Shown one piece after another: positions 1 through 39,819 of a stretch of DNA of 39,819 nucleotides. This DNA comes from Sulfurovum sp. GTDB lineage: Bacteria > Campylobacterota > Campylobacteria > Campylobacterales > Sulfurovaceae. A program made the translations under genes and the position numbers. Numbering within the stretch: position 1 is the stretch's first letter; each line of letters begins with the position of its first letter. The notes beneath the pieces are model-generated. The model saw only the letters and a list, made by a program, of their open reading frames with translations, was not told the DNA's origin and ran no database searches. The stretch lies in contig JALWTA010000040.1 of NCBI GenBank assembly GCA_027082955.1, positions 1-39,819 of the forward strand, read 5' to 3'.

Positions 1-2
1 GG

Positions 3-545
3 GGAGTTGAAAAAGTCGATCTCATCATCTCAGATGGGCACAAAGGCATAAAAAGAGCTGCAGCCCATAGTTTCGTAGGCTCAAGCTGGCAGCTCTGCAC
101 GGTACACTTTAAGAGAAATCTCTTGAAGGTTGTACCTCAAAAGGATAGCAAATCTATCCTTGAAGATATCAATGCGATATTGCATTCCAAAACATTGGAG
201 GATGCCATCAATTATGCCAATGGTATGGCAGGAGTGTATGAAGTCTCTCATCCTAAGCTCATTAAATTTCTTTCAGACAATCTAATGGATGTACTGACCT
301 TCCTGTCATTCCCCAAACCCCATCACAGGAAAATTCATTCTACCAATGTGCTGGAACGATTCAACAAGGAGGTTAAGAGAAGAACGAAAGTGGTCGGTGC
401 TTTCCCTGGGGACAACTCTGTGTTGCGCTTGTTAGTGCCGCTGGCAGTGGACACCAATGCCAAATGGCTGGATCGAAAGTATGTTTCTTGGGATAATTTG
501 GTACAATCTGAGGAGGCTGAGGAAGAATTTACAGAAAATTTTTGA
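3..545 (+). CDS. IS256-family (mutator type) transposase, C-terminal part, cut by the window edge
   Basis: The frame is open from base 3, so the 5' end lies outside the window. The protein catalyses cut-and-paste movement of its own element. Visible family landmarks are a second-aspartate context (SDGHKGIKRA), a TVHFKRNLL helix typical of the family, and the final catalytic Glu context (NVLERFNKEVKRRTKVVGAFP), so the DDE domain looks intact in the part seen. The carboxy end is natural rather than truncated. The stop codon lies inside what looks like the element's right terminal inverted repeat, so the element ends only about 10 bp after the gene. Family assignment is firm; whether the whole element is active cannot be judged from a partial copy. 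Confidence 0.9.
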   Translation, partial: GVEKVDLIISDGHKGIKRAAAHSFVGSSWQLCTVHFKRNLLKVVPQKDSKSILEDINAILHSKTLEDAINYANGMAGVYEVSHPKLIKFLSDNLMDVLTFLSFPKPHHRKIHSTNVLERFNKEVKRRTKVVGAFPGDNSVLRLLVPLAVDTNAKWLDRKYVSWDNLVQSEEAEEEFTENF

Positions 546-554
546 CGCTATCCC
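527..554 (+). mobile_element. Probable right terminal end of the IS256-family element
   Basis: The stretch has the form TTTACAGAAAA...TTTGACGCTATCCC, resembling the TTTACACAAA...GACACT-type right ends of many IS256-family elements. It overlaps the last codons of the transposase. The matching left end is outside the window, so the boundary is inferred by resemblance only. Confidence 0.45.
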
Positions 555-585
555 AAACATGCTATCATACAGGCAAAAAAAGCTC

Positions 586-1740
586 ATGACAAAACAGAAC
601 CCCCGCTTTATTCAGATCGCGCTTTTGCTGGTTGCGACACTCGGTGTTATGTCCGGTATCACAGTAGTCTCCTCCCTGCCATTGATCTCTCATACCTTTG
701 CAGACATCCCCCATATCGCTTTTCTCTCCAAAATGATGCTCACCATCCCCTCTGTCGTGATCGCGCTCTTTTCACCGTTTGCGGGGCATATTGTCGATCG
801 GTGGGGACGTCTAAAGCCACTTTATGCAGGCATCGCCCTCTTTGTGCTTGGCGGTAGTTCCGGGTTTTATCTGCATGATTTTTACATCATCCTTGCCGGG
901 CGTGCGGTGCTTGGGGTGGGTGTGGCGCTTATCATGACGAGCTCTACTGCGCTTATTGGAGACTATTTTGATGAGCAGACACGTCACACATTTATGTCAA
1001 GGCAGGGAATGGCGGTGGCGCTAGGCGGCATCCTCTTTATCACCACTGGCGGCGTGCTTGCCCAGATGCACTGGTCCTACCCATTTGCGATCTATCTGCT
1101 TCCACTGCTCTATGTACCCTTCTTGCTCAAAGCACTCTATGAGCCCCAAAAACATGCTCATATCGCAGATGCCAAGCTTGAAAGCACTCTGCTGCCGGTC
1201 TATATCACCGCATTTTTTGTGATGGTGCTTTTTTATATGCTGCCAACCCAGCTGCCCTACCTCATCGTCGATACCCTCGGCGGGAAACCACGCAGTATAG
1301 GCTTTGTTATCGCTACAGCGATGATCTTCAATGCACTCACCTCCATGCAGTATGCACGCTTGAAAAAACGCTTTGACTACCTGCATATCTACGCCTTTAC
1401 CTTTTTACTGTTTAGCATAGGGCTCTTTTTGATTGCCAGAGCAGACTCCATTGCCACACTTTTCTTCGCTACGGTACCCATGGGTATGGCATTTGGGCTG
1501 CTGCTGGTCAATACCAATGCATGGTTTCTTTCTAAAGTCCCGCCTCACAAACGCGGCAAAGCTTCGGGTATCCTGACTTCTAGCCTCTTTCTCGGGCAGT
1601 TCTCCTCACCCCTGCTTTTTGAGCCTATCGTAAGTTGCTACGGTATACAGGGGCTTTTTATGATCATCGCCTCTATTGCCCTCTTTATCGCAATGATACT
1701 TTTCTACTTCTCATCCTCCTTTAGATACAATACGCCATAA
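586..1740 (+). CDS. MFS transporter, DHA1 drug/metabolite efflux type
   Basis: A 384-residue, very hydrophobic protein with about 12 predicted membrane helices, the usual size for the major facilitator superfamily. Motif A is present in the loop after helix 2 (GHIVDRWGRLKPLYAG), and a second conserved loop occurs near KVPPHKRGKASG in the C-terminal half. Such proteins are proton-coupled exporters of small molecules in the inner membrane; the substrate is unknown. The frame is open from 457 inside the transposase, but starts at 559 or 586 are more sensible; 586 is chosen because the protein then begins MTKQNPRF just before helix 1. The ribosome site is poor. The insertion sequence ends about 30 bp upstream, so the native promoter was probably displaced. 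Confidence 0.85.
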   Translation: MTKQNPRFIQIALLLVATLGVMSGITVVSSLPLISHTFADIPHIAFLSKMMLTIPSVVIALFSPFAGHIVDRWGRLKPLYAGIALFVLGGSSGFYLHDFYIILAGRAVLGVGVALIMTSSTALIGDYFDEQTRHTFMSRQGMAVALGGILFITTGGVLAQMHWSYPFAIYLLPLLYVPFLLKALYEPQKHAHIADAKLESTLLPVYITAFFVMVLFYMLPTQLPYLIVDTLGGKPRSIGFVIATAMIFNALTSMQYARLKKRFDYLHIYAFTFLLFSIGLFLIARADSIATLFFATVPMGMAFGLLLVNTNAWFLSKVPPHKRGKASGILTSSLFLGQFSSPLLFEPIVSCYGIQGLFMIIASIALFIAMILFYFSSSFRYNTP

Positions 1741-1763
1741 ATACAACAGGAGAGCTTCTAACC

Positions 1764-2387
1764 ATGCTAAATATGATGATCGGATTTTTCAAAGACTACT
1801 TCAAATACAAAGATGCCGCCAAAAAGCAGCAGCGCTGGATGGAGAAATATTGTGAGCAAAACGGGTATGCCATCAACCCAAGCTGGATGATGGCAACCAA
1901 TCTCAAGAGCAACCTCTGTGAGATGGAAGCGACATTTGGCAAACGCTACTGCCCCTGCTTTGAGCCTTCAGGCGACAAAGCGCTGGATAAAAAGATGATG
2001 TGTCCGTGTGAGTACGTCGAAGATGAGATCGCAGAGTACGGTACCTGCCACTGTGCACTCTTTGGTCCTGCCGATCTGAGCAAAGCGCAGTGGAAAGCCT
2101 CATCCAAACGCCTCATGGAGGAGTATCAAGTCCCCAAAAACCTCAAAAACGGCGTACTCGACACCCGCGGCATGCCGCTCGATCCTCGCCGCGGGCTTCC
2201 GGTACCTGACATGATGCATCAGGTCAAAGCGGTGCTTAACGGCTACAAAGGCGAAACGCTCACGGTCATTGTCGAACGAGAACAGGAAGTTCGCAACCTT
2301 GAAAAGATCGCAGCCTATAGAGGATACAGGTGTTCATGGAAGCCAAAAGAGAATCATTTTGAAGCGGTGCTGACCCTCAAAGGCTAA
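1764..2387 (+). CDS. Ferredoxin:thioredoxin reductase-like catalytic protein with a TusA-like C-terminal domain
   Basis: A 207-residue protein. Residues about 45-120 carry the FTR catalytic-chain cysteine pattern: CPC at 63-65, CPC at 80-82 and CHC at 95-97, which in FTR bind a [4Fe-4S] cluster next to a redox disulfide. Spacings (14 and 12 residues) differ from the classical 16 and 8. An extra Cys sits at 52. Residues about 132-207 resemble the TusA/SirA fold (D-x-RGM, GLPVPDMM, GETLTVIVE, ending in a strand) but the CPxP cysteine position reads LPVP, so this half is unlikely to transfer sulfur. No FTR variable chain is nearby. It follows the MFS gene by 23 bp and may be cotranscribed. Its stop overlaps the convergent thioredoxin gene's stop. 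FTR fold is confident; the TusA assignment is by eye. Confidence 0.75.
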   Translation: MLNMMIGFFKDYFKYKDAAKKQQRWMEKYCEQNGYAINPSWMMATNLKSNLCEMEATFGKRYCPCFEPSGDKALDKKMMCPCEYVEDEIAEYGTCHCALFGPADLSKAQWKASSKRLMEEYQVPKNLKNGVLDTRGMPLDPRRGLPVPDMMHQVKAVLNGYKGETLTVIVEREQEVRNLEKIAAYRGYRCSWKPKENHFEAVLTLKG

Positions 2388-3208
2388 CGCTTTAACAGAT
2401 GCAAAAAATCTCCCCTGCTGCTGTATCCGGTAAACTGATGCAGTACCTTGTCTGTGCCCGGTTCTACGATGTAAATGATCGGCGTAAACCGTGTCTTGCC
2501 AAGCTGTGAAGGGTAGCGGTCTTTGTCAAGGTTGAGCATCACAGGCACATAGTGCTGCTTAATCTTCTCATCGATATCAAGCTGAGAGAGGATGCGGTTT
2601 TCGAGTTTGCGGCACCATGGGCAGTAGCTTGTTGTCATGAAGACCATCAGAGGCTTGCCCGCTTGCAGTGCCTTCTTTTTTGCTTTGGCATAGTCGGTCT
2701 CATACCCCATCACTTTAGCAAAGGTCTCATGGGTAACCGTACGCTTCTTTTTGGAGAGCCGTTTGTTGTCAGCAATCCACTGACGCTTAAAGCTGTCGAG
2801 CATCTCCTCTACGGTATCGGCAAGCTGATCTTCCACATCGTCCTCATCCTTGAAATCCGGAGCAATAAGACGGCTCTGCATATAGGTCTCTCCAAAAACA
2901 GGCTGGGCTGAGCCCTCTCTTCGCACATACTCTCCAACTGCCAAATCAACTTTGAGACCAACAGTATTTCCCAACGATACATCTTTGATCACAAAAGCAA
3001 GCACACGGGAGGGGTGTCCGGAAATATCAATACCGAGTTCTTTTGAGGTTTCGACCATCAGGTTTTTAATGTCACTGCTGTATTTTTCCGTCTTTGCAGA
3101 CATATTTGCCACGATCGGGTCATAGCTGTCAACGCCGGTGAGCACATAGAAGCTTTGGGCATAAAGCAACACTGTTGTACACAATCCTATACATAACTTT
3201 TTCATCAT
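2384..3208 (-). CDS. Secreted thioredoxin-fold protein with a CPWC active site
   Basis: A 274-residue protein with an N-terminal signal peptide (about residues 1-18, KKLCIGLCTTVLLYAQ). Residues about 20-155 form a domain I do not recognise, rich in acidic residues. Residues about 165-274 are a thioredoxin fold of the Thioredoxin_7/DUF255-like type with TTSYCPWCRKLE and the cis-Pro loop RFTPIIYI. It is expected to act as a periplasmic thiol oxidoreductase or disulfide reductase. The start codon overlaps the stop of the HD-GYP gene by 4 bp (ATGA), so the two are translationally coupled. Its partner protein is not evident. Confidence 0.8.
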   Translation of the reverse strand: MMKKLCIGLCTTVLLYAQSFYVLTGVDSYDPIVANMSAKTEKYSSDIKNLMVETSKELGIDISGHPSRVLAFVIKDVSLGNTVGLKVDLAVGEYVRREGSAQPVFGETYMQSRLIAPDFKDEDDVEDQLADTVEEMLDSFKRQWIADNKRLSKKKRTVTHETFAKVMGYETDYAKAKKKALQAGKPLMVFMTTSYCPWCRKLENRILSQLDIDEKIKQHYVPVMLNLDKDRYPSQLGKTRFTPIIYIVEPGTDKVLHQFTGYSSRGDFLHLLKR

Positions 3209-4509
3209 TGATTTCCTTCTTCTGCTTCCATGGTCTCTATAAACTCAATACTGCACCGTTTTGCAGAGTGCATCGTTTCATAAACAGCTTCGAACCTCTT
3301 CTCGAACTCCGGCAGCAACGCTATAATTTTCGGATCAAACAAAATACCGCTTTGTTTTTTGAGATAACTCACTGCTTTTTCATGACTTAACGGCGGTTTG
3401 TAGGGTCTTGGACTTCTAAGTGCATCATAGACATCCGCCACTGCCATGATACGCCCAGAAAGGGGTATCTCCTCTCCTTTCAACCCAAGCGGATACCCGG
3501 AGCCGTTCCAACGCTCCTGATGACTGTAAGCAATCTCCGCAGCAAGGCGAAGGAAGGTGTTTGAGCCCAGTTTGTGTTCCGAACGCAGCAGTGCATCCCT
3601 GCCGATGGTCGTGTGGGTTTTCATGATCTCCATCTCTTCAAAAGTGAGCGGCCCTTCTTTTAGCAATATGCTGTCAGGGATGCCGATCTTGCCAATATCA
3701 TGCAACGGTGCAGACTTATAAAGCAGCGTAATATACTCCTCTGTGAGCACCTCTGCATATTTGCCATGGTTCTTTAGCGTCTGGGCGATGATACGCACAT
3801 ACTCCCTGGTGCGTTCAATATGGTGCCCTGTTTCTGTATCTTTACACTCTGCAAGATTAGCAACTGTCTCGATTGTCGCATCCTTCGTATCGGCAAGTTC
3901 TTTGATGTTATGGTTGAGTCTTTCGATGGTACGACTCAAGGAATCGATCATGATCGATGCAGATACCATCAGCAGTATGGTCAATACAATCGTATTCCCT
4001 GACATTACAGACCAGAAAAGTATTGGATGCCCGCCAAACAGGTTGGGTATGAGATCTAATGCGCTCATTGCAACCCCAATGCCAAAAAGCATTGCAACTG
4101 TCAACAAGAGCGTCACCAACCCCTCTTTCAGTCCCAGTAAAATACATGCCATCACGGGTGCGACAAGCAACCATAAAAACCCTGCCCCTTCAATACCAAA
4201 ACGTAAAATCAAATAGACCGAAAGCAGCCATATGGGTGCAACAAAACCAATGACACGTTGGGTATAACTCAGTTTTGGGTTGAAAAGAAGTAGCAGAATC
4301 CATATATAAAACACTGTATCTATCAGAGCGGTATCATAATATCCTATACTGATTGCCCCGATAAAACTGGGTATATAGGCAATAAAACCTACCGCAGCAG
4401 AAATCAGGATAATACCAAAAAGCACATTCTCTCTGGTATGTGCCAAACTTGGCGGAGAACTTCGGACATGGTGTGCACGCAACTTTTGAATACTATGAAA
4501 AAAAGACAT
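3205..4509 (-). CDS. Membrane HD-GYP domain protein, probable c-di-GMP phosphodiesterase
   Basis: A 434-residue protein. Residues about 30-195 hold some six membrane helices forming a sensory region; a short helical linker follows. Residues about 210-400 are an HD-GYP domain with HDIGKIGIPD, the HTTIGRDAL helix, SHQERWNGSGYPLGLKG (the GYP loop) and ADVYDALRS, so metal-binding and GYP residues are all present. The family hydrolyses cyclic di-GMP to GMP. A TATACT box lies so close upstream (4516-4521 on the minus strand) that transcription might begin at or near the ATG, and no ribosome site is visible; a leaderless mRNA or a later start is possible. It heads a two-gene operon with the periplasmic thioredoxin. 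Confidence 0.88.
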   Translation of the reverse strand: MSFFHSIQKLRAHHVRSSPPSLAHTRENVLFGIILISAAVGFIAYIPSFIGAISIGYYDTALIDTVFYIWILLLLFNPKLSYTQRVIGFVAPIWLLSVYLILRFGIEGAGFLWLLVAPVMACILLGLKEGLVTLLLTVAMLFGIGVAMSALDLIPNLFGGHPILFWSVMSGNTIVLTILLMVSASIMIDSLSRTIERLNHNIKELADTKDATIETVANLAECKDTETGHHIERTREYVRIIAQTLKNHGKYAEVLTEEYITLLYKSAPLHDIGKIGIPDSILLKEGPLTFEEMEIMKTHTTIGRDALLRSEHKLGSNTFLRLAAEIAYSHQERWNGSGYPLGLKGEEIPLSGRIMAVADVYDALRSPRPYKPPLSHEKAVSYLKKQSGILFDPKIIALLPEFEKRFEAVYETMHSAKRCSIEFIETMEAEEGNQ

Positions 4510-4593
4510 GCAAAAAGTATAGCATACATCTTGTGTAACTGTGTGCAGTATACCATTTCTGCTATACTATAAGAAGGAAAGAAGGAGCACCGC

Positions 4594-5469
4594 ATGCACA
4601 GCAAATGGCAACAGAGACTCATCTGTATCTACTTCAAACTCATCAGCCCTATTGCACCCGATTTTGCTGCACGCTGTGCCTATAGACTCTTTCACTATCC
4701 GGTAGATACCAGACGGAAGCACTGGCATGAAAAACCACTGCCAACCCCCAAAGACTTTACGGTATCACTTGATAACGGAAATGTTTTGCAGTGCTATGCA
4801 TGGGGTGATGAGCATGCACCTGCAGTGCTGCTGGTACATGGGTGGTCGACCAACGCCAGAAGTATGAGCCACCTTATCGATGCGCTGCTTCAAAGAGGCT
4901 ACCGTGTCGTCAGCTATGATGCGCCAAGACACGGCAAGAGCAAAGCAAAACGTGCAGACCTTGCTGACTGGGCAAACAGTGTGTGTGCTGTGCTTGCACA
5001 CATTGGGCATGTCAGGTGCATCGCTGCACACTCTTTTGGTGCTGCGGCAGTAACTGTCGCTTCCAAACGGGGACTAAATAGCGACAAACTGCTCTTCTTT
5101 GCACCCATACAGGACGTCATCTCCATCGCTGAGCGTTTTGCACAAAAGCTCTGTATCCCCGACAAGATCGTCAAAGCGATGCAGGCGTATACATGGATGC
5201 AAAACAGGAAGAACTTTGAAGTGTATGGGCAAGACTGGGAAGATCTCTTCAACTCCTCATGCCATCTTCCCACACTTGTCTTTCACGATCAGGACGACAG
5301 TTTTGTACCCATTGCCCACAGCCACAGACTGTGCCAAAGGTGGCCATGGGCGAAACTGATTATCACCAAAGGACTGGGACATCGAAAAATACTCGATGAT
5401 CAGGAGGTCATACAAGAGTCAATAGCATTTATAGAAGAGGATGCCGTATCGGCCACTAAAGGTCGATAG
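4594..5469 (+). CDS. Alpha/beta hydrolase
   Basis: A 291-residue protein with the alpha/beta-hydrolase fold: the oxyanion region LLVHGWSTNARSM, the nucleophile elbow AHSFGAA (Ser preceded by His instead of the usual Gly), an acid in FHDQDDSFVP and the catalytic His in GLGHRKILDD. The triad therefore looks complete. Substrate unknown; no signal peptide, so probably cytoplasmic. A TATACTAT box and the ribosome site GAAGGAG precede the ATG, in a region divergent from the HD-GYP gene. Its last 14 bp overlap the convergent DUF2237 gene. Confidence 0.85.
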   Translation: MHSKWQQRLICIYFKLISPIAPDFAARCAYRLFHYPVDTRRKHWHEKPLPTPKDFTVSLDNGNVLQCYAWGDEHAPAVLLVHGWSTNARSMSHLIDALLQRGYRVVSYDAPRHGKSKAKRADLADWANSVCAVLAHIGHVRCIAAHSFGAAAVTVASKRGLNSDKLLFFAPIQDVISIAERFAQKLCIPDKIVKAMQAYTWMQNRKNFEVYGQDWEDLFNSSCHLPTLVFHDQDDSFVPIAHSHRLCQRWPWAKLIITKGLGHRKILDDQEVIQESIAFIEEDAVSATKGR

Positions 5470-5830
5470 CGTAGGATTTGAGAGTTTCCAGATCAATCAG
5501 TTCCAGCATGCGTTCATGCGTTGCATGGATAAAAATATGGGGTGCCATACCGTCTTTATGTGCCTGTACAAAACGCGGACCGCTCAGACACCAGCTCTGT
5601 CCCGGCTTCACACCGGCAAAATTGAACTCCGGACGTGGTGTGGAGAGATCATTGCCTACCCGTTTGGAGTATTCCAGAAACGCTTTTGTTGCATAGATGC
5701 AGACAGCATGCACTCCCGGATTGTTCGCGCCTGAATAGCATGTACCGTCACGATAAAATCCAGTCAAGGGTTTGAGACTGCACGGCTCAAGCGGTTCACC
5801 AAGTACATTTTTGGCTTTTGTTCCATTCAT
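5456..5830 (-). CDS. DUF2237 family protein
   Basis: A 124-residue protein matching the DUF2237 consensus nearly throughout: NVLGEPLEPCS, TGFYRDGTCYSG, VHAVCIYATKAFLEYSK, GNDLSTPRPEF, KPGQSWCLSGPR, GMAPHIFIHATHE. Conserved cysteines near residues 17, 31, 44 and 81 suggest a redox or metal role, but the family's function is not known to me. The start overlaps the stop of the 224-residue gene upstream by 4 bp, so it is the last gene of the CCA-adding enzyme operon. Confidence 0.85.
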   Translation of the reverse strand: MNGTKAKNVLGEPLEPCSLKPLTGFYRDGTCYSGANNPGVHAVCIYATKAFLEYSKRVGNDLSTPRPEFNFAGVKPGQSWCLSGPRFVQAHKDGMAPHIFIHATHERMLELIDLETLKSYAIDL

Positions 5831-6501
5831 TTTTGCTCCTTTGCCGGCGGACAGACAAAATGCCGCATATCCACACCGCCCAGTGTTTCGCTCCAGCCTA
5901 TATAGGTATGGGTCTTTTCATGTTCCACCTCAAGAAAGCAGTCGCCAAAATAGTGTGACAGCAGTGTGGCAATGTTCTGTGATGCAGGCAGTGATGCCAC
6001 CCAAACGAACCCTATCGGCTTGAGTGACGGCACCTCTTTGCTGCTGCGCATGAGGTCGCGAAGATCCGTTTCAATCTGGCAGATATCTGCACTCTCATGA
6101 TAGACAGACACCTCCACAACCGCCTTGAAACTGTCGTCATCAACAAGTTTTTTCCACTTGTCACCCGGACGCTTCGGCTCATAACGATAGCTGTCATGCG
6201 CTTTGGACATACAGAGCGCATCTACCTGTTTAAAGGCTTTGGGCACCTCTTTACAGAGTGTTTTGAGCACTTGTTTATCGTATGTTTTCTCTGTAAAACC
6301 ATCATCATTCAATAGATGTTCATCTTCGAAGCGTGTAACAGCCGCTGCATCCATCCTGCTTTTATGGTGTACCACTGCAACAGGAAAATGCACCTTCCAA
6401 TGCAGATGCGAATCGACATCGAGCGTCGTTAAGAACGCCTCTTTGTCAAACGGTACGGTACTGCGTACACACTGTTCAACATGTGCAATGATCTCCTGCA
6501 T
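5827..6501 (-). CDS. Conserved-looking hypothetical protein, 224 residues
   Basis: I do not recognise a family. The protein is soluble, without signal peptide or membrane segments, and rich in His, Lys and Asp (VDSHLHWKVHFPVAVVHHK). It ends with a short tail after MRHFVCPP. It lies 38 bp after the CCA-adding enzyme gene and overlaps the DUF2237 start by 4 bp, so all three are probably one transcript. The gene is supported by the ATGA overlap and by neighbour-like base composition. Confidence 0.7.
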   Translation of the reverse strand: MQEIIAHVEQCVRSTVPFDKEAFLTTLDVDSHLHWKVHFPVAVVHHKSRMDAAAVTRFEDEHLLNDDGFTEKTYDKQVLKTLCKEVPKAFKQVDALCMSKAHDSYRYEPKRPGDKWKKLVDDDSFKAVVEVSVYHESADICQIETDLRDLMRSSKEVPSLKPIGFVWVASLPASQNIATLLSHYFGDCFLEVEHEKTHTYIGWSETLGGVDMRHFVCPPAKEQK

Positions 6502-6539
6502 ACTTCACCTCACTGTTTTAAGATTTGACCGATTCCGGA

Positions 6540-8093
6540 TTATACACCATCTTCTTTGTTTTTGATGTATTTGGAGACAATATAGTCAATTGCCTCTTCT
6601 TTTGTTTCGATTTTGCCATCAAGCTGCATAGCGTACAGATCATCAAGCATCGTTTTAAACTTTGGTGAGGGCTGCAAATCCAGTGCAATCAGGTCTCGTC
6701 CCTGTACCAGCGGCTTAAGCGGCTCTGTACGTACAGAGAGCTTCTGTGCTTTCTCAAGCAGCCACTCTCCGGCAGGGTACTCCCCCCTCTTTGCTTCAGG
6801 TGTCGTACGCCCCAAAAAGTCCGCCTTTGCCACTAGTACCAGCTCTTCGATGTTAACCTTGGTCGCCAGCCGCCTGATGGCTCCATCTTTTGCCCCCTGC
6901 GCATAAAACTGCGAGGGCTTTAGATGATGTTCTACCAATGGCAGAATGCTATCAATGAAATCATGTTCGTTGGTAAGGCGGTATAAAAAGTTTCGAGTAG
7001 GTTCAAGCCCAGCTGTTTCGTGGCGAAGTGCGCGAATGCGCGCATTCGAGTGAAGAGTGAAGAGTGCGCCCGAACGAAGTGACAAGTGCCCTTGGGGTAA
7101 AGAGTGAAGAGTTTTGGTATGTGTTTCTTGCAAAACACTTTTATTAAGTTCTTGCCACTTTTCAACTCTGCCATCTTCGTATTCAATAGTGGTAGTAAGG
7201 GGTTTGCCAAAGTCATGACATAGTGCCGCAAACAGCAGCTTCAATCTCTCCTTCTCCTCCCCTTTTCTCTTTTCCCTTTTCATTTTTAACTCTCTTGCCA
7301 TTTCATCAACGACCATCATCGTATGCACCCAAACATCACCTTCGGGGTGCCATTTCACATCCTGTGGTACACCAATGAGCGCATGCAACTCTGGGAAATA
7401 GCGCTCTGTAATCCCCCACTCACGCATCAGCTCCAGTCCTATCGAGGGTTTGTCTGCTTTGAGCAGAAGCTTCTTCCATTCCTCATAGACACGTTCTTTG
7501 GGAAGCTCGTCAAGCATCCCTTGGGCAACCATCTTTTTGCAAAGTACCGCTGTCTCTTCGGCTACAGCAAATTCAAAACGTGCGGCAAACTGTACGGCAC
7601 GGTAGACCCGCAACGGATCTTCCACAAAGGTACGGGCATCGATATGACGTAAAATACCCTGCTTAATGTCCTCTACACCGCCGTACGGGTCTAGCAGAGA
7701 ACACTTTTGCATCTCATAGCCTATGGCATTGATGGTAAAATCTCTGCGTCTTGCCGCTGTTTTAAAATCAAGTCCACCGTCAACTGAGACATCAAACCCC
7801 TGATGCCCTTTGCCTGTCTTACGTTCGGTTCTTGGAAACGAAAAGTCAAACTCCCATCTACCGCTTTTGAGCTTGACCACCCCAAAGCTCTTCCCTACAC
7901 TGTTGACACTGCCAAATGCACCAAGTATTACCTCAAGCTCCTCTACCTTGTGCAGTCCATACACTTCAATGTCATAGTCTTTGACCGGAAGTCCAAGCAG
8001 CATATCCCGCACCGCACCCCCAACAACTACGGCACTGGCACCTTTTACCTGCAAGGCATAGGAGATTTTCAGAAGGATTGAGGGTAGATACAT
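6540..8093 (-). CDS. CCA-adding tRNA nucleotidyltransferase/poly(A) polymerase with HD domain, carrying an in-frame repeat insertion
   Basis: A 517-residue class II nucleotidyltransferase that builds or repairs the tRNA 3' CCA end. Residues about 20-140 hold the catalytic head: VVGGAVRDMLLG, then KDYDIEVYG with the two catalytic Asp, and RRRDFTINAI. The PolyA_pol RNA-binding signature follows (DPYGGVEDIKQGILRHI, FVEDPLRVYRAVQFAARF). An HD domain begins near residue 255 (HPEGDVWVHTM, ALCHDFGKP). Between EDGRVEKW and HETAGLEPTRNF, residues about 315-357 are unlike the family and are encoded by a dispersed intergenic repeat (7033-7140). The frame is kept, so the protein may work, but the insert lies within the HD domain. 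It heads a three-gene operon. Confidence 0.9.
   Translation of the reverse strand: MYLPSILLKISYALQVKGASAVVVGGAVRDMLLGLPVKDYDIEVYGLHKVEELEVILGAFGSVNSVGKSFGVVKLKSGRWEFDFSFPRTERKTGKGHQGFDVSVDGGLDFKTAARRRDFTINAIGYEMQKCSLLDPYGGVEDIKQGILRHIDARTFVEDPLRVYRAVQFAARFEFAVAEETAVLCKKMVAQGMLDELPKERVYEEWKKLLLKADKPSIGLELMREWGITERYFPELHALIGVPQDVKWHPEGDVWVHTMMVVDEMARELKMKREKRKGEEKERLKLLFAALCHDFGKPLTTTIEYEDGRVEKWQELNKSVLQETHTKTLHSLPQGHLSLRSGALFTLHSNARIRALRHETAGLEPTRNFLYRLTNEHDFIDSILPLVEHHLKPSQFYAQGAKDGAIRRLATKVNIEELVLVAKADFLGRTTPEAKRGEYPAGEWLLEKAQKLSVRTEPLKPLVQGRDLIALDLQPSPKFKTMLDDLYAMQLDGKIETKEEAIDYIVSKYIKNKEDGV
7033..7140 (-). repeat. Copy R1 of a dispersed head-plus-palindrome repeat, inside the CCA-adding enzyme gene
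   Basis: Read on the minus strand, the head (7140-7100) contains CATACCAAAACTCTTCACTC, which is nearly the same as the heads of copies R2 and R3 near 12.3-12.5 kb. About 50 bp later it ends in a perfect 16-bp palindrome, CGAATGCGCGCATTCG (7033-7048). ACTCTTCACTC-type motifs occur twice between. The insert is open in the gene's frame and encodes about 40 residues foreign to the enzyme family. Confidence 0.75.
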
Positions 8094-8167
8094 GGTTGTC
8101 CTTATAACCCTGAATATTTATCGTTTTTATTATATCCTATCGTAGATGCATATACAAAGGAGTCCCC

Positions 8168-8800
8168 ATGCTACAAAACCATTTTACCGAAGCGATGCAG
8201 TTTCGACACGCCTGCAAACTGTTTGATGATACCAAAACCATACCTGATGAGACCATGCACTACATCCTCGAAGCGGGACGCACTTCACCCTCTTCATTTG
8301 GGATGGAGCCATGGAAGTTTCTGGTGGTAAGCAGCAATGCGCTCAAAGAAAAACTCAGACCGCTGTGCTGGAATCAGCCGCAGATTACCACCTGTTCGCA
8401 TCTGGTTATCATATTGGCAGCCATTGAGAGTGTCAGACCCCAAAGCGGCATTCCCCAAAAACGGTTTGCCAGACGCCCGCTGCCGCCTGAAAAGATAGAT
8501 GCCTACATCGACCTCTACGGCAACTTTCTTGCCGACACGCTCTCAACTGACGAGAAGACCTACTGCTGGACCGCAAGACAGACCTACATCGCACTGGCAA
8601 ACATGATGACGGCTGCTGCGTATGAGAAGATAGACTCATGCCCCATCGAAGGGTTTGAAAAGGAGAAGGTAGAAGCACTGCTTGAGATCGACACCAATCA
8701 GTACCAGGTAGCGGTCATCACCGCATTTGGCTACCGTGTCAACCCGCAAAGCGAGCAGTTACGGCTGCCGTTTGAAGAGGTGGTAGCGTTCATCGACTGA
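8168..8800 (+). CDS. Nitroreductase-family NAD(P)H oxidoreductase
   Basis: A 210-residue flavoprotein of the nitroreductase fold, the usual size. The N-terminal FMN-binding signature is RHACKLFDD (the R-x-S/A-x-R-x-F region), followed by EAGRTSPSSFGMEPWKFLVV, a hallmark of NfsB-like enzymes, and by a central helix ARQTYIALANMMTAAA. The last FMN-contacting segment (AFGYRV) is also present. These FMN enzymes reduce quinones, nitro compounds or flavins using NAD(P)H; the physiological substrate is not known. A strong ribosome site (AAAGGAG) precedes the ATG. Confidence 0.88.
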   Translation: MLQNHFTEAMQFRHACKLFDDTKTIPDETMHYILEAGRTSPSSFGMEPWKFLVVSSNALKEKLRPLCWNQPQITTCSHLVIILAAIESVRPQSGIPQKRFARRPLPPEKIDAYIDLYGNFLADTLSTDEKTYCWTARQTYIALANMMTAAAYEKIDSCPIEGFEKEKVEALLEIDTNQYQVAVITAFGYRVNPQSEQLRLPFEEVVAFID

Positions 8801-8867
8801 TCTGGAGATCCGATTTATATCATATTACGGTATAATCTCTCCAAATCAGTATAGGGCAGCACTATCC

Positions 8868-9467
8868 ATGTTTGAAGCAGCAGAGTACATCGGTATCATT
8901 GCATTTGCCATTTCCGGTTTCTTTGTAGCGGTCAGAAGCCGCCTTGACTTCCTTGGTGTACTGATCTCTGTCTTCCTGACGGCACTTGGCGGAGGGATCA
9001 TCCGTGATGTGATCGTAGGAAGAACCCCTTACACCTTTACACAAAACACACCTACACTCATTGTCCTGTCGGTCATGGTTACATTGATTGTATTGAAGTT
9101 TCACAAAAAAGAGAGTATCGAGAATCGGTCATTTTTTATTGCAAGTGATTCGGTGGGGCTGATCTCATTCAGCATCACCGGTGCGCTGATTGCCATAGAG
9201 AGCCATCTCAATCTGACTGGAGTACTGGCACTGGCATTCATCACTGCCGTAGGCGGAGGGATCACAAGAGATGTCATCATCAATGAAGTACCGTTTGTAT
9301 TCAAAACCGGTTTTTACGGAACCGTGGCACTGCTTGTTGCCTTGTGTGTCTATCTGCTGCATATGCAGGGATGGATGAATTTCTACACCCTCAGTGCCGT
9401 TTTCTTTTTGGGTGTCATTCTGCGTATTGTCGCCTACTACAGAAAATGGTCCATCCCGCTGGTGTGA
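8868..9467 (+). CDS. TRIC family (UPF0126) cation channel
   Basis: A 199-residue integral membrane protein with about seven helices, built as two homologous halves. Each half carries the family signature: GGGIIRDVIVGRTP near residue 42 and GGGITRDVIINEVP near residue 128. Prokaryotic TRIC proteins are trimeric potassium/cation channels. The gene has a TATAAT box at 8831-8836 and its own short leader; it ends 9 bp from the convergent rhodanese gene. Confidence 0.9.
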   Translation: MFEAAEYIGIIAFAISGFFVAVRSRLDFLGVLISVFLTALGGGIIRDVIVGRTPYTFTQNTPTLIVLSVMVTLIVLKFHKKESIENRSFFIASDSVGLISFSITGALIAIESHLNLTGVLALAFITAVGGGITRDVIINEVPFVFKTGFYGTVALLVALCVYLLHMQGWMNFYTLSAVFFLGVILRIVAYYRKWSIPLV

Positions 9468-9475
9468 TCAGGCAC

Positions 9476-9877
9476 TCACTCTTTGACCGTCTTTTTGCCC
9501 GCTTTGATCCAACCGTTTTCTATGCCGCCTTTGAGCTCATAGACATGCTCAAACCCCATCTGATCGAGCCCTTTCCCAAGTGCATTGGAGCGGTTGGCAT
9601 GGGCACAGTAGATGAGTATGGGGTCTTTTCTACTCTTGACAAGGTGCCCGAGTTCAAAGAACCAGTTTGCAATGTCAGGCTGCCCGTTGGGTGCGAAGAA
9701 CATCATCTTGTGCGCCCCTTTGATGATACCGGTCTGTTTCCACTCCATCGGGGTACGAATATCAATGACAGGATACCCTTTTGCCTGAAGCTTGGCAAAG
9801 GTATCGGCATCAACCGTTTTAAACTCTGCAAAGAGTGATACACTCAGAAGTGCTGTCATCAACCATATTTTTTTCAT
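9476..9877 (-). CDS. Secreted single-domain rhodanese
   Basis: A 133-residue protein starting at ATG 9877, placed 6 bp after AAGGA; a TTG two codons upstream is less likely. A signal peptide (KKIWLMTALLSVSLFA) is followed by one rhodanese domain: VIDIRTPMEW, then the active loop YCAHANRS with the catalytic Cys, and ELKGGIENGW. Rhodaneses carry sulfane sulfur as a Cys persulfide, here in the periplasm. The gene is the last of a minus-strand run after the MddA-like methyltransferase, a suggestive sulfur link. Confidence 0.88.
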   Translation of the reverse strand: MKKIWLMTALLSVSLFAEFKTVDADTFAKLQAKGYPVIDIRTPMEWKQTGIIKGAHKMMFFAPNGQPDIANWFFELGHLVKSRKDPILIYCAHANRSNALGKGLDQMGFEHVYELKGGIENGWIKAGKKTVKE

Positions 9878-9921
9878 ATTCAATCCTTCAATCTGTTTTG
9901 CAGAAGTCTACATAAGAAAGG

Positions 9922-10680
9922 TTAACTGTTTTTTTCTTTTCGTCGGGGGAAGAGCATGCCCACCCTTTGTTGGTAGCTACGATACATATCTCCAAAATGG
10001 ATCTGCATATCTCGCTCCTCATAATAGAGCCCCACAAAGATGTAAACGGTGAACAACAATGTAAAAATGAGGTGTCCATAACTCATGGCAGGGGTCAGCC
10101 ATATGCCGATTAGTACACCATGTTGTATAGAATGGCGGATAAACCGATAGAAAAGTTTTTCCTGAAACCTATCATCAGGTTCCGGTCTGTTTTTCAACTG
10201 CAACCACACCTGCTGTAATCCAAAAAGTTCAAAATGGTTAATCACGAAACTTGCTACTACTGAGAAAAACCATCCAAAGAGGTAACCTGCCGTCAGCAGT
10301 GAATGCCATGGCTCATCTGATACATGCCACAACATCCCGTCAATAGGTTGCCAAAAGTAAACGACTAGAAACATCACAAACCCAGAAAAGAGCACATAAG
10401 TACTTCTCTCTGCCGAGGCAGGAATAAAGCGAAGCAATCGCCGTTTAAACCATGCGCGCGCCATACCAGTATGCTGAAGTCCAAAAAGCACCACCAGGAT
10501 AATGTCAACTGTCAACGCTTGCCATGTTGGAAGATTTTGAGGCGAATAAATTGTACTGGGCATAAATTCCCATTCGCCGAGATAGAGGATAAACCATATC
10601 TGAATACCTAACGCAAATAGATAGGCAAAGATACCATATATAAAAATGCTCCAGCGTCTTAAAAAACTGTTATGATGCAT
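9922..10680 (-). CDS. NnrU/MddA-like membrane methyltransferase (isoprenylcysteine methyltransferase fold)
   Basis: A 252-residue membrane protein with about six helices. The patterns LFGLQHTGMARAWFKR, ERSTYVLFSGFVMFLV, INHFELFGLQQVWL and the C-terminal EERDMQIHFGDMYRSYQQRV are those of the NnrU/MddA group; the last is the SAM-binding end of the ICMT fold. The family's usual RHPLYLG motif reads RHSIQHG here, a change at a conserved spot. MddA methylates methanethiol to dimethyl sulfide; whether this homolog has that activity is inference. It lies 32 bp after accD and 44 bp before the secreted rhodanese. Confidence 0.7.
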   Translation of the reverse strand: MHHNSFLRRWSIFIYGIFAYLFALGIQIWFILYLGEWEFMPSTIYSPQNLPTWQALTVDIILVVLFGLQHTGMARAWFKRRLLRFIPASAERSTYVLFSGFVMFLVVYFWQPIDGMLWHVSDEPWHSLLTAGYLFGWFFSVVASFVINHFELFGLQQVWLQLKNRPEPDDRFQEKLFYRFIRHSIQHGVLIGIWLTPAMSYGHLIFTLLFTVYIFVGLYYEERDMQIHFGDMYRSYQQRVGMLFPRRKEKNS

Positions 10681-10696
10681 TGTCAGAAGAGAGAAC

Positions 10697-10715
10697 TAAG
10701 TACCTAAGGCACTTA
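10697..10715 (-). terminator. Weak hairpin at the accD 3' end
   Basis: TAAGTACC and GGCACTTA can pair at 7 of 8 positions around a TAA loop, overlapping the accD stop codon. On the minus strand it is followed by a T-rich but interrupted stretch, so it may attenuate rather than fully end transcription toward the MddA-like gene. Confidence 0.3.
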
Positions 10716-11561
10716 ACTCGCTTTTTTATTAAAAAGCTTTAGAAGGTCTGCAAGTGTCTGGTGCATATCACCTCTGTTGACGATCATATCGATAAGTCCA
10801 TGCTCTAGCAGGAATTCTGAACGCTGGAAGCCTTCGGGCAGGTCAACCCCTACCGTCTGCTTAATGACACGCTGTCCGGCAAACCCGATGAGCGCACCCG
10901 GTTCTGCCATGATGATATCACCCAGCATCGCAAATGAAGCAGAGACACCGCCCATTGTCGGGTCAGTCAGTACAGAGATGTATGGAAGTCCTTTGTCACT
11001 CAGACGTTTGAGAGCCGCAGAGGTTTTGCTCATCTGAAGCAGTGAGTAGGTACTCTCCTGCATTCTCGCACCGCCGGAAGCAGAGACGATGATGACACCA
11101 CACTCTTTTTCTATGGCACGGTTGACCGCACGAACGATCTTTTCACCCTCTACTGACCCAAGACTCCCACCCATAAAGGCAAAGTCAAACACCACAAGTT
11201 CAGCAGGAATACCACCGATAGTACAGCTTCCGCTGACAACAGAAGAGGTTTTGCCTGTTTTTGCTTTTGCTTCTTCCAGACGCTTTTTGTAGGACTTTTT
11301 GTCTGTAAATTTTAACGGGTCTATCGGAGCAAGCGTTGCGTCCTTCTCTTCAAAGCTCCCCTCATCAACAATCGATTCGATACGCTTGTCCGCACTGATA
11401 CGGAAATGGTGGTTACACTTTGGACAGACGTTTTGCTTCGCCTCTACCTCTTTATAGTACATCAGTGATGTACACTTGGGACACTTGATCCACTGGTTCG
11501 GCTGCTCTTCTTTTTGCTTCTCTTTTCCAAACAGGTTGCTAAACATACTGCTAAACTCCAT
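10713..11561 (-). CDS. accD: Acetyl-CoA carboxylase carboxyltransferase subunit beta
   Basis: A 282-residue protein of standard AccD length. The N-terminal zinc ribbon has two CPKC pairs (residues about 24-46). The carboxyltransferase/crotonase-like core follows with [30 protein letters not shown] and [16 protein letters not shown]. With AccA it transfers CO2 from carboxybiotin to acetyl-CoA to make malonyl-CoA for fatty-acid synthesis. The ATG touches the stop codon of the inositol phosphatase gene, so the two are coupled. No accA, accB or accC is in the window. Confidence 0.96.
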
Positions 11562-12308
11562 TTATGCTTCCTCTTCTATGGTTTTAGTCTTTACAATGAT
11601 ACCCTCGATCAAATCGACCACATTTTTTTCTTTCGATACTATAACATAATCTTGCTGGGCGAGCACTTCAAGTCCTTCACAAAGTGCAAGACCGGCAGCA
11701 AAATCGTAAATGCGAAATACTCCTGTAAAAAGTACATATTTGACACTATGCGCATAGGCAAGCGAAAGGGCAACGGCACCGGGTGATCTAAATTTCAATC
11801 CGGCTTCATCAAGCAGAGAAACCACTTTCGGGTTGGCATAGGCTTTTTCAAAGAGACCTATTTCGGCATTGGGTACAGGAGAGACAGGTTTGAAGCTATC
11901 GGCAAAGAGTTTTCCATGAAGCAGCGTTTCAGAGGGAGTTTTCAGGAAAATGTCACCGTTGGCAAGGTTACACACCACTGCCGCATCGAGCACGCCGTCT
12001 GCATTGACCCGTGCAACAGAGGTTCCGTAGTAGGGAAAGGCAGAAAGCGCATTGGCAGAGCCGTCGATGGGATCGATGATAATATGGGCATCCCCCTCAC
12101 CGATGATCCCCGACTCTTCAGACTCGATGAAGCCAAAAGGGGAGAGGTGTTTGACAAAAACAGCTTCGGCAAAAAGATCGAGCCGTGAACTCACATCACC
12201 ACCCGCACCAATATCGGTCTTTTCATACCACGATACATCAAAACCTACCTCTATAGCTCTGGCGATCTCCTCATTGGCATCAATACAGGCTTCGATAAAC
12301 GGATCCAC
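11562..12308 (-). CDS. Inositol monophosphatase family protein
   Basis: A 248-residue protein of the lithium-sensitive phosphatase superfamily. Metal-binding motifs are present: ESEESG near residue 63, IIDPIDGSAN near 79, and YDFAAGLALCEG near 200, where WDxAAG is usual. It hydrolyses small phosphate esters such as myo-inositol phosphate or fructose 1,6-bisphosphate; the substrate cannot be told from sequence. The start is GTG at 12308, supported by AAAGGTGA just upstream. It is followed without a gap by accD. Confidence 0.88.
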   Translation of the reverse strand: MDPFIEACIDANEEIARAIEVGFDVSWYEKTDIGAGGDVSSRLDLFAEAVFVKHLSPFGFIESEESGIIGEGDAHIIIDPIDGSANALSAFPYYGTSVARVNADGVLDAAVVCNLANGDIFLKTPSETLLHGKLFADSFKPVSPVPNAEIGLFEKAYANPKVVSLLDEAGLKFRSPGAVALSLAYAHSVKYVLFTGVFRIYDFAAGLALCEGLEVLAQQDYVIVSKEKNVVDLIEGIIVKTKTIEEEA

Positions 12309-12324
12309 AACTCACCTTTCAACA

Positions 12325-12432
12325 AAAGCTTTTCAGTAGAAAAGCATACCCACACTCTTCACTAAACAAGAGCGCACTCAGAAACAAATCACGCTTTTTT
12401 GAAAACGGTCTAAAGGTGCGTGACTACGCACC
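12325..12432 (+). repeat. Copy R2 of the dispersed head-plus-palindrome repeat
   Basis: The head at 12325-12365 (GCTTTTCAGTAGAAAAGCAT, then ACCCACACTCTTCAC) resembles R3 and R1. About 50 bp further lies a perfect hairpin, GGTGCGT-GACT-ACGCACC (12415-12432). The tail sequence differs from the other copies, but its position relative to the head is the same as in R1. Confidence 0.6.
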
Positions 12433-12442
12433 CTACAAAAAT

Positions 12443-12536
12443 AGAAGCTTTTGGAAAGAAAAGCATACCAAAACTATTCACTCTTAACTATTCACTCTTA
12501 ACTATTCACTCTTATCTGTTATCGCAAAGCGATAAC
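12443..12536 (+). repeat. Copy R3 of the dispersed repeat, with internal 14-bp tandem units
   Basis: The head (GCTTTTGGAAAGAAAAGCAT, then ACCAAAAC) is followed by three copies of the 14-bp unit TATTCACTCTTAAC at 12475-12516, the last with one change. It ends in a perfect hairpin GTTATCGC-AAA-GCGATAAC at 12518-12536, two bases before the gltB stop codon. The hairpin lacks a T-tract on either strand, so it is not a classical terminator. Confidence 0.75.
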
Positions 12537-12538
12537 AA

Positions 12539-15500
12539 TCATTCCCCTTTTTTGTTCATCTCGAGGGTTGGTCTTGCACCGCGTGGTACGACCATCCAAA
12601 ACTTGCGTACTGCTGTTCTGGCATTGTCAAGGATCTCCTGTGCTTTTTTGCTACCGGTTTTGGCAACATAGTCTTTAAGCAGACGCTTGAGTTCGAACAT
12701 TTCAAAGTCCCACTCGTCTGTGTCAATGCGGATCGCTTCAACCAGCTCAGGGTTGAGTTTTTCGTAGAAGGTTCCCTCTTCATCATAAACAAATGCCTTA
12801 CCGCCGGTCATCCCTGCACCGAAGTTGATACCGGTGTTACCCAGAATGACAACAACACCGCCGGTCATATATTCACACGGATGGTCTCCCGTACCTTCGA
12901 CAACCGCTGTTGCACCGGAGTTACGTACTGCAAAACGTTCACCAACCTGTCCGCTGATGTAGAGTGTACCGCCTGTCGCTCCATACAGACAGGTGTTCCC
13001 ACCCAGTGCAAACTCAGGACCGCTCTTGCTTGAGGTGATGACGATGCGTCCGCCGTTCATCCCTTTACCGATATAGTCGTTCCCCGCACCGTAGAGGTTG
13101 ATACTGACACCTTCAGAAAGGAATGCACCCAGAGACTGTCCTGCCACCCCTGTAAGGTTGATAGTGATGGTATCTTCAGGCAGTCCTTTGTTACCATGAC
13201 GGGCTGCGATCTCTCCGGAAATGCGTGTACCGAAACTTCTGTTCAGGTTGCTGATCTCTTTTTCGATCACAACCGGTTTGCTTGGATCTTCGATGGTCGG
13301 CATCAGCTCCTCAACAATCGCTTTTTCATACTCATTTTTGTCATACGGCTCATTAAACGGTACCTGACAGGTGTCGATGCCATCCACTTTTTCCAGCAGC
13401 TGTTCAAAGTCGAACTTCTTGGCAAACTCATCATCGATCACTTTGAGAAGTTCTGTTTTTCCTACGATCTCCTCAAGGCTTCTGTATCCAAGCTGTGCGA
13501 GGATCTCACGTACCTCTTCGGCAAGCAGTGTGAAGTAGTTGATCACCTTCTGTACATTCCCTTTAAAGCGTGCACGCAGATGCGGATCTTGTGTTGCGAC
13601 ACCAACACCACAGGTATTCAGGTGACATACACGCAGCATCATACAGCCTACGATCACCAATGCACCGGTACCAAATGCGTACTGTTCCGCACCGAAGATC
13701 GCCGCTTTGACCACATCAAGTGCCGTTTTGAGACCACCGTCAGTCTCTACGGTAACAAGCTGGCGCAGGTTGTTGGCTTTGAGTGCGTTGTGTGCCTCTA
13801 CCAGTCCAAGCTCCCAAGGGTTCCCCGCAAAACGGATGGAGCCAATAGGTGCCGCACCCGTACCGCCGTCACCGCCGGAGATGATGATCTTGTCTGCATA
13901 GGCTTTGGCTACACCTGCCGCAATGGTACCGACACCTGCAGTGGAAACCAGCTTGACCGCTACTTTGGCATTGGGGTTGACCTGTTTCATATCAAAGATG
14001 AGCTGTGCAAGGTCTTCGATGGAGTAGATGTCATGGTGTGGCGGTGGTGAAATAAGTGTTACACCCGGCTTGGTATAACGCAACTTCGCAATAAGCGGAG
14101 ATACTTTACTTCCCGGAAGCTGTCCGCCCTCACCCGGTTTTGCACCCTGTGCTACTTTGATCTGGATCTCTTCAGCCGAACGCAGATACTCCGGAGTTAC
14201 CCCGAAACGTCCCGATGCGATCTGTTTGATCTTGGAGTTTTTGATAGTGCCGTAACGTGCAGGATCTTCCCCACCCTCACCGGAGTTGGATTTTCCGCCA
14301 AGGGTGTTGAGCGCTTCGGCAAGTACCTCATGTGCCTCCTGGGAGATAGACCCCATAGACATCGCCGCAGATGAGAAGCGTTTAAATATCTCCTCAATCG
14401 GCTCGACCTCATCGATGCTGATAGGCTCTCTTGGTGAGTTGAGCTCATAGAAGTCACGGATAAACTTCTTATCACGCTTGTCAATCATATCGGAGAGTAC
14501 TTTGTAGTCCTCTTTGCTGCCTGTCTGGGCTGCCTTTTGGATAGCAGAAATGACCGGTCTTGAGAAGTCGTGATACTCTTCACCTTTTTTGTACTTGTAG
14601 AAACCGCCTTTGTAGAGCGCGTTCTTCTTCCCTTCAAAGGCATCGGTGTAGGCACGGTCATGGTAGGTATTGAGGCGCTGGTCGATATCTTCATACCCAA
14701 GCCCTTTAAGCAGTCCTACAGAACCGTCGAAACATTCACTGACAATCTCATCATCCAATCCAATCACATCAAAGAGCTTGGAGTTACGGTAAGATGAGAT
14801 GGTAGAGATACCCATCTTGGACATGATCTTGAGCAGTCCCGCACCCATAGCACGTCTAAGGCGTCTGAGTGTACCCGGCATATCATCCGTTTCATCTTTC
14901 ATCAACTGCTCGACTGTGTAGTAGAGCAGATACGGATAGATAGCTGCCGCCCCGTAACCGATCATACATGCTGCCGAATGTGGGTCGAACACTTCACCGG
15001 TAACGGCAACCATGCTTACAAGATGTCTGAGTTTCTCTTCAAGCAGTACCTGGCTAAGGCGTCCAATGACCATCAGCATTGGTATCACTTTGGTCTCTAC
15101 AGAGAGGTTTCTGTCATCAAGAATAACGGTTCTAATGCCATTCTCACGTACATCGGCAACGATCTTCTCTACAAGTGCATCGAGGCTCTTTTTAAGATCA
15201 TGCGTGTAGGTGGTATCATACGAAGCCACTTTGTAGGCAGGGTCATACTTCTCATTCCCTTCCGTACCAAACTCCTGCAAGATGGCAAACTTCTCTGCAG
15301 ACATCACCGGCAGTACGGTTTTAAGACGCTTTGCGTGTTCTGCATCGTCAGAGAGGACATTACGCACTTCCCCAAACCCCGTATTGAGACTGGTAACAGT
15401 CTTTTCACGGATCGGGTCTATCGGCGGGTTCGTTACCTGTGCGAACTTCTGCTTGAAGAAGTCTGTAAAGTTACGCTGATGGGTAGAGAAGGCAGCGATC

Positions 15501-16957
15501 GGAGTATCATCACCCATCGCACCTGTGGTCTCTTTGCCCTCGAGTACCATCGGCTTGATCACTTCACGCATCACCTCAAGGGTAAAGTTGAAGTAGCGCT
15601 GTTTTGCTTCCATCTCTTTGTGATCAGTCGATGCAGTATCAACTTTGGTGTTAGGCACGAACTCCTGCAGGTAGCTCATGTTCTGGCTCAGCCACTTGTC
15701 ATACGGGTGCATCGACATGATATAGTCATCGATATCTTTGGATTTAAGCACTTTGCCAAACTTGAGATCAACCCCCATCATCTCTCCAGACTGCAGACGA
15801 CCGCGCTCTACGATCTTCTCTTCAGGCATTTGAAGTACACCATACTCCGAAGAGATCAGCAGACGATTGTCGGTTGTAATAACATATTTGGAAGGACGCA
15901 GACCGTTTCTGTCAAGGACACACCCAATGTAACGCCCATCTGTCATACTCACTGCAGCAGGACCGTCCCACGGCTCAAAACAGGTACTTGCATACTCATA
16001 GAAGGCTCTGAGTTCACTGTCCATCTGTGGCGCGTTGTGCCACGGTGCAGGGATAAGCGAACGTGCCGCTTTGAAGAAGTCCACACCGTTGACGCGCAGG
16101 AACTCCATGAAGTTGTCAAGGCTTGCAGAGTCACTCATGCCGTCTTGGATGACATCGGTCAGACGTGCCATCTCTTCGTCGGTAAAGACAGTTGATTTGA
16201 CCGCAGCCATTTTTGCTTTGACATTAAAGCGGTTGGCGGTAACAGAGTTGATCTCACCGTTATGGGCAATCATCCTAAACGGCTGTGCCAGTCGCCATTT
16301 TGGCAGCGTATTGGTAGAAAAGCGCTGGTGGAACAGACAGAAAGAGATCTCGAAATGTTCATCAGCAAGATCCGGATAGAACTCTTTGATGTGTGTCGGC
16401 ATGACCAGCCCTTTGTAGGAGACCACTTTGGAAGAGAAAGATGGAATGTAGAAGTCTTCATCATCTTTGAGTGCATGTTCTATCTCTTTGCGAGAGAGGT
16501 ACAGCAGCGCATCCAGGCGCTCGGAAGCAACCACACCCTTTGGTGCAACAAAGACCTGTTTGATGGTTGGAAGGGTTGACAGGGCCTGTTCACCAAGTGC
16601 ATTGGTATTTACTGGTACAGTACGGATATAAAGCACATCAAGATCATTGTTCGCACAGATTTTTTCTATGACATCAAAGTCAGCTTCATTGCGGGAGAAG
16701 ACCATTGCCACACCATACTGTTCCGGCAGTTCCACCCCTGCTTCAGCAGCTTTTTCTGCAAAGAATTTCTTTGGTATGGATAGCAACAACCCTGAACCGT
16801 CACCTGTCTTTCCGTCAGCGGCGATCGCCCCTCTGTGCATCATACGGGACAAAGATGTAACCGCATCTTCGAGATTCTGGTGTGTAGGTCTGTTGTCAAT
16901 AGAACATAACAATCCAAACCCACAGTTATCTTTAAATGAAGTAAAGAGATCTTGCAT
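12539..16957 (-). CDS. gltB: Glutamate synthase, large (alpha) subunit
   Basis: A 1472-residue protein from ATG 16957; the frame extends 11 codons further, but this ATG gives the expected short leader before the catalytic Cys (NCGFGLL). The N-terminal Ntn glutaminase domain is followed by the central and FMN-binding synthase domains (GGKSNSGEGGEDPARYG, PHHDIYSIEDLAQLI, SGGDGGTGAAP). The 3Fe-4S cysteines lie in CMMLRVCHLNTCGVG. The C-terminal GxGxG beta-helix contains GGVVVILGNTG. It makes two glutamates from glutamine and 2-oxoglutarate. No gltD is adjacent in the window, which is unusual since the pair is often linked. It is divergent from recO, with a long inverted repeat between. Confidence 0.97.
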   Translation of the reverse strand: MQDLFTSFKDNCGFGLLCSIDNRPTHQNLEDAVTSLSRMMHRGAIAADGKTGDGSGLLLSIPKKFFAEKAAEAGVELPEQYGVAMVFSRNEADFDVIEKICANNDLDVLYIRTVPVNTNALGEQALSTLPTIKQVFVAPKGVVASERLDALLYLSRKEIEHALKDDEDFYIPSFSSKVVSYKGLVMPTHIKEFYPDLADEHFEISFCLFHQRFSTNTLPKWRLAQPFRMIAHNGEINSVTANRFNVKAKMAAVKSTVFTDEEMARLTDVIQDGMSDSASLDNFMEFLRVNGVDFFKAARSLIPAPWHNAPQMDSELRAFYEYASTCFEPWDGPAAVSMTDGRYIGCVLDRNGLRPSKYVITTDNRLLISSEYGVLQMPEEKIVERGRLQSGEMMGVDLKFGKVLKSKDIDDYIMSMHPYDKWLSQNMSYLQEFVPNTKVDTASTDHKEMEAKQRYFNFTLEVMREVIKPMVLEGKETTGAMGDDTPIAAFSTHQRNFTDFFKQKFAQVTNPPIDPIREKTVTSLNTGFGEVRNVLSDDAEHAKRLKTVLPVMSAEKFAILQEFGTEGNEKYDPAYKVASYDTTYTHDLKKSLDALVEKIVADVRENGIRTVILDDRNLSVETKVIPMLMVIGRLSQVLLEEKLRHLVSMVAVTGEVFDPHSAACMIGYGAAAIYPYLLYYTVEQLMKDETDDMPGTLRRLRRAMGAGLLKIMSKMGISTISSYRNSKLFDVIGLDDEIVSECFDGSVGLLKGLGYEDIDQRLNTYHDRAYTDAFEGKKNALYKGGFYKYKKGEEYHDFSRPVISAIQKAAQTGSKEDYKVLSDMIDKRDKKFIRDFYELNSPREPISIDEVEPIEEIFKRFSSAAMSMGSISQEAHEVLAEALNTLGGKSNSGEGGEDPARYGTIKNSKIKQIASGRFGVTPEYLRSAEEIQIKVAQGAKPGEGGQLPGSKVSPLIAKLRYTKPGVTLISPPPHHDIYSIEDLAQLIFDMKQVNPNAKVAVKLVSTAGVGTIAAGVAKAYADKIIISGGDGGTGAAPIGSIRFAGNPWELGLVEAHNALKANNLRQLVTVETDGGLKTALDVVKAAIFGAEQYAFGTGALVIVGCMMLRVCHLNTCGVGVATQDPHLRARFKGNVQKVINYFTLLAEEVREILAQLGYRSLEEIVGKTELLKVIDDEFAKKFDFEQLLEKVDGIDTCQVPFNEPYDKNEYEKAIVEELMPTIEDPSKPVVIEKEISNLNRSFGTRISGEIAARHGNKGLPEDTITINLTGVAGQSLGAFLSEGVSINLYGAGNDYIGKGMNGGRIVITSSKSGPEFALGGNTCLYGATGGTLYISGQVGERFAVRNSGATAVVEGTGDHPCEYMTGGVVVILGNTGINFGAGMTGGKAFVYDEEGTFYEKLNPELVEAIRIDTDEWDFEMFELKRLLKDYVAKTGSKKAQEILDNARTAVRKFWMVVPRGARPTLEMNKKGE

Positions 16958-16987
16958 GTTTCCAACCTTAAAATAGTATATATGTCG

Positions 16988-17001
16988 CACGTACAGACGT
17001 G
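16988..17001. promoter_or_regulatory. Small palindrome upstream of gltB
   Basis: CACGT-ACAG-ACGTG lies just upstream of a TATACT-like box (16975-16980, minus strand), between it and a possible -35 TAGACA (17000-17005). It could be an operator for gltB; the spacing of the promoter boxes (19 bp) is not ideal, so this is tentative. Confidence 0.3.
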
Positions 17002-17013
17002 TCTAAAATGGGG

Positions 17014-17044
17014 TTGATTATACTTAAAAGTCGGTTATAATCAA
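17014..17044. promoter_or_regulatory. Inverted repeat TTGATTATA-N13-TATAATCAA between gltB and recO
   Basis: Perfect 9-bp arms at 17014-17022 and 17036-17044 are separated by 13 bp, ending 57 bp upstream of the gltB ATG and about 90 bp before recO. The size suits a dimeric regulator site. The right arm contains a TATAAT-like hexamer on the plus strand. The regulator is unknown; nitrogen control of gltB is a guess. Confidence 0.5.
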
Positions 17045-17108
17045 ATTAATAAAACGTTAAGCTCCCTGCCATAGGAAGGTAGCGTTGCAGGTTTAACCCA
17101 AGTTAGAA

Positions 17109-17114
17109 TATAAT
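17109..17114 (+). promoter_or_regulatory. -10 box of recO
   Basis: A TATAAT hexamer lies 22 bp upstream of the AUC proposed as the recO start. Transcription would begin near 17121, leaving a leader of about 15 nt that contains AAGGA. This limits where translation can begin. Confidence 0.5.
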
Positions 17115-17135
17115 TTTTACAAAAAAGGATGCTGT

Positions 17136-17753
17136 ATCAAAGGGTTCATACTGCAGGTTCGTAAAGCCAAAAATGAAGACTCCATTGCAACAGTGCTCAC
17201 ACGTGAACATATCCGTACCTACTACCGTTTTTTCGGAGCACGGCACTCTATTTTGCAGCTTGGGAACCTTGTTGACTTCGAAGTGGAGGGAGAAGATGGA
17301 CGATTTTTACCGCGTATGCGTTCACTCTCACACATTGGATTTCCATGGCTCTTTGAGAGAAACCGTCTGATGCTTTGGCACAATTTCATCCAGAAGTTTG
17401 AACCGCATCTCAAAGATGCTGATGAGATCGACCCGTTCTATTTTGATCTTTTGCTGGATGCTGCAAAAAAATGGGGCAAACAAAATCCCAAACGTATTGT
17501 CTGTGAAAGCTATCTGGCACTTCTGCATTTTGAGGGGAGACTTTACCCTGATACAGAGTGTTATATATGTGAACAGCGCATCGAGGAAGATATTGCCCTG
17601 ATGCAGGCATTCAAACCGGCTCATCCTGAATGCATCTATGCACCATCGCTACCAACCAAGAAAATACTCGATTTTTTCAAAAACAGAAAAACAGTCTTTT
17701 TGGACGACCATGAAGTAGAAATAGTGTTTGATACAGTGATGAAAGGATTTTAA
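17136..17753 (+). CDS. recO: DNA repair/recombination protein RecO, Campylobacterota type, apparent AUC start
   Basis: About 205 residues, the short RecO type of this phylum. The protein reads (start)KGFILQVRKAKNEDSIATVL, then YYRFFGARHSILQLGN, KDADEIDPFYFDLLLDAAKKW and SYLALLHFEGRLY, with CYIC near the end. RecO loads RecA with RecF/RecR at gaps and anneals single strands. The family starts M-x-G-[YF]-I-L, which lines up with ATC at 17136; AAGGA sits 6 bp before it. There is no in-frame ATG, and the first GTG (17193) would remove 19 residues of the OB-fold strand. ATG at 17129 is in another frame and soon stops. The start is therefore ATC, or there is a sequence error. Confidence 0.82.
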   Translation: MKGFILQVRKAKNEDSIATVLTREHIRTYYRFFGARHSILQLGNLVDFEVEGEDGRFLPRMRSLSHIGFPWLFERNRLMLWHNFIQKFEPHLKDADEIDPFYFDLLLDAAKKWGKQNPKRIVCESYLALLHFEGRLYPDTECYICEQRIEEDIALMQAFKPAHPECIYAPSLPTKKILDFFKNRKTVFLDDHEVEIVFDTVMKGF

Positions 17754-17807
17754 TGATGGTTTTTAGGAAAATTAAGTTATGCTTTCTTGATAAATTTAAA
17801 GGAAATA

Positions 17808-17987
17808 ATGACAATGAAAAGCTTTTTTTACCTCATCACAGCTTCTATCCTCTTCACCGGATGTACAAATTTGACATTCCAATCTGGAGATACTGCACCA
17901 AAGACAGAACATGACAAAATCATTTACAATCAGCAGCAGGCACTGAAAGACCAGCAACAAGCTGCTATCGATAATTATCGTTACTGA
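17808..17987 (+). CDS. Small lipoprotein
   Basis: A 59-residue protein (MTMKSFF...) or 57 residues from ATG 17814. It begins with a lipoprotein signal ending in ASILFTGC; the Cys would be acylated and anchor the protein. The mature part is a short, Gln-rich, charged tail with QQQALKDQQQAAIDNYRY. AAGGA lies upstream of 17808. Function unknown. It follows recO by 54 bp and is followed directly by a strong terminator. Confidence 0.75.
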   Translation: MTMKSFFYLITASILFTGCTNLTFQSGDTAPKTEHDKIIYNQQQALKDQQQAAIDNYRY

Positions 17988-18003
17988 CTTTTATCAATAC
18001 ATA

Positions 18004-18028
18004 AAGCGTAAAGTGTTTACGCTTTTTT
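18004..18028 (+). terminator. Strong intrinsic terminator between the small lipoprotein and YjdM genes
   Basis: AAGCGTAAA-GTG-TTTACGCTT is a perfect 9-bp stem with a 3-nt loop, continuing into a run of six T. It ends plus-strand transcription from recO and the lipoprotein gene. Its right half contains the minus-strand stop codon of the YjdM gene, so it may act weakly in both directions. Confidence 0.85.
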
Positions 18029-18361
18029 CACAAATTCCTGCTTAAGCTTGATCGCTCCGACTCCGGGGACTTTACAGTCGATATTGTGACCATCATTGCC
18101 TTCAACCAAACGGATACCTTTAATCTTCGTACCTACTTTGATACCGCCGCTGCTGCCTTTGACCTTGAGATCTTTGATGACTGTTACCGTATCACCATCT
18201 TGGAGGATATTGCCATTGGCGTCTTTGACCACCAACCCTTCTTCTGCCTCCTCGGCTTCATTTTTACTCCATTCGTATGCACACTCCGGACAGATATAGA
18301 GATCGCCGTCCTCATAAGTATACTCGCTGCCGCATTTTGGACAATTTGGGATATTTTCCAT
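18017..18361 (-). CDS. YjdM/PhnA-like zinc ribbon protein
   Basis: A 114-residue protein. The N-terminal zinc ribbon has CPKC at residues 7-10 and CPEC near 24-27, followed by the acidic linker, and then the SH3-like PhnA domain with [25 protein letters not shown] and [21 protein letters not shown]. This is the YjdM family, long misnamed an alkylphosphonate uptake protein; its cellular role is not settled. AAAGGAAACAGTC precedes the ATG. Confidence 0.92.
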
Positions 18362-18503
18362 GACTGTTTCCTTTCTAAAAGTTGTAGGCGTATTTTACTC
18401 TTCTATGTTTAAAGGGCACTTCTAATAACCCCAGACATGCATAACATTGCAAAAGATGAGTACGGCAGAACGATCTTTCATAAAATGCTTGCAATAGATA
18501 TCG

Positions 18504-20375
18504 TTACACTACATAGGCAGCATAAGCATCTTTATTTACAGGCTTTGAGAAAAGATATCCCTGATAGATATCACATGATTTGTCTGCAAGATACTTTCGC
18601 TGATACTCATGCTCAACCCCTTCGGCAACCACTTTCATATTCAGTGTTTTCCCCATAGCAATGATCGTATCGAGCAGGATATTTCGATCACCGTTTTCCG
18701 GGATCGCATCAACAAAGGCTTTATCGATTTTAAGTTCATCAATAGAGAGTTTGTCAAGATAGGAGAGCGTTGAATAACCTGTACCAAAATCATCCAGCGA
18801 GATACCGACATTGAGTGACTTGATATCGTTGAGCTTCTTTGCCATCTCGTTTTTGTTCTCCATCATAATGCTTTCGGTAAGTTCAATAGAGAGCTGACTT
18901 CCGTCTACACCATGTTTTTGCAGTGCTTCTTTGATCACACCATACATGTCTTCATGCTGAAACTGGCGGATGGAGATATTGATAGAGAGTTTCAGTCTTT
19001 TGTCCGGATTGAGCCGGTTGAACCATGCAATCGATCGGCATGCTTCATCGATCACCCATCGTCCAAGTTTCAAGATAAGACCGGTATTTTCCGCAAGATC
19101 AATAAATTTGTCTGGATAGATCAGTCCCATCTCCGGATGCTGCCACCGTACCAATGCTTCTGCAGCAATTACTTCATTGTTTGAAAGCAGCACCTTGGGC
19201 TGATAGTGAAAGAGAAACTCTCCTTTTTCAAGCCCTTCTGCCATATCCTGAATCAGATTCATTTCGGTATGGACATAGCGGTTGAAGTCTTTCTGAAAAA
19301 AGGTGAAGTTGTTGCGTCCGCTGCTTTTTGATTTGTACATTGCGATATCGGCATTTTTCATCAGGTCAATCATACTTTTACCGTCATCAGGATAGAGAGC
19401 CACACCGATGCTCGCAGATATCTTGAGTTCATAACCTTTGATATCCCATGGGGTAGATATCACCTCCATGACTTCATGAATCTTCACTGCAATATCATCA
19501 CTCTCGATATGTTTGTGGATAATAACAAATTCATCTCCTCCGATACGTGCAAAAATATCATACGGATTTAATATCTCCCGAATACCGTTTGCCACTTTTT
19601 GAAGCAGTTCATCTCCCACATCATGTCCCAACGTATCATTGATATGCTTGAAGTAATCCAAATCAATGAATACCACAGCAAACTTTTCCCCTTTACGGTA
19701 GTTTTCAAGCAAGAGTTTTTCCATCTGTACTTCGAGATGCAGTCGATTGGAAATACCTGTCAGCGCATCATAGTAAAGCATATTGGAGATTTTGTGTTTT
19801 GTTTTGTAATATTCTGTCACATCCCGTACAATTCCTTCTATTTCCATCAGTTCATCAAACTCACCAAAAACCGGAAATTCCGTAATCTCCAAATACCTTT
19901 CTCTACCTTTTTCGTCTTTGAGACTAATCTCATAGGGTATGTTGTATCCATACTCGGTCGTCAGCAGTCTGCTTTCAAGGTCACAACGCAGACCGTACAT
20001 AAAATATGTACTGTATTTCTCTATAAATTCCTGATTGCTAAATCCAAGCATATCTTCTACAGATTCACTCACAGAAATAAACTGCCCATCTCTGTTTTTG
20101 GTATAGAAGAAATAATAAGGCTGTAGATTTAAGAGAAGTTTTTTATATTTCTCTTCCGTTGTACTCAACTTCTTATTTGAACGATTTAAAAAAGACTGAT
20201 ACAGGCGTTTTGAACCTCTGGCAGAAAGCGCAAGCATCTTTTCACACTCTATCCTGTCTTGCTCCGCCTTTTCATACGTTTTGTTGACTGCATCAAGAAA
20301 AGCAGCCGCTTGAAGTTCATCCATAGAACCTTTGAAACCAACATTATAAAGCTGATATTTCAGAAGAGCGTTCAT
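18504..20375 (-). CDS. PAS-GGDEF-EAL protein, c-di-GMP signalling
   Basis: A 623-residue cytoplasmic protein. An N-terminal coiled-coil region (about 1-75) is followed by a PAS domain (about 80-195, FFYTKNRDGQFISVSESVEDMLG). The GGDEF domain (about 200-360) has an intact ARIGGDEFVII. The EAL domain (about 375-615) has EALVRWQHPE, NISIRQFQ, SIELTESIMM, SLDDFGTGYSTLSYL and IDKAFVD, so phosphodiesterase residues look complete. The inhibitory RxxD site before GGDEF reads NPYD, so product inhibition is probably lost. Either activity could dominate. It is a single gene whose start lies about 120 bp after the ScsD-like gene. Confidence 0.93.
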   Translation of the reverse strand: MNALLKYQLYNVGFKGSMDELQAAAFLDAVNKTYEKAEQDRIECEKMLALSARGSKRLYQSFLNRSNKKLSTTEEKYKKLLLNLQPYYFFYTKNRDGQFISVSESVEDMLGFSNQEFIEKYSTYFMYGLRCDLESRLLTTEYGYNIPYEISLKDEKGRERYLEITEFPVFGEFDELMEIEGIVRDVTEYYKTKHKISNMLYYDALTGISNRLHLEVQMEKLLLENYRKGEKFAVVFIDLDYFKHINDTLGHDVGDELLQKVANGIREILNPYDIFARIGGDEFVIIHKHIESDDIAVKIHEVMEVISTPWDIKGYELKISASIGVALYPDDGKSMIDLMKNADIAMYKSKSSGRNNFTFFQKDFNRYVHTEMNLIQDMAEGLEKGEFLFHYQPKVLLSNNEVIAAEALVRWQHPEMGLIYPDKFIDLAENTGLILKLGRWVIDEACRSIAWFNRLNPDKRLKLSINISIRQFQHEDMYGVIKEALQKHGVDGSQLSIELTESIMMENKNEMAKKLNDIKSLNVGISLDDFGTGYSTLSYLDKLSIDELKIDKAFVDAIPENGDRNILLDTIIAMGKTLNMKVVAEGVEHEYQRKYLADKSCDIYQGYLFSKPVNKDAYAAYVV

Positions 20376-20492
20376 GGCACATACCTACACATTTAAGAGT
20401 TAAAGTGATGACTTTTTATACTCTAACGCAGTATTATCTGTAAAATATATAATTTCACACCATAAAAAGGGATTTGTAGAGGAAAACAAAGA

Positions 20493-20999
20493 TTACTGCA
20501 GTATTTTCATACGTGCCATAAATCCAGCAGTGGTTGTATAACCCGTCTCTGTAAAACGCAGTTTGCCATCACTGTCAAAGATAAAACTGGTAGGAAATAC
20601 ACTCACATGATAACGTGCTGCCAAGCTGCCTTCCGGATCGTTGATAACACGGTAACTCAATTTGTGTTCGCGCATATACTTTTGTACCGCTTTGCTGCTT
20701 CCGGAATTGACCGCTACGGTGATTACTTCATACGATTTGGCAAGTGTGTCGATATTGGATGCTTCTGCCCGACATACAGGGCACCATGTACCCCAAAAAT
20801 GCAGTATCACCGGTCTGCCTTTGGGCACATGGTACGGTGTGCCATCCAGCAATGTAACAGACGGTAGATAAAGATGCTCACTCTCTAGTTTTGGGGCACG
20901 CAGATAGTTGATGATATTTGAGGCGACAAAAACGATCACCAATCCAAGCACGATTTCCTTGAGATAATGTTTCCATCTATTCTGTTTTTGTTCTCTCAT
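20493..20999 (-). CDS. Membrane-anchored thioredoxin-like disulfide oxidoreductase (ScsD/TlpA type)
   Basis: A 168-residue protein with one N-terminal membrane anchor (EIVLGLVIVFVASNIINYL) and a periplasmic thioredoxin domain. The active site is HFWGTWCPVCRAE and the cis-Pro loop is VSVFPTSFIFD. WCPVC is characteristic of the ScsD-like 'protein disulfide oxidoreductase' group. It is expected to handle periplasmic protein thiols or copper-stressed proteins. It starts 8 bp after the fructosamine-kinase gene and is cotranscribed with it. Confidence 0.85.
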   Translation of the reverse strand: MREQKQNRWKHYLKEIVLGLVIVFVASNIINYLRAPKLESEHLYLPSVTLLDGTPYHVPKGRPVILHFWGTWCPVCRAEASNIDTLAKSYEVITVAVNSGSSKAVQKYMREHKLSYRVINDPEGSLAARYHVSVFPTSFIFDSDGKLRFTETGYTTTAGFMARMKILQ

Positions 21000-21007
21000 G
21001 CTCTCTC

Positions 21008-21862
21008 CTACGCTTTAAGTTTCTCAAGACACCCTCTCAGCCCGCCGCTGTATGCCTCGCCATAGAGTGCTATATGTACAAGATAATAGTAGATCTGATA
21101 GAGCGGTACTTTAACACTCTCAAAATCATCACTGAACGGATGGATCTGTTTATAGCAACTAAAGAATGTTTCACCAAAGGTATTGAACATCCGGATAAAT
21201 GCCAAATCCACCTCTTTATCACCAAAATAGATCGCAGGATCGATCAAGACTGCACCGTTTTTGGTAAACAAAACATTACCGCTCCACAGGTCTCCATGAA
21301 TCAGTGACGGGGTAATCTTCGACATATTTATGCGGGTATATAGCTTGCTGCAGAGCGTCTCAAGCCGCACAAGCAGTGCTTTGGAAAGCACCCCTTTGTC
21401 GTAACATATCTTTGCCATAGGCATCACCCGCATCTGGGCATAAAAGAGTGCCCAGTGGTATTGTGTCTGCTCATTCTTCTGCTCGAATGGTCCTATGGTT
21501 GTATCGTACCAGTAGCCGTACATACGGGCATCGTTGGTAATACTGTGCAGTGCTGCAAGCGTTTTGGCTGCCATCTCTTCTTTCCTCTGTACGCCCAGCC
21601 TCTCCTCTTTGATATATGTCATGAGAAGATGGCTTGGAGAGACATCAATGACTTGGGGTACCGCTATGCCATATTGTTGAATATCTCTTAACATATCGGC
21701 TTCTGTTTGAAGTTTGGGTGAAGGGTCTGAGGTTTTTACAACACATCTACGCGTAGGTGTTGTAAGTGTATAGATATCCCCGATCTGCCCCCGTGTCAGA
21801 TAGCTGCTCTCGATGATCTCTTCATCCAGCACTTCGGACAACGCCTCTATATCCAAAGACAC
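21008..21862 (-). CDS. Fructosamine kinase family protein
   Basis: A 284-residue aminoglycoside-phosphotransferase-fold kinase. Visible motifs are LTRGQIGDIYTL (nucleotide-binding loop), CVVKTS (Lys), LIHGDLWSGNVLF (catalytic loop Asp) and LIDPAIYFGDKEVDLAFIRMF (metal-binding Asp), the last two diagnostic of the fructosamine-3-kinase family. These enzymes phosphorylate glycated lysines or ribulosamines for repair. The start is GTG at 21862 behind GGAGG. It leads a two-gene unit with the ScsD-like thioredoxin. Confidence 0.9.
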   Translation of the reverse strand: MSLDIEALSEVLDEEIIESSYLTRGQIGDIYTLTTPTRRCVVKTSDPSPKLQTEADMLRDIQQYGIAVPQVIDVSPSHLLMTYIKEERLGVQRKEEMAAKTLAALHSITNDARMYGYWYDTTIGPFEQKNEQTQYHWALFYAQMRVMPMAKICYDKGVLSKALLVRLETLCSKLYTRINMSKITPSLIHGDLWSGNVLFTKNGAVLIDPAIYFGDKEVDLAFIRMFNTFGETFFSCYKQIHPFSDDFESVKVPLYQIYYYLVHIALYGEAYSGGLRGCLEKLKA

Positions 21863-21914
21863 TGCCTACCTCCATCTTATTTTCTCATAGTGTACCATAT
21901 AGAGCTTTTTTTGT

Positions 21915-21920
21915 TATAAT
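21915..21920 (+). promoter_or_regulatory. -10 box of the ABC importer operon
   Basis: A TATAAT hexamer lies 30 bp before the first gene of the operon, inside GTTATAATTATC. The surrounding AT-rich dyad vaguely resembles half of a Fur box, but the match is weak and I do not claim iron control. Confidence 0.4.
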
Positions 21921-21949
21921 TATCCATCTTCCAAATTCAGGAGTTTGCG

Positions 21950-22588
21950 ATGATCTTACGTACATTGACAACTGTTCTCCTCTTTCTCTCTCTGCTTAAC
22001 GCCGCAGAATACCGAAGAGATTTTGAAAATACCGCTCCTGGCAAACTGCCCAAAGGCTGGATAGTCGAAGCTACCCATGCAGGAAGCCGCACAGCACAGT
22101 GGCACGTTACCCTTGATGCGACACGTCCAAAGTCCCAACAGCACGTGCTAACACTCACAGAGTCCGGTAACAGTATGTTCAACCTCTGCTACGATCCTGA
22201 CATTCGTATGAAAGATGGTCGTATCAGCGTACTGTTTCATGCCAACCGTGGACGCATAGACCAGGGTGGTGGGATCATGTGGCGTGTACAGGATGGTAAC
22301 AACTACTATGTCGCACGTTTTAATCCACTGGAGGATAACTTCCGTTTCTACTCCGTCATACAGGCACAGCGTCATCTCATCTGCACCAATGACAATGTGC
22401 ATCTATCCAAAGGATGGCATCGCATGACGATCGAACAGGAGGGTAAGCGTTTTAAAGGCTTTATAGACGGCAGACAGATGCTCACCTGCGAAGATAAGCA
22501 GATTGACAAAATCGGTGCTGCCGGTGTCTGGACCAAAGCAGACGCAGCAACTTCATTTGATGACTTTGTGCTCAAAGGAAGACCGTGA
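21950..22588 (+). CDS. Secreted lectin-fold protein (DUF1080/LamG-like), first gene of an ABC importer operon
   Basis: A 212-residue protein with a signal peptide (ILRTLTTVLLFLSLLNA). The rest looks like a concanavalin-type beta sandwich of the 3-keto-disaccharide hydrolase (DUF1080) kind: YRRDFENTAPGKLPKGW, GGGIMWRVQDGNNYYVARFNP, GWHRMTIEQEGKRFKGFIDG and a final SFDDFVLKG strand. Catalytic activity is not evident. It is translationally coupled to the substrate-binding protein (TGA overlaps GTG), so a role near the importer is likely. A good ribosome site (AGGAG) precedes the ATG. Confidence 0.7.
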   Translation: MILRTLTTVLLFLSLLNAAEYRRDFENTAPGKLPKGWIVEATHAGSRTAQWHVTLDATRPKSQQHVLTLTESGNSMFNLCYDPDIRMKDGRISVLFHANRGRIDQGGGIMWRVQDGNNYYVARFNPLEDNFRFYSVIQAQRHLICTNDNVHLSKGWHRMTIEQEGKRFKGFIDGRQMLTCEDKQIDKIGAAGVWTKADAATSFDDFVLKGRP

Positions 22589-23586
22589 AACGATACTTTA
22601 CAGCACTTCTTATACTCCTAATGCTTGCAGGATGCAGCAAAAAAGAGACACAGAGTGTTACCATCTATGTCTCCGAAGATCAGGTCTTCTCCGAGCCGAT
22701 ACTCAAAGCCTTTGAAAAAGAGACAGGCATCAAAGTCAATGCACTCTACGATACCGAAGAATCCAAGGGTACAGGAGTGATGAACCGCCTCATCGCAGAG
22801 CGATCCCACCCTCAAGCCGATATCTACTGGGCAAACGAGCCGATCCGTGCCGAAGTCCTAAAATCCAAAGGCATCCTCACACCCTACAGCAGCCCCAATG
22901 CCAAAACGATCGATCCAAGATACAAAGACCCCGATGGTATGTGGACGGGCTTTTCTGCACGTATCCGCCTCTTTATCGTACATAACGGCATCGCAAGGGA
23001 GCCGCAAAGACTCTATGACTATATAGATCCACACTTCAAAGGCAAAGCGGTCATCGCCAATCCGCTCTTTGGCTCCACCGCTACGCACATCGCCGCACTC
23101 TTTACGCTGCTTGGCAACAGCAAAGCCAAAACATTCTTAAACGGTCTCAAGCAAAATCGTGTTGCCATCTCCACCAGTAACGGTGAGAGTGCCGATCTTG
23201 TTGCCAAGGGAGATGATGATTTTGCGCTTGTAGACAGTGACGATGCCGTAAGCCGCATACGCTCAGGAGCAGCCGTACATATTGTCTACCCCGATCAGCA
23301 AGATGACGGCATGGGCGTACTCGTCATCCCCAATACCGTTATGCTTATCAAACATGCCCCACACCCCAAAGCTGCCAAAAAACTCATCGACTATCTGCTT
23401 AGCCGAAAAGTTGAAGCGGCACTTGCCAAAGCCGACTGTGCACAGATCCCGCTGCATCCGGGAGTACCCAAACCTGCTGCACTCAAGCCGCTCGATCAGC
23501 TCAAAGTGATGCCGGTCGATTATGCCAAAGTGGCAAAAGAACTCACCAAGATCACGCCACTGCTAAGTGCATGGGGCAGCAAATAG
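22585..23586 (+). CDS. ABC importer substrate-binding lipoprotein, ferric-binding-like fold
   Basis: A 333-residue lipoprotein with lipobox LLMLAGC. The type II periplasmic binding fold is clear: VTIYVSEDQVFSEPILKAFEKETGIKV, ADIYWANEP, GKAVIANPLFGSTATHIAAL and PHPKAAKKLIDYLLS. The group is usually annotated as Fe(III)-binding. However, in the place where FbpA-type proteins carry paired tyrosine ligands this one reads DFALVDSDDAVSRI, without tyrosines, so iron may not be the ligand. GTG start overlapping the previous stop. Confidence 0.85.
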   Translation: MKRYFTALLILLMLAGCSKKETQSVTIYVSEDQVFSEPILKAFEKETGIKVNALYDTEESKGTGVMNRLIAERSHPQADIYWANEPIRAEVLKSKGILTPYSSPNAKTIDPRYKDPDGMWTGFSARIRLFIVHNGIAREPQRLYDYIDPHFKGKAVIANPLFGSTATHIAALFTLLGNSKAKTFLNGLKQNRVAISTSNGESADLVAKGDDDFALVDSDDAVSRIRSGAAVHIVYPDQQDDGMGVLVIPNTVMLIKHAPHPKAAKKLIDYLLSRKVEAALAKADCAQIPLHPGVPKPAALKPLDQLKVMPVDYAKVAKELTKITPLLSAWGSK

Positions 23587-25125
23587 ATGTCATATCAGCG
23601 TTTGCTTTTGGGATTGGCTGTTGGCATTGTGCTTCTTATGGGTGTTTTTCCGCTGCTCAAGATGCTCTACCTTGCCCTTGCATCTCTTTTAGGGGGAACG
23701 GCTATACTGCCTGATGGCACTTTGGAGGCAATGCTTCGTTCGCTCCTTTTGGCACTGGGTGTTGCAACAATCGCCACAATCTCAGGCACACTCATTGCCT
23801 TGCTGCTTGCCAAAACCACCCTCCCTTTCGCACCGCTTTGGCTGACACTTTTTAGTCTGCCGCTGCTGTTGCCACCCGAGATTGTTATACTCGGATGGAT
23901 CGATCTGCTCCCTTCACACACTCCTTTGAGCAAGCTGCTGCATACATCCGTAGGTGCAGCATGGATAGATACCACAATTTTTATGCCTGTAGCGATGCTG
24001 CTTGGCTTCTTTTTCCTTCGCCGCATCCCTGCTTCACTTGAGCTTGCTGCCCTCCTCTACACCGATGAAAAAGGAATGCTTCGCCATATCGATCTAACAC
24101 TCCTTAAACCGGTACTGATACTCTCTTTTCTGCTCATCTTTATTTTGGTACTCGGAGAGTACAGTGTCGCCAATGCACTGCATATACGGCTCTTTTCTGT
24201 TGTACTTTTTACCCGTTTCAGTGCCTTTTATGACTTTGAGGGGACACTGGTGATGAGCCTGCCGCTACTGCTTGTCGCCTTTGGGGTGATCATGCTTGAG
24301 CGTATAGCCATACAGCATACACACTTTGGGCAGATGCATCAGGAAACGCATCGCTGCCATATTGTACTTTCTCCTTTATCCAAAAGGCTTTGCATCCTGC
24401 TGCTTGCGGCTGCTGTGACACTGGTAACACTGTTGCCGCTTTGGGGGATCCTCGGTACGATCGACACAATTTCGCAGCTGTATAGAGCCTTGATAGAGGT
24501 ACAACACCCGCTGCTGCGCTCTTTGTTCTATGCCCTTGCAGGCGGTGCGGCAGTGACCTTTGCAGGACTCATTGTCGCACTGGCGCTCTATCTGAACAAA
24601 GCACGATACACCGGTCTACTTGAACACATTGGTCTCTTTCTTTTTATATTGCCCTCTATCATTATCGCCGTAGCATTGATCGGTTTTTATAACAGATCCG
24701 CTACTGAGTGGATCTACGCTTCTGTGCTGCTCATCCTGTTTGCCTACACGGCAAAGTATCTCATCCTTTCTGAGAAGCTCATCCATATCCGCTTGCAGCA
24801 GTTGCCAAAGAGCCTGAGTGAAGCGGCACTGGTACACGGTGCCACTCCCTTGCAGACCCTGCGTTACATCCTGCTGCCGCTGCTGCGAAGCATACTGATC
24901 GCCGCACTGCTTGTTGGTGCACTTTTTTGCCTGAGGGAAAGCACTTTTGCCATGCTGCTCCTGCCACCGGGGGATGCCACACTGCCGCTCTATCTTGCCA
25001 CACGCTCTGCAAACGGCGATGCCGGTCTCATCGCTGCGATGGCATTTTGGATGCTATTGGCAATCTCGGCACTTTTGGCACTGCTGCTCTATGTTGGTAC
25101 AAAACTATCAAGGAGAAGCCTGTGA
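23587..25125 (+). CDS. ABC importer permease, two-domain FbpB type
   Basis: A 512-residue membrane protein with about 12 helices, formed by two fused permease domains as in ferric-type importers. The second domain has a good EAA loop, SEAALVHGATPLQTLRYILLPLLRS. The first EAA loop (ELAALLYTDEKGMLRHIDLTLLKP) is degenerate and lacks the conserved Gly. ATG follows the binding-protein stop directly, and the end overlaps the ATPase start (GTGA). Confidence 0.92.
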   Translation: MSYQRLLLGLAVGIVLLMGVFPLLKMLYLALASLLGGTAILPDGTLEAMLRSLLLALGVATIATISGTLIALLLAKTTLPFAPLWLTLFSLPLLLPPEIVILGWIDLLPSHTPLSKLLHTSVGAAWIDTTIFMPVAMLLGFFFLRRIPASLELAALLYTDEKGMLRHIDLTLLKPVLILSFLLIFILVLGEYSVANALHIRLFSVVLFTRFSAFYDFEGTLVMSLPLLLVAFGVIMLERIAIQHTHFGQMHQETHRCHIVLSPLSKRLCILLLAAAVTLVTLLPLWGILGTIDTISQLYRALIEVQHPLLRSLFYALAGGAAVTFAGLIVALALYLNKARYTGLLEHIGLFLFILPSIIIAVALIGFYNRSATEWIYASVLLILFAYTAKYLILSEKLIHIRLQQLPKSLSEAALVHGATPLQTLRYILLPLLRSILIAALLVGALFCLRESTFAMLLLPPGDATLPLYLATRSANGDAGLIAAMAFWMLLAISALLALLLYVGTKLSRRSL

Positions 25126-25796
25126 TAGCATTCGAGAAGGTAGTACTGGGCTACGATACACATCCTGTACTTGAGATTTCCCATCTGCACATCACATCAA
25201 AAGAGCGGGTGGTCATCGTAGGCAGCTCAGGCAGCGGCAAAAGTACCCTGCTGCGTGCTGTAGCGGGATTTGAAGCACCGCTTGAAGGGTCTATCTTGCT
25301 GCAGGGGACGTGTGTGAGCAAAGCTGGCAGCATTGTGGTACCGCCCTACCGACGCGGCGTGGGGATGGTCTTTCAAGACTTGGCGCTCTGGCCGCACATG
25401 GATGTGGCAGAGAACATCACCTTCGGTCTCAAAATGCAGGGAATCCCCAAAACCCAACGTGACACACTTCTTGATGAAATGCTCAATACGATCGGACTTA
25501 CAGGCTACGCTTCCCGTACCATAGACACCCTCTCAGGCGGACAGCAGCAACGCGTAGCACTCGCACGCGCACTCATCACCAAGCCCAATATTTTGCTCAT
25601 GGATGAACCCCTCTCCAGTCTCGACAGCCAACGCAACCGCCAGCTTCGGGAGGAGATTGTCCGATTGCAAGAAACGTTTGGCTTTACCCTGCTCTATGTC
25701 ACCCACAATAACGAAGAGGCACAGGCTATCGCCACACGCATCCTCACGCTCAGACCAAAAGAAGACGGCAGCGGAGTACATGTGATAGAGGGGTAA
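25122..25796 (+). CDS. ABC importer ATPase, FbpC/PotA-like
   Basis: A 224-residue ATPase starting at GTG 25122, 6 bp after AGGAG; the longer open frame upstream is inside the permease gene. Walker A is GSSGSGKST, the Q loop is VFQDLALWPHMDV, the signature LSGGQQQRVALARAL, Walker B ILLMDEPLSSLD and the switch His is in YVTHNNEEA. It lacks the C-terminal TOBE domain of many importers of this class, so it is short. It drives the importer encoded just upstream. Confidence 0.93.
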   Translation: MIAFEKVVLGYDTHPVLEISHLHITSKERVVIVGSSGSGKSTLLRAVAGFEAPLEGSILLQGTCVSKAGSIVVPPYRRGVGMVFQDLALWPHMDVAENITFGLKMQGIPKTQRDTLLDEMLNTIGLTGYASRTIDTLSGGQQQRVALARALITKPNILLMDEPLSSLDSQRNRQLREEIVRLQETFGFTLLYVTHNNEEAQAIATRILTLRPKEDGSGVHVIEG

Positions 25797-25813
25797 TCTA
25801 TCAGACGCAATAC

Positions 25814-26032
25814 TTACCCAATATCCAGCCCATCCCAGAACTCATCATAGTCAAGATTGGTCATGGAGGCATCCTCCTCTATACCTTTCTCGATGAGCTT
25901 CTGCTGTTCCTCTTCAAAATAGCGCTGGAGTGCCTCTTCAAGCATGGTGTTGATGTCTTTGTCCAAGAGCTCTGAAAAAGCTTGTAGATTTTCAACCGTG
26001 TCGGGTTTGAGTGTAATGGTAAAATCGTTCAT
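25814..26032 (-). CDS. Small ribbon-helix-helix-like protein coupled to MoxR
   Basis: A 72-residue acidic protein. The N-terminal 45 residues have the alternating strand and two-helix pattern of a CopG/Arc-type fold (FTITLKPDTVENLQAFSELLDKDINTMLEEALQRYF). The C-terminal tail NLDYDEFWDGLDIG looks like the toxin-binding tail of type II antitoxins. No toxin gene follows. Its ATG overlaps the stop of the MoxR gene by 4 bp. It may be an orphan antitoxin or a regulator of moxR. Confidence 0.65.
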   Translation of the reverse strand: MNDFTITLKPDTVENLQAFSELLDKDINTMLEEALQRYFEEEQQKLIEKGIEEDASMTNLDYDEFWDGLDIG

Positions 26033-27045
26033 CCTGCATGCATCCTGTTCAGTATTTTCTCTCTTTCGGTTGGGCCGTTCTCTTTAGGCAGCGGCACCTG
26101 TTCGAGTATAATATCGATGATCTGATCTACCGTCGTACCGTTGAGTGTGGTGTGCTGGCTGGGAACGAGCCTATGTCTGAAAATATCATGTATTACATCG
26201 TGAATATCTTCTACCAAGACCTTGTTTCTGCCTTTAAGCCATGCCCTTGCCTGCGCACACCTTTGCAGGGCTATTGTCCCTCTTGGACTGATACCCACAT
26301 CAATCATAATATCGAGCTGCTTGCTGTAACGCAGCGGATAACGGGTAGCATAGACCAGTTCGACAATATAGTGTCCCATATCATCATCTACTTCAACGGA
26401 GGCTACCTCTTTTTGTGCTGCAAAGATGATCTCCTGTGAGAGTTTTTCGTGAACCGTTTTAGGATGAAACGTCTCATCCTGCAGCAGTTTGAGCATCTGA
26501 AACTCTGACTCCATCTTCACATAGTCTATCTTGACATGCATGAGAAAACGGTCTTTCTGCGCTTCTGAAAGCGGGAAGGTTCCCTGTTGTTCAATGGGGT
26601 TTTGTGTTGCCATGACAATGAAAAGCTTTGGCAGTGCAATGGTCTGCCCCGCAACACTCACCTGTCGCTCCTCCATCGCCTCAAGCATGGCAGACTGTAC
26701 CTTTGCCGGAGCCCGGTTGATCTCGTCAGCCAATATAATATTTCCAAATATGGGACCTTTATGCAGACGAAATGCCCGCTTCCCATTCTCCTCATACAGA
26801 CGCTCTTCGCCAATCACATCCGAAGGTGCAAGGTCAGGGGTGAACTGAATGCGTGTGAAGTGTGCTTCAATATGTTCCGCCATCGACCGTACCGCGCGGG
26901 TCTTGGCAAGCCCCGGAAGCCCCTCGACCAGCAGATGCCCGTTTGCAAGCAGTCCCATGACCATCCGCTCGACAATATGCTCCTGTCCGATGACCGATTC
27001 ATTCATGTGCTTTTGCAGCAGCGCTATCCCCTCTTGTGCTGTCAT
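26029..27045 (-). CDS. MoxR family AAA+ ATPase
   Basis: A 338-residue ATPase from ATG 27045, which has AAGGAG 5 bp upstream; the frame runs 10 codons further up. Walker A is GLPGLAKTRAV, Walker B is ILADEINRAPAKVQSAMLEAMEE, sensor 1 lies in ATQNPIEQQGTFPLSEAQKDRF, and the lid domain is at about 235-338. MoxR proteins act as chaperones, often with DUF58 and VWA proteins encoded next door. Those partners are missing here; the only cotranscribed gene is the small RHH protein. Confidence 0.92.
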   Translation of the reverse strand: MTAQEGIALLQKHMNESVIGQEHIVERMVMGLLANGHLLVEGLPGLAKTRAVRSMAEHIEAHFTRIQFTPDLAPSDVIGEERLYEENGKRAFRLHKGPIFGNIILADEINRAPAKVQSAMLEAMEERQVSVAGQTIALPKLFIVMATQNPIEQQGTFPLSEAQKDRFLMHVKIDYVKMESEFQMLKLLQDETFHPKTVHEKLSQEIIFAAQKEVASVEVDDDMGHYIVELVYATRYPLRYSKQLDIMIDVGISPRGTIALQRCAQARAWLKGRNKVLVEDIHDVIHDIFRHRLVPSQHTTLNGTTVDQIIDIILEQVPLPKENGPTEREKILNRMHAG

Positions 27046-27167
27046 ACACGCTCCTTCTGTTTCATAAGCCCCCACTATGCATCGATCCGTGCCAATTGCG
27101 ACTGCATCGTGTAAACATATGGGTTAAAATATTGTAGCATATTCATACGGAACTTATGGAGAGTCGT

Positions 27168-28196
27168 ATGAGAAAACTGTTTATCTACTTTTGTTTCGCT
27201 CTTTTACTACTCACACAGACACTCTCCGCAAAAGACTACACCAAAAAAAGAGATGTTCAAAAATTCATCCGCCACATGGCAAAAACACACCATTTCAGCA
27301 AAAAAGAGCTGACCCGGCTCTTCTCCCATGTGCGCTACCAGAAAAAGGCACTGGCTGTTTACGTACCTTCGCTTCGCCCCAAGATCAGAAAAACCTACAC
27401 AAAGCCGAGAAAAAAACAGGGTTCATGGGACAGATATGAGCATGTCTTTCTCAAAGAATCGAAAGTCAAAAAAGGGGTAGCCTTCATGCACCAACAGCGC
27501 CACTGGCTGCAAAAGGCCTACCGGCGCTACGGGGTCGAGCCTGAGTACATTGCCGCCATCATCGGCATAGAGAGCCACTATGGGGTCAACCGCGGGAAAT
27601 TCCCCGTTTTTGATACCCTGACCACACTGGCATTCGAGAAGAACAGACGGCAGCGTTTCTACCGCAAAGAGCTTGAAGCCTTTTTGCTGATGACACGACG
27701 CGAAAAGGTCAACCCCAAGAATGTCAGAGGCTCTTACGCAGGGGCGATAGGACTTGGACAGTTCATGCCAAGCAACTACCTGCACTATGTGGTGGACTTC
27801 AACGGTGACGGCTTCCACCAGATGAACAACTACGCCGATGCTATCGGCAGTATTGCCCACTACTTCAAACGGCATGGATGGAAAAAAGGGATGCCGGTTG
27901 CCACAAGAGTACACTACTCCGGCAACCGTTACAGAGGACACAGAACAGGCTACACCCACGCCTACCGAAGAGTATCCCTCAAAGGGATCGCCCCAACGTC
28001 ATACTTTCCTTACAAAGGCAAAGTACACCTCATCAAACTCTCCAGAGCAAACTACGACGAACTCTGGTACGGTACAAAAAACTTCTATGTCATCACCCGC
28101 TACAACCACAGCGCCTACTACGCCATGGCAGTACACCAACTGGCACAGCGGCTGAAAAAGGCGTATAAGAAGCATTATGGGAAGATATTGCGGTAG
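27168..28196 (+). CDS. Lytic murein transglycosylase, MltB type
   Basis: A 342-residue exported protein from ATG 27168, which has GGAG 6 bp upstream; an ATG four codons earlier is worse placed. Signal peptide: RKLFIYFCFALLLLTQTLSA. The catalytic Glu lies in IIGIESHYG, and GAIGLGQFMPSNYLHYVVDFNGDG and ADAIGSIAHYFKRHGW are MltB hallmarks. It cleaves peptidoglycan glycan strands forming anhydro-muramic ends. No lipobox, so it is probably soluble in the periplasm. Confidence 0.93.
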   Translation: MRKLFIYFCFALLLLTQTLSAKDYTKKRDVQKFIRHMAKTHHFSKKELTRLFSHVRYQKKALAVYVPSLRPKIRKTYTKPRKKQGSWDRYEHVFLKESKVKKGVAFMHQQRHWLQKAYRRYGVEPEYIAAIIGIESHYGVNRGKFPVFDTLTTLAFEKNRRQRFYRKELEAFLLMTRREKVNPKNVRGSYAGAIGLGQFMPSNYLHYVVDFNGDGFHQMNNYADAIGSIAHYFKRHGWKKGMPVATRVHYSGNRYRGHRTGYTHAYRRVSLKGIAPTSYFPYKGKVHLIKLSRANYDELWYGTKNFYVITRYNHSAYYAMAVHQLAQRLKKAYKKHYGKILR

Positions 28197-28224
28197 TGTT
28201 TTGAAAACATAAGTCACATACTTG

Positions 28225-28680
28225 CTATAAACGTTGAAACATCTCCTCAACTAAATGTTGTGAAATTCTATAGCCATGAGCCCTTGCATCCTCCAAAAAC
28301 TGTTTTGCCTCTTCTGCAGTAAGATAGGATTTTTTGATATTCAGATAGATCACACCCAACAATCCTATGATGCTAATACCCTCCTGCAAGGCTATCTTAC
28401 GTCCTTTTTTCTCATCGATGATAGGCGGCATCTTTAACTCAAGTGCCAAAGCGATCGCTTCACTCTCTCCGGCATCAAGCAGCATCGTGAGTGTGTCGAG
28501 TTTATCACAGGGGTGTACTGCTTTTACTTCCATAAATGCAGGCAACGTGATCTCTTTTTTTGCAGAGATCTCATCATAGACTGCTTTTGGAATGTAGACT
28601 TTTTCAAAAAGGTTTGAAAGCAGTTCCAAACGCTGCAGATCAAAAAGAATAATCAGTGTCGTACTGTCACTGATGATCAT
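28225..28680 (-). CDS. PIN-like DUF3368 protein, probable toxin
   Basis: A 151-residue protein with a PIN fold of the DUF3368 type: N-terminal IISDSTTLIILFDL (first Asp), DAGESEAIALALEL (central acidic helix), IIDEKKGRKIALQ and IIGLLGVIYL. PIN toxins are metal-dependent ribonucleases. Start overlaps the antitoxin stop by 4 bp, the order antitoxin then toxin being typical. Confidence 0.82.
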   Translation of the reverse strand: MIISDSTTLIILFDLQRLELLSNLFEKVYIPKAVYDEISAKKEITLPAFMEVKAVHPCDKLDTLTMLLDAGESEAIALALELKMPPIIDEKKGRKIALQEGISIIGLLGVIYLNIKKSYLTAEEAKQFLEDARAHGYRISQHLVEEMFQRL

Positions 28681-29000
28681 AGAAATTTTTCCATCGCTTT
28701 CATATCATCTTCAAAATCGTACGATACAACATCTATACCCATGGCTGAGAGCAGTTTCATCACTTTCTTTTTGGGTATCTCCAGTGCCTGTGCCACCTGA
28801 CCAAGGCTCAATAGCCCCTTTTGGTATGCATCTATCATCAAAGAGGTCTTCAGCCCTTCGGTGATGATACTGTCATGAAACGAAAGTGCCAAGCCTATGG
28901 GCTTGGAGCGTTTGGTGATCATGGTGTACTCATCTGCCTCAAGTGAACGGGTCAATATGGCGGGATTGACTTGCAAATCTTTGATGCCTATGGTCTTCAT
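28677..29000 (-). CDS. UPF0175-type antitoxin with Phd-like N-terminus
   Basis: A 107-residue protein. The first half (KTIGIKDLQVNPAILTRSLEADEYTMITKRSKPIGLAL) looks like a Phd/YefM DNA-binding antitoxin fold. The second half (GLLSLGQVAQALEIPKKKVMKLLSAMGIDVV) is the UPF0175 helix-turn-helix segment. It precedes and overlaps the DUF3368 toxin gene. A TATAAT box (minus strand, 29030-29035) with TTAAAA 17 bp before it is a plausible promoter. Confidence 0.78.
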   Translation of the reverse strand: MKTIGIKDLQVNPAILTRSLEADEYTMITKRSKPIGLALSFHDSIITEGLKTSLMIDAYQKGLLSLGQVAQALEIPKKKVMKLLSAMGIDVVSYDFEDDMKAMEKFL

Positions 29001-29035
29001 ACTATACCTTTATACTTACTTTTGATAGTATTATA
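28999..29035 (-). promoter_or_regulatory. Promoter and possible autoregulatory dyad of the PIN/UPF0175 module
   Basis: On the minus strand, TATAAT (29035-29030) lies 17 bp after TTAAAA (29058-29053). The arms ATACTAT (28999-29005) and ATAGTAT (29025-29031) are inverted repeats flanking the start region, with a 19-bp gap, fitting repression by the antitoxin or the complex. Confidence 0.4.
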
Positions 29036-29067
29036 GCATACATTGGAGTGACTTTTAAAAATAATCC

Positions 29068-29350
29068 GGAATCAGAGACTTTAGTCCTGAACATAGCGAG
29101 GCTAAAGCCATCGTTTCCTCTCAAAACCCTATTCAAAAGTGTCTTGGAATCGGAAACTTTAGTCCCGAACATGGCGAGGCTAAAGCCATCGGTTCCTCTC
29201 AAAACCCTATTCAAAAGTGTCTTGGAATCGGAGACTTTAGTCCCGAACATGGCGAGGCTAAAGCCATCGGTTCCTCTCAAAACCCTATTCAAAAGTGTCT
29301 TGGAATCGGAAACTTTAGTCCCGAACATGGCGAGGCTAAAGCCATCATTT
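29068..29350. repeat. 78-bp tandem repeat array, 3.6 copies
   Basis: Units begin at 29068, 29146, 29224 and 29302, exactly 78 bp apart; the last stops after about 45 bp. Units two and three differ at one base, unit one at a few more. Each contains GGCTAAAGCC and an inverted pair CTTTAG/CTAAAG that could form a stem. Because 78 is a multiple of three, open frames run through on both strands, but no ribosome site or homologous protein is seen. It fills the 360-bp gap between the TRAP gene end and the antitoxin promoter; nothing else is visible there. Confidence 0.95.
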
Positions 29351-29362
29351 CAACGCTCAGCG

Positions 29363-31234
29363 CTACCTCCCAAACAGATGGATCAGATCGGGAAAGAGCA
29401 CAATGATCAAGAGCGCCAACACCTGCAGCCCGATAAAGGGCACCACCCCTTTGTAGATATCTGCCGTACTTACTCTGTCACCTGCTGCCCCTTTGAGGTA
29501 AAAGAGTGCGAAACCAAACGGCGGTGTGAGGAAACTTGCCTGCAGGTTCATGGCAATGAGTATGGCAAACCAAACAGGGTCGATACCGAAACTGGCAACG
29601 ATGGGCACCAAGATAGGCACGACCACAAAAGCAATCTCAATGAAGTCGATAAAAAATCCAAGCGCAAAGATGACCGCCATCGCAATAAAGATAAACGCCC
29701 ATTTGCTGCCCACATCACCCGTAAAGAACTGCAGCGCCATATCGCCGCCGCCAAGTTCGTTGAAGACCAGCGAAAATGCCGTAGCGCCAATGAGGATCAT
29801 AAAGATCATCGCAGTAAGCTTCACCGTCTCAACTGCCGCATAGCGTAGCAGTGAAAATGAAAAGACACGGTTATAGGCTGCCAATGCCATCGCACCGACT
29901 ACCCCAACTGCTGCCGACTCGGTCGGGGAGGCGATACCGGCAAAGATACTCCCCAGCACCGCGCCGATGAGCAGCAGCGGCGGGATGATGGCTTTGAGCG
30001 CACTCCTCAGCACCACGCTATAGGGTTTGTCTGAGACAATGGCAGGGGCAGCATTTGGTCTGAGCCATGCAAAGAGCAGAATGTAGAGGATGTAGAGCAC
30101 GATCAACAGCACTCCCGGTACCACTGCCGCCTTAAAGAGATCACCCACACTCAGGTGCATCTGGTCACCCAGTACGATAAGCACGATAGAGGGCGGTATG
30201 AGCTGTCCAAGCGTGCCGCTGGCCGCGATGGAGCCGCTGGCAAGCGTAGGTGCATAGCCCTGCTTGAGCATGAGTGGCAGTGCAATGAGGCTCATCATCA
30301 CCACCGATGCACCGACAATACCCGTACTTGCTGCCAGTATCGCGCCTACAAGCACCACCGAGACTGCCAAGCCGCCACGCACCGAACCAAAGAGCTGCCC
30401 CATGGAGTGCAGCAACTCCTCTGCCATCTTCGACTTCTCCAAGATCAAGCCCATGAAGATAAAAAGCGGTACCGCCATAAGCGTAATATTGCCCATGATG
30501 CCGTAGGTACGGTATGGCAGCATCTCCAGTACATGCAGCCCCACCTCGTCAGAGATCAGTGCAAAAAAGAGCGCCGTCCCGCCAAAGACAAACGCCACCT
30601 GAAAGCCTGCAAGCAGCAGCACGAGTGCCATTGCAAACATCAAAAAGACCGGATCGACCCAGAATGCCATGCGGTTGTACCATGCCATGTAGACCAAAAT
30701 ACCAAGCAACACCACGATGCCAAGTATGCGCCACAGCATCTTTTTGTGCTCAAGCTGATGGTAGGCTTTGAGCACTTCACTGAGTGCCTGTACCATCAGC
30801 AGCACAAACGAGAGCACCAGCACCGACTTGATGACCCACCTTGCACCAAGCCCGCCCGGATCGGGTGATACCTCATGCTGCAGGTAGCTTTGCAGTGCCA
30901 TATCGTATGCATCGAAGGTAAAAAGTGCTGCAAACGGCAAAAGCAGCAGCAACATGGAGAGGATCTGAATGATATGCTTTGCATCATGCCCGTAACGGTC
31001 AAAAAAGATATCCACCCGCACATGCTTGCCATGCTTAAGCGCATAACTCAGCCCCAACAAAAAGACGGCATCATACAGATGCCACTCCACCTCCTGAAGG
31101 GCAATAGAACCGGCACTGAAGAGATAACGCATCATCGCATCATACGCCACAAGCAGCGCCAAAAGTGTCACCAGCACAGCTGCAAGCAGCCCCGCATATT
31201 TGCTGATACGGTCAAGGTAGTAGGAGAGCTTCAT
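29363..31234 (-). CDS. TRAP transporter permease, fused small and large subunits (DctQM)
   Basis: A 623-residue membrane protein. Residues about 1-165 are a DctQ-type four-helix small subunit (LQEVEWHLYDAVFLLGLSYALKHGKHVRVDIF). After a linking helix, residues about 190-620 are a DctM large subunit (ALVLLLAGFQVAFVFGGTALFF, VPLFIFMGLILEKS, GIVGASVVMMSLIALPLML, ASGTLGQLIPPSIVLIVLGD, GIASPTESAAVGVVGA). TRAP systems import organic acids with sodium. The DctP binding protein is absent nearby. Start abuts the stop of the thioredoxin gene. Fused QM proteins are common in this phylum. Confidence 0.95.
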   Translation of the reverse strand: MKLSYYLDRISKYAGLLAAVLVTLLALLVAYDAMMRYLFSAGSIALQEVEWHLYDAVFLLGLSYALKHGKHVRVDIFFDRYGHDAKHIIQILSMLLLLLPFAALFTFDAYDMALQSYLQHEVSPDPGGLGARWVIKSVLVLSFVLLMVQALSEVLKAYHQLEHKKMLWRILGIVVLLGILVYMAWYNRMAFWVDPVFLMFAMALVLLLAGFQVAFVFGGTALFFALISDEVGLHVLEMLPYRTYGIMGNITLMAVPLFIFMGLILEKSKMAEELLHSMGQLFGSVRGGLAVSVVLVGAILAASTGIVGASVVMMSLIALPLMLKQGYAPTLASGSIAASGTLGQLIPPSIVLIVLGDQMHLSVGDLFKAAVVPGVLLIVLYILYILLFAWLRPNAAPAIVSDKPYSVVLRSALKAIIPPLLLIGAVLGSIFAGIASPTESAAVGVVGAMALAAYNRVFSFSLLRYAAVETVKLTAMIFMILIGATAFSLVFNELGGGDMALQFFTGDVGSKWAFIFIAMAVIFALGFFIDFIEIAFVVVPILVPIVASFGIDPVWFAILIAMNLQASFLTPPFGFALFYLKGAAGDRVSTADIYKGVVPFIGLQVLALLIIVLFPDLIHLFGR

Positions 31235-31555
31235 CTATAATCCTGTCAACATCTCATAGGGACGTTTTAGCTGCTCAGTCATTTTATGCAGACTCACTGC
31301 CCTGCCTTCCCGTACAAACTCCCGCCCGTCAAGGAAAACGATCATCGTTGGAACAGAGAAGACTTGAAAATGTGCCGAAATTTTAGGGTTTTCATGTGCA
31401 TCGAGATAAATCTGCTTTATTTTTGGAAATTCCTTGTCAAAGAGTTCTTTGAATTTCGGTCTGAGCGCATGGCAGACATTGCAGTTCTCCCCTGAGAAAT
31501 AGAGAAGTACCCCTATCTCCTCTTGGATGGTTTGTTGTAGTTGTTCTAATGTCAT
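31235..31555 (-). CDS. Thioredoxin-like protein with CNVC active site
   Basis: A 106-residue single-domain thioredoxin fold. The active site is FSGENCNVCHALRPKF (CNVC instead of CGPC) and the cis-Pro loop is FSVPTMIVF. No signal peptide, so cytoplasmic. Its stop codon is followed at once by the TRAP permease ATG, so they are one transcript. AAGGA lies 9 bp before the ATG. Confidence 0.88.
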   Translation of the reverse strand: MTLEQLQQTIQEEIGVLLYFSGENCNVCHALRPKFKELFDKEFPKIKQIYLDAHENPKISAHFQVFSVPTMIVFLDGREFVREGRAVSLHKMTEQLKRPYEMLTGL

Positions 31556-31585
31556 ATTATTTATTCCTTTTTTAAATATATCTTC

Positions 31586-31903
31586 TTATTGAAACCGCAT
31601 ACACAGTACATCAATCACTTTGGATTTCAACGTTTCATCCAGCACTGCCATCTTCTTCTCAAGCCTTTGTTTCGAGAGAGTACGTATCTGATGGCAAAGC
31701 AGTATCGCCTCTTTGTTCTCCAAAGAGATGAGTACCTCATTTGGGTAGACCCTTCTGCCTTTTTTACGGGAAGTAACGGGAATAACGGTCACAATATCCA
31801 TCTGGTTTTCAATATCGTTTGAAACCACAAGCACAGGTCTGTGCCCTGCCTGTTCCCTTCCTACTGTCGGATTGAGATTTGCCCAGTATATCTCAAACTG
31901 CAT
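31586..31903 (-). CDS. mazF: MazF/PemK family toxin
   Basis: A 105-residue endoribonuclease of the MazF/PemK fold. Family landmarks are IYWANLNPTVGREQAGHRPVLVVSND, VTVIPVTSRKK, LCHQIRTLSKQRL and a final helix. The Arg and Ser/Thr residues used in catalysis are present. It cleaves mRNA at short sequence motifs unless bound by its antitoxin. Its start overlaps the antitoxin gene by 11 bp. Confidence 0.92.
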   Translation of the reverse strand: MQFEIYWANLNPTVGREQAGHRPVLVVSNDIENQMDIVTVIPVTSRKKGRRVYPNEVLISLENKEAILLCHQIRTLSKQRLEKKMAVLDETLKSKVIDVLCMRFQ

Positions 31904-32141
31904 CTACTTCCCTGTCCGCATATTTGAAATCTTCCTCTATCTGTTCTATCTCTTTCATTACCATCGGGTCTTGTGCCATTTGTGCAATCTGCTGTCTGTA
32001 ATTCTCTCTTTTCATCGTCTCAAGTGTATTTTGCAAAGAGCTTGATACCAGCTCTGAGAAGTTTTTAAAGTGTTCCAGTATCCCCTCTTTTTTCAATGCC
32101 AAAAAAAGTTCTTCATCAATGGAAACGGTTTTTCTAAGCAT
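31893..32141 (-). CDS. MazE-type antitoxin
   Basis: An 82-residue protein from ATG 32141, 6 bp after AAGGA; an upstream ATG at 32174 is unlikely because it overlaps the operator. The N-terminal LRKTVSIDEELFLALKKEG looks like a ribbon-helix-helix DNA-binding segment, and the C-terminal part is a long acidic helix (VMKEIEQIEEDFKYADREVDAV) as in toxin-binding tails. It neutralises the MazF encoded just downstream and probably represses the operon. Confidence 0.82.
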   Translation of the reverse strand: MLRKTVSIDEELFLALKKEGILEHFKNFSELVSSSLQNTLETMKRENYRQQIAQMAQDPMVMKEIEQIEEDFKYADREVDAV

Positions 32142-32153
32142 GGCAGATCCTTT

Positions 32154-32184
32154 GTATGATATATTGTCATACATAATATCATAC
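32154..32184. promoter_or_regulatory. Operator-like inverted repeat of the mazEF module
   Basis: GTATGATAT (32154-32162) and ATATCATAC (32176-32184) are perfect 9-bp arms with a 13-bp spacer, 12 bp upstream of the antitoxin ATG. The position suits an autoregulatory site that covers the promoter. Confidence 0.65.
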
Positions 32185-32264
32185 TTTTAGATGTATGTCA
32201 ATAAAATCACCTCTCCAATCTTGAGGGGAACATGTGGGGCATCTTGTGGGATATTACACAAAAT

Positions 32265-32594
32265 TTATAGTGCAACAAACATAGAACACCGGCTAAGTCT
32301 CTCCCGCCCGAAGGTATCCATCAACCTCTCTTGATCGAGTTTGACATAGCGGTGGACTTTGCGGTAGAGGTGTTTGATGTCCTCTTGATAAGAGAGCGCA
32401 TAGAAGTCCCTCTCAAGTACTTCAAGGTCGAGGATGTTCTGTCGGCAGCGACTGCGCTGCATGCGATTGAGGCGAAGTGAGGCTGCTTCTGTGTTGAGTC
32501 TGCGCTTGAGATGGTGCAAACGGCCAAAAAAGGAGCGAAGCTCGCTTTCAAGCTCTTTGGTCGTACAGCAGTCAATCGATGTAAGATAGTACAT
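32265..32594 (-). CDS. Small basic hypothetical protein
   Basis: A 109-residue protein, mostly helical and rich in Arg, Leu and Glu (LHHLKRRLNTEAASLRLNRMQRSRCRQNIL). I do not recognise it. Translation is well supported: AAGGAG 5 bp before the ATG and a TATAAT box (minus strand, 32634-32629) upstream. It has no gene partner: mazE begins about 120 bp later. Alternative start TTG in another frame is rejected. Confidence 0.7.
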   Translation of the reverse strand: MYYLTSIDCCTTKELESELRSFFGRLHHLKRRLNTEAASLRLNRMQRSRCRQNILDLEVLERDFYALSYQEDIKHLYRKVHRYVKLDQERLMDTFGRERLSRCSMFVAL

Positions 32595-32628
32595 AGCAAC
32601 TCCTTTTGAGAGAAATCGGCTTTAAGCT

Positions 32629-32634
32629 ATTATA
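32629..32634 (-). promoter_or_regulatory. -10 box of the small basic protein gene
   Basis: Minus-strand TATAAT about 35 bp before the ATG at 32594. No good -35 box was found. Confidence 0.4.
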
Positions 32635-32675
32635 ACACAAAGCCAAATATAGTAACGCATTAAACTATTTAGGAG

Positions 32676-32681
32676 TATAAT
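32676..32681 (+). promoter_or_regulatory. -10 box of the YebC gene
   Basis: TATAAT in AGTATAATACG, 30 bp before the ATG at 32712; AAAGGA precedes the start codon. Confidence 0.5.
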
Positions 32682-32711
32682 ACGTGCAAAATTGACAAAA
32701 GGATACAACCG

Positions 32712-33452
32712 ATGGGTAGAGCGTTCGAATACCGTAAAGCAGCAAAAATGAAGCGTTGGGGCACCATGTCCAGACTCTTCCCAAAACTAGGAAAGGTCAT
32801 TACCATGGCAGCCAAAGAGGGAGGATCTCCCGATCCTGACATGAATGCCAAACTGCGTACAGCGATCCTTAATGCAAAAGCGCAGAATATGCCAAAAGAC
32901 AACATCGAAGCAGCGATCAAGCGTGCCTTCAACAAAGATGCAGCTGATATCAAAGAGATCACCTATGATGTCAAAGCACCCTACGGTGTGCAGATGATCG
33001 TCGAGTGTGCGACAGACAACGGTACGCGAACCGTTGCCAATGTAAAAGCGATCCTGCGCAAGAACAATGCCGAGATGCTCACCTCAGGCTCACTCAACTA
33101 TATGTTTACCCGCAAAGCGGTCTTTATCATCGATAAAACGGAGGATATGGATGTCGAAGAGCTTGAGCTGGAACTGATCGACTACGGACTTGAAGAGATC
33201 GAAGAGGATGTTGAACCACAAGAGAACAGTGAAGACAAGCCAATCTTGAGAATCTACGGTGAGTTTACCTCTTTTGGTGAACTGAGCAAAGCCTTTGAAG
33301 AGCGTGGCATTGAGCCAAAGAAATCGACACTTGAGTACATCGCCAATACACCGATCGAACTGGATGAAGAGAAGCTTGAAGAGATAGAAGAGCTGATTGA
33401 AAAACTCGAAGAGGATGACGACGTACAGACTGTCTATACCAACATCAACTAA
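32712..33452 (+). CDS. YebC/PmpR family protein
   Basis: A 246-residue protein of standard YebC length. The N-terminal region is unmistakable: [38 protein letters not shown], then [19 protein letters not shown]. Central [28 protein letters not shown] and GSLNYMF also match. The family includes transcriptional regulators, and some members assist ribosomes stalled at proline stretches. The stop overlaps the convergent acnA gene by 8 bp. Confidence 0.96.
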
Positions 33453-36195
33453 GTTTTTGCCGTAACACGTAGGGGAGTATCCCTCCGTTACGAAAATACC
33501 TCAGATCCACTGCCGTATCGAGACGTACCACCGCTTCAAAACTACGGCTCTCTCCCTTGTCATTCACTGCCTCGACTGTGACACTGCCCCCTGCTTGAAT
33601 CTGCTCAATGCCGTATATCGTAAAACGCTCTGTGCCATCAAGCCCCAGACTCTGCCACGACTCTTCCGGACGGAATGCCAGAGGCAGTACGCCCATGCCC
33701 ACAAGGTTGTTTCTGTGGATGCGTTCATAGGAGTGTGCGATCACTGCTTTGATGCCAAGCAGTTGTGTACCTTTGGCAGCCCAGTCACGCGAAGAGCCCA
33801 TACCGTAGTCATCACCCGCCAGCACAATAAGCGCTACGCCCTCTTTGGCATACGCCATTGCTGCATCATAGACAAACATTTCCCTGCCTTCCGGAAAATG
33901 GCGTGTATAGCCTCCCTCTTTGGGCGCGACAAGAACATTTTTGATACGCTCATTGGCAAAGGTACCACGTATCATCACTTCATGGTTTCCACGTCTTGAG
34001 CCATAAGAGTTAAAAGATGCTTCAGGCACACCGTGTGCAAGCAGGTATTTTCCCGCAGGATAGGCAGCAGGAATTCTGCCTGCCGGAGAGATATGATCGG
34101 TCGTGACTGAATCGCCCAAAAGCAGCAGAGTCCGTGCATCGACAATATCGGACACACCTGCATATTCTCTTTTGAAATGGTCAAAATAGGGAGGCTTTCG
34201 CAGGTAGGTTGAGTCGGCATCCCAGGCAAAACGTTCACCCTCGGGGCATGCAAGCTCTCTCCAGCGCTTCTCGCCTTCAAGTATATCGGCATACTTTCGC
34301 TTAAACAGTGCAGGAGTGAGCAAAGAGGCAATCAGTGCATCTATCTCCTCCTTTTTGGGCCAGATATCGCGCAGATAGACCGGATTGCCCTCCCTGTCCT
34401 CACCAAGCGCTTCTCTTTCAAAATCGATCCATATCCTGCCTGCAAGCGCATAGGCAAGCACCAGCGGCGGCGAGGCAAGGAAGTTGCTCTTGACCTTGGG
34501 GTGGATACGCGCTTCAAAATTGCGGTTACCCGAAAGCACAGCAGAGACGATAAGCCCCTCCTTCTCAATAGCAGCTTCTATCTCTCTATCCAGCGGACCG
34601 CTGTTGCCTATACAGGTAGTACAGCCGTAGCCAACGATCCCAAAGCCCAGTGCTTCGAGTGATTTAAGCAGCCCAGCCTCTCTGAGGTACGCCTCAACCA
34701 CTTTCGATCCCGGGGCAAGAGAGGTTTTGACATAGGCAGGCACATGCAGCCCTTTTTGGTGTGCGTTGCGTGCCAACAAACCGGCAGCAAGCATCACAGA
34801 GGGGTTTGAAGTATTGGTACAGGAGGTGATCGCAGCGATCACGACCGAACCGTCACAAAGCATATAGGAGTCACCCTTTATCTCCACAGGTGCACACTTT
34901 TTCGCAACACCCATACGGCACATTTCAGATACAGAGGTGTCTGCCTGTGTTGCTGTCTCATCTTCCAGTGTCGCAAGGCTCTTTTCGTCAATCTCGCGTC
35001 CGTAGTCACAGCCGAGTATATCGGAAAAACGCTTGGGCACTTCACGCAGCGCCATACGATCCTGCGGTCGTGAAGGACCGGCAACCGAGGCTTCTATGCT
35101 GCCAAGATCAAGTGTTACGATCCGACTGTAGGTTGCTTCTTTTTTGGGATCGTAGAAGAGTTGCTGGGCATGCAGATATGCTTCTGCCCTTTTGGCTTCT
35201 TCGCTGCGTCCTGTACCGCTAAGATAACGCAGTGTCTCCTCATCGACGGGGAAAAACCCCATCGTCGCACCATACTCCGGTGCCATGTTGGCAATCGTCG
35301 CTCTGTCTGCCAGGGAAAGCTGCCCCATTCCCTCACCGAAAAACTCCACAAAGGCATCGACCGTATCTTCTTGGCGCAGCATCTCCGTCACACGCAAAAC
35401 CAGATCGGTCGCGGTAACGGCACTTGGCAGGCTGCCTGTGAGCCTCACACCGATTACTTTGGGGACTTTCATGCTATAGGGCTCACCAAGCGCTACCGCT
35501 TCAGCTTCGATCCCCCCGACACCCCAGCCAAGCACACCCAGACCATTGATCATCGTCGTGTGTGAATCGGTACCGATAAGGGTATCGGGATGGAGGTACT
35601 GCTTTTCTTCTTGCTCTTTAATACCGACTACCGTAGCGATATGCTCCAGATTGACCTGATGGACGATACCTGCACCGGGAGGAAAGACACGCAGATTTTC
35701 AAAGGCATGCTGAGCCCATTTGAGAAAGGCGTATCGCTCTTTGTTTCGCTTGTACTCCATATCAAGGTTGAACCCAAGCGCATCTTTGGAGGCATAGTGA
35801 TCTACCTGCACCGAGTGATCTACGATCAGATCGATGGGTACAACAGGATTGATTGCTGAAGGCTTGGCACCGTGTGCTGCCATTGCATCACGCAGGGCAG
35901 CAAGATCGACCAGACACGGTACACCGGTAAAGTCCTGCATCACAACACGGGAGGGGTAAAATGCGATCTGTCGGGTCTTGCTTTGATCAGGCTCCCACCT
36001 GCCAAGCTGCATCAGATCATCGAATGTAACAATATCGTCATCATAGGAGGAGAGAAGATTCTCAAGCAGTATGCGAAGGCTGTAAGGCAATGTGCTAAGC
36101 TCTATATCGTAATCTGATGCAAAGTGCTTCAGGTCATAGTAGTGGTACTCCTGCGTATCGATACGCAAGCTTGAAAGGTAAGCCTCTTTATCCAT
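33445..36195 (-). CDS. acnA: Aconitate hydratase, AcnA type
   Basis: A 916-residue enzyme interconverting citrate and isocitrate in the (oxidative or reductive) TCA cycle. The [4Fe-4S] ligands lie in [10 protein letters not shown] and [10 protein letters not shown]. The substrate-binding swivel domain has [44 protein letters not shown] and [16 protein letters not shown]. Start ATG 36195 is chosen because AAGGAG is 5 bp upstream; the frame extends one GTG further. The order of domains is that of AcnA/IRP enzymes and not AcnB. Confidence 0.96.
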
Positions 36196-36212
36196 CACCG
36201 CTCCTTTGCAGG

Positions 36213-36229
36213 ATAGTATAGGATACTAT
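36213..36229. promoter_or_regulatory. Dyad with a TATACT box upstream of acnA
   Basis: ATAGTAT-AGG-ATACTAT has 7-bp arms. On the minus strand it contains TATACT (36220-36215), which would start transcription about 13 nt before the acnA ATG. A dyad over the -10 suggests a repressor site; the -35 is not clear. Confidence 0.35.
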
Positions 36230-36260
36230 AGGCTTAGAGTGTGCAATCAGTGTAGAACGG

Positions 36261-37856
36261 CTACTTTTCGTGCTGCTCTACAAAGTCCTCATAATTTCCT
36301 TCAAAATCGATCATGCTGCCGTCTTCATTGAGTTTGATGATACGGTTGGCGAAAGCATCGATGAGCTCACGGTCATGTGAGACGACAATGGCACCACCCT
36401 CATAGCGGTGCAGCGCTTCACCCAGTGCGACGATCGCTTCGAGGTCGAGGTGGTTGTTTGGCTCATCCATCACAAGGAAGTTGGCACTATCCATCATCAT
36501 CTTACTCATCATAATGCGGTGTTTTTCACCTCCAGAGCAGGCATCGACCTTCTTCTTTTGCTCCTCACCGCTAAAGAGCATACGCCCCAGTGTCTTTCTT
36601 ATGTCATCAATATGCCACTTGGCATCAAAGCCCTGTATCCACTGCGGCAGTTCCACATCACCGTTAACGATGTCAGTCGTGTTTTGCGGGAAGTAGCTTG
36701 TGGTGATGGTCTGTCCCCATTTATAGCTGCCGCTGTCAGGTTCCAGATTGCCCATGAGAATCTCAAGCAGGGTGGTCTTCCCTACCCCGTTGGCACCGAT
36801 GAGGGCAATCTTGTCACCTTTGTTGACCTTGAAGGTAATGTTCTCAAGTACCTTCTCATCCCCATAGCTTTTGGAGATATCTTTGACCTCAAGTACCTCA
36901 TTACCAATGTCACGGTGCGGACGGAACATGATGGAGGGATCACGTCTGCTTGAGAGCTTGATCTCCTCGATATTGAGCTTGTCAAGCTGCTTTTGGCGGG
37001 AAGTTGCCTGCTTGGCTTTGGAGGCATTGGCGGAGAAACGTGCGATGAACTTCTCAAGCTCCTCTTTCTCTTTGAGCGCTTTGTTTCTGTCTGCTTCTGC
37101 CTGTTTTGCCATCAGGTTAGCCGCAATATACCACTCATCGTAGTTACCGGTAAACTCACGAATGGTTTGAAAATCCAGATCGAGAATGTGGGTTACCACG
37201 CCATTGAGGAAGTGTCTGTCGTGCGAAATGACCAGTAGCGTTCCTTCATGACGTTTCAGCTCCTCTTCAAGCCATGCGATGGTCTCCATGTCAAGGTTGT
37301 TGGTAGGTTCGTCCAGCAGCAGTACATCGGGCTTAAGGAAAAGCACCTGTGCCAGCAAAATCTTGAACTTGTCACCACCGGTGAGTGAACTCATCAGATC
37401 ATCATGTTGTTCTATAGGAAAGCCCAGTGTCGTCAAGAGTTTTTCGATCTTGACATCACTCTCATAGGTCGGGTCTTCATCTGCGCAGATCATCTCCAAC
37501 TCGGCAAGACGGTTGTTTACCTCATCGCTCTCAAAGTCCCCTTCCATATAGAGCTTCTCTTTCTCTTTTTGGGCATCGTAGAGCTTTTTGTTACCGTAAA
37601 GTACGGCATCTTTAAGGGTAAAGTCTTCAAAGGCGTACTGGTTCTGGCTGAGCATCCCAAGTTTGAGCCCCGGCTGAAGCTGCACTTCGCCTTCGCTTGG
37701 CTCTATCTCTCCGGCGAGAATCTTCATAAAGGTTGATTTCCCTGCCCCGTTGGCTCCTATAAGCCCGTAGCGTTTGCCCACATCGAGTGTGAGGTTGATC
37801 TTGTCGAAAAGCACACGCTTTCCGTAGCGTTGTGTAAGGTTGACTGTACTAAGCAC
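36261..37856 (-). CDS. ABC-F family ATPase, YbiT-like
   Basis: A 531-residue soluble protein with two ABC domains and no membrane part. Domain 1: GANGAGKST, LTGGDKFKILLAQVLF, VLLLDEPTNNLD. Between them is the P-site linker with EEEL and a Lys-rich helix (KQAEADRNKALKEKEELEKF). Domain 2: GANGVGKTT, CSGGEKHRIMMSKMMM, FLVMDEPNNHLD. ABC-F factors act on the ribosomal E site to relieve translation stalls. The start is GTG 37856 after AAGGATAAAGA. Confidence 0.95.
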   Translation of the reverse strand: MLSTVNLTQRYGKRVLFDKINLTLDVGKRYGLIGANGAGKSTFMKILAGEIEPSEGEVQLQPGLKLGMLSQNQYAFEDFTLKDAVLYGNKKLYDAQKEKEKLYMEGDFESDEVNNRLAELEMICADEDPTYESDVKIEKLLTTLGFPIEQHDDLMSSLTGGDKFKILLAQVLFLKPDVLLLDEPTNNLDMETIAWLEEELKRHEGTLLVISHDRHFLNGVVTHILDLDFQTIREFTGNYDEWYIAANLMAKQAEADRNKALKEKEELEKFIARFSANASKAKQATSRQKQLDKLNIEEIKLSSRRDPSIMFRPHRDIGNEVLEVKDISKSYGDEKVLENITFKVNKGDKIALIGANGVGKTTLLEILMGNLEPDSGSYKWGQTITTSYFPQNTTDIVNGDVELPQWIQGFDAKWHIDDIRKTLGRMLFSGEEQKKKVDACSGGEKHRIMMSKMMMDSANFLVMDEPNNHLDLEAIVALGEALHRYEGGAIVVSHDRELIDAFANRIIKLNEDGSMIDFEGNYEDFVEQHEK

Positions 37857-37960
37857 TCTTTATCCTTCAAAATAAAATATTGATGCGATTTTAGCGTAAT
37901 GTGCTGAAAGGAATATCAAACTACTTTATTCTTACTTTTTCACTCAATAAACAAGACCTG

Positions 37961-39589
37961 CTATTTTCTACGTATTCTATTTCTAATTGCTAGTAGAAAT
38001 GCACCTATAAAAAACCAACTAACAATATTGAGAAATGAACTAATAAAATAACCAAATTCACCATGTGGTTTATACCAATTTTTATTTGCAGGTGTAATAA
38101 TACTTGTGATACGGGATAAAATATATATAATTTGATTTTCATAACTGTCTTTCAATTTAGGTATCACTAAACTATATTTTGCATTTTGGCGTTGTCCGAA
38201 TAGCCTTTTTCCGTTATCTAACTCAACACTATATTTTGTATTTACATTTTTAATGATAAGTGGTTTAGAAGAATTAAAGTCATCTAATAAAAAAAGTGGT
38301 GTTGCGGGTGTTGCCTCAAAATTTTGTTTTATATACTCATCATCAGTAGGTTTTACAATAAAAGTACTGATTACAAGTAAAATCACTAAACTAAACAATG
38401 GCCTTGCAAATTTTTCACCAAAACCATTCACAGTAAAATGAAAAATCAAAACAGATCGTTCTAACATTTTATTTTTATTTTGTAAAGATATAAGTTCTGC
38501 ATACCTTCTGCTATAAAAAAAATCTCCCCCCTTTTGAAAGTCACCTCGTGATTCAAAATTAATTTGTAAATTTTTATATAATTCAGACAATGATACAAAA
38601 GTATTTTTGAATGCTTTTTTAGACCTTTGTATATTTTCATCTATTTTTTTATAAAGAATAATCTCATCATATGTACATATATGATCTTTATCTGAAAAAC
38701 GAAAATAGATTTTTTTAAAAAAATACTCACTTATTACAACAACAAAAGTGAAAAATGTTAAAACTAATAGTGGAATTGTATAAAATAAAGCGAATTGTAA
38801 AATTAAAACAATAATAATACTTATAATTTCAACTAAAAACAATATTAAGTAACCATGCCTTTCGAGGCTTGAATTATCTAATTCATTAAATGATTTTCTA
38901 ATCTTGTTTTTTGGAAAAATACAGTTTCTAAATTCTGTTTTATCTACTTTCGAATTTAAAAAAAATACTTTATGTAAATCACAATTTTGAAAAACAACAT
39001 CATCTAGCATCGCATTGGTAAAGTTTGCTTCGTTTTCAAATTTGGCTCCAACAAAAAAAACTTTCCCACTTCCTGATACATGATTAGTATATTTCGTAAC
39101 CTTTTTTATATATCCTTCTGATGCTTCAATCAAACCATTCTTTGCATACCCTCCAACTTCAAAAACCAGTGCGTTTTCAACTTTTTTTAATCTCACTTCC
39201 AAATTGTCTATTTCGACACGCTTAAAACGTCCACCCTCATGAAAACTACACTCTTTAAGTACTAATGAAAAGCACTGCATCGAATCAAAATTTGGATAAC
39301 ACTCAAATACCACATCTTTCAATATAACTTCGTTATACCTCTTTGCTACGTCTATTTTAAATACATAAAAAACAGTATCTTTCAATACTACTTTTTTAGA
39401 TTTTTCATATTGAGCATCTATATAACATTGAAGTATCTCTAAAAATTTTTTCTTTTTTTCTTTTTGTAATGTTTCACTATGAAAAATACACCTGTGCTCT
39501 TTGTCAGAAAAGTAGTCTTTATTATCTATCTGTTTATTTAAAAACGTTTCATATTGACATTGAGGATGTTTGCATTTACACGTACTCAT
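37961..39589 (-). CDS. Zinc-finger, pentapeptide-repeat and membrane protein
   Basis: A 542-residue protein in DNA far richer in A+T than the rest of the window, suggesting acquisition. Residues 4-37: CKCKHPQC then CIFH, a Cys/His cluster as in small zinc fingers. Residues about 65-235: irregular pentapeptide-like repeats (AKFENEANFTNAMLDDVVFQNCDLHKV). Residues about 245-300: two membrane helices. Residues about 310-375: a TPR-like helical pair (YKNLQINFESRGDFQKGGDFFYSRRY) common in pentapeptide membrane proteins. Residues about 390-540: two more helices with the terminal FLLAIRNRIRRK. Function unknown. The start overlaps an upstream frame's stop by 4 bp (ATGA). Confidence 0.75.
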   Translation of the reverse strand: MSTCKCKHPQCQYETFLNKQIDNKDYFSDKEHRCIFHSETLQKEKKKKFLEILQCYIDAQYEKSKKVVLKDTVFYVFKIDVAKRYNEVILKDVVFECYPNFDSMQCFSLVLKECSFHEGGRFKRVEIDNLEVRLKKVENALVFEVGGYAKNGLIEASEGYIKKVTKYTNHVSGSGKVFFVGAKFENEANFTNAMLDDVVFQNCDLHKVFFLNSKVDKTEFRNCIFPKNKIRKSFNELDNSSLERHGYLILFLVEIISIIIVLILQFALFYTIPLLVLTFFTFVVVISEYFFKKIYFRFSDKDHICTYDEIILYKKIDENIQRSKKAFKNTFVSLSELYKNLQINFESRGDFQKGGDFFYSRRYAELISLQNKNKMLERSVLIFHFTVNGFGEKFARPLFSLVILLVISTFIVKPTDDEYIKQNFEATPATPLFLLDDFNSSKPLIIKNVNTKYSVELDNGKRLFGQRQNAKYSLVIPKLKDSYENQIIYILSRITSIITPANKNWYKPHGEFGYFISSFLNIVSWFFIGAFLLAIRNRIRRK

Positions 39590-39819
39590 TTGTGATCCAA
39601 ATTAGAGCTTTTTGTTTTTAGTTTTAACCCCAACTCATTAAATTTATTTTTAAAATAGCCATCTCTTTGATCCATCTTTTTTTCAATATCATTTACTCAA
39701 CTTTCGCACATAAACCCAAGCTCTTTTTGCGTGTAGGCTCTGAGTAGCGCGATAATTTGAAGTATATCTTTATTCTCCTTGACAATATTTTCAATCTGAG
39801 CGATGTTTGTGAGTATTTC
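39586..39819 (-). pseudogene. 3' part of an unidentified gene, interrupted by an in-frame TGA
   Basis: On the minus strand, a frame open from the window edge encodes 40 residues ending ELGFMCES and meets TGA at 39699-39697. The same frame then continues for 37 codons, including NDIEKKMDQRDGYFKNKFNE, to a TGA that overlaps the next gene's ATG in the standard ATGA form. This suggests one gene with a single nonsense change, or a recoded codon. The peptide is helical and charged; I do not recognise it. Confidence 0.5.

Follow-up and report, generated by a model that had tools for sequence, protein, structure and literature searches.

Short dispersed palindromic elements with fixed architecture and changing hairpins and heptads in Sulfurovum

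The adjacent repeats R2 and R3, which lie between gltB and an inositol-monophosphatase (IMPase) family gene of Sulfurovum sp. and are antisense to both, belong to a dispersed family of short elements that is apparently undescribed in the literature. We lean toward regarding its members as presumably once-mobile palindromic elements whose hairpins were made and repaired by replication template switching. The stretch of DNA analyzed (39,819 nucleotides; hereafter the window) corresponds to contig C40 of G000, a genome of 2.1 Mb; other G-numbers denote compared genomes. The original prediction, a repeat with a conserved head and palindromic tails of changing sequence, was largely right but too narrow.

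The repeats in the window

The three copies in the window, including R1 in the CCA gene, and their neighbors are as follows (strand in parentheses where assigned).

6540 to 8093 (minus): CCA tRNA nucleotidyltransferase gene, with R1 inside it in frame
7033 to 7048: R1 tail palindrome, CGAATGCG/CGCATTCG; the arm on the gene side is native R-I-R codons, the element-side arm is new
7049 to 7115 (minus): R1 heptads, ACTCTTC, interrupted by a nested insert of ~33 nt (CCCCAAGGGCACTTGTCACTTCGTTCGGGCGC)
7116 to 7120: ATACC of R1
7121 to 7138 (minus): R1 head hairpin, GTGTTTT-gcaa-GAAACAC on the minus strand, within the CCA open reading frame
11562 to 12308 (minus): IMPase family gene, downstream of R2 and R3 in the mRNA direction
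12321 to 12363 (plus): R2, a shortened copy antisense to both neighboring genes: flank AACAAAA, head hairpin GCTTTTC-agta-GAAAAGC (12328 to 12345), ATACC (12346 to 12350), then a single heptad, ACTCTTC, and ACT
12364 to 12414: unrelated stretch separating R2 from the REP, also in G002
12415 to 12436 (minus): GTAG-type REP (GTAGGGTGCGTAGTCACGCACC on the minus strand), which belongs to a different repeat family
12440 to 12469 (plus): R3 flank AATAGAA, head hairpin GCTTTTG-gaaa-GAAAAGC (12447 to 12464, one mismatch) and ATACC
12470 to 12517 (plus): R3 heptad array, ACTATTC/ACTCTTA alternating, six heptads
12518 to 12536: R3 tail hairpin, GTTATCGC-aaa-GCGATAAC, adjoining the gltB stop; species co-variants ATCATCGC, TCATCGC and TCATTGC
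12539 to 16990 (minus): gltB, glutamate synthase large subunit, upstream of R3 in the mRNA direction

The head said to be shared by R2 and R3 is present (12328 to 12350 and 12447 to 12469), with GAAAAGCATACC matching exactly in both copies, and R1 indeed has a head on the minus strand of the CCA gene, albeit with one mismatch in its stem (GTGTTT/AAACAC). The three 14-bp tandem units described in R3 start at 12472, 12486, and 12500 and are really six heptads, making the array 48 nt long compared with the usual 34 nt. The perfect palindromes reported at the ends of R3 and R1 are both present. However, GGTGCGT/ACGCACC (12415 to 12432), which had been taken for the tail of R2, is instead part of the GTAG-type REP, close variants of which occur at orthologous sites without head or heptads (e.g. 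ispG-dnaB and gltB-IMPase in G079). Of the three copies, only R3 (48 nt) shows the proposed spacing of 35-50 bp between head and palindrome. R2 is truncated after one heptad, with the REP at a distance of 64 nt, and the spacer of R1 contains the nested insert.

The order R3, REP, ~50 nt, R2 is common to G000 and G002, and both this arrangement and the stretch from 12364 to 12414 are therefore ancestral. At the same site, G032 has one copy, with the same tail as in G000, G081 is empty, and G079 has a GTAG REP only. The insertion in the CCA gene is present in G000, G032, G079, G009, G036, and G025 and absent in ~20 other species; its nested insert is missing in G032. We note that the nested repeat CCCCAAGGGCACTTGTCACTTCGTTCGGGCGC (7066 to 7098 in R1) is also found within the heptad array of the G014 dnaB element (L159) and that protein-level matches to this stretch recur in a large number of the genus's genomes; the repeat may be a secondary insert restricted to heptad arrays.

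Architecture, distribution and pairing of the head hairpin

A survey of the anatomy of the elements in 840 kb of G000 revealed a common unit plan, consisting of an A-rich flank (AATAAAA/AATAGAA), a 7-bp hairpin (H) with a loop of 3-5 nt, ATACC or AAACC, and an unstructured 34-nt spacer in which four heptads stand between 3 nt and a final ACT. As a rule, the heptads obey AYTMYTM (e.g. ACTCTTC, ATTCCTC, and ACTATTC), and a second hairpin (P) often follows the spacer. ATACC (GGTAT) is the tag in 157 and AAACC (GGTTT) in 49 of 210 copies. The genome-wide search proposed for the head bore out its dispersal: exact GAAAAGCATACC occurs 21 times in G000 compared with once for a reversed control pattern, far more than chance would give, and a covariance model detected at least 89 copies. 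The model matched 46 of 61 genomes of the genus, in very uneven numbers; at least 36 copies were found in G085, which belongs to a different genus of the family, and hardly any in the rest of the order. A lone good match with related heptads (L309:370-430), in a genome from another family of the order, is a possible transfer. Spread beyond the family was rejected on the exact GCATTGC pattern, which was found in Sulfurovum/Nitratifractor-type MAGs and in a single Sphaerochaeta match without heptads. A known RNA family was rejected as the identity of the elements because none of 4227 Rfam models matched them.

Eight head-to-head pairs, covering 15 of 44 copies, have their tags outside and their hairpins inside and can fold into one large hairpin, a plan resembling that of REPINs and MITEs; the other copies are single. 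In one such composite (fold z = -12.2), P1, the main hairpin, and P2 abut directly. The heptad motifs of the left and right halves differ in half of the 8 pairs, and pairing between the heptads of the two halves was rejected as a conserved feature on this ground. Inverted-repeat termini, as expected of a MITE, are confined to these composites.

To keep the pairing of H free of bias, copies were anchored on ATACC and heptads alone, and the stem was ignored. A perfect 7-bp stem was found in 34 of the 41 G000 copies so anchored, and perfect stems from G000 and its relatives pooled comprised 14 different sequences. When arms were paired across different copies as a mismatched-partner control, 0.6% of the stems were perfect. 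Twenty-two stem types occur among the 210 copies. Of the 791 pairs that make up 113 helices, 777 are Watson-Crick, 7 are G-T, and 3 are A-C, although the scarcity of the latter two is partly favored by scoring Watson-Crick pairs first. The unbiased-anchor set and this pair count are our evidence for covariation; a count on stems preselected as perfect is not relied on. Compensatory evolution of a hairpin, one of the two explanations originally offered, holds in part: for H, which is paired in nearly all copies with at least 14 sequences, and for the palindrome at the gltB end, which reads TTATCGC, TCATCGC, or TCATTGC.

H is inherited at orthologous sites, where the same stem is seen in 70% of pairs compared with 26% for different sites in different genomes. 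The heptads are alike within a copy and unlike between copies (mean distance of 1.16 within and 1.98 between arrays), and orthologous sites have the same heptad consensus in 20% of pairs compared with 19% for different sites in different genomes. Array length between species is normally constant at 34 nt; the heptad motif at orthologous sites is replaced wholesale at constant length. The array in the CCA gene reads ACTCTTC in G032, ATTCCTC in G079 and G009, ACTATTC in G036, and ACTCCTC in G025. Two further kinds of array were observed. Headless AATCCTC arrays of 6-13 copies follow TTGACAACAGTG..CACTGTGTCAA-like sequence at L134:14491-14620 and its orthologues L161 and L156, and their length varies freely, unlike that of the fixed four-heptad elements. 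At L006 (a tandem duplication), L022, and L031, the tail hairpin is followed by a second, headless unit of GCATACC and heptads; therefore, a host-derived hairpin can replace the head.

Insertion sites and the tail hairpin

Copies either occupy the stop/start junction between two co-directional genes or lie within a gene in frame (CCA, MurD, Lnt, and AnmK). In-frame insertion is shared with the palindromic elements of Rickettsia, which are tolerated inside essential proteins; judged by description only, their structure is unrelated to the heptad array and varying stems seen here. The coding palindromes of Nematomorpha mitochondria are perfect inverted repeats inside coding genes whose protein is still functional but are not dispersed elements and have longer arms, up to 284 bp (PMC6649704). 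Leader ORFs run through the intergenic sense copies, and most of these leaders terminate at the following start codon or immediately beyond it (TGATG, ATGA, and TAATG). Because such stop/start overlap is already native in empty alleles, we conclude that elements persist at sites that preserve coupling. Heads of the GCTTTTC type are antisense in 12 of 15 automated calls, and inspection suggests the same orientation for two of the three exceptions. Further, several P2 hairpins carry a Shine-Dalgarno sequence in the loop or 3' arm, and selection for translational control may therefore have shaped them.

Alternatively, the repeats could be functional RNA of operons, the hairpins and leader ORFs serving as translational couplers, processing sites, or weak terminators between co-directional genes, with structure and spacing maintained by RNA-level selection. 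The ends of the leaders and the Shine-Dalgarno sequences of P2 are consistent with such a role, as are the retention of the dnaB leader in G000, G009, G036, and G014, the mainly antisense GCTTTTC-type heads (which would give an mRNA hairpin followed by UUUU), and the stable fold of the composite. However, the CCA, MurD, Lnt, and AnmK copies keep or covary H with no operon junction, G-U pairs are nearly absent, the empty sites of close relatives already have a native stop/start overlap, and the left and right heptads of composites are often mismatched. We therefore consider RNA function an unlikely explanation of the family, albeit the one that survives best among the alternatives.

P, scored as a palindrome directly 3' of the 34-nt spacer whose arms span at least 6 bp, follows 22 of 41 copies in G000 and 21 of 28 in its relatives but only 1.6-1.9% in shuffles; its offset from the spacer is 0 in 29 of 43 cases, and its loop is 3 nt in 28 of 43. 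The empty sites sought in relatives were found for the CCA, ispG-dnaB, and panB-ruvB (G024 and G079) insertions. In G024, where ispG-dnaB is empty, the ispG stop overlaps the dnaB start. In G009, this site carries the palindrome CTGAAGTCGAGAAG-atg-GCTTCTCGACTTCAG, the gene-side arm of which is native (GAAGTCGAGAAG, also present in the empty G024 allele), and the other arm is new; in G000 and G014, the palindrome is drawn from another segment of this gene end. The hemN site has three different palindromes at its upstream end, each derived from the codons of the species that carry it (one in G000, G009, G024, and G032, one in G036, and one in G002), and none is seen in G079, G014, and G025, which have neither heads nor heptads there. 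Given the empty alleles, the native gene-side arms, and the species-specific palindromes at one gene end, we conclude that P usually consists of host sequence next to the insertion, copied in inverted orientation, and is not part of the repeat. The tail palindromes had been read as part of a repeat of conserved structure, which is mostly wrong: one is the REP, and most of the others repeat the host flank in inverted orientation. No direct target-site duplication is evident by eye at ispG-dnaB, panB-ruvB, and CCA; inverted flank copies are seen instead.

There are exceptions. The palindrome at the gltB end co-varies between species, and at the 14491 site, similar palindromes exist in G079, G032, and G014 without heptads; P can therefore exist without the element. 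The latter would fit tail palindromes that are preexisting target sites at gene ends, as for group IIC introns beside terminators. We regard this as improbable because the palindrome is missing from the empty ispG and ruvB sites of G024, the ruvB site of G079, the gltB site of G081, and the element-free hemN alleles, because one gene end bears three different palindromes, and because P sits exactly at the end of the spacer. At hemN downstream site b (L165 and L167), the composite seen in G000 corresponds to REP pairs in G032 and G079, again together with an inverted copy of the gene end; inverted flank copies may accompany REPs as well.

Possible mechanism and relation to known repeats

The proposal that the repeat is a mobile element gains from the dispersed copies, the empty sites, and the in-frame CCA insertion; transposition itself was not observed, and neither excision nor recent insertion was seen in the compared genomes. 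We infer that the copies were formerly mobile, spreading by transposition of some kind and surviving only at sites that retained the reading frame or translational coupling. Hairpins are known to be both formed and mended by template switching (PMC8794818). In the present elements, replication would stall at the element's base, and a brief template switch by the nascent strand would copy the flank backwards, which would give a perfect P with a 3-nt loop exactly at the end of the heptads. The same process could mend both arms of H at once, leaving compensatory changes with almost no G-T intermediates, and slippage under a length constraint could homogenize the heptads. The retention of shape under changing sequence suggests that errors in DNA copying are able to form such structures and to mend them. 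Template switching alone does not account for the conserved 34-nt spacing, the conserved ATACC, or the conserved outer GC pair of letters in the stem. A bolder view, to which we give little credence, is that this is a class of element conserved by shape and spacing and not by sequence, with an inherited architecture in which hairpins are written and rewritten by template switching from adjacent DNA and the four-heptad array is replaced as a whole without change in length.

Among Y1_Tnp and RVT_1, the two enzyme families examined, no mobilizing enzyme was found, and copy number correlates with neither (rho of 0.05 and 0.01, respectively); several element-rich genomes are devoid of both. Spread by reverse transcriptase was rejected, as RVT_1 is absent in G000 and in 17 of 25 element-rich genomes. 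The elements resemble REP, REPIN, and BIME sequences in being short dispersed hairpins with a foot tag that occur as singles and head-to-head doublets (PMC3733652, PMC3116915), and REPs of the GTAG and CGTC types have been reported in Sulfurovum NBC37-1 (PMC3733652). REPINs moved by a REP-associated Y1 transposase, with GGTAT as a new foot tag, would account for the head-to-head doublets, which have tags outside and hairpins inside as REPINs do (PMC3116915). However, the foot tag here is GGTAT/GGTTT, not GTAG or CGTC, at least 14 stem sequences replace the family-constant hairpin of REPs, and the fixed 34-nt heptad spacer and host-derived second hairpin set the elements apart. There is also no link to Y1/RAYT: the Y1 genes of G000 are not flanked by heads or heptads, six genomes with 12-48 copies yielded no Y1_Tnp, and G063 has 31 Y1 hits and no copies. 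Of the explanations considered, we hold this one to be the least probable.

In the searched literature, which covers subscription papers in part, we found no described family that combines a spacer fixed at four heptads with a second hairpin derived from the host. The small dispersed repeats (SDR) of Nostoc, as Elhai reportedly described in 2008, are tiny hairpin elements with compensatory changes that often lie within tandem heptamers; by description, these are 21-27 nt inserted into heptamers, whereas here the heptads are within the unit. TAACTGA direct repeats of Beggiatoaceae, Cyanobacteria, and Bacteroidetes comprise 2-6 copies of a 7-mer and are mostly just upstream of starts and sometimes in ORFs, with related heptamers interspersed (MacGregor 2015, PMC4679880). 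They differ from the present arrays in having one fixed heptamer, instead of many (AYTMYTM) that are homogeneous within an array, and in that stops occur in their "forward" orientation (PMC4679880), whereas here pure heptads leave every sense frame open. A search of that paper for the terms hairpin and palindrome gave no sign of hairpins beside the arrays, of a fixed array length, or of inverted host copies.

The standard way to prove that an RNA stem is functional is to show compensatory base changes. In the present family, stems were created and co-varied in intergenic DNA, in leader peptides, and in the middle of enzymes, with almost no G-U intermediates, which warns that covariation alone is not enough to read RNA function. 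The same site in several species, together with its empty alleles, provides natural replicates, and a template-switch origin and upkeep of hairpins becomes directly testable in bacteria. The heptad array, with its fixed count, changing motif, and homogeneity within a copy, is a second puzzle and may link to the unexplained heptamer repeats of cyanobacteria and Beggiatoaceae.

Two other repeats were observed. A Y1 transposase gene at L052:1400-2600 is bounded by GGGGTCAGGTGATAATGATAAC-type ends, partly duplicated beside an N run, and this element is distinct from the heads. In the window, positions 29068 to 29351 hold a repeat with a 78-nt period in three tandem copies (95% identity, 128-nt register).
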